This document shows positions 1 through 48,774 of a stretch of DNA of 48,774 bases, piece by piece. How positions within the stretch are numbered: position 1 is the stretch's first letter; each line of letters opens with the position of its first letter. This DNA is from Candidatus Pacearchaeota archaeon (GTDB lineage: Archaea; Nanobdellota; Nanobdellia; Pacearchaeales; GW2011-AR1). The notes under the pieces are model-generated. The model worked only from the letters and a program-made list of their open reading frames with translations. It ran no database searches and was not told where the DNA came from. Both the position numbers and the translations under genes were made by a program. Location of the stretch: NCBI GenBank assembly GCA_019662115.1, contig JAIFVW010000001.1, positions 1 to 48,774 on the forward strand. Reading direction: 5' to 3'.

Positions 1-2
1 TA

Positions 3-74
3 TTTGCAAGGTTATCAACAGCACTCGATATTAATTATGTGCCTCCAACGTTATTGAAGAATTATAGTCATTAA
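3..74 (+). CDS. C-terminal fragment of a CDS truncated by the left window edge (…FARLSTALDINYVPPTLLKNYSH*)
   Basis: Open frame from the edge to TAA at 72-74; family not identifiable from 23 residues. Confidence 0.4.
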   Translation, partial: FARLSTALDINYVPPTLLKNYSH

Positions 75-218
75 AGTACAACTAATTTGTGATTGCATAC
101 CTCATACCTTACTATATGCAAGTCGGTAAATACCGACGGTAAACAGTAAGGCACTCATTACGGTTAACATTTTATAACAATAGTGGTGACAAGATCGTTT
201 ATAAACCTTTCTCTAGAA

Positions 219-812
219 TTAGCGACGGAACAGTGGAACAATTTCCCCGTTTTGATATAATGCAAGAAGCCTTCCTTCACCAGTTTCATTTATTGCTATT
301 TTTCCAATTAAGTGATCAATGAACATATCACCAACTCCAGGCAGGTAAACTTTTTCAAATCCATAGTTAATGAACATCATATCAGCAGGTCCATCGGGAA
401 GATATTTCACTCTATGGATATCGAGCTTTGTGACGTTTCCCTTTAGAAATATTCCTGATAAGGGTTTTTCTAAAACTATTTCTTGCATGCTATAATTGCC
501 ATCCCAGTCTTTTTCAAGTAGCACATATATTGTTTCTCCCTCCGAGAAGTTTCTATCATTAAGGAATTGCGAGTTTATTTCATAGTTGACATTAAGATAA
601 TTTCCATCGGGGGAGATTCCAAATTCCCTAAGAGGGTTAGCCATTAAAGTGACAACCTGCTCATTCGGAAGAGCATCTTCCTCCGCAAATTTTGTTTGCC
701 CTGAAGTTGATTTTGAATTTGTAGAAGTAGATGAAGAATTACTGTAGGCTGCAAAAATACCAAATAAAACAATGGCTGCAACAATCAGTCCTGGAACAAT
801 CTTCTTATTCAT
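219..812 (-). CDS. Hypothetical protein with N-terminal signal anchor
   Basis: 197-aa ORF; hydrophobic N-terminus KKIVPGLIVAAIVLFGIFAAY followed by Ser/Thr-rich linker. Confidence 0.75.
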   Translation of the reverse strand: MNKKIVPGLIVAAIVLFGIFAAYSNSSSTSTNSKSTSGQTKFAEEDALPNEQVVTLMANPLREFGISPDGNYLNVNYEINSQFLNDRNFSEGETIYVLLEKDWDGNYSMQEIVLEKPLSGIFLKGNVTKLDIHRVKYLPDGPADMMFINYGFEKVYLPGVGDMFIDHLIGKIAINETGEGRLLALYQNGEIVPLFRR

Positions 813-845
813 GATAAAGAATCTTTTTTAGCAATTTAAACTTAC

Positions 846-1136
846 CTAAGGAAAACAGGATGACATCTTTCTTCTCATATCTTCAGAAGTTATTCTCTGT
901 GATTCTTCGGACGCCCTGATATGCTTGTCAAGTGTATTGTGGGCTTCCTGTCGTGCTTCAGTATAGACTGCTTGACATGATTTTATTCCCTCGACAATTT
1001 TATCATGATCAGGATGTAACTTATCCTTTAGAGTAGGATTTAAAGGGTCATAACCAAATTGATTTTTAATTTTTCCATGCTGATACATAAGAAACCATTT
1101 GAATTTTCCATCAGGCAAAAAATCATATTCTGTCAC
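846..1136 (-). CDS. Hypothetical protein
   Basis: 96-aa ORF in a co-oriented gap; GTG start; no family recognised. Confidence 0.45.
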   Translation of the reverse strand: MTEYDFLPDGKFKWFLMYQHGKIKNQFGYDPLNPTLKDKLHPDHDKIVEGIKSCQAVYTEARQEAHNTLDKHIRASEESQRITSEDMRRKMSSCFP

Positions 1137-1167
1137 GTGTTAATATGGGGCTAGTACTTTTTATATT

Positions 1168-1956
1168 TTACTTAGGAGGAACTAGCTGATCCCAGTCTTC
1201 AATGAATTCCTGGATCGTAGGAATTTCAGCTTTTATCTTCCTGTTTTCCACATACAATTTTGTAAGCAAGAAGAAAAGCATTCCAAGGCTCTTTGAGCTC
1301 TTGTTGTTTCCTGGAACTATTTTTGCAACGCCCTTTGTGTAGTTATTTGTATCGCATACTGAAAGTACTGGAATCTTAGATCTATTTGCATCAGCCAATG
1401 CATTTTTGTCAAGCCATGGATCGCAGATGAATATCAATTCAGCTTCAGTAAATGTTTCCAAGTTTGTATTTGTCAGGATTCCTGCAGGATACTTCTTTGT
1501 GAACACTCTTATTCCTGTAACTTCTGAGAATTTGTTCACTGCCTTCCATCCTGCCTCTCTCTTGCAGACAACAATAATATTTTCAGGAGCAAAGTGGGAA
1601 AGGTAAGCAGCTCCCTCTCTTATTTTATCATCAAGCATTGAAGTGTTAAATACTGCGAGCCCGTCTGCTCTCCTTCTATAGACATAGTGCCGCATATCCG
1701 GAGTTATTACTCTTGTTCCCAGATGAACAGAAGCCTTAAGATAGTCTTCAATTGGAACAAGAACATCTTTTTTCTCTCCCTCTTCATCCTTGACTTTCTT
1801 TTTCAGGTCTATATCTTTTGAATCTTCAACAGCACTCTCAAGCTTCTTTGCTTTTTCCAGAAGTTTTGCAAGCTTTGCCTTCTTGTCTTCTGCAGAAGCC
1901 TTTGGTTTTTCAACTACCTCTACTTCCTGTACAGTGTCTTTCTTTGTCTTTGCCAT
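1168..1956 (-). CDS. rps2: Ribosomal protein uS2 with charged N-terminal extension
   Basis: uS2 motifs LKASVHLGTRVITPDMRHYVYRRRADGLAVFN, IFICDPWLDKNALADANRSKIPVLSVCDTNN. Confidence 0.95.
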   Translation of the reverse strand: MAKTKKDTVQEVEVVEKPKASAEDKKAKLAKLLEKAKKLESAVEDSKDIDLKKKVKDEEGEKKDVLVPIEDYLKASVHLGTRVITPDMRHYVYRRRADGLAVFNTSMLDDKIREGAAYLSHFAPENIIVVCKREAGWKAVNKFSEVTGIRVFTKKYPAGILTNTNLETFTEAELIFICDPWLDKNALADANRSKIPVLSVCDTNNYTKGVAKIVPGNNKSSKSLGMLFFLLTKLYVENRKIKAEIPTIQEFIEDWDQLVPPK

Positions 1957-2031
1957 TGTATTATAAAGAGCGCACGGGTGTATCCGGGGTTGTTTCAGCC
2001 GGTACGTGCTAATCTATTTCTCCATGCTTCT

Positions 2032-2045
2032 GAGGGTATTTAAAG
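2032..2045 (-). promoter_or_regulatory. Candidate archaeal TATA promoter for uS2
   Basis: Minus strand CTTTAAATACCCTC, identical 14-mer to the one upstream of uL3. Confidence 0.6.
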
Positions 2046-2056
2046 CTTTGTTAGAA

Positions 2057-2524
2057 TTAAACCCAACTTTTTTCCACCCACGTCACAGATAACTCTTGCC
2101 CAAATAAATCATTTAATTTCTTTTTATACTTGTCAAAAAATTCAGTCTCTTTCTTGCTCTTAGATGCGGACATACTATATACAAAACTATTATTTTTGCC
2201 ATTGAATCTTATGGAAACCTCTCCAAACATCTTCTGAAGATCGTTCTTGACTATCCTGTATTTAGATATCTCTTTGTCAGAAGCAGGAATATCTAGATAG
2301 CATGTAAAAGGAAGGGAGGTTTTTCTTTTTCCTAAATCTTTTTCCGCTATGATCTCATAATTAATCTTATGTTCATTGAGCTTGCCAAGAGATTGCTCTG
2401 AAACTACATACTCTTCTGAATCCAGGCAAACTACCGACGCCCCAGAACTTATCAATGCATAAAGCTCCTTGTCCCTGTTTTTCTCAGGGGATGATAAACT
2501 GACACATACTGGAGGCGATATCAT
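2057..2524 (-). CDS. Hypothetical protein
   Basis: 155-aa ORF filling a gene-sized gap. Confidence 0.6.
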   Translation of the reverse strand: MISPPVCVSLSSPEKNRDKELYALISSGASVVCLDSEEYVVSEQSLGKLNEHKINYEIIAEKDLGKRKTSLPFTCYLDIPASDKEISKYRIVKNDLQKMFGEVSIRFNGKNNSFVYSMSASKSKKETEFFDKYKKKLNDLFGQELSVTWVEKSWV

Positions 2525-2595
2525 CCTAAATCAATTGAGGCATATTATATAAAGTGTTCTAGATAAATATAAATATTTTAAAAATCTAAAGGGAT

Positions 2596-3084
2596 ATGGA
2601 AGAATACAAAGCGCATCCAAAGGTTACAATTGGGCATATACATTTGACAGTCACAAATATGGAAAAGGCTCTAAGATTCTATAGAGACCTATTGGGATTT
2701 GAAATACAGCAGGAAATGACTAACGCAGTATTCCTTTCGGCAGGAGGATATCATCACACTATTGGACTAAACACATGGAGTGAGCCTGGCGCCAGGAAGC
2801 CAGAACACGGGCATATAGGATTATATCATTTTGCTATTTTATATCCAAACAGAAAAGAACTGGCAAAGGTACTTAAGCGATTGCTTGAGTTCAAGTATCC
2901 AATCCAGGGAGTCTCTGATCACGGTGTTTCCGAGTCAATCTATCTTCACGATCCGGATGGAAACGGCGTTGAACTTTACGTAGATCGCGAGAAAGATAAA
3001 TGGCCAAAGGACAAAAAGGGAAGCCTTAACATGCATACAAAAGCACTTGATGTGAACAGCCTTTTGAAAGAGGCAAACGCATAA
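2596..3084 (+). CDS. VOC-superfamily (glyoxalase / catechol-2,3-dioxygenase-like) protein
   Basis: HIHLTVTNMEKALRFYRDLLGFEI … YHFAILYPNR … ESIYLHDPDGNGVELYVDR. Confidence 0.88.
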   Translation: MEEYKAHPKVTIGHIHLTVTNMEKALRFYRDLLGFEIQQEMTNAVFLSAGGYHHTIGLNTWSEPGARKPEHGHIGLYHFAILYPNRKELAKVLKRLLEFKYPIQGVSDHGVSESIYLHDPDGNGVELYVDREKDKWPKDKKGSLNMHTKALDVNSLLKEANA

Positions 3085-3135
3085 AAATTAATTTCGATAT
3101 TGGTCTAATAAGTAATTAGCATAGAAAATATGCAA

Positions 3136-4260
3136 TCAATTGATTTGTTTTTCTATTTCTATAAGACGATTGAGCTTCGCCTCTCGCCATGGAGTTGCAA
3201 TTCCGCATTTTATATAATCCGCTCCAAAGCCGACTGCATAGTCTGCAAGCGCATCATCCATAGTCTCCCCAGATCGATGTGAGAGGATTGTTGTTATTTT
3301 GTTTTTCCTGCAGATATCAAATATCTCTTTTAATTCTAGCAAAGAACCATTCTGATTCGGCTTGATGATCATAGCATTAATTGATTTATGTTTTATAGCC
3401 TGTTTCAATCTTTCTATCTGCGTTGCAGTCAGATCGTCTCCAACAACAAGATTCTTTTTCCTTATCTTTGAGAAACCTTCAAAGTCTTCCTCTTCAAGAG
3501 GATCTTCCAGATACAGAATATTGTATTCCGAAATTAAAGAATTTATATATGCAATCTGTGCGTCACGATTAAGCTCCTTGCTTTGATATTCATAGCTCTT
3601 GTCATAGAATGAGGAGGCTGCGACATCAACTCCAATATTAACTTCCTTGAATTCCATTAAAATTTCTAGAATCTCCTCTTCATTCTTTTCAGTCTCCCAT
3701 GCCCCTTCATCATTTAATGATTTTGATTTCAATACTTTTCCTAGTTTTTTATGAATCTCCTTCATCACCTCAACATTCTTTTTTGCTTTTTTTTCCCTGG
3801 GAATGATGAGAAATTCCTGGAATGTCGGATGATCTTCTTGATGTGAATGCAAGCCTCCTCCAATTGCATTTCCTACAGGGGTAGGCAGTGAATGTACTTT
3901 AGCATTAATGATCTGCCATAATTCCTTTTTTTGTTCCTTTGCAAGAGCCTTGAGAATTGCTGATTCAAGGGCAAATAAAGCGTTAGCACCAAATTCTTTC
4001 ACGTCTTTAAGATGATTTTTTTCCTTAAGAAAGTCTTCAACTTTTCCTAGATCTGGAAAAGATTTTATCTCAAACGGAATGGCTAAAGAATTAAGATAAT
4101 TGACATTCCATTCTAGCGAGGAATGATATGATGGAGTCTCATGCGCACCTTTTGACTTTCCTGAAGGTGATGATGCCTTAATTCTATTGACAGAAACTTC
4201 AATTGTATCCTCGCCTCGAGAATCCTTTATTATCTTTGCAGATATCTCTTTTATAATCAT
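3136..4260 (-). CDS. eno: Enolase (divergent, 374 aa)
   Basis: SRGEDTIEV, PSGKSKG, GNAIGGGLHS, EDPLEEEDFEG, GDDLTATQ, IIKPNQNGSLLE, SHRSGETMDDALADYAVGFGADYIKCG. Confidence 0.9.
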   Translation of the reverse strand: MIIKEISAKIIKDSRGEDTIEVSVNRIKASSPSGKSKGAHETPSYHSSLEWNVNYLNSLAIPFEIKSFPDLGKVEDFLKEKNHLKDVKEFGANALFALESAILKALAKEQKKELWQIINAKVHSLPTPVGNAIGGGLHSHQEDHPTFQEFLIIPREKKAKKNVEVMKEIHKKLGKVLKSKSLNDEGAWETEKNEEEILEILMEFKEVNIGVDVAASSFYDKSYEYQSKELNRDAQIAYINSLISEYNILYLEDPLEEEDFEGFSKIRKKNLVVGDDLTATQIERLKQAIKHKSINAMIIKPNQNGSLLELKEIFDICRKNKITTILSHRSGETMDDALADYAVGFGADYIKCGIATPWREAKLNRLIEIEKQIN

Positions 4261-4294
4261 TATTTGAATAATAGTAAGAAGTTTTTAAGGGTAT

Positions 4295-5014
4295 TTATTG
4301 GTGCAAGAACAGTTCTCCCTGTTTGCTTACTCTCTGCGCTGCAGCCTTAAGATCCCAATATTCACTATGCCTAAATAAAAGAGAAAATGGATTCGCCTGT
4401 ATTCTTTCTTCATCTATTTTATAATTTCCACTTAAGCACGATTCTATACAAAGATGAATTTTTCTTGACTGAGGAAGTTGAATCACAAAATTGGGCAGAC
4501 CATAATCAACTAATTTTCTTCTAAATACTTTTCGTTTAACCTTTTTTATATTGGTAGGAACAACAAGATATCCTGTGCCATTTTCCTTTTTATCCTTATT
4601 GAAAACATATGGCACACCCTTTTCTTCCAAATCTTGCTTAATAAAATCTGGCCATTCAAGAATCATTTCTGGATTGTGGGAAAAATGATCTTCAAATATC
4701 ATTAAATCGATATCCTCTCCTCTTCTTTGGACAAACGAGAGTTTTGATGGATCATGTAGCGCAAGAGTCTTTTCTAGATCAGCCCAATAGTCATTAGGAT
4801 AAGTTGTTGTGCCGATTGCCAAGAGCCCTATTCCAATAGTATTTGTGTAAATACTTTCAAAAACTTGGCTTGATAGATGTATTAGTGCCTCTCTTTCATT
4901 GGCAGAGAGAGAACGTAAATAAACTTCTCTAGACATCTCTGCAGTAGGGATCGAAAAGCCTTTTTCATACAATTTTCTTCTTGCCGTCTCTTCATTAAAA
5001 TTGTATTCTCTCAT
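4295..5014 (-). CDS. Hypothetical protein, possible nucleotidyltransferase-like fold
   Basis: 239-aa ORF; GLLAIGTTTYP and downstream RRGEDIDLMIFED resemble pol-beta-type NTase motifs, with unusually long spacing. Confidence 0.5.
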   Translation of the reverse strand: MREYNFNEETARRKLYEKGFSIPTAEMSREVYLRSLSANEREALIHLSSQVFESIYTNTIGIGLLAIGTTTYPNDYWADLEKTLALHDPSKLSFVQRRGEDIDLMIFEDHFSHNPEMILEWPDFIKQDLEEKGVPYVFNKDKKENGTGYLVVPTNIKKVKRKVFRRKLVDYGLPNFVIQLPQSRKIHLCIESCLSGNYKIDEERIQANPFSLLFRHSEYWDLKAAAQRVSKQGELFLHQ

Positions 5015-5058
5015 GACAAATGTCAGAAATAAGTTATTTTAAATATATGTATAGAAGT

Positions 5059-5436
5059 TTATTGCTCGGCTTCTACAGGTGGAGCGTCGGCATAGTCTTC
5101 AATCTCGTCGCCCTCAACTAATCCGAGCTCTTCTGCGTCCTGGACAATTTCCTTCTCTACTTCCTGCTCTTTTGCAATTATTTCCTCATCTGAGATCTTT
5201 TCTTCTTTGACTGCTGCAAGCTTGTCTTTCCTTCTTCTAGGAACAGGCCTGTGAACAGATATAGGAAGAACATCCTCTTTGAATTCTCTTTCTGCAATTC
5301 TAAGAGCATCATATCTTATCTCTTTCAACTCAGCTTCTGAAATCTTAAGAAGAAGTGGAGCATCCATTGCAATTTGCAAGGCTCTTGCACCTATGATTCG
5401 GGCAATCTCATATTTTGTGAAATTCTTGTGTTCCAT
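5059..5436 (-). CDS. rpoK: DNA-directed RNA polymerase subunit Rpo6/RpoK with acidic C-terminal tail
   Basis: KNFTKYEIARIIGARALQIAMDAPLLLKI … RIAEREFKEDVLPISVHRPVPRR. Confidence 0.92.
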   Translation of the reverse strand: MEHKNFTKYEIARIIGARALQIAMDAPLLLKISEAELKEIRYDALRIAEREFKEDVLPISVHRPVPRRRKDKLAAVKEEKISDEEIIAKEQEVEKEIVQDAEELGLVEGDEIEDYADAPPVEAEQ

Positions 5437-5447
5437 AACCAGTATTC

Positions 5448-6263
5448 CTAAAGAAACTTCTTAAGCTTTTCGTTCAGCTCGTCAAATTTTTTAGGAAGAG
5501 AATCCATCATTGCATTAATTTCGGCTTGAGAGAAAATAGCTTCAGCGCTCTTTTGGCATGAGTTAATCATATACTGGCCATTCCACTTTGAGATTCCCCA
5601 TGTAACACGAGATTCGCATGCTTCTTCCTCTTCTCTTGTTGGATCTAATATTAGTGATCCTCCAAGCTTGAAGAAACTGAATGATATAGGATTTACTCCT
5701 TCAGCAAGAGGCATGTGTTTAGTGCTCTTCTCGTCATAATCAACATTTCCATCCTTGTCTAGTGCAGGAACTTTCGCGCTTCTAAGGGCGGCTATGCAAG
5801 CTAGACTTGCAGCATCAATAAGTCCGCCATCGTCATTGATAGGATATACATCGATGTAAACATTCCATACTTTCTTTCCCTCTTCTATGACTAATTTCTT
5901 CAGGTCGATCATTCCTGATTCTCTTATTGCCCTGTCCATCAAACGAGGAAGTTCAATAGCCTCGAATCCTGGAGGACCTGATTCAAATCGTGGCGATGCA
6001 AGAGGAAGAAGATCTCCTGAAACAATCAAGTTACCTTTCTCCATTGAGTCTGGGTATGGAGTTCCTGGAACCATTTTCACTCCAGCAATAACTTCAGTTT
6101 TTCCTACTTTTACTCTAGCGCTTCCCTCTGCCTTGTTAGAAACATTAAAACTGACCTCTACATGCCTATGGTCAAGCAGTCCTCGGCCGTCAAATCTCTT
6201 TCCTGCTGCAAACATCTTTCTAAGAGTTTCCCTCGTTAAATTAGATGTAATCATTGAGCTCAT
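5448..6263 (-). CDS. rrp42: Exosome complex component Rrp42
   Basis: RNase PH-fold motifs KRFDGRGLLDHR, LMDRAIRESGMIDL; downstream of Rrp41. Confidence 0.93.
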   Translation of the reverse strand: MSSMITSNLTRETLRKMFAAGKRFDGRGLLDHRHVEVSFNVSNKAEGSARVKVGKTEVIAGVKMVPGTPYPDSMEKGNLIVSGDLLPLASPRFESGPPGFEAIELPRLMDRAIRESGMIDLKKLVIEEGKKVWNVYIDVYPINDDGGLIDAASLACIAALRSAKVPALDKDGNVDYDEKSTKHMPLAEGVNPISFSFFKLGGSLILDPTREEEEACESRVTWGISKWNGQYMINSCQKSAEAIFSQAEINAMMDSLPKKFDELNEKLKKFL

Positions 6264-6961
6264 TGTTCTTCTACTGCCTCCTTAAGTGCTTTTTTCTGAA
6301 CATCGTAAATACTCTTGCATACTTCATGAGCAATCTTGATAACTTCCTTTACCTTTTCAGGCTGTATCTTTCCATCGAGCTGCAATAGTGTGAATTCATC
6401 TCCGTTTGCAACCTTTGCTATTGCAAAGTCTGTTGGACCCTCTCCGCCTTCAAAATCTTCCTCTTCCTTGTTGAGGTCAACAACAATGTCCTTGTCCAAT
6501 TTACCAAGAGCTACTGAACATACAAGGTCTTTCATAGGTATTCCTGCGTGAGCAAGAGCCAATGCAGCAGCATTTATTCCTGCAGTTCTTGTTCCTGCAT
6601 CTGCCTGAAGAATATAGATTTGGACATCAATAACTGTGTTTGGGAAAGATTTAAGGTCAACGACCGGAAGCAATGCCCATTCAGTCACTTTAGAAATTTC
6701 CTGGGATCTTCGAGATGGACCAGGCTTTTTCCTGTCTGAGACAGAGAAGCTAAGGAGATCGTAAGTACATCTTAATATTCCTGTAGTGGGATCCTGCATA
6801 TGCTGAGGATGCAACTGTCTTGGGCCGTATACTGCTGCAATTGCAACTGTATTGCCGAATGAGAACATTGCAGATCCATCTGCGTTAGGAACAATTCCTA
6901 CCTTTGCCTTCATTGGCCTTAAATCGTGAGCTTTTCTTCCGTCTGATCTTTTTACTGTCAT
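6260..6961 (-). CDS. rrp41: Exosome complex exonuclease Rrp41
   Basis: KRSDGRKAHDLRPMKAKVG, VAAVYGPRQLHPQHMQDP, DAGTRTAGINAAALALAHAGIPMKDLV. Confidence 0.95.
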   Translation of the reverse strand: MTVKRSDGRKAHDLRPMKAKVGIVPNADGSAMFSFGNTVAIAAVYGPRQLHPQHMQDPTTGILRCTYDLLSFSVSDRKKPGPSRRSQEISKVTEWALLPVVDLKSFPNTVIDVQIYILQADAGTRTAGINAAALALAHAGIPMKDLVCSVALGKLDKDIVVDLNKEEEDFEGGEGPTDFAIAKVANGDEFTLLQLDGKIQPEKVKEVIKIAHEVCKSIYDVQKKALKEAVEEQ

Positions 6962-7704
6962 TAGTTTTCCTCGAACCAGGCCTCCACTTTTTCTGTTAAT
7001 CCATTTACGTGAACTTTCTCCGCAACAAATTCGATTGCCTTTCTAGCTCTTATTTCCTCATCGACTGAAGAGCCTTTTACCCATATCCATCCATTCTGCC
7101 CTACAGTGATATTGCATCCTGTCTTTTCCTTTATCATGCTGATCATGCTTCCCTCTCTTCCTATAACTCGAGGCACTCTTGCAGGGATTATCCTGAATAT
7201 GAATCCGCCCTCAAGCTTTCCAAGGCCTTTTCCTTTTAATGTTAAGTCAATTCCCTTTGCCTTTACAGACCATATCTTTCCAGCAACAACGTCTCCAATA
7301 GAAAGGAACTGGTCCATCTCGTTCTTGTTTATGAATCTTGGAGACTCTTCAATAGGCAAGAATCCAGATGAGGCTGAATCAATGTCTACAAGCCAGCCAT
7401 AGAATGTGATATCGACAACACGGCCTATCACCACATTTCCTCTTCGAGGAACGAATGCTCCGAAAATAGGAATAACTCTAACAACTCTTCCTGCTTCCTC
7501 TGCAAGGCCAAAACGAGATGCAACAACATTCTCTCCCTCTCTTCTTGCTCCATCTCCAGGAAGATAGTCCTCTCCGGAAACAATAACCTCTCCAGGTACA
7601 ACTATCTTTCGTTTTTTAGAAGAATCTTCAGAATAACCTTCGTAGTTATCAGCCTCATGGGCTTCGTTAATTTCATTTCTCATTGTAATTGTAATTTCAG
7701 ACAA
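6961..7704 (-). CDS. rrp4: Exosome RNA-binding subunit Rrp4 (S1 + KH)
   Basis: VVPGEVIVSGEDYLPGDGARREGENVVASRFGL, GREGSMISMIKEKTGCNITVGQNGWIWV; start TTG at 7704 or ATG at 7683. Confidence 0.93.
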   Translation of the reverse strand: MSEITITMRNEINEAHEADNYEGYSEDSSKKRKIVVPGEVIVSGEDYLPGDGARREGENVVASRFGLAEEAGRVVRVIPIFGAFVPRRGNVVIGRVVDITFYGWLVDIDSASSGFLPIEESPRFINKNEMDQFLSIGDVVAGKIWSVKAKGIDLTLKGKGLGKLEGGFIFRIIPARVPRVIGREGSMISMIKEKTGCNITVGQNGWIWVKGSSVDEEIRARKAIEFVAEKVHVNGLTEKVEAWFEEN

Positions 7705-7957
7705 CAGATAATCGTAATTTTCTCCTGTCTGCTATATGTATTAGAAAAGGTGTGTTTTTGGGCTTTAAAAAGATTGCGGTCTAAGTTACATTTCAAGCTA
7801 GGTTCGAAGAAAAAGAAAGAGAATAAGGGTTTTAAGAAAAGGATTCAGCAAGAAACAGGAGGATGCAGACTAGGAGAGTATGCTTGCTGCAGGGAGGTAA
7901 GCTGTATGATCATAAAACGAGACTGTATAATAAGTACGAGGAAGTATATATAGATTT

Positions 7958-8632
7958 CTACGTGTTTGGCATTTCCTGGCTTTGCACGGCGCCATGGGTT
8001 ACAGAATTCAACTTGTCATAGAAATCAATCTGAAGGCCTGAAGGGATGTTCATAATCACCTGTAAATCTCCATTTGGCCTCCATTCCTCGCTTTCCTTAT
8101 AGTCTTTCAGCATTCCATATACCTGTCCTGTAAATCTTGCGGGAATGATTAATTTTATTTTCTTTGTTTCGATCCTTATAGGAATAACTTCCTGAAGTTT
8201 TGGCAATAGTAAAGCCATTTGCTGTTCGGCAGGCTTTTTATCAAAATTGAAATGAACCTCGTCAATTGCCCTTCTTATTCTATCTTCAGTATAAGGCCTT
8301 CCATTCTGATCAACAGCGTTTTTTAGTAAAAGATTAATGACTTGCTTAATTCTTGCTTCATGCTCTGCATCCCTGAATTCCTGAGTTTTCTGGACTTCAC
8401 CTGAAGTTATTATCTTCTTTGCGACTTCATAGAAATCTTGAGTGCCAAATGCATCCATTAAATCAGCCGAGGATGCAAGGTTTCCCTTTTTCATGTCATA
8501 ATAAACACGAGGAGCATCAACAGCAGCCATTATATTTCCCTTTCCTGCTTTTACTTTCAAGGCTTCATCTAAGTCAACTTGAATTTCGTAATGCACATTT
8601 TTTATTTTGATTCGAGCAACTACTTTTGGCAT
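7958..8632 (-). CDS. SBDS family ribosome maturation protein
   Basis: ARIKIKNVHYEIQVDLDEALKVKAG, YTEDRIRRAIDEVHFNFDKKP, IPIRIETKKIKLIIPARFTGQVYGMLKDY; ATG at 8632 preferred over the track start at 8737. Confidence 0.93.
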   Translation of the reverse strand: MPKVVARIKIKNVHYEIQVDLDEALKVKAGKGNIMAAVDAPRVYYDMKKGNLASSADLMDAFGTQDFYEVAKKIITSGEVQKTQEFRDAEHEARIKQVINLLLKNAVDQNGRPYTEDRIRRAIDEVHFNFDKKPAEQQMALLLPKLQEVIPIRIETKKIKLIIPARFTGQVYGMLKDYKESEEWRPNGDLQVIMNIPSGLQIDFYDKLNSVTHGAVQSQEMPNT

Positions 8633-8669
8633 AAGAGATAAACTAAAAGACGTTATATAAAGATTGTTG

Positions 8670-9125
8670 TTAGGAGAAGTATCTTTTGCCTTCTTTGTTG
8701 TAAACCAAGTACCATCCAATCCATACATTAAGTGCAAGGCTTACAATGCCCCCGAAGTGACCTGTGAACAACTTGCCTAGTGCGCCTAGTGCTCCAAGAA
8801 CTGCTAATATGATTTGTATAATTCTTGCCCAGCTTCTTCCCTTCCATACTCCTCTTCCAAGAAGTATTCCAAGAACTCCAAAGATTATAAGAACGACTCC
8901 GATAACTGCAAGGCCTGCTCCAACGAGACCACGAGAGGCACCAGGAATAGAAGTTGCCCAGTTTGCAATTGCGCCTCCGCCAAGTATGAATATAAGGCCG
9001 AATATAATTCCAAATGCGCCTCCAATATAATCAAGAATTGAGATGACTTTAACGCCTGTAGGAATATTATGCTTCATTGAAGAGTCCATTTTCATGCTCT
9101 TCATTTGTGCTTTCGACTTAGCCAT
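8670..9125 (-). CDS. Small multi-pass membrane protein
   Basis: Several hydrophobic helices with Gly-rich segments. Confidence 0.75.
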   Translation of the reverse strand: MAKSKAQMKSMKMDSSMKHNIPTGVKVISILDYIGGAFGIIFGLIFILGGGAIANWATSIPGASRGLVGAGLAVIGVVLIIFGVLGILLGRGVWKGRSWARIIQIILAVLGALGALGKLFTGHFGGIVSLALNVWIGWYLVYNKEGKRYFS

Positions 9126-9227
9126 ATATCCATGTGGTCATTATGCTATTTAAATGTTTTTAAATAAGAAGCAATAAGAATTCGTAAAGCTTAAATAGAT
9201 AACATTCTAGGATTATTTAATTCTAAC

Positions 9228-9953
9228 ATGGACATACCAACAGAAATGCAACACCAGGCAATGGGCTATGACCGAGCCGCGACGATGTTTTCCCCAGATG
9301 GACATCTCCTTCAAGTGGAGTATGCGGAAAAAACAGTAAGGCTTGGAAGCTCAAGTATAGGATTAATTTGCAAAGACGGAGTTGTAATTGCTGCTGACAG
9401 AAGAATAAGAGACAAGCTTATTGCACCTGAATCTGCAAACAAGATATTTGAAATTGATGATCATATTGTTGCAACTGCAGCTGGAATACTTTCAGATGCA
9501 AGAATTCTTATTGAGCAGGCGCAGGTTCTTGCACAGCAGAACAGAGTTACTTATGACTCTCCAATAGAACCTATTGCAGCCATAAGACTATTGGCAGACA
9601 AGAAACAAATGTTTACACAATATGGAGGAGCAAGGCCATATGGAGTTGCTATTCTTTTAGGTGGAGTAAATAAAGGACATGCTCATCTTTACACATCTGA
9701 TGTCACAGGGAACTATTTTGCTTACAAGGCTAACGCTATCGGAGAGAATGACGAGAAGATAAAGGAGATACTGAGAAAGGATTATTCTGAAGACATGACA
9801 ATCGATGAAGGAATAAAATTTGCAATGAAGATATTCAAGGAAATTCTAGGAAAGAACTTCGATCTAAGCAGGTTCGACATCGGATACATAAAGAAGGCTG
9901 ATGAGAAAATGGTTAGATTGCACGGCGAAGAGCTGAAGAAGTACGCAAAGTAA
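9228..9953 (+). CDS. psmA: Proteasome subunit alpha
   Basis: YDRAATMFSPDGHLLQVEYAEKTVRLGSSSIGLICKDGVVIAADRRI. Confidence 0.96.
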   Translation: MDIPTEMQHQAMGYDRAATMFSPDGHLLQVEYAEKTVRLGSSSIGLICKDGVVIAADRRIRDKLIAPESANKIFEIDDHIVATAAGILSDARILIEQAQVLAQQNRVTYDSPIEPIAAIRLLADKKQMFTQYGGARPYGVAILLGGVNKGHAHLYTSDVTGNYFAYKANAIGENDEKIKEILRKDYSEDMTIDEGIKFAMKIFKEILGKNFDLSRFDIGYIKKADEKMVRLHGEELKKYAK

Positions 9954-9998
9954 TTTTACTCTCTAAATATTTATAAACGGTTTCTTATTCGATTCATT

Positions 9999-10286
9999 AT
10001 GCCAGAACAAAGATTATACAGTGTACAGGATCTAGTAAAAGATCTTATTGATTATGTGAGTTCCCAAAGGAAAAATGTGGATCCAATTGGAAGGCTTGAT
10101 ATCTATGGCAGGCCATATTATGATAATCTGATAAGCTCCCTTCAAGAGAATAAAGATAAATTGGGAATAAGCAGCATTGAAGCAATGAGCAATTATACTT
10201 GTGTTGTTTTCAAAGATGGGTTAAGGCCATTTGATATTGATTTAGAAGGAATTTCTAGAATATGGAATATTTCTGCTAAAAATTAA
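9999..10286 (+). CDS. Hypothetical protein
   Basis: 95-aa ORF co-directional with psmA, preceded by an AT-rich element (atttataaac). Confidence 0.65.
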   Translation: MPEQRLYSVQDLVKDLIDYVSSQRKNVDPIGRLDIYGRPYYDNLISSLQENKDKLGISSIEAMSNYTCVVFKDGLRPFDIDLEGISRIWNISAKN

Positions 10287-10810
10287 GCAGCATTCAAAAG
10301 TTTTCTGAATATTATTGACATTACAATCATAAGGATGAAGAAAGCCCAGAACCATGATAGAAATCCGAATATCTTTATGCTGGCTCCTGCAAAATAATCA
10401 TTGAACCATCTGAATAATAATATCATAGGCATTGCAGTATACATCGAAGGCTTCATCGTTATGTCCATAGTTTTTGGAAGAAACTCAAGGCTCTTCTTCT
10501 GAAGCTCCATGAGCTTTTCAGGATGCTCCCTGTATTTTTTCATCTCTTCCTGAAGAATTTTCTGCTCCTGCTTTATTCTTCTAAGCTCGGACTGATCTGT
10601 AGTATATTTTTGTATAAGAGTTATCACCAACATTACAATTGCAGCAATAAGAATCAATCCGATAGGAATACTATATTCTAGAAGTTTTCCTGCAGTTGGG
10701 TCAAGAACAAGATGGACAGTCTCTTTTATTATCGGAAATGTATTCCAGAATAAGGCAACAGAAATGCTGATAAGCATGACAATAAGCATAATTCTCATCC
10801 CTTTATTCAT
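10283..10810 (-). CDS. DUF106 / EMC3-like (Oxa1 superfamily) membrane insertase
   Basis: Three hydrophobic helices with a coiled coil (DQSELRRIKQEQKILQEEMKKYREHPEKLMELQKKSLEF); located after SecY. Confidence 0.85.
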   Translation of the reverse strand: MNKGMRIMLIVMLISISVALFWNTFPIIKETVHLVLDPTAGKLLEYSIPIGLILIAAIVMLVITLIQKYTTDQSELRRIKQEQKILQEEMKKYREHPEKLMELQKKSLEFLPKTMDITMKPSMYTAMPMILLFRWFNDYFAGASIKIFGFLSWFWAFFILMIVMSIIFRKLLNAA

Positions 10811-10841
10811 TATACATTGTACTAAGGAGTGTTTTTAAATA

Positions 10842-12233
10842 TTAACCTGCCATGCCACGAAGAGCCGGATGCATGTCAAGAGCGTGCTGCTGTGCAATGT
10901 TTTGATACAGCTGATATATTATTGTGACTGCAAGAAGAATTGCCGTTCCTGATGTAAGCGCTCCAAGTGTATCAGCAAGAGAGGCTAATAGTCCAATTGC
11001 AAGACCACCCATAATTGTAAGAGGCATGATATATCTCTTCAATATTGATTCCAAAACTCTCTGATCTTTTCTGAATCCAGGGATCTGTAATCCAGAGCCA
11101 AGAATATTCTTTGCCTGGCTTGATTCATCCATTCCTGAAGTCTTTACCCAGAATACTGCAAACACTGCAGAGAATAACATATAGAAAATAAGATGGGTTA
11201 TTGCCTGCAATACTTGAGAGCCCTGAAGACTTCCTTTAATTAGCGCCTGGGCGAGGTTAGAGCTTCCGAGCCAGTATGCAAGTCCCGAGACAGGCACTCC
11301 CTGAGAGAAGCTTCCTAGGAACGTTGCATGTCCAAGCCAGGTCTGAAGAAGACCTCCAAAGAGCTGAAGATTCGCAACAAGTGCGGCGGTAAGTATGACT
11401 GGAAGGTTAGATGCATAGAAGAACTGCAGAGGCCATTTGACTGCATACCCTCTTACTTTCTCATATGAAAGAGGAATCTCAACTTTAAGGCTTTGTGCCC
11501 ATACTACTGCAACGAAGATGATTGCAGTTACAAGAATTGTCACGACGGCAACTGTTGCCTGTGCAGGATCTCCATTGATGATTGACTGAAGAATGATAAG
11601 CAAATTACCTGCACAAGGTGTTCCTGAAAAGTCAGCAAGACAGTTCTCTCCTGTTGGACCTAAGAACTGTATAAGGCCTGCAACAAGTCTCCATGCAACT
11701 CCAGCGACGATGAATAATGAAACTCCAGAGCCAAATCCCCATTTGGTAGTCACTTCGTCCATCAATACAATTGCAACTCCTCCGAGAATTAATTGAAGAA
11801 TTACAATTCCTGTGAATCCAGGATTTGCCTGCAATCCTCCCATAAGAACATAGACCATTGCCTCGAATACTATGAAGAAGACTACTCCAAGCTTTTGAAG
11901 TCCCTGGAAATATCTTTTTCCCTCTTCTGTCTTCGTATCAATATTCATTATACCTGAACCTACAAGAAGCTGAAGGATAATGGAAGCCATAACAATAGGA
12001 CCTATACCAAGGCTGATGACGCTTCCAAAGTCTGTTCCAAGAATTATAGCAAGATATTCAAATCTATCAAGAGAATTTTTTGCAAGGCCATATAATGGTA
12101 TATTTGCAAGGACGAAAAAAGCAGCAAGAATAATTAGAGTCCACTTCAGTTTAACATTAAAGCTGAGTTTCTTTTCGCTAGGCTTCCTGACTTCAGGAAG
12201 ATTGTAAACAATAGGTCGTATGTCAGGCACCAT
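10842..12233 (-). CDS. secY: Preprotein translocase subunit SecY
   Basis: 463 aa, ~10 TM; LGIGPIVMASIILQLLVGSGI, VRGYAVKWPLQFFYASNLPVILTAAL. Confidence 0.97.
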   Translation of the reverse strand: MVPDIRPIVYNLPEVRKPSEKKLSFNVKLKWTLIILAAFFVLANIPLYGLAKNSLDRFEYLAIILGTDFGSVISLGIGPIVMASIILQLLVGSGIMNIDTKTEEGKRYFQGLQKLGVVFFIVFEAMVYVLMGGLQANPGFTGIVILQLILGGVAIVLMDEVTTKWGFGSGVSLFIVAGVAWRLVAGLIQFLGPTGENCLADFSGTPCAGNLLIILQSIINGDPAQATVAVVTILVTAIIFVAVVWAQSLKVEIPLSYEKVRGYAVKWPLQFFYASNLPVILTAALVANLQLFGGLLQTWLGHATFLGSFSQGVPVSGLAYWLGSSNLAQALIKGSLQGSQVLQAITHLIFYMLFSAVFAVFWVKTSGMDESSQAKNILGSGLQIPGFRKDQRVLESILKRYIMPLTIMGGLAIGLLASLADTLGALTSGTAILLAVTIIYQLYQNIAQQHALDMHPALRGMAG

Positions 12234-12268
12234 TATTCTTGTACAGAAAACGAGTTTTTAAAGATTGT

Positions 12269-12712
12269 CTATTGCTTGATGATAATTTCCCCGCCGGCTT
12301 TCTTGACTTTTTCAATTGCGGATTTTGATGCTGCGTCTGCTGTAATTACAAGCTTCTGATGAACATTTCCCTCTCCAAGAACCTTGTATCCCTTCAGGTT
12401 TATCTCAAATACTCCCTTGACTTCTTTTGCAAACCCTTTCTTCATCAGTGAAGGTATATGACGTGAAATTGCCTCAAGATTCATCGCTTCTAGCTTCGGA
12501 GCAATTGTTCCCCTTCGCAGAGCTTTATCCCTTTTGAAGTATCTCTCGTCCATATTAAGAATGAGAGTTTTCTTTGCGTCTCCTCTCTTTCCAGTTCCAG
12601 CCATTCCTTTTCCTCCCTGATGTCCAGAACCTCTAGCTTTCTTCTTGAAACCTCTACCATGAGTGTGACTTCCTCTATACCGTGATGCCTTCTTCCTTCT
12701 TTTTACTCTCAT
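12269..12712 (-). CDS. rpl15: Ribosomal protein uL15
   Basis: RYRGSHTHGRGFKKKARGSGHQGGKGMAGTGKRGDAKK. Confidence 0.95.
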   Translation of the reverse strand: MRVKRRKKASRYRGSHTHGRGFKKKARGSGHQGGKGMAGTGKRGDAKKTLILNMDERYFKRDKALRRGTIAPKLEAMNLEAISRHIPSLMKKGFAKEVKGVFEINLKGYKVLGEGNVHQKLVITADAASKSAIEKVKKAGGEIIIKQ

Positions 12713-13074
12713 ATTGCTTTTCCTCCCATTAATTTCAAAATGAATTGTTTATCTTCACGTGAAGGAATATATTCTGTAAGTCGTGAAGTCTCTATTCCTA
12801 TTGGCCAGCATGGTCCGTCTTCTCCTTCGGATTCCCATACTTCTTTCAAGGTTGTATTGTTTGTTCGTGCGCAATATATTTCTATTTCGCTCTGCTCTGA
12901 GAAACGGGCAAAGACATGACCTTCTGGCTTTTCCATCCTAAGAAATAAATGAGTAGTTGCTGGATGCTTTCCAATATATACTGCAGGCTGTGTTTTTCCA
13001 CTCGACAAATATTCTCTACCCGGAACATATAATGGATACACTCTTCCAACCTCTGGCTTTATTTCTCCAGCCAT
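12709..13074 (-). CDS. Uncharacterised protein inserted between uL30 and uL15
   Basis: 121-aa ORF with 1-4 nt overlaps to both neighbours; no recognised family. Confidence 0.8.
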   Translation of the reverse strand: MAGEIKPEVGRVYPLYVPGREYLSSGKTQPAVYIGKHPATTHLFLRMEKPEGHVFARFSEQSEIEIYCARTNNTTLKEVWESEGEDGPCWPIGIETSRLTEYIPSREDKQFILKLMGGKAI

Positions 13075-13484
13075 TATAACATCCTCCTTACTAGATCATT
13101 TATTGATTCTTTATTATCTCCAAGAACTCCCTTCTTTATAGGGTAGTGAGCCTTTGAATTTATTCCGCCTCTAGGAGGGTGCAACCTGAAGAAAGGCTTT
13201 ATCCCAAGATCTGCAAGGTTCTTCTTTGCAAGATGCTCAATAACTTCAGGAACATTGATCTTTTTGGTAGAGACCGCTCTTTTGGCAAGAAGGTCATGCA
13301 GCGTTTCCTTTGATATAGTTCCGTATGCAACGAAGTTTCTTACTTTCTGCAGAATCTTTTTTGCCTCTGGAGACTCATTCATGAGCACGGCAGAATATTT
13401 CCTTCTCAGCCTTAATCTGAATAGTGTTTCCTGCACATCGCTTGGCACTTCAACTAATCCTGATATTCTTATTACTATAATCAT
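13074..13484 (-). CDS. rpl30: Ribosomal protein uL30
   Basis: IIVIRISGLVEVPSDVQETLFRLRLRRKYSAVLM, FFRLHPPRGGINSKAHYPIKKG. Confidence 0.95.
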   Translation of the reverse strand: MIIVIRISGLVEVPSDVQETLFRLRLRRKYSAVLMNESPEAKKILQKVRNFVAYGTISKETLHDLLAKRAVSTKKINVPEVIEHLAKKNLADLGIKPFFRLHPPRGGINSKAHYPIKKGVLGDNKESINDLVRRML

Positions 13485-14278
13485 CTCATTGTATTGGTTT
13501 TAGCCAACGCCTCCATGCATGCTTTTGCGACATTGAATGTTGTTCTTGTCTGTCCCCTTGTGACTCCATAGACATCCTTTATCCCTGCCAGCCTAAGTAT
13601 CTTCTTCGCCTCGTCTCCAACGACAAGTCCTGTTCCTCTTGGAGCTGGAATTAATTTCATCCTGACGCTTCCGCATTTTCCTTCTACAACAAAAGGAACT
13701 GTATGAGCATCTGTATTGCCTGCTTCCTTTGTTTCATATCCCCTCTTGACCTTGATAAGATTCAATCTTGCCTGGCGGAATGCCTTTTCCCTTGAAGGAA
13801 GAGTTTCTTTTGCCCTTCCTGTTCCTACACCAACATGGCCGTTCCTGTCTCCTACGACTGCCATACATGAGAATGTGACTACGTTTCCCTCTTTAGTTTT
13901 CTTCTGAGTCTGCCTCCAGGCTCTTCTCTTTCCTCCTCCGAATTTTCCTTTTGCCTGGCCGATTAATAGAAGATCTGTTTCAACACGAAGAAGAGCGTCA
14001 ATGATTTCAGGCTCCAAGATTTTCTTTCCTGAAGCAAGCACCTCGTCAAAGCTCTTGAATTTTCCTGACTTCACCATCTTTCCGAGGGCAGTCTTTGGAA
14101 TCCATTTGTCGACAGTCATTCGCTGATTTTCCCTCTGTCTTTCCTCTGCAGAAAGCTCCTCTACTCTTATTTCAGGAACTATTTCCGTGACAGCTGCATC
14201 CTGCTCAAGCTTTTCAACTTCTTCAGGAACTGCTTCAATCAGTTCTTTTGGTTCATTCTTTGTTTCTTTCTGTGCCAT
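13481..14278 (-). CDS. rps5: Ribosomal protein uS5 with N-terminal extension
   Basis: GGGKRRAWRQTQKKTKEGN, VVGDRNGHVGVGTGRAKETLPSREKAFRQA, APRGTGLVVGDEAKKILRLAGIKDVYGVTRGQTRT. Confidence 0.95.
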   Translation of the reverse strand: MAQKETKNEPKELIEAVPEEVEKLEQDAAVTEIVPEIRVEELSAEERQRENQRMTVDKWIPKTALGKMVKSGKFKSFDEVLASGKKILEPEIIDALLRVETDLLLIGQAKGKFGGGKRRAWRQTQKKTKEGNVVTFSCMAVVGDRNGHVGVGTGRAKETLPSREKAFRQARLNLIKVKRGYETKEAGNTDAHTVPFVVEGKCGSVRMKLIPAPRGTGLVVGDEAKKILRLAGIKDVYGVTRGQTRTTFNVAKACMEALAKTNTMR

Positions 14279-14769
14279 TATTTCTTCTCCTTAGGATGCA
14301 ATGAATGCTTGACTGACTCAAAAACTTTTGAAAGCTTTGCGTTGCCTTTGAGCATTTCATGAGAGGGCAATGCTGCAGGATCATGAGGCACATTTAGGCC
14401 TCCATCAACAGCTCCCTGAAGAACCGCATACAGCCTTGATTTATGAACGTTTCTGTTCATTCCTATATCCAAGACTGCTTCTTTCGCCTTGCTCTTCACC
14501 ATGTTTGCAAGAAGCAACCCTGTAAGATATGCTGCAGGAAGACTCTTAAGGCTTCCTTGAAGTTCCTTTGGCCATCCATGAGTAAGAAGAGAGTGAGATG
14601 TAATTCCGACGATAATTTTATCCTGGGCTCCATCTGTCTCTACAATCTGAGCGATTATTGCGCGATTTGTCTTTCTGACTACAAGCCTTGGCTTTTCAGA
14701 TTTGAGCAGGGCTAGTCTTGCCTTATAATCTGTTTTTCCTTCCTGTCTTCTTCTTCGTATTGTCTTCAT
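14278..14769 (-). CDS. rpl18: Ribosomal protein uL18
   Basis: RRRRQEGKTDYKARLALLKSEKPRLVVRKTNRAIIAQIV. Confidence 0.95.
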   Translation of the reverse strand: MKTIRRRRQEGKTDYKARLALLKSEKPRLVVRKTNRAIIAQIVETDGAQDKIIVGITSHSLLTHGWPKELQGSLKSLPAAYLTGLLLANMVKSKAKEAVLDIGMNRNVHKSRLYAVLQGAVDGGLNVPHDPAALPSHEMLKGNAKLSKVFESVKHSLHPKEKK

Positions 14770-15167
14770 ATTGTTTCCATCCTTTCCTTCATGTGTGCAA
14801 GATCCCTAAATGCTCTTGCACGTATTTCCTTCCTTAATATATAGTATTTGTCCAATGGTAGTTTGCCTTTTGCCTTTGCCTGAGCTAGATAACCTCTCAG
14901 CTTTCTTGTGAGCTTTACATATTCCTGCTTTCTTGCTCCAGGGCGCCTTCTGACTTTTCCTAATCCACGACGGGATTTTCTTTTTACTACAGCCCTTCTT
15001 CCTTTTATTGGCCTGATTGTGATTGCCTTGCTTGCTATTAAATCCCTGATGTCTTGCTTTGTAATTGCTTCTTTTATCTCATCAAGCCTTCCTATGTTGA
15101 ATGTAACTCTTGACTCCCCTACATTCATTGTTCTTGCTGTAAGAGCCTTTTTCTTTTGTAGGTTCAT
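14766..15167 (-). CDS. rpl19e: Ribosomal protein eL19
   Basis: ITKQDIRDLIASKAITIRPIKGRR, RRPGARKQEYVKLTRKLR. Confidence 0.95.
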   Translation of the reverse strand: MNLQKKKALTARTMNVGESRVTFNIGRLDEIKEAITKQDIRDLIASKAITIRPIKGRRAVVKRKSRRGLGKVRRRPGARKQEYVKLTRKLRGYLAQAKAKGKLPLDKYYILRKEIRARAFRDLAHMKERMETI

Positions 15168-15511
15168 TTTTTGCCTCCAATATTAGATATTGGGATTTTC
15201 ATTTCTTCTGCTTTCTTTATTATCATAAGTTTCTTTCTTGCTCCGACTCTTGCAATAATTATAATTGAATCTTTTCCAAGATTTTTCATTTCATCTAGGT
15301 TGTGCACTAACACTGGCTTCTTCCCCTGGATTGTTCCTGCAGTAGCTCTTGGAGTTCCGTATCCTATAATAGGGATTGCAGGATATCCTCTCCTTCTTCT
15401 TCTTATCTTGCTGTGAATTCCCTTTGCCCTTCTCCATACTCTTCCTTTCTTTCGCTTCTTGCCTAGCTTAAGGAATCTATTACTGTCTGTTCTTACAAAT
15501 CGCTTTGACAT
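15164..15511 (-). CDS. rpl32e: Ribosomal protein eL32
   Basis: FVRTDSNRFLKLGKKRKKGRVWRRAKGIHSKIRRRRRGYPAIPIIGYGTPR. Confidence 0.95.
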   Translation of the reverse strand: MSKRFVRTDSNRFLKLGKKRKKGRVWRRAKGIHSKIRRRRRGYPAIPIIGYGTPRATAGTIQGKKPVLVHNLDEMKNLGKDSIIIIARVGARKKLMIIKKAEEMKIPISNIGGKK

Positions 15512-16053
15512 TATACATTCCTCCCCGGCTTATCGGTAATGTAAATTCCATCCTGGAAAACTCTTCTGTCCCTGTTCCTTACTTTTGTCGCCTTCTCTAT
15601 ATTGGCTGCTGTCTGTCCTGCCTTTTCTCTCTCAGATGAAGTTACTGTAATTACCTGTCCTTTCACATCGACATTAACATTGTCTACTATCTCTGCAATT
15701 CTAGGCTTCTTCTCTCCTAGGAAATTGTTGATAAGAAGCTTTTTCCCTTCAATCTTAAGAGTCATAGGGAAATGTACATTCGCTGCCTGCAATGTGTAGA
15801 CAAACGGCTCGTGAAGCCCTGCAATCATGTTCCTTACGTGAGCCATGTAAGACCTTATGACCTTGATGTGATTCTTGTTTGCATCATCACATTCGAAAAC
15901 AAGATGATTCTCCTCTACTTTTGCCCTTATCGATGATACATCTATTGATTTTGAGATCTCCTGGTTTCCCTTCTTTATGACTATCTTTCTTCCCTTCACT
16001 TCACATTCAACTTCTGCTGGCAAGGGTACTTTTTCTGAAAATTTTTCTCTCAT
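15511..16053 (-). CDS. rpl6: Ribosomal protein uL6
   Basis: RSYMAHVRNMIAGLHEPFVYTLQ, VFQDGIYITDK. Confidence 0.94.
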   Translation of the reverse strand: MREKFSEKVPLPAEVECEVKGRKIVIKKGNQEISKSIDVSSIRAKVEENHLVFECDDANKNHIKVIRSYMAHVRNMIAGLHEPFVYTLQAANVHFPMTLKIEGKKLLINNFLGEKKPRIAEIVDNVNVDVKGQVITVTSSEREKAGQTAANIEKATKVRNRDRRVFQDGIYITDKPGRNV

Positions 16054-16427
16054 TAGTAGAAATAAGCAATTAAGCTTCCTCCCAAATTCTTTTGCTGAGC
16101 GGTCTGATGAGTCATCAATCCTTGTGAGGTTGAGACAATGATTATTCCAAGATCTTTTGCAGGAAGATATCTCTTGACGTATTCTTCAAAGTTATCTACT
16201 GTAACCATATACTTAGGCTTGATTGCCCTGCATCCGTTAAGCCTTCCTACTTCAACAATCAATACTCCATTCTCAAGCTTGTAGGCCTTTACATATTCTC
16301 TAAGCTTTGCAAGAGCTAGGACTGAGAGCAACATTCGTGAATGGTGCTTAAGATGAACAGAGTGCTTTCCAGCTCTGACTGCATTCATTATCTGATTCAA
16401 TCCGTCTGATACTATATCTTGACTCAT
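16053..16427 (-). CDS. rps8: Ribosomal protein uS8
   Basis: MSQDIVSDGLNQIMNAVRAGKH, DLGIIIVSTSQGLMTHQTAQQKNLGGSLIAYFY; internal ATG 16427 preferred over the track start. Confidence 0.94.
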   Translation of the reverse strand: MSQDIVSDGLNQIMNAVRAGKHSVHLKHHSRMLLSVLALAKLREYVKAYKLENGVLIVEVGRLNGCRAIKPKYMVTVDNFEEYVKRYLPAKDLGIIIVSTSQGLMTHQTAQQKNLGGSLIAYFY

Positions 16428-16428
16428 T

Positions 16429-16659
16429 TTAGCTGTATTTGTGGAAGCCGATCTCTTCAGCAATTTCCCTGAAGCACTGTCGGCATAAGTTTAGATTATA
16501 TTGTTTGAGGTGAGCGCCAAATCTTCCGCATCGCTCGCATTTCTTTGCTGCGATTCCAAATTTCCTGTCTTTTGGCTTGTTATGGCGAATGAACTTCTGC
16601 ATGACTGCAGGCTTGCTTCTTAATTGCTTCAATATCTTGTTCCAGTCGCTTGCTGTCAT
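16429..16659 (-). CDS. rps14: Ribosomal protein uS14 (zinc-binding type)
   Basis: CERCGRFGAHLKQYNLNLCRQCFREIAEEIGFHKYS. Confidence 0.95.
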   Translation of the reverse strand: MTASDWNKILKQLRSKPAVMQKFIRHNKPKDRKFGIAAKKCERCGRFGAHLKQYNLNLCRQCFREIAEEIGFHKYS

Positions 16660-17186
16660 GTGAATTCCGTCTTGAAATGAGCCTCCATAAATTTGATTAT
16701 CTCTTCCTGTGAAATGTGCTGTCTCTTCGGTATTGTTCCCTGCTTTATCTTCTTTCTCTTTACACGCAATCCTGGTCTAGCAAAAACAACCGTAATATTC
16801 ATTCCTCTTATTCCTATATCTCTATGATATTCCATTCCGGGAATTTCAATATATTCGCTTATTCCGAATGAAAAATGATTTTCAGATATCTGTTTCTTCT
16901 TTATCTGATTGTCAACAGCTCCAAGCAATCTTCTAAGAAGATCAATGGCTTCCTTTCCCCTTATTGTTACTCTGGCTCCAACTTCAAGACCTGGACTGAC
17001 ATCAAAATCAGGAATTCTTTTTTGAGAAACAAGAATCTGTGGCTTCATCGCAGAGATTACCTGAAGCAATCGCACTCCTCTCTTCAGACTGTCTTCTGTG
17101 CCTCCGACGCTTAATACTATCTTTTCAATAAATGCTTCTTTCATCCCATGAGGTGTTTGTTCTTTCATTTCAGTTTTAGCTTTCAT
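16656..17186 (-). CDS. rpl5: Ribosomal protein uL5
   Basis: EKIVLSVGGTEDSLKRGVRLLQVISAMKPQILVSQKRIPDF, GVDxx-like FGISEYIEIPGMEYHRDIGIRGMNITVVFARPG. Confidence 0.94.
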   Translation of the reverse strand: MKAKTEMKEQTPHGMKEAFIEKIVLSVGGTEDSLKRGVRLLQVISAMKPQILVSQKRIPDFDVSPGLEVGARVTIRGKEAIDLLRRLLGAVDNQIKKKQISENHFSFGISEYIEIPGMEYHRDIGIRGMNITVVFARPGLRVKRKKIKQGTIPKRQHISQEEIIKFMEAHFKTEFT

Positions 17187-17473
17187 AGTTCTGATCCTAC
17201 GGGGAAGGATCCTCCAATCTTGATTATTTTTGCAGCTATGCCATCCACTTCTTTCTGTACATGCTCTATAAATGGAATATATTTGTCTGGCAACTCTGAA
17301 TCCATAAATGCTCTTCCTACATTGATAGCATTTCTATAATGATATACTGCTGCTTCTGTGTGTTCATTATTTTTTGAATCTGCCATATTGGTGTCTCCTG
17401 CCTTCACATATATTTCCATCGTCCTGATAGTTCTTCCAAAGCTTATCAAATTATAACTGGCATCTAGGCTCAT
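17183..17473 (-). CDS. Uncharacterised protein inserted between eS4 and uL5
   Basis: 96-aa ORF with 4-nt overlaps to both neighbours. Confidence 0.78.
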   Translation of the reverse strand: MSLDASYNLISFGRTIRTMEIYVKAGDTNMADSKNNEHTEAAVYHYRNAINVGRAFMDSELPDKYIPFIEHVQKEVDGIAAKIIKIGGSFPVGSEL

Positions 17474-18087
17474 AGTACTGCCATCCTATTCTGTTCAAGC
17501 TCTGCAACAGAATCATCAAATTTGATTGAAACAACATGATCTTTGACACCCTCGATTTTTCCTTTCATTCCCTTATATCTTCCAGAGAATACAAAAGCAG
17601 ACTTTCCTTTCTCCAGAGAGACATGCTTCTTTATTTTTCCTGCGAAATCAATATAGAATGAGTCTCCAACTTTTACATTTCCTGGGGAAATAAGTGTTGA
17701 TCCGTCGTGAAGATGAAGCTGGACCTTTCCCTTGCTTACAAGTTTCTTCCCAACTACCTTGCATAACCTCTCATGAGACTTTGTCTCCTCGAATGCGAAT
17801 TTTCCTGTTGTAAGAAGAGTAAGCTGATAGCTCTTTCCTGCCTCGAATATATGGAATAGCTTTATGCTTTCCCTGTAATCATATACTGTCCTTCCGTTTA
17901 TCTTAAGCAACTTCTCTTTTATCATCTCTCGAACTTCCTTTGCAGTTCTTGCAAGCTTAAGCATATCTCGGACTGCAATAACTACAGGAACAGAATTCTG
18001 GACGCTCTCAATAGCTCTTGCTACATATTTTGTTCCCTTTCTTGGGATTGGTAATCTAGTGCTTGTTTCCTGCCTTGTCTGATGCAT
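17470..18087 (-). CDS. rps4e: Ribosomal protein eS4
   Basis: TRLPIPRKGTKYVARA, VVIAVRDMLKLARTAKEVREMIKEKLLKINGRTVYDYRE; ATG 18087 preferred, overlapping the uL24 end. Confidence 0.93.
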   Translation of the reverse strand: MHQTRQETSTRLPIPRKGTKYVARAIESVQNSVPVVIAVRDMLKLARTAKEVREMIKEKLLKINGRTVYDYRESIKLFHIFEAGKSYQLTLLTTGKFAFEETKSHERLCKVVGKKLVSKGKVQLHLHDGSTLISPGNVKVGDSFYIDFAGKIKKHVSLEKGKSAFVFSGRYKGMKGKIEGVKDHVVSIKFDDSVAELEQNRMAVL

Positions 18088-18502
18088 GTTTTGGTTTCTC
18101 CTTTGATTCTTTTTTCTCACTCTTTTGATTATTCGCTTCTGTAATTCTCTTCTTGTCGTCCAATACCAATGTCTCTATAAGAAGAACACTTGGATCAAAG
18201 TAGACGTTGACTTTTGTTCCATCTTTCTTTGTCCTTTGAATTCCTTCAAGGGCAACTCGTGATCTTTTAACGTTGACAGAAGTGACTTTGGCTTTTTTCT
18301 TTCTAAAGCTTCCGCGCATGACAAGCACCTCATCCCCTTTCCTGAGGGGAAGACTTCTCTTGCCATGTTTTTGGCGTAAAAGCTTGGATAGATGAGCGCT
18401 TAAAAACTTATGCCTGATATGAAGAGGAGCGTTATGCCTATACTTTCTCTGCTTCCTTACCTGAGAGCTTGATAACCATGATGTTGAAAATTCTGATTTC
18501 AT
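18056..18502 (-). CDS. rpl24: Ribosomal protein uL24 with charged C-terminal extension
   Basis: RKQRKYRHNAPLHIRHKFLSAHLSKLLRQKHGKRSLPLRKGDEVLVMRGSFRKKKAKV. Confidence 0.94.
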   Translation of the reverse strand: MKSEFSTSWLSSSQVRKQRKYRHNAPLHIRHKFLSAHLSKLLRQKHGKRSLPLRKGDEVLVMRGSFRKKKAKVTSVNVKRSRVALEGIQRTKKDGTKVNVYFDPSVLLIETLVLDDKKRITEANNQKSEKKESKEKPKHASDKAGNKH

Positions 18503-18503
18503 G

Positions 18504-18818
18504 TTAATTGTTACCTTCCAAACGTCCTGCTGCAATTTGAGCTAGAGAAACGATTTCATTTCCACACTTCCTCAGTTGACGGCTCACGAGAGAGATAAGC
18601 TCATCATAATGCGAGGGCAGAGGTTGACTCATGAAGTCTACTATAAGTTCCCTTAGATCATCATAGCGCAATAGTTCCTTGCCAGGAAGATCAACGTCCG
18701 CGTTCATCCGCATTCTATATTCTCGTATTTTACTATCTTGCTTTTCAAGCGCGGCCATTATATTTGCAAAAGCGCTATAATTTCTACTCATTTGGGGATA
18801 TTCCTTTTCAGTTTTCAT
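18504..18818 (-). CDS. Uncharacterised protein inserted between uL14 and uL24
   Basis: 104-aa ORF, 4-nt overlap with the upstream ORF; likely helical. Confidence 0.78.
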   Translation of the reverse strand: MKTEKEYPQMSRNYSAFANIMAALEKQDSKIREYRMRMNADVDLPGKELLRYDDLRELIVDFMSQPLPSHYDELISLVSRQLRKCGNEIVSLAQIAAGRLEGNN

Positions 18819-19153
18819 GCTGCAACTCCTGTACTTTTATTAACATTGTTGGAAAGCTCTAAAGCGGAATTGTATTTTCCTTGGGCGAGGTCAATAAGCT
18901 GCTGCTCTTCAGGGGGAAGAGGGTTTGAAGGATCATAGTTAGGGTCTGTTCTAAATAAATAGCTAAGTGAGTCATGACGTATTGTATCAACAAGCAATCT
19001 TGCATGTCCTAGATGGCCTGTCTGTATCATATAGTCAAGTTGAGTCATTAGTTGCGCATATTTGCTAGAGTGCTCAGACATCTTTCCTGATTGATGCAGT
19101 GCTGTAAATCTGTCGCATTCTGCAAGAACCTCTTCAAATGTAAGTGGTTTCAT
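18815..19153 (-). CDS. Uncharacterised protein inserted between uL14 and uL24
   Basis: 112 aa from ATG 19153 (MKPLTFEEVLAECDRF), TAATG coupling to the uL14 stop; likely helical. Confidence 0.78.
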   Translation of the reverse strand: MKPLTFEEVLAECDRFTALHQSGKMSEHSSKYAQLMTQLDYMIQTGHLGHARLLVDTIRHDSLSYLFRTDPNYDPSNPLPPEEQQLIDLAQGKYNSALELSNNVNKSTGVAA

Positions 19154-19554
19154 TATAATACTGCCTCCGCAATCTTTGCAACCTGAGCCCATCTCTCATG
19201 CACTTCCCTTGAGACTGGTCCTTTAATCTGAGTTCCTTTTGGATTTCCCTTCTCATCTTTCAATAATGCAACAGCATTATCTTCGAAGCATACTCTTTCC
19301 CCGGTCTTTCTCCTGTAGGGCTTTCTCTGTCGAATAACAACTGCATCAAATACCTGCCCTTTCATGTCTGGCTTTCCAGCTCGGACTGAAACCTTAACCC
19401 AGTCAGCCATCTTTGCATACTGCTGTCTTCCTTTCTTTGATTTTCCGTGCTTTACGCTAACTATCTTTACAATTCTAGCTCCAGAATTGTCTGCAGCTAC
19501 AACATAGCTTCCCAGATTTAATCCTCGTGTTGCCCTTGCATTAATTGCCTTCAT
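19153..19554 (-). CDS. rpl14: Ribosomal protein uL14
   Basis: LGSYVVAADNSGARIVKIVSVKHGK, VFDAVVIRQRKPYRRKTGERVCFEDNAVALL. Confidence 0.95.
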   Translation of the reverse strand: MKAINARATRGLNLGSYVVAADNSGARIVKIVSVKHGKSKKGRQQYAKMADWVKVSVRAGKPDMKGQVFDAVVIRQRKPYRRKTGERVCFEDNAVALLKDEKGNPKGTQIKGPVSREVHERWAQVAKIAEAVL

Positions 19555-19880
19555 GCTTTTGCCTCCTTAATATTTTGAGGAGATCTAACTTTCTTTACAA
19601 CCATGAAATGAATTATCTTGCTTAGCGGCCTGCATTCTCTTATCTGAATGTAGTCTCCTACATTGATGTCCATGCCTTCAGGAAGTCTTGCATGCAATCT
19701 TGTCTGTTTCTTGTAGAAACTCTTATACTTCTGAACATAGATTGTCCTTTCGAATTCAATTACAACTCTAGTTGGGAACTTCTTTGTCACGAAACCCTCG
19801 AATATTCTTCCTCGAGTTCCTACTAAAAAGTCTGATCTTGTTTCCTTCTTCTCTACTTGCTTTTGTGGTTTCTTTGCCAT
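19551..19880 (-). CDS. rps17: Ribosomal protein uS17
   Basis: GRIFEGFVTKKFPTRVVIEFERTIYVQKYKSFYKKQTRLHARLPEGMDINVGDYIQIRECRPLSKI. Confidence 0.94.
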   Translation of the reverse strand: MAKKPQKQVEKKETRSDFLVGTRGRIFEGFVTKKFPTRVVIEFERTIYVQKYKSFYKKQTRLHARLPEGMDINVGDYIQIRECRPLSKIIHFMVVKKVRSPQNIKEAKA

Positions 19881-19881
19881 G

Positions 19882-20181
19882 TTAATCTGAAATTGAATCC
19901 TCCGGGAATCCCATCTTCACCAAAACCGCTCGAACGCTTTTCTTGTGGTTTCCCTGAAGTTCGATGATTCCGTCCTTGACCGTTCCCCCGCATGCAAGCT
20001 CTTCCTTGAGCTTTTTTGCGGTTGCCTTAATATCAAGGCTCTTGTCGAAGCCTGAAACAAGGGTGATTATCTTTCCATATCTTCTTGATACAGTAGATAC
20101 GCTGATCTTCTGGTCGCTCTTTGCGATTTCCTCCAAAACATCCTCTTCATTCGGAAGGCCGAATCTGGGGTCTATATCCAT
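19882..20181 (-). CDS. Translation initiation factor aIF1 (SUI1)
   Basis: RRYGKIITLVSGFDKSLDIKATAKKLKEELACGGTVKDGIIELQGNHKKSVRAVLVKMGF. Confidence 0.94.
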   Translation of the reverse strand: MDIDPRFGLPNEEDVLEEIAKSDQKISVSTVSRRYGKIITLVSGFDKSLDIKATAKKLKEELACGGTVKDGIIELQGNHKKSVRAVLVKMGFPEDSISD

Positions 20182-20372
20182 TATTTCGTCTTCACCTCCT
20201 GATTTGTGAATGTCATTATTCTTGCTATAGCTCTCTTTATTTCCCTGGTTTTTGCATTTGTCTTGTTTGCTCCTACCTGAGATTTTATCAGTTCCATCTT
20301 TAGTTCCTTAAGTTTTGATTTCTTTTCCTCAGTGCTCATTTTCTTTGCGTCTTTTGCTTTTAATACTGCCAT
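20181..20372 (-). CDS. rpl29: Ribosomal protein uL29
   Basis: STEEKKSKLKELKMELIKSQV…NAKTREIKRAIARIMTF. Confidence 0.92.
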   Translation of the reverse strand: MAVLKAKDAKKMSTEEKKSKLKELKMELIKSQVGANKTNAKTREIKRAIARIMTFTNQEVKTK

Positions 20373-21046
20373 TATCTTTTTCCTCCCTTCTTTGCCTTAG
20401 GCTCTGGGATTATATCTTTGGTTGCTGCGGAAAGCCTTACTTTAGCTCTCATTGCTTCATCAACAACAATTCTATCGTGAATATGCGCGTTTGGAGGCAA
20501 GATGCTGACTGAAATTCCTACAACTCCTGGAAGAGTTATTGCCTGAGACATTGCCCTGTCAACAACTTTTGCAGGGTCTCCTGTCTTTTTAAGATAGCCT
20601 TGAGAGAATCTCCAGCTTCTGGCTCTTTCTGAAGGTAATTTTCCTGCTAATACTATTTCTGCCCCCATGGCTCCCATCTTCATTATCTCCTGAAGCATCT
20701 TGTATGCAATAACCTTGAATTTCAATGATCCTTTCCTTTCCAAAAGCAATGCAATCTCATCAGCAACAAGCTGTGCATCTAATAAAGGCTCCATTATCTC
20801 TCGAATCTCAATATGAGGATTGTCAAGCTTGAATCTTTTCTTCAATACTCTTGTTAACTCATCAATTTTTTCCCCTCTTCTTCCAATTACTAGTCCTGGT
20901 TTGCTTGTAGCAATGATTATTTTTTCTCCAACTGGAGTGTATTCAATTCCAACTGTACTGATTCTTCCTTTTCCTAGCTCTCGCTTGATGTATTCTTTCA
21001 CTCCTAATTCTTCTTTCTTGAATGCAACGAACTTTTTCTCTTCCAT
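20372..21046 (-). CDS. rps3: Ribosomal protein uS3
   Basis: KH domain PGLVIGRRGEKIDELTRVLKKRF; GAMGAEIVLAGKLPSERARSWRFSQGYLKKTGDPA. Confidence 0.95.
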   Translation of the reverse strand: MEEKKFVAFKKEELGVKEYIKRELGKGRISTVGIEYTPVGEKIIIATSKPGLVIGRRGEKIDELTRVLKKRFKLDNPHIEIREIMEPLLDAQLVADEIALLLERKGSLKFKVIAYKMLQEIMKMGAMGAEIVLAGKLPSERARSWRFSQGYLKKTGDPAKVVDRAMSQAITLPGVVGISVSILPPNAHIHDRIVVDEAMRAKVRLSAATKDIIPEPKAKKGGKR

Positions 21047-21636
21047 TATGATTTCATCTCCTGAGCCTTTATAAGTACGTTGGTTCGCTTTCCTCTTACT
21101 CCACCACGACGCTGAGGCCTTGATGCCCAGCTTGATGAAGATAATTCAATCTTTGTCTTGTCAATGTCCATTCCATTTACTATTGCATTTCCCTTCAATC
21201 CTTTCAATAGAGTAATGAACAGTTTTGAAGCATTTACAGGATATCTTCCTGACATCATTCCCTTTCCCTTTCTATGTGGTATTTCCCCTTTGAATGGAAC
21301 TGCTCTCTTCATCTTTATGACCTGCTCCAGATCTCGGATCGCAGCATCAATGGTCTTTCCCTTGATGAAGCTTGAGATATACATGCAGTGCTTCTTTGAG
21401 GCATGCATTCCAAGACCATGTGCAATAGCAAAGTCTTTCTTTGGAACTTTAGGAACCTCTTTCTTGACTTCTGCTGGCTTGTGCTCATGCTTTTCCTTAT
21501 TATCATGTGTGTGCTCTGTCTTCTGCTCTTCCTTTTTATCTTCTTTCTTTTCAGGATGAGCATGCTCGTGCACTGCTGGCTTTGGCTGTGGAGTGTCCTT
21601 CTTGGCGTGTGATTGTACTGTATTTGTTCTTTCCAT
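21046..21636 (-). CDS. rpl22: Ribosomal protein uL22 with His/Lys/Glu-rich N-terminal extension
   Basis: MHASKKHCMYISSFIKGKTIDAAIRDLEQVIKMKRAVPF, SSSWASRPQRRGGVRGKRTNVLI. Confidence 0.93.
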   Translation of the reverse strand: MERTNTVQSHAKKDTPQPKPAVHEHAHPEKKEDKKEEQKTEHTHDNKEKHEHKPAEVKKEVPKVPKKDFAIAHGLGMHASKKHCMYISSFIKGKTIDAAIRDLEQVIKMKRAVPFKGEIPHRKGKGMMSGRYPVNASKLFITLLKGLKGNAIVNGMDIDKTKIELSSSSWASRPQRRGGVRGKRTNVLIKAQEMKS

Positions 21637-21637
21637 T

Positions 21638-22039
21638 TTACTTCTTCTGAGCTCTTGAGCTCTTTGTTGCTCCTATTCCTGCAGCGCTGTGCTTGACTGT
21701 TCCTGTTGAAGGGGAGAATTCTCCTAATCTATGACCTATCATTTGTGAGCTTATCTGAACCTCAACGAATTGCTTTCCGTTGTAGACTCCAATTGAGAAT
21801 CCAACAAGCTTAGGAACAATAACAATATCTCTCAAATGAGTCTTTATCTTCTTGTTCTTTGCTTTGTATTTCTCGCATCGCTTTATGAATTCTTCAACAA
21901 CCTCAAAGTGGCGCAGTATAGATCTTCTGCTTCTTGCAGGAAGATATTTTGCTGACTCTCGCACATCTAGAGATTTCAAATGCTCTAGAGTCTTTCCCCT
22001 TATCAAAGGTTCTTTTGTTCTCTGTACTTCCTCAGCCAT
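21638..22039 (-). CDS. rps19: Ribosomal protein uS19
   Basis: KTHLRDIVIVPKLVGFSIGVYNGKQFVEVQISSQMIGHRLGEFSPST. Confidence 0.95.
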   Translation of the reverse strand: MAEEVQRTKEPLIRGKTLEHLKSLDVRESAKYLPARSRRSILRHFEVVEEFIKRCEKYKAKNKKIKTHLRDIVIVPKLVGFSIGVYNGKQFVEVQISSQMIGHRLGEFSPSTGTVKHSAAGIGATKSSRAQKK

Positions 22040-22737
22040 TACTTGCGCCTCCCTGTTCGGCTTGGTCTAATATGTCCTACTCTGCTTCCTGGAGGAGCGT
22101 TTCTCTTGGCAATCTTTGACTTGATTCTCTTTCCTCTACCAGATCCAAATGGATGATCAATTGCGTTCATCTTTACTGCAGAGGTTCTAGGCCATAACTT
22201 ATTTCTTGTCTTCATCTTCCAGAACTTTCTTCCTGCTGTTATGAATGGTTTCATTGTTCTTCCCTCTCCTGCAATCACTCCAACTGTGACACGGCAGTCG
22301 CCTGATAGTATTAGTTCCTTCTTGCTTGGCATGATTACTGAAACTTTATTGTGCTCATGCTTCTTTGCAACGGTAGCGCTTGATCCTCCAACACGGATCA
22401 TTTTTCCACCGTCTCCAGGATTATTTTCAATATTGTAAATATGAGTTCCTGCAGGAACATTCTTTAGCATGAGGATGTTTCCATCTTTTATTTCTAGTGC
22501 GTTGATAGTTAGTTTCTGTCCCACTACTGCGCCTTTGAATGCAGGGTTGATAAATGCTTCATTTCCTATCTGCACTCTCATCAATGGAGCGGTGTGACCT
22601 GCTGAATGAATCAAACTTACTATCTCTGCCTCTCCGTCATGCATCGGATACTTTATCTTATGCATGAATGCCTTTCTTCTTACTCGGTAGGATAAGCTTC
22701 CCTTACCTCGTGCCTGTGATATAATTCTTTTTCCCAT
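22039..22737 (-). CDS. rpl2: Ribosomal protein uL2
   Basis: GRTMKPFITAGRKFWKMKTRNKLWPRTSAVKMNAIDHPFGSGRGKR. Confidence 0.96.
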   Translation of the reverse strand: MGKRIISQARGKGSLSYRVRRKAFMHKIKYPMHDGEAEIVSLIHSAGHTAPLMRVQIGNEAFINPAFKGAVVGQKLTINALEIKDGNILMLKNVPAGTHIYNIENNPGDGGKMIRVGGSSATVAKKHEHNKVSVIMPSKKELILSGDCRVTVGVIAGEGRTMKPFITAGRKFWKMKTRNKLWPRTSAVKMNAIDHPFGSGRGKRIKSKIAKRNAPPGSRVGHIRPSRTGRRK

Positions 22738-22979
22738 TAGATCATTCCCAGCTTGGTAGCTATATCAATTGCCGGGTTCTCCTTCTTAAGTTTAACGAAT
22801 GCGAATTTCTTGTTGTTTCTAATTAGTGTTCTAACTGCCTGGACTTTAACAGAGAATACAGATTCAACCTCTTTTTTTATTTCATCCTTGTTTATTCTTC
22901 TTTCTGTCTCGAACAATAGAGTGTTATCTACGTCGATAAGCTTTACTGCTTTTTCAGAAGTTACAGGCCTAAGCAACAT
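22737..22979 (-). CDS. rpl23: Ribosomal protein uL23
   Basis: LRPVTSEKAVKLI…NKDEIKKEVESVFSVKVQAVRTLIRNNKKFAFVKL. Confidence 0.94.
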   Translation of the reverse strand: MLLRPVTSEKAVKLIDVDNTLLFETERRINKDEIKKEVESVFSVKVQAVRTLIRNNKKFAFVKLKKENPAIDIATKLGMI

Positions 22980-23751
22980 TTTTTAGCTCCTCCATTCCTT
23001 TGTGAGTGAATATTGTTAGTCTTCCAAGAGGATACAAATCTGCAATTGATACCTCTCTTGCTGTCCTGATGTCAAGACCCTTCATTTGAACTTTCTCGTC
23101 TTTTCCTTTTACTACAAGCAATCCTGCAGAAGACTTGTATTTTCTTCCTCTTAGTTTTCCTTTTCCTGGTCTTACACTCTTTCTTCTTGGTGTTAGATCG
23201 TGAAGTGTTCCAAGAATCTTCTTAAGAAGAATTAGAACATCTTTTGATTTTGCAGGAACTGATTCAACAACAATTGGAAATGCTGTCTTTACATTCTCAA
23301 GACTTGAATATCTCTGCTGGATATATTTCTCACTTGCTGTTGCTGCAAATGCTGAATGCAAGGCCATCTGCATTTCCTTATAGTTTATTTTTCTTGGAGC
23401 TCTGAATCCAAGAGGAGTATGAGATCTTCTTCCGCCTCGTGTTCCTGAAACTTCTGTGGCAACCCAAAAGAATTGAGTCCCTCTTCTATTCATTGTCTTT
23501 CTTGGAACTCTTGAAATTCCCTTTCCATAATGTCCCTTCCAGTCATGTCTCTGGTGAGAGATTGTTCCAGAAGCTGAATGTCTTTTTCCTGCTTCTTTGT
23601 ATCCTGAATAAAGATGCTGATTCATCATTTTCCAGGTTTCAAATGATTTTGCAGCTATGTCTGCTCGAATAGGATTTGAGAAGAATGCTGGAAGTTCTAA
23701 CTCTCCCTTTTTATTTCCTGATAGATCGTATACTGTTGCTTTTAGCTTCAT
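22969..23751 (-). CDS. rpl4: Ribosomal protein uL4
   Basis: NPIRADIAAKSFETWKMMNQHLYSGYKEAGKRHSASGTISHQRHDWKGHYGKGISRVPRK. Confidence 0.95.
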   Translation of the reverse strand: MKLKATVYDLSGNKKGELELPAFFSNPIRADIAAKSFETWKMMNQHLYSGYKEAGKRHSASGTISHQRHDWKGHYGKGISRVPRKTMNRRGTQFFWVATEVSGTRGGRRSHTPLGFRAPRKINYKEMQMALHSAFAATASEKYIQQRYSSLENVKTAFPIVVESVPAKSKDVLILLKKILGTLHDLTPRRKSVRPGKGKLRGRKYKSSAGLLVVKGKDEKVQMKGLDIRTAREVSIADLYPLGRLTIFTHKGMEELKNVA

Positions 23752-24701
23752 ACTAACTCCAAAAATTCATATTTTTTCTTAGCCTGTAATTTCGTAGGCC
23801 TGAATGAAGGTGTAACCAAAACTTGTCTTTTTACAGGGCCTTGAACGCTTCCAAGAACAACAAGATAGTTTCCAAGGATCTTTCCATAGTGCTTGAATCC
23901 TGTTCCAGGATTGATATTCTTTTGAGAAATAGAGTTTGATGTTAATACTTTAAGATTGTAATGAATTCTTGAGAACATTCCAAGCTGTCCTGCATGAGGC
24001 GTATGGAAAGTTACTCTGGCTGGATGCCATGGAGATAGAGATCCTGGTCTTCTTACTCCCTTTTCAGATTTGTGACCTTTAAGAGTGATTCCAAATCTTT
24101 TTACAGGGCCAACAAGTCCTTTTCCTCTTGTTAGTCCTCTGACATCAAGCAGATCATGCTTATTCAAGAAGTCTTTAAGAGAGATCTCTTTGCCGATAAG
24201 AGATTTGGCGAAAGCAAGCTTGTCCTTCGCGTGGATAGCAAGTTCAATCACATCTGGAACTTTTTTAACAGTTGTTTGAGAGGGAAGAGAGTATGCAATA
24301 AGGTGAACATCATCATATTCTTGTGGAACTTCAGAATCAATTGATTTTAATGTTTTAGGGACTTTAAGGATATGCTTAAGCTCCTTGTCATGAGAAACAA
24401 CAACTTCCTTTATCACCTGGGTGTGCTTGTAGAACCTTATTGAGAAGATCTTCATGTTAGGAGCTTCAAGAATTGTAACGGGAACAACAATCTTCTTTCC
24501 CTTTGTCATTGAATTAGGAGTGTCATCCTTAATCATTGCAGATGCCATCCCAGCCTTGTAAAGAATAAATCCAAGAACGCCCTCAGCCTCAGCCTTGTGG
24601 TTGTCAAGAGTTTCCCAGTTCACTCTATGAAGATGTTTTTCCGCCCTTTTACGGGGCCAGAACTGTAATGTTCCGCTTCGCGGTCTTGATAACTTTGCCA
24701 T
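23748..24701 (-). CDS. rpl3: Ribosomal protein uL3
   Basis: MAKLSRPRSGTLQFWPRKRAEKHLHRVNW; DVRGLTRGKGLVGPVKRFGITLKGHKSEKGVRRPGSLSPWHPARVTFHTPHAGQLGM; ATG 24701 preferred over TTG 24728. Confidence 0.95.
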   Translation of the reverse strand: MAKLSRPRSGTLQFWPRKRAEKHLHRVNWETLDNHKAEAEGVLGFILYKAGMASAMIKDDTPNSMTKGKKIVVPVTILEAPNMKIFSIRFYKHTQVIKEVVVSHDKELKHILKVPKTLKSIDSEVPQEYDDVHLIAYSLPSQTTVKKVPDVIELAIHAKDKLAFAKSLIGKEISLKDFLNKHDLLDVRGLTRGKGLVGPVKRFGITLKGHKSEKGVRRPGSLSPWHPARVTFHTPHAGQLGMFSRIHYNLKVLTSNSISQKNINPGTGFKHYGKILGNYLVVLGSVQGPVKRQVLVTPSFRPTKLQAKKKYEFLELV

Positions 24702-24737
24702 TTGTTTCCATTGTTGTTTTTGGCGCAACTCGACCTT

Positions 24738-24760
24738 ATACCGTGTGAACCAACCGGTAT
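24738..24760 (-). promoter_or_regulatory. Candidate leader hairpin of the uL3 operon (ATACCG-N11-CGGTAT)
   Basis: Perfect 6-nt inverted repeat in the predicted 5' UTR, ~37 nt upstream of the uL3 ATG. Confidence 0.4.
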
Positions 24761-24816
24761 GTTAAGCATGCCTTATCAGAGCAAGCTTATAATTAGATTC
24801 TATTTTTCATAATTTC

Positions 24817-24830
24817 GAGGGTATTTAAAG
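24817..24830 (-). promoter_or_regulatory. Candidate TATA promoter of the uL3-SecY operon
   Basis: Minus strand CTTTAAATACCCTC, identical to the uS2 promoter element. Confidence 0.6.
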
Positions 24831-24879
24831 GTTATGGGCGACGCGGCTTTGTGTAGGGACTAGTTTCTGTGTATAAATT

Positions 24880-25197
24880 CTAAAAGATTATTCGTCTTAT
24901 GATCTCACCTATAACTAAACCTAAAAAGGAAGCCCATAGCATATTACACCAATGACTAGCTGTAAGTATCCCTCTCATTTTCTTTAGTTTCAACAATATA
25001 CTTACGAATGCGACCAACGACGCAGTAGATACTAAAATCCAGATAATCGCTATTCCTAAGGAAATTATAGCATTGTGTGATTCTTGTGAGATAAGTGGAG
25101 CTATGTGATAAAGAAAAACCTCTTCTTTACTAGGAATAGAAAATCTAGTACCAAAGAGAAGAATAAAAATCTCATAATTGATGGTTTTCTTTATCAT
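24880..25197 (-). CDS. Small membrane protein, hypothetical
   Basis: Hydrophobic helices; overlaps the upstream membrane-protein ORF end. Confidence 0.65.
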   Translation of the reverse strand: MIKKTINYEIFILLFGTRFSIPSKEEVFLYHIAPLISQESHNAIISLGIAIIWILVSTASLVAFVSILLKLKKMRGILTASHWCNMLWASFLGLVIGEIIRRIIF

Positions 25198-25214
25198 ACT
25201 TTTCCTCGAGATCT

Positions 25215-26051
25215 TCAATCATCTCTGTATAAACTTCTCAGGCACAATATTGCTGCAGGAGTTGTAATAAAAATAAGAGATAGCAATCCAAACATATATG
25301 TAATAAACTTTTGCTTGTGCTGCCTAAATTCAGTCTCGTCTAAAAATGCTTCTGGATATCCTACAGTAAATTTCCGAAAATTGCCCCTAGCATCTATTCC
25401 TTGCCTCTCAAAATAGATATATTTAACTCCTTGTGGAGGTATGAAGTATCCTTCTTCTAAGGAAAAGACTCGAATAGAATCGTCTCTTAATGTTAAACGA
25501 ATCATATCAGTTTTATTTGTAATCTTGATCCGAGATTCGATATTACAACTAATAATATCTCCAACCAAAAATGCTGAGGATGAACTTTTACACTTTATTG
25601 TCCCTACAGGAGAAAAGCTTTCATTAAGGAGATTTAATTTTTGAAAATTATTTCCTATAGCAATATCAAGAGATAGCGTTCCTACTATAGCTAAGAAGAT
25701 CATCAGCGAGATGGAAATATATAACCAATGATTAAATTTTTTATTGTTAATATTTTTTGTTGACTTTAATTTCAAAAACTTTTTAGGCAAAGCCATAAAA
25801 TGGTCATAGATTACTAGAATGTAAAATACAATTGAGAAGTAAGCAGCGGCTACTATCAGAAAGACGAACATAGCCACCTCAAGAGCTCCAAAGTTCCTCC
25901 TAGAAATGTCTAAGAAATAATAAAAAAGGAATATTAGCGCTGCAAACCACAAAATAGACAGAATTATAAATAAAATTTTATCGTTTTTTGGTAAATTAGA
26001 AAATCCTATTTTATCTTCCTTTTTCTTTTCTAAAGAGTTTATTTTTTTCAT
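25215..26051 (-). CDS. Multi-pass membrane protein with extracellular domain, hypothetical
   Basis: About four TM segments around a beta-type domain; ATG at 26051. Confidence 0.7.
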   Translation of the reverse strand: MKKINSLEKKKEDKIGFSNLPKNDKILFIILSILWFAALIFLFYYFLDISRRNFGALEVAMFVFLIVAAAYFSIVFYILVIYDHFMALPKKFLKLKSTKNINNKKFNHWLYISISLMIFLAIVGTLSLDIAIGNNFQKLNLLNESFSPVGTIKCKSSSSAFLVGDIISCNIESRIKITNKTDMIRLTLRDDSIRVFSLEEGYFIPPQGVKYIYFERQGIDARGNFRKFTVGYPEAFLDETEFRQHKQKFITYMFGLLSLIFITTPAAILCLRSLYRDD

Positions 26052-26212
26052 AGGCAATCAGGCCTTGAAATCCATTTTTCAAACTTTGAATCCATAAAAA
26101 TACGGGTATAGTATATATTTAGATCTTACGAAAATGAATCTCTACAAACTTCAAAACCTACAGAAAATTGTATTACACAAATATTTTTATACACCTCAAA
26201 CCATAAGGAGAG

Positions 26213-26686
26213 ATGAATGTCACGTTCCCTCCGAGCATATTGGAAGCAGGGAATGCTGACTTGCAGTTCTTGAAATCACTTGATGGTAGGATCCATGAGG
26301 AGCCATATGATATGACATTAAGAGCTAACATATCTGGGCATTCGAGGCGAATGAAGATTAGGCATTCGAACTTGGATGTGAAGATCAGTTCTCCTGAGAT
26401 GGAGAGGGTCCTGGGGCTGGTTAATGATGAAACAAAGCTCGTGCTTGTGCCTACAAATACAAATTGGGGATTTAATGTGGGATACAATATCCAGTATGCT
26501 GGGACTTCTAGGCAAGATCTCCTTCTTTCAATAAATGAGCATCAGCTTCCTAGAGAATATGACTTCGACAAGATGTCTGAGACATTCATGAGAGGAGACA
26601 ATATTCAAAGAATAAAGAAACTAAGAGATTTAGGTATATGGACTATTGGGATGCCTGTGAAGGATTATGGGCATTACGAATACTAG
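26213..26686 (+). CDS. Hypothetical protein
   Basis: 157-aa ORF; AT-rich element (atatttttataca) ~30 nt upstream. Confidence 0.7.
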   Translation: MNVTFPPSILEAGNADLQFLKSLDGRIHEEPYDMTLRANISGHSRRMKIRHSNLDVKISSPEMERVLGLVNDETKLVLVPTNTNWGFNVGYNIQYAGTSRQDLLLSINEHQLPREYDFDKMSETFMRGDNIQRIKKLRDLGIWTIGMPVKDYGHYEY

Positions 26687-27099
26687 GGAAAAATTACGAA
26701 TCCTAGAATGTATGTATCTTCTCTTCTGAAGAAGCCTGCTTTGACGAGGCCTATATTATCGTATTCTTTTTCGTGGAAGGTAAGTTCGTTCTTTCTGCTT
26801 CGGAGCTGTGTTGGGCCCTTGAGGTTAAATGCATCATTGAATCGCTGGACTGCGTACCTTTCCTGATGATAATCCTTTTGTCCTGGAAGTCTATCTCGAG
26901 GAGAGCGATGTGCTAGATATTCTCTTGAAGATATATGCTGCATTGGCTTTGGAGAATCCTCGGAGGGTTGTGTTGTTGGTTGGGTTGCAGGGATAGATGG
27001 ATGGGAATTGATATGACTCCATAGGAATTTATCTGATTCTTTATGCGATGATGTACATCCTGCAGAGAGAAGAATTAAGGATAGCAAGTTGACTTTCAT
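26683..27099 (-). CDS. Putative lipoprotein, hypothetical
   Basis: N-terminus MKVNLLSLILLSAGCTSSHKE contains an LSAGC lipobox-like motif. Confidence 0.65.
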   Translation of the reverse strand: MKVNLLSLILLSAGCTSSHKESDKFLWSHINSHPSIPATQPTTQPSEDSPKPMQHISSREYLAHRSPRDRLPGQKDYHQERYAVQRFNDAFNLKGPTQLRSRKNELTFHEKEYDNIGLVKAGFFRREDTYILGFVIFP

Positions 27100-27210
27100 C
27101 TCTGTTAATGTAAAATTGGTGTATTAAGCATTATGGTATAGAAATTAGCATAATACAACATGATTGTTGAAAGGAGAGGTTTAAATAGGGTCAAACCGGG
27201 GTGGTTAAGC

Positions 27211-27576
27211 ATGAAATACACACTTGATGAGAAACTTGAGAACCTGCAAAAGGCCGGGATAAGGATAGCTGAAGTTACGACTCCGAGCATTATTGCAATG
27301 TCTGTAAAAGAGACTGGCAGGAATGCTGTTTATATTGCTCCAAATATAAAGAGAGGGGATGAGGTGGACATTGCACTGTCTTATCATCCACCAAGGAACA
27401 ATCTTGATAAGAGGGTTAGAAAGATAGAAATAGGAGTAGAGCCTTATGTACACGTCGAACTTACATCAGGCAGTTATTACATATTCAGAAGCAGGAAAAA
27501 AGTAGATTCTATGACTGAAAGATTGTTCGATCACGCAGGAAAGACATTCCAGCTTGCTGAACTCTTTAAACAATGA
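27211..27576 (+). CDS. Hypothetical protein, tandem paralogue A
   Basis: ATG 27211; alignable with the next ORF (LENLQKAGIRIAE / LEYLAHEGIKIVG). Confidence 0.72.
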   Translation: MKYTLDEKLENLQKAGIRIAEVTTPSIIAMSVKETGRNAVYIAPNIKRGDEVDIALSYHPPRNNLDKRVRKIEIGVEPYVHVELTSGSYYIFRSRKKVDSMTERLFDHAGKTFQLAELFKQ

Positions 27577-27947
27577 GCAAAACAAAAATCCAGGAAGATC
27601 TTGAATACCTTGCACATGAAGGAATAAAGATAGTTGGAAGCGAGTTTGTCCACCATATAGTTGCTGCAAGAATGGATGCAAAGGAAAAAATTGTCTTGAT
27701 AGCCCCTGCAACAAACGACTCACGACATTACATCCAATTTTCATTTCGACCTGGAAGAAATTCACATGAGCTTGAGGATATTGTAATAGAGCCGACAAGA
27801 ATAGGAGTAATCAATATAAGGCTTTCCGCTGGGAAGCACCATGAGAATTATAGGATATATAGAAATTATCATGATGTTGATCATGCAAATGTTGCTATAC
27901 TTAAGAGTGGCGAGAAGTACGAGATATCTAAGATTTTCAAGGATTGA
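27573..27947 (+). CDS. Hypothetical protein, tandem paralogue B
   Basis: ATGA overlap with paralogue A; shared pattern with VYIAPN/VLIAPA and similar C-terminus. Confidence 0.72.
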   Translation: MSKTKIQEDLEYLAHEGIKIVGSEFVHHIVAARMDAKEKIVLIAPATNDSRHYIQFSFRPGRNSHELEDIVIEPTRIGVINIRLSAGKHHENYRIYRNYHDVDHANVAILKSGEKYEISKIFKD

Positions 27948-28404
27948 TTCTTCTGTATTCGTGTAAAAGAAGAGAGATGAATATTACATCTAGTATCATT
28001 AGGACAATAAGCCATGCTGAATGGTTGAGCTCATAACGATAGAATTCGTATAATAAGAAAATGGTAAAGAAGGCAATTGAGATAGGATATGCTGATTGTC
28101 TTTTCTTGATGAGACCATACATAAGGTAGAGCTTGACTATTCCATGAGCAATGAGATAGAGGGCAATGAAGATCTTTATGCTAAGGGATAGATATGAAGC
28201 AGCCTGCAAAAGATGATTTGCAATGAAATCCCTGCTGTCTTCTGCAATTTCCTCCTGTGTTAGGGAGATTACTGCCCTAGTTATTGTGTTTTGGCTGATG
28301 AAAAGGAGAAGTGTTCCTGCAATAAGCTCTAGGACTGCAGTTATTCCCTTGTAGATGATTCCTATTTTAAATAGTGTTTGGAGTTTTCTTTCCTTAAGGA
28401 GCAT
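27937..28404 (-). CDS. DUF2127-like membrane protein
   Basis: FKIGIIYKGITAVLELIAGTLLLF, LYLIAHGIVKLYLMYGLIKKR. Confidence 0.78.
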   Translation of the reverse strand: MLLKERKLQTLFKIGIIYKGITAVLELIAGTLLLFISQNTITRAVISLTQEEIAEDSRDFIANHLLQAASYLSLSIKIFIALYLIAHGIVKLYLMYGLIKKRQSAYPISIAFFTIFLLYEFYRYELNHSAWLIVLMILDVIFISLLLHEYRRINP

Positions 28405-28434
28405 AGTTATAGAGAGGATAGAAAGTATAAAGAG

Positions 28435-29175
28435 TTAATCTTCCTGTTCGATTCGAGGCGCTAGAACGAAAGAGAGGATGACGTTTCCTGTTGGGAAATC
28501 AATCCTCATTGGATGATTATCTGAGAATGAGAGAGTGGCTTTTGATGAGATCTTCGCTCCTTTTACGAATTTGTTAAGATATTCAAGGGAGAATCTGGCA
28601 AGGGAGTTTCCTGAGTGGATTTCCAGTTCATCTGAGGAGAATTCTGCTCTTGCGGAGTTTAGCCCGTGAGCTTCTACGATAAACTTGTCAGGTTCTGCAA
28701 CGAAAGTGCAGGCATCCGAGACTATTGCGCAGTCTTCAACTACCTCTACAAATGACTCTGCGTTCATCTTGATTACAGAGTTGAATTCCCAGTGAGGCAT
28801 TTCTTTTTCCTCTGCCTCAATATCTAGAAGTGCAAGAGAGAAATCTCTTTTTATCCTGTCTGCTATTCCAAGCTTAAGCATGTTCTCATGTCTCTCAATC
28901 AGCAATGAGCTTCCTGGCTTTACTCTTCTTAATACTGCCTTAAGGCTTTCAAGGTTGACTCCTATAATCTCCTGTTTCTTTATATCAAATTGGGAAAATA
29001 GGTCTGCGGGGATCTTGAAATAAACCATTGCAACGTTTGCAGGGTCTACTGCTGTTAGAGACATCCCTTCAGAATTTATCTTTAGCTTTACCTCTGTTAC
29101 TAGTTCTGAGATTATAGATACTATATCGGCAAAAATCTTTGGATTTTCAAGCTTTAGCTGCATTTTAGTATTCAC
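28435..29175 (-). CDS. pcn: DNA polymerase sliding clamp (PCNA)
   Basis: GMSLTAVDPANVAMVYFKIPADLF, NLESLKAVLRRVKPG, PMRIDFPTGNVILSFVLAPRIEQED; first Met may be ATG at MQLKLENPK. Confidence 0.95.
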   Translation of the reverse strand: MNTKMQLKLENPKIFADIVSIISELVTEVKLKINSEGMSLTAVDPANVAMVYFKIPADLFSQFDIKKQEIIGVNLESLKAVLRRVKPGSSLLIERHENMLKLGIADRIKRDFSLALLDIEAEEKEMPHWEFNSVIKMNAESFVEVVEDCAIVSDACTFVAEPDKFIVEAHGLNSARAEFSSDELEIHSGNSLARFSLEYLNKFVKGAKISSKATLSFSDNHPMRIDFPTGNVILSFVLAPRIEQED

Positions 29176-29214
29176 CTGGCGGAGCTTTTAAGGATTATGG
29201 TGATGGAGAAAGAG

Positions 29215-29688
29215 TTATGCAGCAGGATGGAGAGAATATTTTTCACTCATCTTTTTCAAGCCATTTATTGCCCTTCGGCCTGTTAGAATTTCAGTTGGAA
29301 CATACACAATGTTGCTTGAATCATCTGTACTGTTGTAGGCCCTTCGAGGGTCGTGGGTGAGTTTTATCGTTCCTCCATATCCAAACAAGGGAGTCGGGAT
29401 GTGCGACATGTTTAGCATCTCACTTAGCCTGAACTTGCTTCCTACATATCTGAACTCTAATTTTCCAGATAGTGGAAGCTCATGTATCCATGCCGCTGTG
29501 TCCACATCCAAATGGAGATAGTCTGAGTAATTCATCTTATAGTCTCGAGGAAGAAGGAGAAGAGGATTGTCAGATTGTTCTGAATCATTGTTGAATGCAA
29601 GAATAGGGGTCCTAGGATTTATATCAAGGGCAGTTTTACAGAGAGGACCTCTAAAGTGCACCTTAAAATACTCTTCTGGATGATACAT
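29215..29688 (-). CDS. Hypothetical protein
   Basis: 158 aa from ATG 29688 (MYHPEEYFKVHF). Confidence 0.65.
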   Translation of the reverse strand: MYHPEEYFKVHFRGPLCKTALDINPRTPILAFNNDSEQSDNPLLLLPRDYKMNYSDYLHLDVDTAAWIHELPLSGKLEFRYVGSKFRLSEMLNMSHIPTPLFGYGGTIKLTHDPRRAYNSTDDSSNIVYVPTEILTGRRAINGLKKMSEKYSLHPAA

Positions 29689-29767
29689 GAATAAATAACT
29701 TTTGAACCGCTTATAAATATTATTACAGTACAATAAACTCTATAAGGACGGGCAGAATGGAAATAAT

Positions 29768-31315
29768 ATGAGTGAAAAAGAAGAGAGAATAAGGTCGATA
29801 ACAAAAATGTATTATTCGAACCCTAAAGTTCAGGAAGTGTTGCTTAAATTTTCCAAGGATAGGGAGGTTGTCCCAAGATATTTTGAGGGATTTGGGAAGA
29901 GACCGGATACATTACAGTATCCTTCCGACATTATGGGACTAGTGAATAAGGGCGCAACTTCATTCCACGGATCTGAAGAATTATGGCATGACCCTCTGGC
30001 AATAAATTCCGAGATGAATCAGAATGAGATGAGCCATGCAAGGAAAAGCTGGGACTTGCTGATTGATATTGATTCTCCTTTCCTTGACTGCTCAAGGATT
30101 GCGGCTAAACTAATAATTGCAGCATTGGAGCATCATGGGATAAAGAATTATGGGATTAAGTTCTCGGGAAGCAAGGGATTCCATTTGATAATTGCAGGGA
30201 ATGCATTTCCAAGAGTCCATGAGGAGAAAGAGACAAAGGATATGTTTCCGGAATGGCCGAGGGCAATTTCACAATACCTTATGGACTACATAAGGAAGGA
30301 TTACAATAAGCAGGCTGGGGAAATACTTACTGATTTTGATGCGATTGAAAGAAGGACAAATGTATCAAAGGATGAATTGCTTGAGATCATATGCACGAAA
30401 TCAAGCAAGCCTGCAAAAAAAGGATTCATCATGAAGTTCACATGCAACACATGCGGACTCAATATCACAAGAAGAGATGCAAAAATAACAAAAAGGAAGC
30501 TGAGATGCCTGAACAATAGCTGTGCGGGGGAGCTAGAGTTGCAGGATACAAAGGAATATTATTATGATGAATATGAAAAAGATCCTGATAATGATAAACT
30601 GCCTTTAAGTTCGGATAAGTATCCTGAATATTTTGAGGCTGTAAAGGGAGTGCATGCAGAGAAAGTTGCTGCACTGGATTTAGTTCTAGTTGCTCCAAGG
30701 CATTTATTTAGGACTCCATATTCTCTGCATGAGAAGACCTCACTTGCAAGCGTTGTGCTCACAAAGGAGGAGCTTGAATCCTTTTCCCCAAAAGATGCGA
30801 ATCCAATGCAAATAAAGATAAGGGAATTTGTCCCGGAGCAGGAAGAGGGAGAGGCAAAAAAGCTTTTGCAGGAAGCATTAAAATGGAAACAGTCAAGAGT
30901 TTCACAGGATGAAAAGTATGACAGGAAGAGAGATTATGCAGTACAGAAGTATGACAAGATAGATGTGAAAAATGTAAGCGATGATATGTTCCCAGAGCCG
31001 ATACAGAAACTGCTTAGGGGACTGAAGGATGGGAAAAAAAGAGGGTTGTTCATTCTTATAACCTTCTTGAAGTCATTGAATTTCTCACCTGAAGTCATAC
31101 AGGAAAAAATAAAGACATGGAATGCATTAAATGATCCTCCATTGAAAGAGGGATATGTAAGGAGCCAGATAGACTGGCACATGAAGCAGAAAAAACAGAT
31201 ACTTCCTCCAAACTATGATAACCAGAGCTTCTACAAGGATATAGGCCTGATAGACAAAAGGCCTGATGCAAAGAACCCAATTGTTGAGGTACTTAGAAAG
31301 GCAAGAAGAAGATAG
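29768..31315 (+). CDS. priS: DNA primase: PriS-type catalytic domain with zinc finger plus C-terminal PriL-CTD-like domain
   Basis: SWDLLIDIDSP, KFSGSKGFHLII, CNTCGLNITRRDAKITKRKLRCLNNSC; C-term GLKDGKKRGLFILITFL…LKEGYVRSQIDWHMKQKKQILPPNYDNQSFYKDIGLI. Confidence 0.92.
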   Translation: MSEKEERIRSITKMYYSNPKVQEVLLKFSKDREVVPRYFEGFGKRPDTLQYPSDIMGLVNKGATSFHGSEELWHDPLAINSEMNQNEMSHARKSWDLLIDIDSPFLDCSRIAAKLIIAALEHHGIKNYGIKFSGSKGFHLIIAGNAFPRVHEEKETKDMFPEWPRAISQYLMDYIRKDYNKQAGEILTDFDAIERRTNVSKDELLEIICTKSSKPAKKGFIMKFTCNTCGLNITRRDAKITKRKLRCLNNSCAGELELQDTKEYYYDEYEKDPDNDKLPLSSDKYPEYFEAVKGVHAEKVAALDLVLVAPRHLFRTPYSLHEKTSLASVVLTKEELESFSPKDANPMQIKIREFVPEQEEGEAKKLLQEALKWKQSRVSQDEKYDRKRDYAVQKYDKIDVKNVSDDMFPEPIQKLLRGLKDGKKRGLFILITFLKSLNFSPEVIQEKIKTWNALNDPPLKEGYVRSQIDWHMKQKKQILPPNYDNQSFYKDIGLIDKRPDAKNPIVEVLRKARRR

Positions 31316-31354
31316 ATTAAGAACATTTTTAAACAAAATATACCTGGAAGTGAG

Positions 31355-33190
31355 ATGAAAAAAGGAATGTTGTTCGCGTGCATCTTTTTATTGCTCGCCT
31401 TGGTGGGTGCGGCTAATAATTCCATAAATGATTCTGGAGTCAACAGGACAATTTCCACTACAACTACGGTAATAGGAACAACTGCCGGAGTTGACAAAGC
31501 ATACCAATGCCTGGAGAACCAGATAAAAAATAAGACAAGCTTTTCGTTGCAGGAGGCAGTGTTTGGAACTCTTGCATTAGGAGCAAGAAGCTCTCTTACA
31601 AGCACAATAGACAATGCCGCTGGGAGCTCATGCTGGCCAAAGGGAGCATGCACGCTAAAAGATACAGCGCAGGTTGCCCTTGCATATGCTAGGATTGGAA
31701 AAAATACCCAAGGAATTGAAGACTGGATACTTTCAAAGAATGGGACTCCAAATGATTTGATATGGTATGTTGAAATCGACAGCGCAAATCATGAGCCTTC
31801 ATCATGCACGATAGGTTATAGGGGAAGCAGCTCGACAATAAACATAGGAAATGACATGAAGCTCTCAGGAAATGCTGGAAGCTGCCTTTCTATTTCACCT
31901 TCTGGATACTGGCTAAAGGTACAGCAAAGCTGTCAAAATGTGCAGTTTGATATTTCTTGCGACAAGGAATTCGTAAGCACATTATTATACCAAAAATCAA
32001 ATGGAGGAACTGTTTATGTCGCTCCCGTGACTCATTCCGGAGCTAGCTTGGGTACAACATCTGAGAAAGTGGATGCCCAATGCCTTAAGACTGGAAGCAA
32101 TTGCGATTATGAGGGAACATTGTGGGCTGCAATAGCTTTGCAGAGGACTGGAAATGACCCTTCTGCATATGTGCCTTATCTTGTTGCACTTGCTCCTGAT
32201 AACACAAGATATTTCCCAAGCGCATTCATCTACATGATTACTGGAGGGAATGATTATTATTCTGATATAACTCAGAGTGAGAAGCAAGGAAAATATTGGG
32301 AGATGACTGCAACTCCTTACAACAGATTTTATGATACAAGCCTAGGCTTGCTTGCACTGCAGGGAACATCTGCAGGAGAGGCAGAGAGCGCCAAGAATTA
32401 TCTTCTAAGCATACAGACTCCTCAGGGATGCTGGAACAATAATAACGTAAGGGACACTGCATTCATATTATATTCTGGATGGGGAAAAGCAGTAAGCAGC
32501 ACTGGAGGAACTGGAACAACCCCATTATGCCAGTCAGCAGGATATTCATGTGAGGGAAGATTTGAATGCCTTGATGGAGGAGGAACAGTTCTGGAGTCAT
32601 ATCAATGCCTTGATTCTAGAGTATGCTGTTCTGTCGCAGTAAGACAGCAGACTTGCTCTGCCAAGCAGGGAATAATTTGTAGCAATTCACAAAGATGCGT
32701 CGGAAGCTCGCAGGAGGCATCTGATGGAAGCTGCTGCCTTGGATCATGCGTTGAAACACAACAGCAGGAGGACCAATGCACAACTTCTGGAGGATCATGC
32801 AGTCTATCTTGCGGAACAAATGAGGAAGAGTCAGGAGTGTCTTGTTCTGACTCAAGCAAAGTATGCTGTGTTGCAAAAACAACTACCGCAAGCAGTGGAT
32901 CTAGCTTGTGGATATACATACTAGTAATATTGATAATAGTTGTCGCTCTTGGAATAATATTCAGGAATAAGATAAGGATTGCATTATTCAAGGCAAGAGG
33001 AAGAGGAGGCAGTTCTGCATACACAAGGCCAACACCTCCTTCAGCTCCGGGGACAATCGGAGGATTCAGGCCAATGAGACCAGCAGGGTTTGCCCCAATA
33101 AGACAGCCCTCTCCTGTAAGAAGAGCACCACCTCAAAGAGACAGGGAAATGGATGAGACTCTTAAGAAATTAAAAGAAATGAGCGAATGA
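31355..33190 (+). CDS. Secreted, C-terminally anchored protein with alpha/alpha-toroid-like region and Cys-rich modules
   Basis: Signal peptide; YDTSLGLLALQGTSAGEAESAKNYLLSIQTPQGCW resembles terpene-cyclase/prenyltransferase-like repeats; C-terminal TM and basic tail. Confidence 0.8.
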   Translation: MKKGMLFACIFLLLALVGAANNSINDSGVNRTISTTTTVIGTTAGVDKAYQCLENQIKNKTSFSLQEAVFGTLALGARSSLTSTIDNAAGSSCWPKGACTLKDTAQVALAYARIGKNTQGIEDWILSKNGTPNDLIWYVEIDSANHEPSSCTIGYRGSSSTINIGNDMKLSGNAGSCLSISPSGYWLKVQQSCQNVQFDISCDKEFVSTLLYQKSNGGTVYVAPVTHSGASLGTTSEKVDAQCLKTGSNCDYEGTLWAAIALQRTGNDPSAYVPYLVALAPDNTRYFPSAFIYMITGGNDYYSDITQSEKQGKYWEMTATPYNRFYDTSLGLLALQGTSAGEAESAKNYLLSIQTPQGCWNNNNVRDTAFILYSGWGKAVSSTGGTGTTPLCQSAGYSCEGRFECLDGGGTVLESYQCLDSRVCCSVAVRQQTCSAKQGIICSNSQRCVGSSQEASDGSCCLGSCVETQQQEDQCTTSGGSCSLSCGTNEEESGVSCSDSSKVCCVAKTTTASSGSSLWIYILVILIIVVALGIIFRNKIRIALFKARGRGGSSAYTRPTPPSAPGTIGGFRPMRPAGFAPIRQPSPVRRAPPQRDREMDETLKKLKEMSE

Positions 33191-33489
33191 AGTATCAATT
33201 TGATCTAGACATACAGCAGGGATTTCATAAGGGAGAAAAAATACAGGTCTTTGCAAACGGAAAGAAAATATTTGATGATAAGCTTGGGAATCCATCAAAG
33301 GACTTTACAAAGCATATAGGGAAAATAGAGGTAGAAAAAAACTATGTTAAAATTGAAGTTAATGCTGTAGACAGGAAAATGAAGAGATTGTTTGAGGTCA
33401 ATGTTGCTGAATTTCCTTACATAGGCATTGGCTTTGATGCAGACATGATTTACCTAAGGCAGCAGAAAAAGACATTCATATACGAATGA
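33187..33489 (+). CDS. Hypothetical protein
   Basis: ATGA-type overlap with the upstream surface protein; beta-rich 100 aa. Confidence 0.7.
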   Translation: MKYQFDLDIQQGFHKGEKIQVFANGKKIFDDKLGNPSKDFTKHIGKIEVEKNYVKIEVNAVDRKMKRLFEVNVAEFPYIGIGFDADMIYLRQQKKTFIYE

Positions 33490-33765
33490 TTATTTTTTCT
33501 TTTTCCTGTCAAGAGCCGAAAGTTTTTCATTTATTTGCTCCACATTCTTCTCTATGAGAGAAAGATTCCTTGAATCTCTGAGCCTCATAATTTTTGTGAT
33601 TATCAGGATTATAAAATAGACTGCAACTATCAGCAGAAGTATCTTGGCAACTCCAAAAAGAGAATATAGCTTGTTCATTGCCTCAGAGGGTATTGACTGC
33701 CAGAATCCTGCTGCAAGCTGAGAGCCATTCACTAGAGTCCCTATATCAGGTATTGTTTCTGCCAT
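33490..33765 (-). CDS. Single-TM hypothetical protein with C-terminal coiled coil
   Basis: TM ILLLIVAVYFIILIITKIM and NLSLIEKNVEQINEKLSALDRKKKK. Confidence 0.7.
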   Translation of the reverse strand: MAETIPDIGTLVNGSQLAAGFWQSIPSEAMNKLYSLFGVAKILLLIVAVYFIILIITKIMRLRDSRNLSLIEKNVEQINEKLSALDRKKKK

Positions 33766-33836
33766 TCCTTTGATAACAAATTGGGCTTTTTATTCTTTTA
33801 CACTATATTTATATAATTGCAGAAATACATGAAACA

Positions 33837-35045
33837 ATGAAAAAGATACTTTTTGTATTGCTTATTCTTCTTATTCCTGGATGTTTTGCGCTGACTTTCG
33901 ACATGAAGGAAAACTATGCCCCTGCAGAGACTCTTGTTGTAAAGATTTCAGGAAATATTGTAGAGCCAATAAATAAGGATCAGGTAATATTCAGGAGAGG
34001 CCATGTTGCAATAGCACCTGAATATGACATTGCAAGGATAGGAGAGGATTATTTTGTATGGGCGGTCGCACCCTCAAATGCAGGAAATTATACACTTGTT
34101 CTTAAAGATGTGATAGCTACAGAGGCAGGAAATGCAATAAAGAAGGATTGGGAGAGCAATTTCTCTGTTTCGGGAAACATAATTGATTATTCGGTTAACC
34201 CTGGATTCATAAATACCAAAACGGACTTCAGCATAAGAGTCGTTCTTAATGAGGACAGGGATAAGGAGGTTCCAATCAATTTCCCTGGAGATGGAACTGT
34301 AATATTGCATCCTGGAGAGAATATATTAAAATTCTCTATAAGCGATGTAAAGGGAGAGATTTATACAAACCTTAAGATTGGGAATTATGATCTTCCGGCA
34401 CATATAATAGGAAAACCTACCAGGCCATTGTCTCCTCCTCTTCTAGATGTAAGGCCTGCTTTCATAGAGAGTGTAATCTATGTATCAAAACTTCCAGTCT
34501 ATCCTGTTGAAATAATAAACCTTGGAGAGTCTGAAACCCCATTCTCAGTCTCATACGATACCGACTTATTTTTAGTGTCTCCGGTGCAAGTTGAAAGCCT
34601 TAAGGGCGGAGAGAGACTTGTCATGAATGTGACACTTAAGAAGACAGGCTCTGAGGCATTACAGAGGAATATAACTGTAAACTATGGAAACTATTCTGTT
34701 GTCCTTCCATTCAACTTAAGATTCACGTCAAATGCAAGCGAGGCAAGCACTATCTCCTACAATACGACAAGAAACTATTCTCTTTTAAGATGCTCGGAGA
34801 TCCCTGGGGGAAGGATTTGCACTAATGTGCAGACATGCTCTGGAACCTCTCAAAACAGCATTGATGGAAGCTGCTGCCTATCTCAATGCATAGAAGAGAC
34901 GACAAGCAGGGCTTGGATAGGATATAGCATTGGGGGAATCCTTATCTTAGTTCTTATATTCATATTCTTAAAATACAGGAAAGTTAAGGCTCCAAATACT
35001 TTCCGTGATAGAGTTTTAGCTGCAGACAGAAAGTTCTCGAGTTAA
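33837..35045 (+). CDS. Secreted, C-terminally anchored surface protein with Cys module
   Basis: Signal peptide MKKILFVLLILLIPGCFA; beta-rich ectodomain; CTNVQTCSGTSQNSIDGSCCLSQC; C-terminal TM. Confidence 0.8.
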   Translation: MKKILFVLLILLIPGCFALTFDMKENYAPAETLVVKISGNIVEPINKDQVIFRRGHVAIAPEYDIARIGEDYFVWAVAPSNAGNYTLVLKDVIATEAGNAIKKDWESNFSVSGNIIDYSVNPGFINTKTDFSIRVVLNEDRDKEVPINFPGDGTVILHPGENILKFSISDVKGEIYTNLKIGNYDLPAHIIGKPTRPLSPPLLDVRPAFIESVIYVSKLPVYPVEIINLGESETPFSVSYDTDLFLVSPVQVESLKGGERLVMNVTLKKTGSEALQRNITVNYGNYSVVLPFNLRFTSNASEASTISYNTTRNYSLLRCSEIPGGRICTNVQTCSGTSQNSIDGSCCLSQCIEETTSRAWIGYSIGGILILVLIFIFLKYRKVKAPNTFRDRVLAADRKFSS

Positions 35046-35524
35046 CTCTTCTTCTTGGCTTTCTTTTTAGGCTTCTTAGTCGGCGGGAGGGAAATTAGTT
35101 TATTTAGAAGATCAGGAGCTAGTTCCTGCAATTTTTGCGAGAAGAATTCCTTTTCCATCACCGCGTTCTTAGTTATTGCATCATAGTCATGCAGCCTTTG
35201 GACAAGCCTGTGCCCAAGCTCATTAAGTTCGCTGTTCTTGAGGACAAGATTTTCTGGGGAGATGACTTCTATATGAGATGGAAGGTATGCAAATATAATT
35301 CCGAAGTAATTCATTAAAGATTCAAGCTCAAGAGTCACCTCTGCAAAGGCCGTGAAAAGATCCTTGGAATCTTTTACCGGAATAGGATTGTGATAGATTT
35401 TTTCGATAAGCTTTATGCCTTTTTCAGCAGCCATTTTCATCACAAGAGTGTTCAGGGTTTCCTTGACGTGGTCGGCTGGCCTTCCCATGATTTCAATGAT
35501 GAGTCTTACATTAAGCTTTTCCAT
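35042..35524 (-). CDS. Hypothetical protein with Lys-rich tail
   Basis: 160-aa ORF ending KKPKKKAKKKS. Confidence 0.7.
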   Translation of the reverse strand: MEKLNVRLIIEIMGRPADHVKETLNTLVMKMAAEKGIKLIEKIYHNPIPVKDSKDLFTAFAEVTLELESLMNYFGIIFAYLPSHIEVISPENLVLKNSELNELGHRLVQRLHDYDAITKNAVMEKEFFSQKLQELAPDLLNKLISLPPTKKPKKKAKKKS

Positions 35525-35557
35525 ATTCCAGCATGGAATGGGTGTTTTTAAATTTCA

Positions 35558-36154
35558 CTAGAGCTTCTTGAGAGCAAGAAATACTATAAGTGCGATAGCT
35601 ATAGACGCGAAGCCCACAATAATTATCTTTTCCTTTTGGCCTTCTTTTGTAACTATATCTGATGGCTTGTTAAGAGTGATTTTTTCATTAGTGTAGTTTT
35701 CCCGGATTTCCTGTGTGTCTAGAGAGGAGTTTCCAGGCTGAAAGACAGTTGCATTTTTAATTGGATCTTCATCATTTATTTTTATCGAAGGCCTTGAGAT
35801 AGCGATGATGATAGGATAGCAGACTTCCGAATATGAGGTCTTTCCTGATCTCCTTAGCCTTGCACATAGGTTTGCGCTTCCGGAATAGTTTGTCCTTATT
35901 GTGAATTCCTTCGTTTCTGGATAGGCTCCTATGATATAATGGAATGGGGCCTGCCATTTTTCATCATATATCTCGGAAACAGTAACTCCGCCGTCCTCGA
36001 TAAAGATCTTAACATCATGAGTATCAAGATCGTCGGACTCTATCTTTATCTTGGAATCATCATGCTGGTAGATAGTGCTGTAGTTGAGAGTGTAATTGAT
36101 TGCTGAAGCTATTGGGATCAATAAAATAAGCAGACTAATAGCCATATATTTCAT
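35558..36154 (-). CDS. Membrane-anchored secreted hypothetical protein
   Basis: Signal peptide, beta-rich ectodomain and C-terminal TM IIIVGFASIAIALIVFLALKKL. Confidence 0.72.
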   Translation of the reverse strand: MKYMAISLLILLIPIASAINYTLNYSTIYQHDDSKIKIESDDLDTHDVKIFIEDGGVTVSEIYDEKWQAPFHYIIGAYPETKEFTIRTNYSGSANLCARLRRSGKTSYSEVCYPIIIAISRPSIKINDEDPIKNATVFQPGNSSLDTQEIRENYTNEKITLNKPSDIVTKEGQKEKIIIVGFASIAIALIVFLALKKL

Positions 36155-36872
36155 GGTGCACTAGATTCCCCTCACTATCGAAGAGGTAAAGACTGTCTCT
36201 ATCATTGTTCCATATGGGAGTTGGACTCTTGATAAAGATATCGGTAGCGTTGTTTCTTCCATATCCTGAATGGATTTTTAGAGTGGTTAGGTTTATGCCT
36301 GGGAATTTATAATATTTCCTGCTTTCATCCTTTATTCTCCAGGATTCTATATTAAGAGAGGGACATGAATTTGAAAGTGTGACTATCTCTGACTTTTCAT
36401 CTATATTAGTTATTATGCATTCTGCGTATTGAGATTTCTTCCACATTCCTCTTGATTCTTTTATTGCAATCTCCTCGGCTGTAGAAAATAAATTCAGCTC
36501 AGAGTCATCAACTAGAAATTTATTTGCAAATCCATCCCTTACTATTTCAAGATTTATATAATCAGGAGAGTATACTCTCGCAAGATTTCTCCGGTATTTA
36601 TCGTTGCCAGTTATCTCTATCTCAAGAGTTTGATTTACAAATTGCTGCATAAAATCCTTTGAGAGCGATGAATAAAGCTCATTTTTCTCTGGAGTGTTTA
36701 TGTTAAGAAGACGGATGATCCTTCCATCTTCGAGCTCTAATGTATCACCATCAATAATCCTTTCTATTTTTACAGATTCACGCTTTTGAGGTCTTGAGGA
36801 AAGAAAATAAGAATTCATTGCAATGAGAATAGTAATCAATATGGCAATTACTATTGCATAATCTTTTTTCAT
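36135..36872 (-). CDS. Staphylococcal-nuclease-like nuclease with N-terminal TM and C-terminal lamin-tail-like domain
   Basis: RIIDGDTLELEDGRIIRLLNINTPEKNE…DKYRRNLARVY; C-term ITNIDEKSEIVTLSNSCPSLNIESWRIKDES…DSLYLFDSEGNLVH. Confidence 0.87.
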   Translation of the reverse strand: MKKDYAIVIAILITILIAMNSYFLSSRPQKRESVKIERIIDGDTLELEDGRIIRLLNINTPEKNELYSSLSKDFMQQFVNQTLEIEITGNDKYRRNLARVYSPDYINLEIVRDGFANKFLVDDSELNLFSTAEEIAIKESRGMWKKSQYAECIITNIDEKSEIVTLSNSCPSLNIESWRIKDESRKYYKFPGINLTTLKIHSGYGRNNATDIFIKSPTPIWNNDRDSLYLFDSEGNLVHHEIYGY

Positions 36873-37342
36873 AGAGGGAGAATTATTTTCTTTATATTAA
36901 AGGAATTGTAGAGCTTCTCCAGCTCTTCATGCGAGAATATTATTGTCTCTGTGTTTATGTTAGGATGGAAGCCTACAGACTTTGCATCCCACAACTCCTT
37001 GTCAAGTATAAGAGTTGTTTTCTTTGCATAAATAAGTGAAAGAAATGAAACGCTTCCAGGTTTTACCCTTAGTTCCTGATAGAGTTCTTCTGGAGATGCG
37101 AATGCAAGGCTTTTGATATTAAGCTGTTCCTTTAGAGGCCTTACATCCAGCCTTTTTTCCGCATTCATGCATACAAGATAAAATTTATTGTACTCATCCT
37201 TAAGGAAAAGATTTTTAGTGTGAAATCCGGGGATATTTAGCTTGATCTTGTTTGCTTCCTTTACAGTAAAGACTGCAGGATGCTCGTACTCCTTGTATGA
37301 GACTTTAAATTTTTCAAGATATTTCTTCAATTCAGTGTCCAT
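36869..37342 (-). CDS. YbaK/ProX-type aminoacyl-tRNA deacylase
   Basis: YKEYEHPAVFTVKEA…HTKNLFLKDEYNKFYLVCMNAEKRLDVRPLKEQL…VKPGSVSFLSLI. Confidence 0.88.
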   Translation of the reverse strand: MDTELKKYLEKFKVSYKEYEHPAVFTVKEANKIKLNIPGFHTKNLFLKDEYNKFYLVCMNAEKRLDVRPLKEQLNIKSLAFASPEELYQELRVKPGSVSFLSLIYAKKTTLILDKELWDAKSVGFHPNINTETIIFSHEELEKLYNSFNIKKIILPL

Positions 37343-37392
37343 CGAGCAATAAGCATAGAATGATTTATATAACTATCAACTGTATTGGCAGA

Positions 37393-38346
37393 ATGGAAGA
37401 AAAGTATGATTTTATTATTCTTGGAGCAGGAGTCACAGGATTGGCGGCTGCAATGTATGGTGCTAGGCTTGGATTGAAGACCTTATGCCTTGGAACTACA
37501 TTCGGCACAGAGCTTCCGATAGGAGGAGTTATTACTACTACTAATGTGGTTGAAAACTATCCTGGATTCATAAGACTGACCGGCACTCAACTGGCAGAGG
37601 CAATAAAAAAGCACGCTGAATCATATGATCTTGTATCAATAAAAGAGGAAAAAGCAGAATCAGTAAAAAAAGATGGAAAAATGTTCCATGTCAAGACAAA
37701 AAAGCATGAATATATTGGGAAAACAGTATTGTTTGCAACAGGAACAAAATGGAGAAGACTAGAGTGTCCAGGAAGTCTAGAGCTTGAAAATAAAGGAGTT
37801 GCATATTGCGCATTATGTGATGCTCCTCTTTTCAAGAACAAGGTTGTGGGAGTAGTTGGAGGATCCGATTCTGCTGTCAAGGATGCATTGGTTCTTGCAG
37901 AGCATGCAAAAAAAGTTTACATAATATATAGAGGAGAAAAAATAAGGCCTGAGCCTATCAACCTTCAGAGAGTTGCCGCAAACGAGAAGATAGAGATAAT
38001 AACAAAAGCTAACGTGGTAGAGGTAAAGGGTGACAGGCTCGTTAAATCTGTTATTCTTGATCTTGAGTATAATGGGAGCAAGGAACTCCCATTGCAGGGA
38101 TTGTTTATTGCAATAGGGCATATTGCTTTATCTGATCTGGCAAAACCTCTGGGAGTAAAGCTGAATGAAAAGGGAGAGATAATTATTGATCATAAGACTT
38201 CTGAGACAAACGTTCCTGGAATATTCGCTGCTGGAGATGTTGCAGACAAGCCTTTCAAACAGGCCATAACAGGAGTTGCAGAGGGATGCACTGCTGCATA
38301 TTCTGCTTTTGAGCACATTACCAAGAGTGAAATCAAGACTGCATAG
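37393..38346 (+). CDS. trxB: Thioredoxin reductase (FAD-dependent)
   Basis: YDFIILGAGVTGLAAAMYGARLG, CALCDAPLFKNKVVGVVGGSDSAVKDAL, GIFAAGDVADKPFKQAITGVAEGCTAAYSAFEH. Confidence 0.93.
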   Translation: MEEKYDFIILGAGVTGLAAAMYGARLGLKTLCLGTTFGTELPIGGVITTTNVVENYPGFIRLTGTQLAEAIKKHAESYDLVSIKEEKAESVKKDGKMFHVKTKKHEYIGKTVLFATGTKWRRLECPGSLELENKGVAYCALCDAPLFKNKVVGVVGGSDSAVKDALVLAEHAKKVYIIYRGEKIRPEPINLQRVAANEKIEIITKANVVEVKGDRLVKSVILDLEYNGSKELPLQGLFIAIGHIALSDLAKPLGVKLNEKGEIIIDHKTSETNVPGIFAAGDVADKPFKQAITGVAEGCTAAYSAFEHITKSEIKTA

Positions 38347-38381
38347 ATTAAGTTTTTAAACAACAACATTCTCTTAGGAAA

Positions 38382-38843
38382 ATGGAAAAGAGAGGTCTTT
38401 CGCCGGTGATTGCAACCGTTATGCTTATCGCTCTTGCTCTAATCATTGCACTTATAATCTTCTTGTGGGCAAAGAATTTCATCAAGGAGGTTCCGCAGAA
38501 ATTTGGGGAGCCAGTTGATAGAGCATGCGCTCAGGTAAGCATTGATGCTGAGATAACTGGAGATATAGAAAGGAAAATCTCGTTAATAAATAGAGGGAAT
38601 GTTCCTGTATATGGAGTGGAGATAAGGAAGAAAGATGCTGTAGAGGGTTCTATAAAGAATATCGCAACGCTTCCTACAACAATAAAGAATGGCGAAACTG
38701 GCGAGGCAACAATAGCTGGAGACGGCTCTGATGTAAGTGGAGAGGTCATTGTCTATCCTATTCTTCTGGGAGAGTCAAAATCAGGACAGAATAAGAGACC
38801 ATATACATGCGGAGAACAGTACGGTGTTCCACTTACGATTTAA
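38382..38843 (+). CDS. Archaeal type IV pilin/archaellin-like protein 1
   Basis: MEKRGLSPVIATVMLIALALIIALIIFLWAKNFI, class III-type signal. Confidence 0.9.
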   Translation: MEKRGLSPVIATVMLIALALIIALIIFLWAKNFIKEVPQKFGEPVDRACAQVSIDAEITGDIERKISLINRGNVPVYGVEIRKKDAVEGSIKNIATLPTTIKNGETGEATIAGDGSDVSGEVIVYPILLGESKSGQNKRPYTCGEQYGVPLTI

Positions 38844-38844
38844 A

Positions 38845-39366
38845 ATGAGAAAGGGATTGAGCGATGTTGTCACAACAGTTCTTCTTCTGCTTGTTACCAT
38901 TGCCGCTGTAGCGATTGTTGCTGCATTTATTGTACCCTGGATAAGGGGGAGCCTTAATGAGGGCACCGCATGTGTATCTTACAATAGTTATTTTACTTTT
39001 GATCAGACATTTGGATATAACTGCAGAGATCCAGGCACTGGAGCATATCATATTTCAGTTAGAGCGGAACCTAACTCCTCTGCCGCAGAATCAATACAGG
39101 GATTTGATCTTGTATTCCTTCTTAAGGGAGCCACAAAGGTTGTTCATGTAAGAAAAGGGCAGGAATCTTCTTGTATAACTAATGGAATAAGCCAAAAAGG
39201 CTTATGCTCTGGAACCCTAAAAGTTCCTGAAGCAGAAGAATTATTTACATATTCATATTACGCTGATTCTACATACGATGCCGCTGAAATCTATCCGGTG
39301 GTTAAGAATGGAAAAGTATGCGGCAAGTCAGGCTCGATAGAATTAAAAGCTTGCAGTTCCCCTTAA
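38845..39366 (+). CDS. Archaeal type IV pilin-like protein 2
   Basis: MRKGLSDVVTTVLLLLVTIAAVAIVAAFIVPWI; ATG 38845 preferred over the track start. Confidence 0.87.
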   Translation: MRKGLSDVVTTVLLLLVTIAAVAIVAAFIVPWIRGSLNEGTACVSYNSYFTFDQTFGYNCRDPGTGAYHISVRAEPNSSAAESIQGFDLVFLLKGATKVVHVRKGQESSCITNGISQKGLCSGTLKVPEAEELFTYSYYADSTYDAAEIYPVVKNGKVCGKSGSIELKACSSP

Positions 39367-39370
39367 CTAT

Positions 39371-39913
39371 ATGAGAAAAAAAGGACAGGTGTGGGTTGAA
39401 ACTGTAATTTATACCCTTATTGGCCTCTCTCTTATGGGACTTGCGCTTGCTTTCATAACTCCCAAGCTAAACCAGCTTAGAGACAAGGCAGTAGTTGAGC
39501 AGGCAATAGGCTCTCTTACAGCATTTGATGAGACAATAAATGACGTGCTTACGGCTCCTGGAAATAGAAGAGTGGTAGACTTCACCATGAAAAGAGGGGA
39601 GCTTTATTTCAACTCATCAGGAGATGAAATTGATATGGTGATTTCGGGATTAGGGAAGCCGTATTCGCAGCCCGGGGTTGAGATAAAATCTAGAGTCAGC
39701 ATATTATCAGTACAGGAACAAAAGACAAGCTCGGTAATTTTAAGATTGAGATACACCAATAGCAGCGGAGATCCTTATGTGAATCTAACTTACAATGATG
39801 CAGACACATTGAAGAAATTCAGTGCCGCCTCAATACCATATAAGTTTTATGTTTTGAATACAGGAGTTAAGAACAAGATGGAGGTCGTGAGCATTACTGA
39901 AGCATCCGGATAG
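39371..39913 (+). CDS. Type IV pilin-like protein 3
   Basis: MRKKGQVWVETVIYTLIGLSLMGLALAF, Glu at +5 after the predicted Gly cleavage site. Confidence 0.83.
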   Translation: MRKKGQVWVETVIYTLIGLSLMGLALAFITPKLNQLRDKAVVEQAIGSLTAFDETINDVLTAPGNRRVVDFTMKRGELYFNSSGDEIDMVISGLGKPYSQPGVEIKSRVSILSVQEQKTSSVILRLRYTNSSGDPYVNLTYNDADTLKKFSAASIPYKFYVLNTGVKNKMEVVSITEASG

Positions 39914-39943
39914 CTTTAAATAAACACTCCCACTTTTCTCCCA

Positions 39944-41473
39944 ATGCTCTCTCCACTTAACCTAAATCCTGTAATTCCTGCCCTTCCTCGAATAGATGAT
40001 AAAAAGAAGGTAAATGTAAGATACATGCTTGTGCCTCCTTATGCTTCAGCGCATATTTTTTGGAACAATGAACTTGGGGAGCTTACTTATGAGATTGAGG
40101 AGCCTATTCTACATGAAGATGAAAAAGAGGCCCTTGAAAAACTTGAGCAGGCCATGCTTGAGATAATAAATGTTAATGTTGCTGTGGAAAAAACTTTAGA
40201 GGCGACAACAAGCTACATCGACAAGACTGCAAGGCTTTTGATTGAAGAATTAAATATGCATATGTCTGCAGAGACCTACAGCAAGCTTTTCTATTATCTT
40301 TTCAGGGATTTCATAGGCCTTAATGAGATAGATCCAATTCTAAGAGATTATTTTATAGAGGACATTGAATGCAATGGAATTGACACTCCAGTATATCTTA
40401 TCCATAGAGTTTACAGAAATATGAGAACAAATATAGTTTTCAGGGATATAGAAAAGCTTGCAAGCTTCGTTGAAAAGCTAGCGCAAAGATGCGGAAGATA
40501 TGTCTCATATGCACAGCCTCTTCTTGATGGTACTCTTCCTGATGGAAGCAGAGTAAATGCAACATACACTAAAGACGTCACTTCTAGAGGCCCTACATTC
40601 ACGATAAGAAAATTCACTAAAGTTCCATGGACTCCCACACAACTTATAGCCTTCAACACAATGAGCCCAGAGATGCTTGCATATTTCTGGATTTTGCTGC
40701 AGTATAAGGCAAGCATACTTATAGCAGGAGGAACCGCTTCAGGAAAAACAACTCTGCTTAATGCGCTTGCATTCTTCATCCCGCCTGAAGCAAGAGTTGT
40801 AAGCATTGAAGATACAAGGGAAATTAATCTGCCAAGGGAAAACTGGCTTCCTGCAGTTGCAAGAACATCAATAGGAGTTGGAAAAGTTGGAGAGGTTGAC
40901 CTTTTCGCATTACTGAAAAGCTCATTTAGACAGAATCCTGATTATCTTATTGTGGGAGAAGTCAGAGGAAAAGAGGCATTCGTACTTTTCCAGGGAATGG
41001 CTTCTGGACACGCATCACTAAGCACTATGCACGCAGACTCGGTAGATACGCTCATAAGAAGATTGCAGACACCTCCAATTAATCTCTCTCCTACACTTGT
41101 CAATTCACTTGATTGCGTTGCAATAGCAACGCACGCCGTGTCAAGACAGCAGGAGACAAGAAGAGTGAGGGAAATTGTTGAGATACTTAATGTTGAAAAG
41201 GATGGCACTGCACTCGTCAATACTCCTTTCATATGGAATCCAAATCAGGACGTGTTTTATTTCAAAAAACAAAGCAAGGTGCTTGAAAAGATTGCTGCAA
41301 GAAGAGGAATTCCCCTTGAAAAATTGCAAAAGGAGTTCCTGACAAGAGCAAAGCTTCTTTATGAGCTCTATAAAAACAGGATTTTTGGATTTGACGAGAT
41401 AGGCAAGATAATAAATGACTATTACAAGAACCCGGTGGATGTCTTAAGCAAGTATAATATCATCGAAGAATAA
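39944..41473 (+). CDS. Type II/IV secretion-type assembly ATPase (PilB/FlaI/TadA family)
   Basis: Walker A GGTASGKTTLLNAL; SIEDTREI; RQNPDYLIVGEVRGKEAFVLFQGMASGHASLSTMHA. Confidence 0.96.
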   Translation: MLSPLNLNPVIPALPRIDDKKKVNVRYMLVPPYASAHIFWNNELGELTYEIEEPILHEDEKEALEKLEQAMLEIINVNVAVEKTLEATTSYIDKTARLLIEELNMHMSAETYSKLFYYLFRDFIGLNEIDPILRDYFIEDIECNGIDTPVYLIHRVYRNMRTNIVFRDIEKLASFVEKLAQRCGRYVSYAQPLLDGTLPDGSRVNATYTKDVTSRGPTFTIRKFTKVPWTPTQLIAFNTMSPEMLAYFWILLQYKASILIAGGTASGKTTLLNALAFFIPPEARVVSIEDTREINLPRENWLPAVARTSIGVGKVGEVDLFALLKSSFRQNPDYLIVGEVRGKEAFVLFQGMASGHASLSTMHADSVDTLIRRLQTPPINLSPTLVNSLDCVAIATHAVSRQQETRRVREIVEILNVEKDGTALVNTPFIWNPNQDVFYFKKQSKVLEKIAARRGIPLEKLQKEFLTRAKLLYELYKNRIFGFDEIGKIINDYYKNPVDVLSKYNIIEE

Positions 41474-41505
41474 AGATATTTAAACAACTATTGATTTCTG
41501 GGGCA

Positions 41506-41667
41506 ATGGAAAGAGAGGTAATAACGCTCCTGGCTCAGCTTCTGACTGGAATTAAAGACGCATTGGTAAAGCTTGAGAGGGCTGAAAAAATAAAAGACAC
41601 TGAAGATATTGCCATGGCTAAAAGGGAGATACTGAATTTCCAAAATCAGATAAACAAGCTCCTATGA
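41506..41667 (+). CDS. 53-aa helical protein absent from the supplied ORF track
   Basis: MEREVITLLAQLLTGIKDALVKLERAEKIKDTEDIAMAKREILNFQNQINKLL*, 4-nt ATGA overlap with the next CDS. Confidence 0.7.
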   Translation: MEREVITLLAQLLTGIKDALVKLERAEKIKDTEDIAMAKREILNFQNQINKLL

Positions 41668-42956
41668 TAGACGAACTAAAGAGGAATATAGATGTAGAGA
41701 TCGAGATGCTCAGGGAAATATCAAACTACAGCAGAAGGCTGCAGGTTGCGGCCCCTGCCGAGAGAAATATTCTTGAGAATGCGCTTGCATCTCTAAGGAA
41801 TAGCATGAAAATAATCAATCAGTCAATACCTTCGCTTCTTGGAAGTGTTGGAGTGCAACAACTTACAAGGCCCGTTAATACTGCCCTTGAAAAAGTTAAT
41901 TTCAACAGGAGCAGCACCCCTCTTACTGTTGTCGTACCACGGAGCACAAGAGACAAGCTTCTCAATGAGTTAAGCATAAGCGATAGCCTGATGCGCAAGC
42001 TAAAGAAAAAGCATCATCTTGACAAGGAAAAATTTGAGGAGTTCAGGGCTGCAAGAGGATATCTTAAATTTGCCAACAAGATGTTCCAGGAGACTGCAGA
42101 AAGGCTCATAAGAAGAGGCCATTTCCAGAAGCTTTCCGTTGAGATAAAAAAGGCTAATATAGATGTGCTTTTTGAAACTTATGTCTCTATGATATTTCTT
42201 TCAACTTTCATTGCATTTTTCCTATCTCTAGGAGTTTCATTAATTTTGTTTTTCTTTTCAGTCTCGCTTTCTCCTCCTTTTATAAGCCTATATGCAGGAT
42301 CTTTCATTACAAGATTCAGCCAGATAATATGGATCCCTCTTGTTTTCCCAGTAGTGGTTTTCTTTTCACTTTACATCTATCCATCTACTGAAAAAAGCTC
42401 CATTGCCAAGAGAATAGAACAGGAGCTTCCTTTTGCAGTCATACATATGAGCGCGATCTCTGGATCTGGAATTGAGCCAAGTGAGATATTCAAGATCATA
42501 GGCTTAAACAGAGAATATCCTTATCTTAGGACAGAGATAAGAAAAGTTCTAAACCAGATCAATATTTACGGATATGACCTGGTGACTGCATTGAACAATG
42601 TCGCCAAGGCAACTCCAAGTAAAAAGCTTGCAGAGGTATTGTCTGGATTGGGAACAACAATACATTCCGGAGGAAGCCTTCCTGACTTTTTTGAGAAAAG
42701 ATCAGATACACTCTTGATTGAATATAGAGTTGACAGAGAGAGATTCACGAAAATTGCAGAAACCTTCATGGACATATATATCAGCGCAGTCATTGCGGCC
42801 CCTATGATACTAATGCTTCTACTTGTGATGATAGGAGTCTCTGGAATAAATGTAGGATTCACCCCTCTTCAGATGACCTTCCTCATCATTCTCATCATTG
42901 CACTTATAAATGTTGTATTCATAGGATTCCTGCAGATAAAGCAGCCAACATACTGA
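41664..42956 (+). CDS. T2SSF/TadC-type membrane platform protein 1
   Basis: LPFAVIHMSAISGSGIEPSEIFKIIGLNREYPYLRTEIRKVLNQINIYGYDLVTALNNVAKATPSKKLAEVLSGLGTTIHSGGSLPDFF plus TM segments. Confidence 0.92.
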   Translation: MIDELKRNIDVEIEMLREISNYSRRLQVAAPAERNILENALASLRNSMKIINQSIPSLLGSVGVQQLTRPVNTALEKVNFNRSSTPLTVVVPRSTRDKLLNELSISDSLMRKLKKKHHLDKEKFEEFRAARGYLKFANKMFQETAERLIRRGHFQKLSVEIKKANIDVLFETYVSMIFLSTFIAFFLSLGVSLILFFFSVSLSPPFISLYAGSFITRFSQIIWIPLVFPVVVFFSLYIYPSTEKSSIAKRIEQELPFAVIHMSAISGSGIEPSEIFKIIGLNREYPYLRTEIRKVLNQINIYGYDLVTALNNVAKATPSKKLAEVLSGLGTTIHSGGSLPDFFEKRSDTLLIEYRVDRERFTKIAETFMDIYISAVIAAPMILMLLLVMIGVSGINVGFTPLQMTFLIILIIALINVVFIGFLQIKQPTY

Positions 42957-43825
42957 TGAGACTAAAAAAAATGCACTGGGTGGGAATAATTTTTTCAGTC
43001 ATAATAGCTGGAGTAGACACTCTATTTTTTCTTGGGGATTCCAATCTTTTCCTTTTTCTCCTGGGAATAGCAGCAGGGATAGTCGCCCTTCCTTTTGTAA
43101 TAGGACTTATACTGGAAAATAAAAGAGAACAGGAGATAAGCGATATGTTTCTAGAGTTCTCAAGAAATCTTGCAGAAAGCGTTGCCACTGGCACTCCAAT
43201 AAGCAAGAGTATCATAAACATGAGCAGGAAGAATTATGGATCGTTGAATCTTTATATTGCAAAGCTTTCCAACCAGATCTCCCTTGGGATCCCTGTAAAT
43301 CAGGCCCTTCATAATTTTGCATACGATGTCGACTCTCCTGTTATAAGCAGGGCAATAACACTGATAAGCGAGGCAGAAAGAGCAGGAGGAGAGATTGACT
43401 ATATCCTAGAATCATCTGCAAAGGCAATATCAGAGGTTGAGAAACTAAAGAAAGAGAGGCAGTCTTCCATCTATAATCTTGTAGTTCAGGGATACATCAT
43501 ATTCTTCATATTCATAGGAATAATGCTTGTCATGGAGTTCAAGATCCTCCCTCTTACTGCAGGAATAGGATCTATTGGATCTTTCAGTCTTTCCTCAATA
43601 ACTTCAATCGCAGACACTTCGGCCTCAACAGGGCCTGCTATATCTGCGCAAGAGCTTGCAAGGCCATTCCTATATCTTCTCTTAAGCCAGGGATTTTTTG
43701 CAGGACTTACTATAGGAAAGATTACCGAAGGATCAATGAAGGCTGGAATAAAGCATTCGTTCATACTGACAATTGCAGCATTCCTTATTTCAACTGGTGC
43801 AGAAGCTACAAGAAGATATTTCTAA
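42956..43825 (+). CDS. T2SSF/TadC-type membrane platform protein 2
   Basis: MFLEFSRNLAESVATGTPISKSIINMSRKNYGSLNLYIAKLSNQISLGIPVNQALHNFAYD…AERAGGEIDYILES. Confidence 0.92.
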   Translation: MRLKKMHWVGIIFSVIIAGVDTLFFLGDSNLFLFLLGIAAGIVALPFVIGLILENKREQEISDMFLEFSRNLAESVATGTPISKSIINMSRKNYGSLNLYIAKLSNQISLGIPVNQALHNFAYDVDSPVISRAITLISEAERAGGEIDYILESSAKAISEVEKLKKERQSSIYNLVVQGYIIFFIFIGIMLVMEFKILPLTAGIGSIGSFSLSSITSIADTSASTGPAISAQELARPFLYLLLSQGFFAGLTIGKITEGSMKAGIKHSFILTIAAFLISTGAEATRRYF

Positions 43826-43850
43826 ATATTTAAATAATCCAAAAATCTAA

Positions 43851-44081
43851 ATGGATATGGTTTGGAAAGACTGGCCTTATTGGTTGAAGGGAGGAATAAT
43901 ATTTGCAATCATTGGATTTGTTTCTGGCTGTGTTTTAAGTCAAAATGATACTTTCGTTTTAAGCGGGTCTTCAGACGTTGTATGGATTGTATATATGGCG
44001 ATTTCCCTTACGATTGTGGGCTTTATAGTTGGTACAATTCTCGGGTCAATTTATGGAAGCATAAAGAATAAAGAAAAATAG
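43851..44081 (+). CDS. Small two-TM membrane protein
   Basis: Two hydrophobic segments in 76 aa. Confidence 0.68.
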   Translation: MDMVWKDWPYWLKGGIIFAIIGFVSGCVLSQNDTFVLSGSSDVVWIVYMAISLTIVGFIVGTILGSIYGSIKNKEK

Positions 44082-44810
44082 CTAATTTCTTTCAGCAAGG
44101 TAAAAGATCTCGTTCTTTCTTGCAAGCATTTTGAACTTATAATTCAAACGAGCAAGAAGGTGCTCTATCCAGCCTCGCTGAGGATGGTTCATAGGTTTTC
44201 CTGAGAGAGTTTTTGTCGAGAAGCTGATGAGAATGTGCTTTGAATGAATGTGGTTTATTATTTTCTCCGCGAGCTTATGGCCCTTGCTTTCAAGGACATC
44301 AAAAAGCTTTAGGATCAAAGTTATGTCGGTTCTTGGAAGATCATCTTTTATTTTCCTTACATCATAGAAAAATGCCCTGCCTTTAATATTGTTTAGCTTG
44401 AAATAATCATGTATTATTTTCAATTCATCTTCCTTTATATCGACTGCATAATATTCCAGTGAGGGTTCTGCAAGAGCAAGAGGATTGAGACCGCATCCCA
44501 GGTCGAGGATTGATTGTACATTTAAATCCTTGAGCATTGATTTCAGGAAAGGATAGTCTTCTTTCCTTTCTTTTGTTGAGGCATGAGCATCAAGGATATT
44601 CTCTTTTTTTGACGTGTACTGGAACCTTCCAGTAAGTTTTCGCAATGAATTTCTGACTGATTTTATTATTACCTTGATTTCCTTTTCAGAAAGAGAGGCT
44701 AGGTCGATATTCTTTGTCTCTTTATTGAGTTCTTCCTCTACAATTTTTGAAGAGAGGCCTGAAAGCTCCTTCTTTTCTTTGATCTTGGTTATCAAGTCTT
44801 GCCTGTTCAT
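44082..44810 (-). CDS. 16S rRNA (guanine-N7) methyltransferase-like protein, ArmA/Rmt/FmrO family
   Basis: ASTKERKEDYPFLKSM…VQSILDLGCGLNPLALAE…YAVDIKEDEL…ITLILKLFDVLESKGHK…HILISFSTKTLSGK. Confidence 0.85.
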   Translation of the reverse strand: MNRQDLITKIKEKKELSGLSSKIVEEELNKETKNIDLASLSEKEIKVIIKSVRNSLRKLTGRFQYTSKKENILDAHASTKERKEDYPFLKSMLKDLNVQSILDLGCGLNPLALAEPSLEYYAVDIKEDELKIIHDYFKLNNIKGRAFFYDVRKIKDDLPRTDITLILKLFDVLESKGHKLAEKIINHIHSKHILISFSTKTLSGKPMNHPQRGWIEHLLARLNYKFKMLARKNEIFYLAERN

Positions 44811-44860
44811 ATAGAATCATACAGAGGAACGTATATAAATTGTCAGCTCCATTGTGTTTT

Positions 44861-45553
44861 ATGAAAAGAGGAGCAAGCCATATCGAGGCCATATTGGCAT
44901 TTGTATTGTTCATAAGTTTTGTAGTTGCTGGATTTTATTTTTTCACACCTACAAGTTCAAGGCTTGCTGATTCATCATTAAGTTATGCAACCAGGGAAAT
45001 AATGAAAAACATAAGCATTTCAATAGAGACTTATGGTGTAAAGATCAATCAGTCTTCCAGGAAACTTGATGTAATTCCGGTAGACATACTTGTTCCAGCT
45101 GGCAGACATGTAAGGGCAGAAAATGGGAGTGCAATACTCCCTGCAAGAATAGGAAGCAACGGAGTAACATACGTCAATATAAGCGGAAGCGGCTTCATAA
45201 CTCTTGAATATGCAGATGATATACTTCCTTCTGCTGGCCCTTTAGAGTTCGATTATGATCGGCAGATTGTATATTCCTCACTTGCATCATCAAGAGATGA
45301 AAATATCCTATCAAAAAAAAGGATTATTGGATTGAATGAGTCTTATTTTAATAAATATGATATGTTGAAGCAGCAATTCAACCTTCCTGATAGGGTTGAT
45401 TTTGGATTCAGCCTTGATCTTCCTGGTTTGAAAATAACCAGTGAAAGAAATATCCCGCAAGGGATTAATATTTATTCCAGTACTATGAGGGTGGAGATGC
45501 TTAATGAAACTGGAGACAGAGAGTTTGGAGACCTCACAATAAAAGTATGGTAA
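44861..45553 (+). CDS. Type IV pilin-like protein 4
   Basis: MKRGASHIEAILAFVLFISFVVAGFYFF, Glu at +5; ATG 44861 preferred. Confidence 0.75.
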   Translation: MKRGASHIEAILAFVLFISFVVAGFYFFTPTSSRLADSSLSYATREIMKNISISIETYGVKINQSSRKLDVIPVDILVPAGRHVRAENGSAILPARIGSNGVTYVNISGSGFITLEYADDILPSAGPLEFDYDRQIVYSSLASSRDENILSKKRIIGLNESYFNKYDMLKQQFNLPDRVDFGFSLDLPGLKITSERNIPQGINIYSSTMRVEMLNETGDREFGDLTIKVW

Positions 45554-45984
45554 ACAAAAGAGGCTGGCTCAGGATTGTTGAAGCAAGTCTCGCAATAGTT
45601 ATTATATTTGGAGCGCTGGTTGCTCTTACTAGAACATCAAAGCCTGTAATAGACAATAGCCTGGGAGAGAGGATTCCAGTTCTTCTCGATGAGCTTGCCC
45701 AAAACAAAGATCTTAGGGAACAGGTTATATCTTACGATACAAATCAAAGCGAGGATGCACAAATGAACAAGGAGATATTGAATAACGTTAATTCATTTAT
45801 AGGTGATAGAATCCAGGCATCCATTCAGCATGTTGCTATAATATGCGATCCCCAAGAACTCTGCAGCCTCTCTCAGTATCCTAAGAATGCTGGGTCTGTT
45901 TATTCTTACGAAAGAATAATAAGCTCAACTCTGCAGAATTTCAGCCCAAAAAAAGTAAAGTTATTTTTATGGAGAGCTAACTAA
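45547..45984 (+). CDS. Type IV pilin-like protein 5
   Basis: VNKRGWLRIVEASLAIVIIFGALVALTR; overlaps the previous ORF. Confidence 0.75.
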   Translation: MVNKRGWLRIVEASLAIVIIFGALVALTRTSKPVIDNSLGERIPVLLDELAQNKDLREQVISYDTNQSEDAQMNKEILNNVNSFIGDRIQASIQHVAIICDPQELCSLSQYPKNAGSVYSYERIISSTLQNFSPKKVKLFLWRAN

Positions 45985-46022
45985 CCATAAAGCTTTATAA
46001 AGTTGTTACCTCTTCAGAGATT

Positions 46023-48689
46023 ATGAATAGGGTGAGCATCGGAATTTTGATTTTTATCGTTCTCAGCGTCTCGGTTGTATCCGCTGCGGAGTGTGATGAC
46101 AGCCAGATAATAATGCGACTGTCCTCAAATAATAATGCCCATGGATCTTTGTGGAGTGGAGATTATGCAACAAAAATATGCTACAATTCCTTATTTGGAA
46201 TAAATTATTCTGGACCTAGCCCTCATGATTGTTCCGCAAACACTGTAATAACTCTTTCTGATATCACAAATGCACATGCCTCTGAAAATAGCTATTCTAA
46301 TCCGGTATGTTATGGTGACCTGAAATGCAGAGTTGCTTCACAATGCAGCTCTTCCGAAAGGATAATTGGAAGTATTTCTGGAACTACTAATGCTCATCTT
46401 GCTGCAGATGGATCATATCCTTCAAAGATATGCTGCAGCAGTGCTCTCGCTGTCAGTGTTCCAACTCATGCTGAATGCACCAACAATGCATGTATTCAGG
46501 TAGCCGGCGCTGGTGCAAACCAATGCACAGGCAATCAAGAATGTCAGGGATTCCATACATCGTGTCAGGGGAATGCAGGAAGCAAGCAGTGCGTCGTAGA
46601 ACAAGGTCCCGGAACAAATGCATGTACTTTTGACTCGGAATGCAATACTGGAGCTCATGGGGTGTGTTCTCAAGAAAGCTGCTCTCAAGTGCAGGGAAAA
46701 GGAGATGATCAATGCACTTCAGATGACTCATGCATTTCAGGCCAGCATATGGAATGCAATTCACAGAATCAATGCATTGTTGCAGACGGAGATGGCACAA
46801 ATACATGCGTCAGTAATGCCGAATGCGGCACGGACTCATGGCACACCGAGTGCATAAATGATGCATGTGTAATTGCAACTGGAGATGGGGAAAAAAAATG
46901 CGACCTTAACCAGGCATGCACAAGCAACATAATTTCAGGAATAGGAAAAGTTTACTGGACAGATCTGGGAGGAATAAAAACAAGCGCAAGCAACGTTAAC
47001 AAGACTGTAATGATTGTTGCTGATACGGGCTTTGCCGCCAATACTCCTGTTGATATTTCAATAAAAGAGGATGATGGGATTTTTGGAAGCGATGACATAA
47101 GATCTGTACAGGCATATACAAACGCAACAGGAAGCGCGGTTTATGAGTGGAAGGTAACCGATGATGACATGACTGCAGCTGATGGTGTTGGGGAATACCT
47201 TGATGGAACCGCAGAATTTTATTTCATAGCAAGTGCTGGAAGTGCAAGCAACCAAAGCGGAATCCTTACGGTTGAAGATATACAGGGGTTTGACTTTAAT
47301 GATATAAAGGCTGTAATAAGCGATCCTGAACACAGAGGGATATATTTTACGGGTCTCCAGGTTGAATTTAATGAGAGCAGCAGCTCTTCTTCACATCCGA
47401 TAACTGATTATGAATGGAGAATAGTGGAAGATGATTTCAGCACAACAGACCAGAGCTTCATGTACACATTTACAACTGAGGGGCAAAAAACTATAACTCT
47501 TAAGGTTGCGGATGATCAGGGGCATTCAAGGGAGACACAGATAGCGATTCTTGTTATTGGACAGCCTGGGATACTTGCTTACATAAGCGAGCCATTCCAT
47601 CACCAGATTGTACACAACAAAGATCTGGTCGTTCATTACAGTGCCAATGATAGCTATGTTGTAAATACAAATTCTGCTGCATGCCCTCAGGTCAGCTGTC
47701 TTGCCGGGAATTGCCCATCAAAAACAGGAGACTACCCTAGTGCATGCTCCTCTCCTATTGACGTTTCAGGAACTGGAAAAGGATTTGATGATTTCACATT
47801 CAACTGGAGCTTTGATGATAATTCAAGAAATAATGGAAAGGGGAACCAGTTTGTTTCAGGATTCAAACAATATCCATTATCATCTTTGATATATTCTGAC
47901 AAGCTCATCAGCCTTGGATTATATTACTCAAAGGGTTTAGAGTTAAACAGAATTACTGATAGGTCATTTACTCTTGTCGGAGAAAGCCAATGCATTGGAG
48001 GAAGAACCCTTGTATTAATTGGGGATGATGGATCTGAACTTGACAGAAGAAGCACTTTGACAAGCGATGCATGCAAGGGAGTGGATGGAATAATAGGGCT
48101 GGATGAACAGGGAAGAAGCGATGACTGCTGTCCAAGCGCGCAGATATGTACTACTGACGGATGCATCCCACAGACAGTGCGTCAGTGCAATGATTACGTA
48201 AACAGGAGTTCATGTGGATCTGACATTGCAAATGTAGGAAACATGGAAGGAGGTCCTGAAGGGAAAGATCCTCTCTGGGCACAGCTTGGATGCGGGCAAA
48301 GTTTGAATGGATTGGTAAAACAATGCTCATGCTTCTGGGATGACAGTAAGGCAAGTTGCGGATTGAATGCTACTCTTACAAAGCCAATAAACCAATATGG
48401 AAATGTAGATGCTGGAATATGCTCGGCTGGAAGCTGCCTATACACAACAAACTCGCAGACTCAATGTACTGATGGAGTTCTAAAGACTGAAGTCAGTGCT
48501 CTGTTCAGTGCCGGAACGTGCTCTGAATCAACATCCCAGCAAGAATGTGAGAGTTCTGGCCAGACATACGATCTTCCATGCGGACAAAGTACAATAGAGC
48601 TTCCATTCTTCGGCATGCAGGAGTTTACAATATCTTTAATAGCAATATTTATCGTATACTTTATATTAAAATTTCTTTACAAAAAATAG
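46023..48689 (+). CDS. Large anchored surface protein with NAH repeats, Cys-rich repeats and PKD-like domain
   Basis: 888 aa; signal peptide; TNAH repeats; HxEC…GxGxNxC repeats; DYEWRIVEDDF…YTFTTEGQKTITLKVADDQGHS; C-terminal TM. Confidence 0.88.
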   Translation: MNRVSIGILIFIVLSVSVVSAAECDDSQIIMRLSSNNNAHGSLWSGDYATKICYNSLFGINYSGPSPHDCSANTVITLSDITNAHASENSYSNPVCYGDLKCRVASQCSSSERIIGSISGTTNAHLAADGSYPSKICCSSALAVSVPTHAECTNNACIQVAGAGANQCTGNQECQGFHTSCQGNAGSKQCVVEQGPGTNACTFDSECNTGAHGVCSQESCSQVQGKGDDQCTSDDSCISGQHMECNSQNQCIVADGDGTNTCVSNAECGTDSWHTECINDACVIATGDGEKKCDLNQACTSNIISGIGKVYWTDLGGIKTSASNVNKTVMIVADTGFAANTPVDISIKEDDGIFGSDDIRSVQAYTNATGSAVYEWKVTDDDMTAADGVGEYLDGTAEFYFIASAGSASNQSGILTVEDIQGFDFNDIKAVISDPEHRGIYFTGLQVEFNESSSSSSHPITDYEWRIVEDDFSTTDQSFMYTFTTEGQKTITLKVADDQGHSRETQIAILVIGQPGILAYISEPFHHQIVHNKDLVVHYSANDSYVVNTNSAACPQVSCLAGNCPSKTGDYPSACSSPIDVSGTGKGFDDFTFNWSFDDNSRNNGKGNQFVSGFKQYPLSSLIYSDKLISLGLYYSKGLELNRITDRSFTLVGESQCIGGRTLVLIGDDGSELDRRSTLTSDACKGVDGIIGLDEQGRSDDCCPSAQICTTDGCIPQTVRQCNDYVNRSSCGSDIANVGNMEGGPEGKDPLWAQLGCGQSLNGLVKQCSCFWDDSKASCGLNATLTKPINQYGNVDAGICSAGSCLYTTNSQTQCTDGVLKTEVSALFSAGTCSESTSQQECESSGQTYDLPCGQSTIELPFFGMQEFTISLIAIFIVYFILKFLYKK
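46095..46455 (+). repeat. Three degenerate protein-level NAH repeats within the surface protein
   Basis: IIMRLSSNNNAH…YATKICYNSL; VITLSDITNAH…YSNPVCYGDL; IIGSISGTTNAH…YPSKICCSSAL. Confidence 0.75.
46465..46925 (+). repeat. About five degenerate Cys-rich protein repeats within the surface protein
   Basis: HAECTNNACIQVAGAGANQCTGNQEC / HTSCQGN..QCVVEQGPGTNACTFDSEC / HGVCSQESCSQVQGKGDDQCTSDDSC / HMECNSQNQCIVADGDGTNTCVSNAEC / HTECINDACVIATGDGEKKCDLNQAC. Confidence 0.85.
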
Positions 48690-48723
48690 CTATCTTTTTA
48701 AACAAAGGTATTCTTAGAGAGCA

Positions 48724-48774
48724 ATGAGAAAAAAGAGTGTGATTAGTGTAATTATCTTCAGTCTTTTCCTTATT
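48724..48774 (+). CDS. N-terminus of a further secreted/membrane protein, truncated by the right edge
   Basis: MRKKSVISVIIFSLFLI… hydrophobic signal; AT-rich element (ctttttaaac) upstream. Confidence 0.55.
   Translation, partial: MRKKSVISVIIFSLFLI

What the first reader, a model, noticed from the sequence alone, without database searches (positions are those of the whole stretch)
44082..44810. ArmA/Rmt/FmrO-like 16S rRNA methyltransferase in an archaeal genome
The translation reads along recalled ArmA-type m7G1405 methyltransferases through several blocks: N-terminal helices, ASTKERK…, ILDLGCGLNPLALAE, YAVDIKEDEL, LILKLFDVLESKGHK, ILISFSTKTLSGK. These enzymes are best known as bacterial aminoglycoside-resistance factors acting on the 30S A-site. 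Here the gene is antisense inside a type IV filament locus, in a cell with an archaeal ribosome. It could be a housekeeping A-site modification, self-protection, or a relative ancestral to the resistance genes.
Basis: partly seen in the sequence, partly recalled or inferred. Interest (0 to 1): 0.7.

Follow-up and report, generated by a model that had tools for sequence, protein, structure and literature searches.

The report
Archaeal cousin of ribosome-methylating resistance enzymes
A tiny-genome archaeon carries an intact, long-inherited relative of the bacterial enzymes that methylate the ribosome's decoding site to resist aminoglycosides; in these archaea it looks like a routine ribosome-modifying enzyme, not a borrowed resistance gene, but its exact target base is unproven.

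Summary
The ORF at 44082-44810 (-) encodes a 242-aa class I methyltransferase of the FmrO/ArmA/Rmt superfamily: Pfam FmrO over its cut-off, profile hits only to m7G1405 enzymes before a large gap, and the top 15 fold matches all m7G1405 enzymes. It scores far below NCBI's Rmt equivalog cut-off (99.6 of 250 bits), and the loop beside the target base differs from the bacterial one.

It is not a stray resistance gene. Homologues (E<1e-10) occur in 144 of 282 sampled genomes of the window's phylum, concentrated by family and following family lines on the tree; 3 of 199 Bacillota have one. The gene is under purifying selection and keeps its place in a type IV filament locus in five genomes. A Sgm-like homologue was already noted in 2013 as a Nanoarchaeota signature gene (PMC3655853).

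Best reading: a housekeeping decoding-site 16S rRNA methyltransferase, probably m7G1405 here (the same-genus genome has G1405 and A1408). Caution: eight genomes carry a natural A1405-U1496 pair, and four keep an intact enzyme (binning supported for three). Either the target is not always G1405-N7, or the enzyme outlived its target. The target is undetermined.

The parts
44082..44810 (-). FmrO/Rmt-superfamily methyltransferase gene, 242 aa
44622..44810 (-). N-terminal helical part, residues 1-63; matches the Rmt N-terminal domain, which (from memory of the RmtC-30S work) docks on 16S rRNA
   Evidence: model helices 3-10, 21-32, 42-59; NF000466 match starts at residue 21; R53, L56, G61 conserved with bacterial enzymes
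44565..44579 (-). STKER motif, residues 78-82; R82 equals RmtC R111 and Sgm R108 (SAM-binding by memory)
44481..44510 (-). Motif I ILDLGCGLNP, residues 101-110; D103 present in every row and N109 in 98% of rows of the 56-sequence alignment
44289..44315 (-). ILKLFDVLE segment, residues 166-174; K168 equals RmtC K204; archaeal D171 where bacteria have P/T
44169..44225 (-). SFSTKTLSGKPMNHPQRGW, residues 196-214; presumed target-base loop, archaeal MNHPxRxW in place of bacterial KGMEENYxxW
44832..44839 (.). Palindromic TATA box (TTTATATA on -, TATATAAA on +) about 25 nt from both divergent ATGs (44810 on -, 44861 on +); fits two leaderless transcripts (inference)
   Evidence: sequence; same box upstream in L021 and a similar box in L022
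39944..41473 (+). T2SSE-type secretion ATPase of the surrounding filament locus (context)
   Evidence: Pfam T2SSE 1.3e-31
41664..42956 (+). T2SSF membrane platform protein (context)
   Evidence: Pfam T2SSF 6.7e-15
42956..43825 (+). T2SSF membrane platform protein (context; the syntenic neighbour on the 3' side in five genomes)
   Evidence: synteny in L003, L004, L021, L022
44861..45553 (+). Uncharacterised protein, the syntenic divergent neighbour in five genomes

Best explanation
The gene encodes a SAM-dependent methyltransferase of the FmrO/ArmA/Rmt superfamily that serves as a housekeeping small-subunit rRNA modification enzyme in this lineage of Nanoarchaeota. Its N-terminal helices would dock it on the assembled 30S subunit near helix 44. 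Its Rossmann domain would hold SAM through the STKER arginine and the DLGCGLNP loop. The flipped-out decoding-site base, most likely G1405 in this organism, would be methylated on N7. Shown here: the fold, the SAM-site motifs, purifying selection, vertical inheritance, and G1405/A1408 in the same-genus genome. Inferred: 30S docking, base flipping, the N7 chemistry, the exact nucleotide and the housekeeping role.
For: Pfam FmrO over threshold. A profile of six archaeal proteins hits the eight m7G1405-enzyme sequences in the PDB at 4e-24 to 3e-19, next family 3e-5. AF2 model pLDDT 81.7, with the top 15 Foldseek hits RmtB, Sgm, RmtC, RmtF and ArmA. Catalytic-side residues kept: R82, D103, N109, K168, S196, F197, W214, E234. 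Presence in 144 of 282 genomes at E<1e-10, structured by family, such as 25/27, 8/9, 5/5, 0/11, 0/11; family labels need 20 changes on the enzyme tree against a minimum of 17, so inheritance is mostly vertical; 3/199 Bacillota with a strong match. Conserved gene order in five genomes. dN/dS about 0.12. Same-genus 16S has G1405-C1496 and A1408; 74 of 78 enzyme-bearing genomes have G1405.
Against: Eight genomes have A1405-U1496 and four of them keep an intact enzyme with ordinary branch length, scattered over the tree; contig composition supports correct binning for three. Enzyme presence and base 1405 show no association (Fisher p = 0.72). The equivalog cut-off is missed by 150 bits, and the presumed target-base loop is not the bacterial one. 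The window's own assembly has no 16S gene.
Confidence: 0.58

Rival explanations
1. Same enzyme family and same 30S docking, but the archaeal clade methylates a different nucleotide (another invariant G or A of the decoding region), so the base at 1405 does not matter.
For: Four genomes keep an intact enzyme with A1405, which is not a guanine; A1405 arose in several separate lineages without decay of the enzyme; G1401, G1494, A1408, A1492 and A1493 never vary among 135 genomes; the presumed target-base loop differs from bacteria.
Against: 74 of 78 enzyme-bearing genomes do have G1405; every characterised member of the fold family known to me acts on G1405; one of the four A1405 cases looks misbinned (G054).
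Confidence: 0.25
2. The substrate is not small-subunit rRNA at all (for example tRNA or the large subunit); only the fold is shared.
For: No substrate has been tested; sequence identity to characterised enzymes is only 24-26%.
Against: The N-terminal helices that pair with the Rossmann domain in Rmt enzymes are present and aligned.
Confidence: 0.1
3. It is an aminoglycoside resistance or self-protection gene.
For: Family relationship to ArmA/Rmt/Sgm; all 135 genomes checked have A1408, the aminoglycoside-sensitive state.
Against: No mobile or biosynthetic context; family-wide vertical distribution against 3/199 in Bacillota; fixed synteny.
Confidence: 0.05
4. It is a recent transfer from bacteria.
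For: None beyond the family name; it was first described as a 'bacterial 16S rRNA methyltransferase' homologue (PMC3655853).
Against: Identity to bacterial forms 24-26% against 87, 54 and 44% within archaea; bacterial rows form a separate branch; conserved synteny across genera.
Confidence: 0.02

Closest known systems
ArmA / RmtA-H / Sgm (aminoglycoside-resistance m7G1405 methyltransferases; Pfam FmrO, NCBIfam NF000466)
   Same: N-terminal helices plus Rossmann domain, STxER arginine, D-x-G-C-G-x-N-P motif, FK/LK and S-F segments, terminal E; nearest solved structures
   Different: 24-26% identity; below the equivalog cut-off; MNHPxRxW loop and 'FD' where bacteria have KGMEENY and 'LP'; lineage-wide and vertical rather than sporadic and mobile
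Nanoarchaeum equitans / Nst1 Sgm-like gene, a Nanoarchaeota signature (Podar et al. 2013, PMC3655853)
   Same: Same superfamily in the same archaeal group, described there as a homologue of a bacterial 16S rRNA methyltransferase with Sgm as reference
   Different: Those sequences were not compared here; the passage read gives no target in the archaeon and no distribution beyond two genomes. The present data extend it to 45 of 87 sampled families
NpmA/KamB m1A1408 methyltransferases
   Same: Also a decoding-site 16S rRNA class I methyltransferase
   Different: No NpmA/KamB family appeared in the Pfam or NCBIfam hits and no NpmA/KamB structure in the PDB sequence hits or the listed fold hits
Generic class I methyltransferases (TehB, Hen1, UbiG)
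   Same: Rossmann SAM-binding core
   Different: Scores far weaker than for FmrO/Rmt and no matching N-terminal part

Membership tests
FmrO superfamily (Pfam PF07091) | Score over the curated gathering cut-off | tested here: met
   59.3 bits against 27
Rmt-type m7G1405 equivalog (NCBIfam NF000466) | Score over the curated cut-off of 250 bits | tested here: not met
   99.6 bits; no genome of the phylum sample reaches it, best 172.8. So it is not filed as an Rmt equivalog.
m7G1405 methyltransferases (Arm/Rmt) | N-terminal helical domain before the Rossmann fold | tested here: met
   Model helices, full-length alignment to RmtB/Sgm/RmtC structures; high rmsd (about 14 A) leaves the domain orientation uncertain
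m7G1405 methyltransferases (Arm/Rmt) | SAM-site motifs STxER and D-x-G-C-G-x-N-P | tested here: met
   R82, D103, N109 conserved with ArmA/RmtB/RmtC/RmtF
m7G1405 methyltransferases (Arm/Rmt) | Target-base loop (S/G)G(R/K)xxGMExxY | tested here: inconclusive
   S203, K205 and M207 align with RmtC S239, R241 and M245, but the rest of the loop is MNHPxRxW; the functional roles of these residues are from memory, since the RmtC papers are not held
m7G1405 methyltransferases (Arm/Rmt) | Substrate base G1405 present in the host ribosome | tested here: inconclusive
   Own 16S gene absent from the assembly; same-genus G001 has G1405; clade-wide 74 of 78, but four A1405
m7G1405 methyltransferases (Arm/Rmt) | N7 methylation of G1405 and 4,6-aminoglycoside resistance | not testable with these tools
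   Needs biochemistry
Acquired resistance gene | Sporadic distribution with mobile context | tested here: not met
   Family-structured presence and conserved synteny

The most novel reading that the evidence does not exclude
The archaeal branch is a housekeeping decoding-site methyltransferase whose target is not, or not only, N7 of G1405: several Nanoarchaeota lineages replaced the nearly universal G1405-C1496 pair by A1405-U1496 yet kept the enzyme intact. That would make the bacterial resistance enzymes one specialised branch of a family with a different or broader rRNA target.
Probability: 0.3. Interest if true: 0.78.

Novelty: new variant of a known kind. Interest (0 to 1): 0.5.

Why it matters
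ArmA/Rmt enzymes are treated as resistance genes of producers and pathogens. A broad, vertically inherited archaeal branch gives the family a plausible non-resistance role and predicts an uncharacterised modification in the decoding centre of Nanoarchaeota ribosomes, testable on an existing co-culture. The natural A1405-U1496 ribosomes offer a ready test of what the enzyme recognises, and are themselves unusual at a position normally taken as universal.

Tried and rejected
(1) Generic methyltransferase: rejected, a large score gap separates m7G1405 enzymes from all others. (2) Viral or phage origin: a scan of viral contigs with the archaeal alignment found no relative. (3) The Lachnospiraceae hit L026: its genome has no NF000466 match, so it is treated as an unrelated methyltransferase. 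(4) Association of enzyme presence with the base at 1405: none (Fisher p = 0.72). (5) Columns 1390-1419 and 1484-1539 of 16S compared between genomes with and without the enzyme: none singles out a target; base 1498 varies more in enzyme-free genomes, which may be shared ancestry. (6) A1405 as a binning error: contig 4-mers support genuine binning in G034, G110 and G251, not in G054. (7) Direction of evolution between archaeal and bacterial enzymes: unrooted tree, left open. (8) Papers on RmtC and Sgm residue roles are not held.

Full report
What is there. The ORF at 44082-44810 on the minus strand is a complete 242-aa gene. It reaches Pfam FmrO at 59.3 bits against a cut-off of 27 and matches the NCBI Rmt-generic profile over residues 21-238 with E 1.8e-28, though far below that model's equivalog cut-off, 99.6 of 250 bits. 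In the PDB it finds ArmA, RmtF, RmtB, Sgm and RmtC. A profile of six archaeal relatives finds the eight m7G1405-enzyme sequences at 4e-24 to 3e-19, and the next protein family only at 3e-5.

Structure and residues. The AlphaFold2 model (mean pLDDT 81.7) has three N-terminal helices followed by a Rossmann domain. Its first 15 Foldseek hits in the PDB are all m7G1405 enzymes. The N-terminal orientation is uncertain: rmsd is about 14 A over the full length but 4.5 A for ArmA, whose deposited chain is only about 200 residues. SAM-side residues are conserved with the bacterial enzymes: R82 of STKER, D103 and N109 of DLGCGLNP, K168, S196-F197, W214 and E234. The loop that in bacteria reads KGMEENY is MNHPxRxW in the window's group, keeping M207 and basic K205. 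That this loop contacts the target base rests on memory of the RmtC work; those papers are not held.

Context. The gene sits in a type IV filament/T2SS-like cluster (T2SSE ATPase 39944-41473, T2SSF proteins 41664-42956 and 42956-43825), between the second T2SSF gene and a divergent gene starting at 44861. The same order is found in four other genomes (L021, L022, L003, L004) whose enzymes are 87 to 42% identical by tblastn. A palindromic TATA box at 44832-44839 lies about 25 nt from both divergent start codons; the same box stands before the orthologue L021 and a similar one before L022. dN/dS against L021 is about 0.09/0.76. The gene is therefore maintained and probably has its own promoter.

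Distribution. One copy in the own genome. In 282 genomes of the phylum, 144 have a match at E<1e-10. Presence is structured by family: 25/27, 8/9, 5/5, 5/5, 5/5, 4/4 and 4/4 in some families, 0/11, 0/11, 0/9 and 0/8 in others; within-family concordance is 0.75 against 0.50 for shuffled labels, maximum of 1000 shuffles 0.575. On the enzyme tree, family labels of 87 rows in 18 families need 20 changes, close to the minimum of 17. In 199 Bacillota genomes only three have a strong match. Plasmid hits are the clinical rmt/arm genes, at about 30% identity or less. A viral-contig scan found no relative. This is the pattern of an old chromosomal gene, not of a mobile resistance gene.

Decoding-site bases. 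The window's assembly holds no 16S gene. The same-genus genome G001 has G1405-C1496 and A1408. Among 135 genomes with a readable decoding site, A1408, A1492, A1493, G1494, G1401, U1406 and C1407 are invariant. G1405-C1496 is replaced by A1405-U1496 in eight (G034, G035, G037, G039, G046, G054, G110, G251); every A1405 comes with U1496. G268 has the intermediate G1405-U1496. Four A1405 genomes carry an intact enzyme (G034, G054, G110, G251), on separate branches and with branch lengths of 0.41 to 0.71 against a median of 0.39. Contig 4-mer profiles place the 16S and enzyme contigs together for G034, G110 and G251, but not for G054, which may be misbinned. Enzyme presence shows no association with the base at 1405 (p = 0.72; p = 0.46 without G054).

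Interpretation. The simplest account is a housekeeping decoding-site methyltransferase, m7G1405 in this organism. The A1405 genomes weaken the extension to the whole clade: adenine at 1405 cannot become m7G, so either the enzyme has another target there, accepts A1405, or persists without its original substrate. The data do not separate these.

Prior knowledge. Podar et al. 2013 (PMC3655853) list a homologue of a bacterial 16S rRNA methyltransferase, with Sgm as reference, among 15 genes shared by N. equitans and Nst1 and not found in other archaea then known. So presence in Nanoarchaeota is not new; the breadth, vertical inheritance, synteny, archaeal loop signature and co-occurrence with A1405-U1496 are additions made here, and I found no paper on them in the held library. 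Known modifications around 1404 in Haloferax (an unidentified C* at 1404; PMC2584109) do not include m7G1405.

Limits. All genomes are assemblies, mostly from metagenomes. Other archaeal phyla and Actinomycetota were not searchable here. The tree has no outgroup and used a quick search. No substrate was tested.

Noticed in passing
G034 L290; G110 L129; G251 L130; G054 L128; G035 L127; G037 L126; G039 L095/L305; G046 L307: Natural A1405-U1496 pair in the 16S decoding site of eight Nanoarchaeota-phylum genomes; G268 (L312) has the G1405-U1496 wobble intermediate.
   Followed up: partly
L161 (G294), L162 (G089): Both genomes have U1404-A1497 in place of C1404-G1497, plus A1498; each has two FmrO-like genes, one archaeal-type (L228/L229) and one that branches next to the bacterial enzymes but lacks the STxER arginine motif and the SFxTK segment (L043/L044).
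   Followed up: partly
L009-L018 and L236-L246: A divergent subfamily in the window's own family with GAGVNGFSY for GCGLNPLAL and a different C-terminal loop; it is a separate, strongly supported clade from the window's type.
   Followed up: partly
L294-L304 (G004, G007, G015, G018): 16S rRNA gene matches are broken near model position 828/829 in several Pacearchaeota genomes, as if by an intron, an insert or split contigs.
   Followed up: no
window 43854-44081 (+): Small ORF for a likely membrane protein squeezed between the T2SSF gene and the methyltransferase stop codon.
   Followed up: no
16S position 1498: Base 1498 is U in 76 of 78 enzyme-bearing genomes but A or C in 10 of 57 enzyme-free ones; may be shared ancestry.
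   Followed up: no
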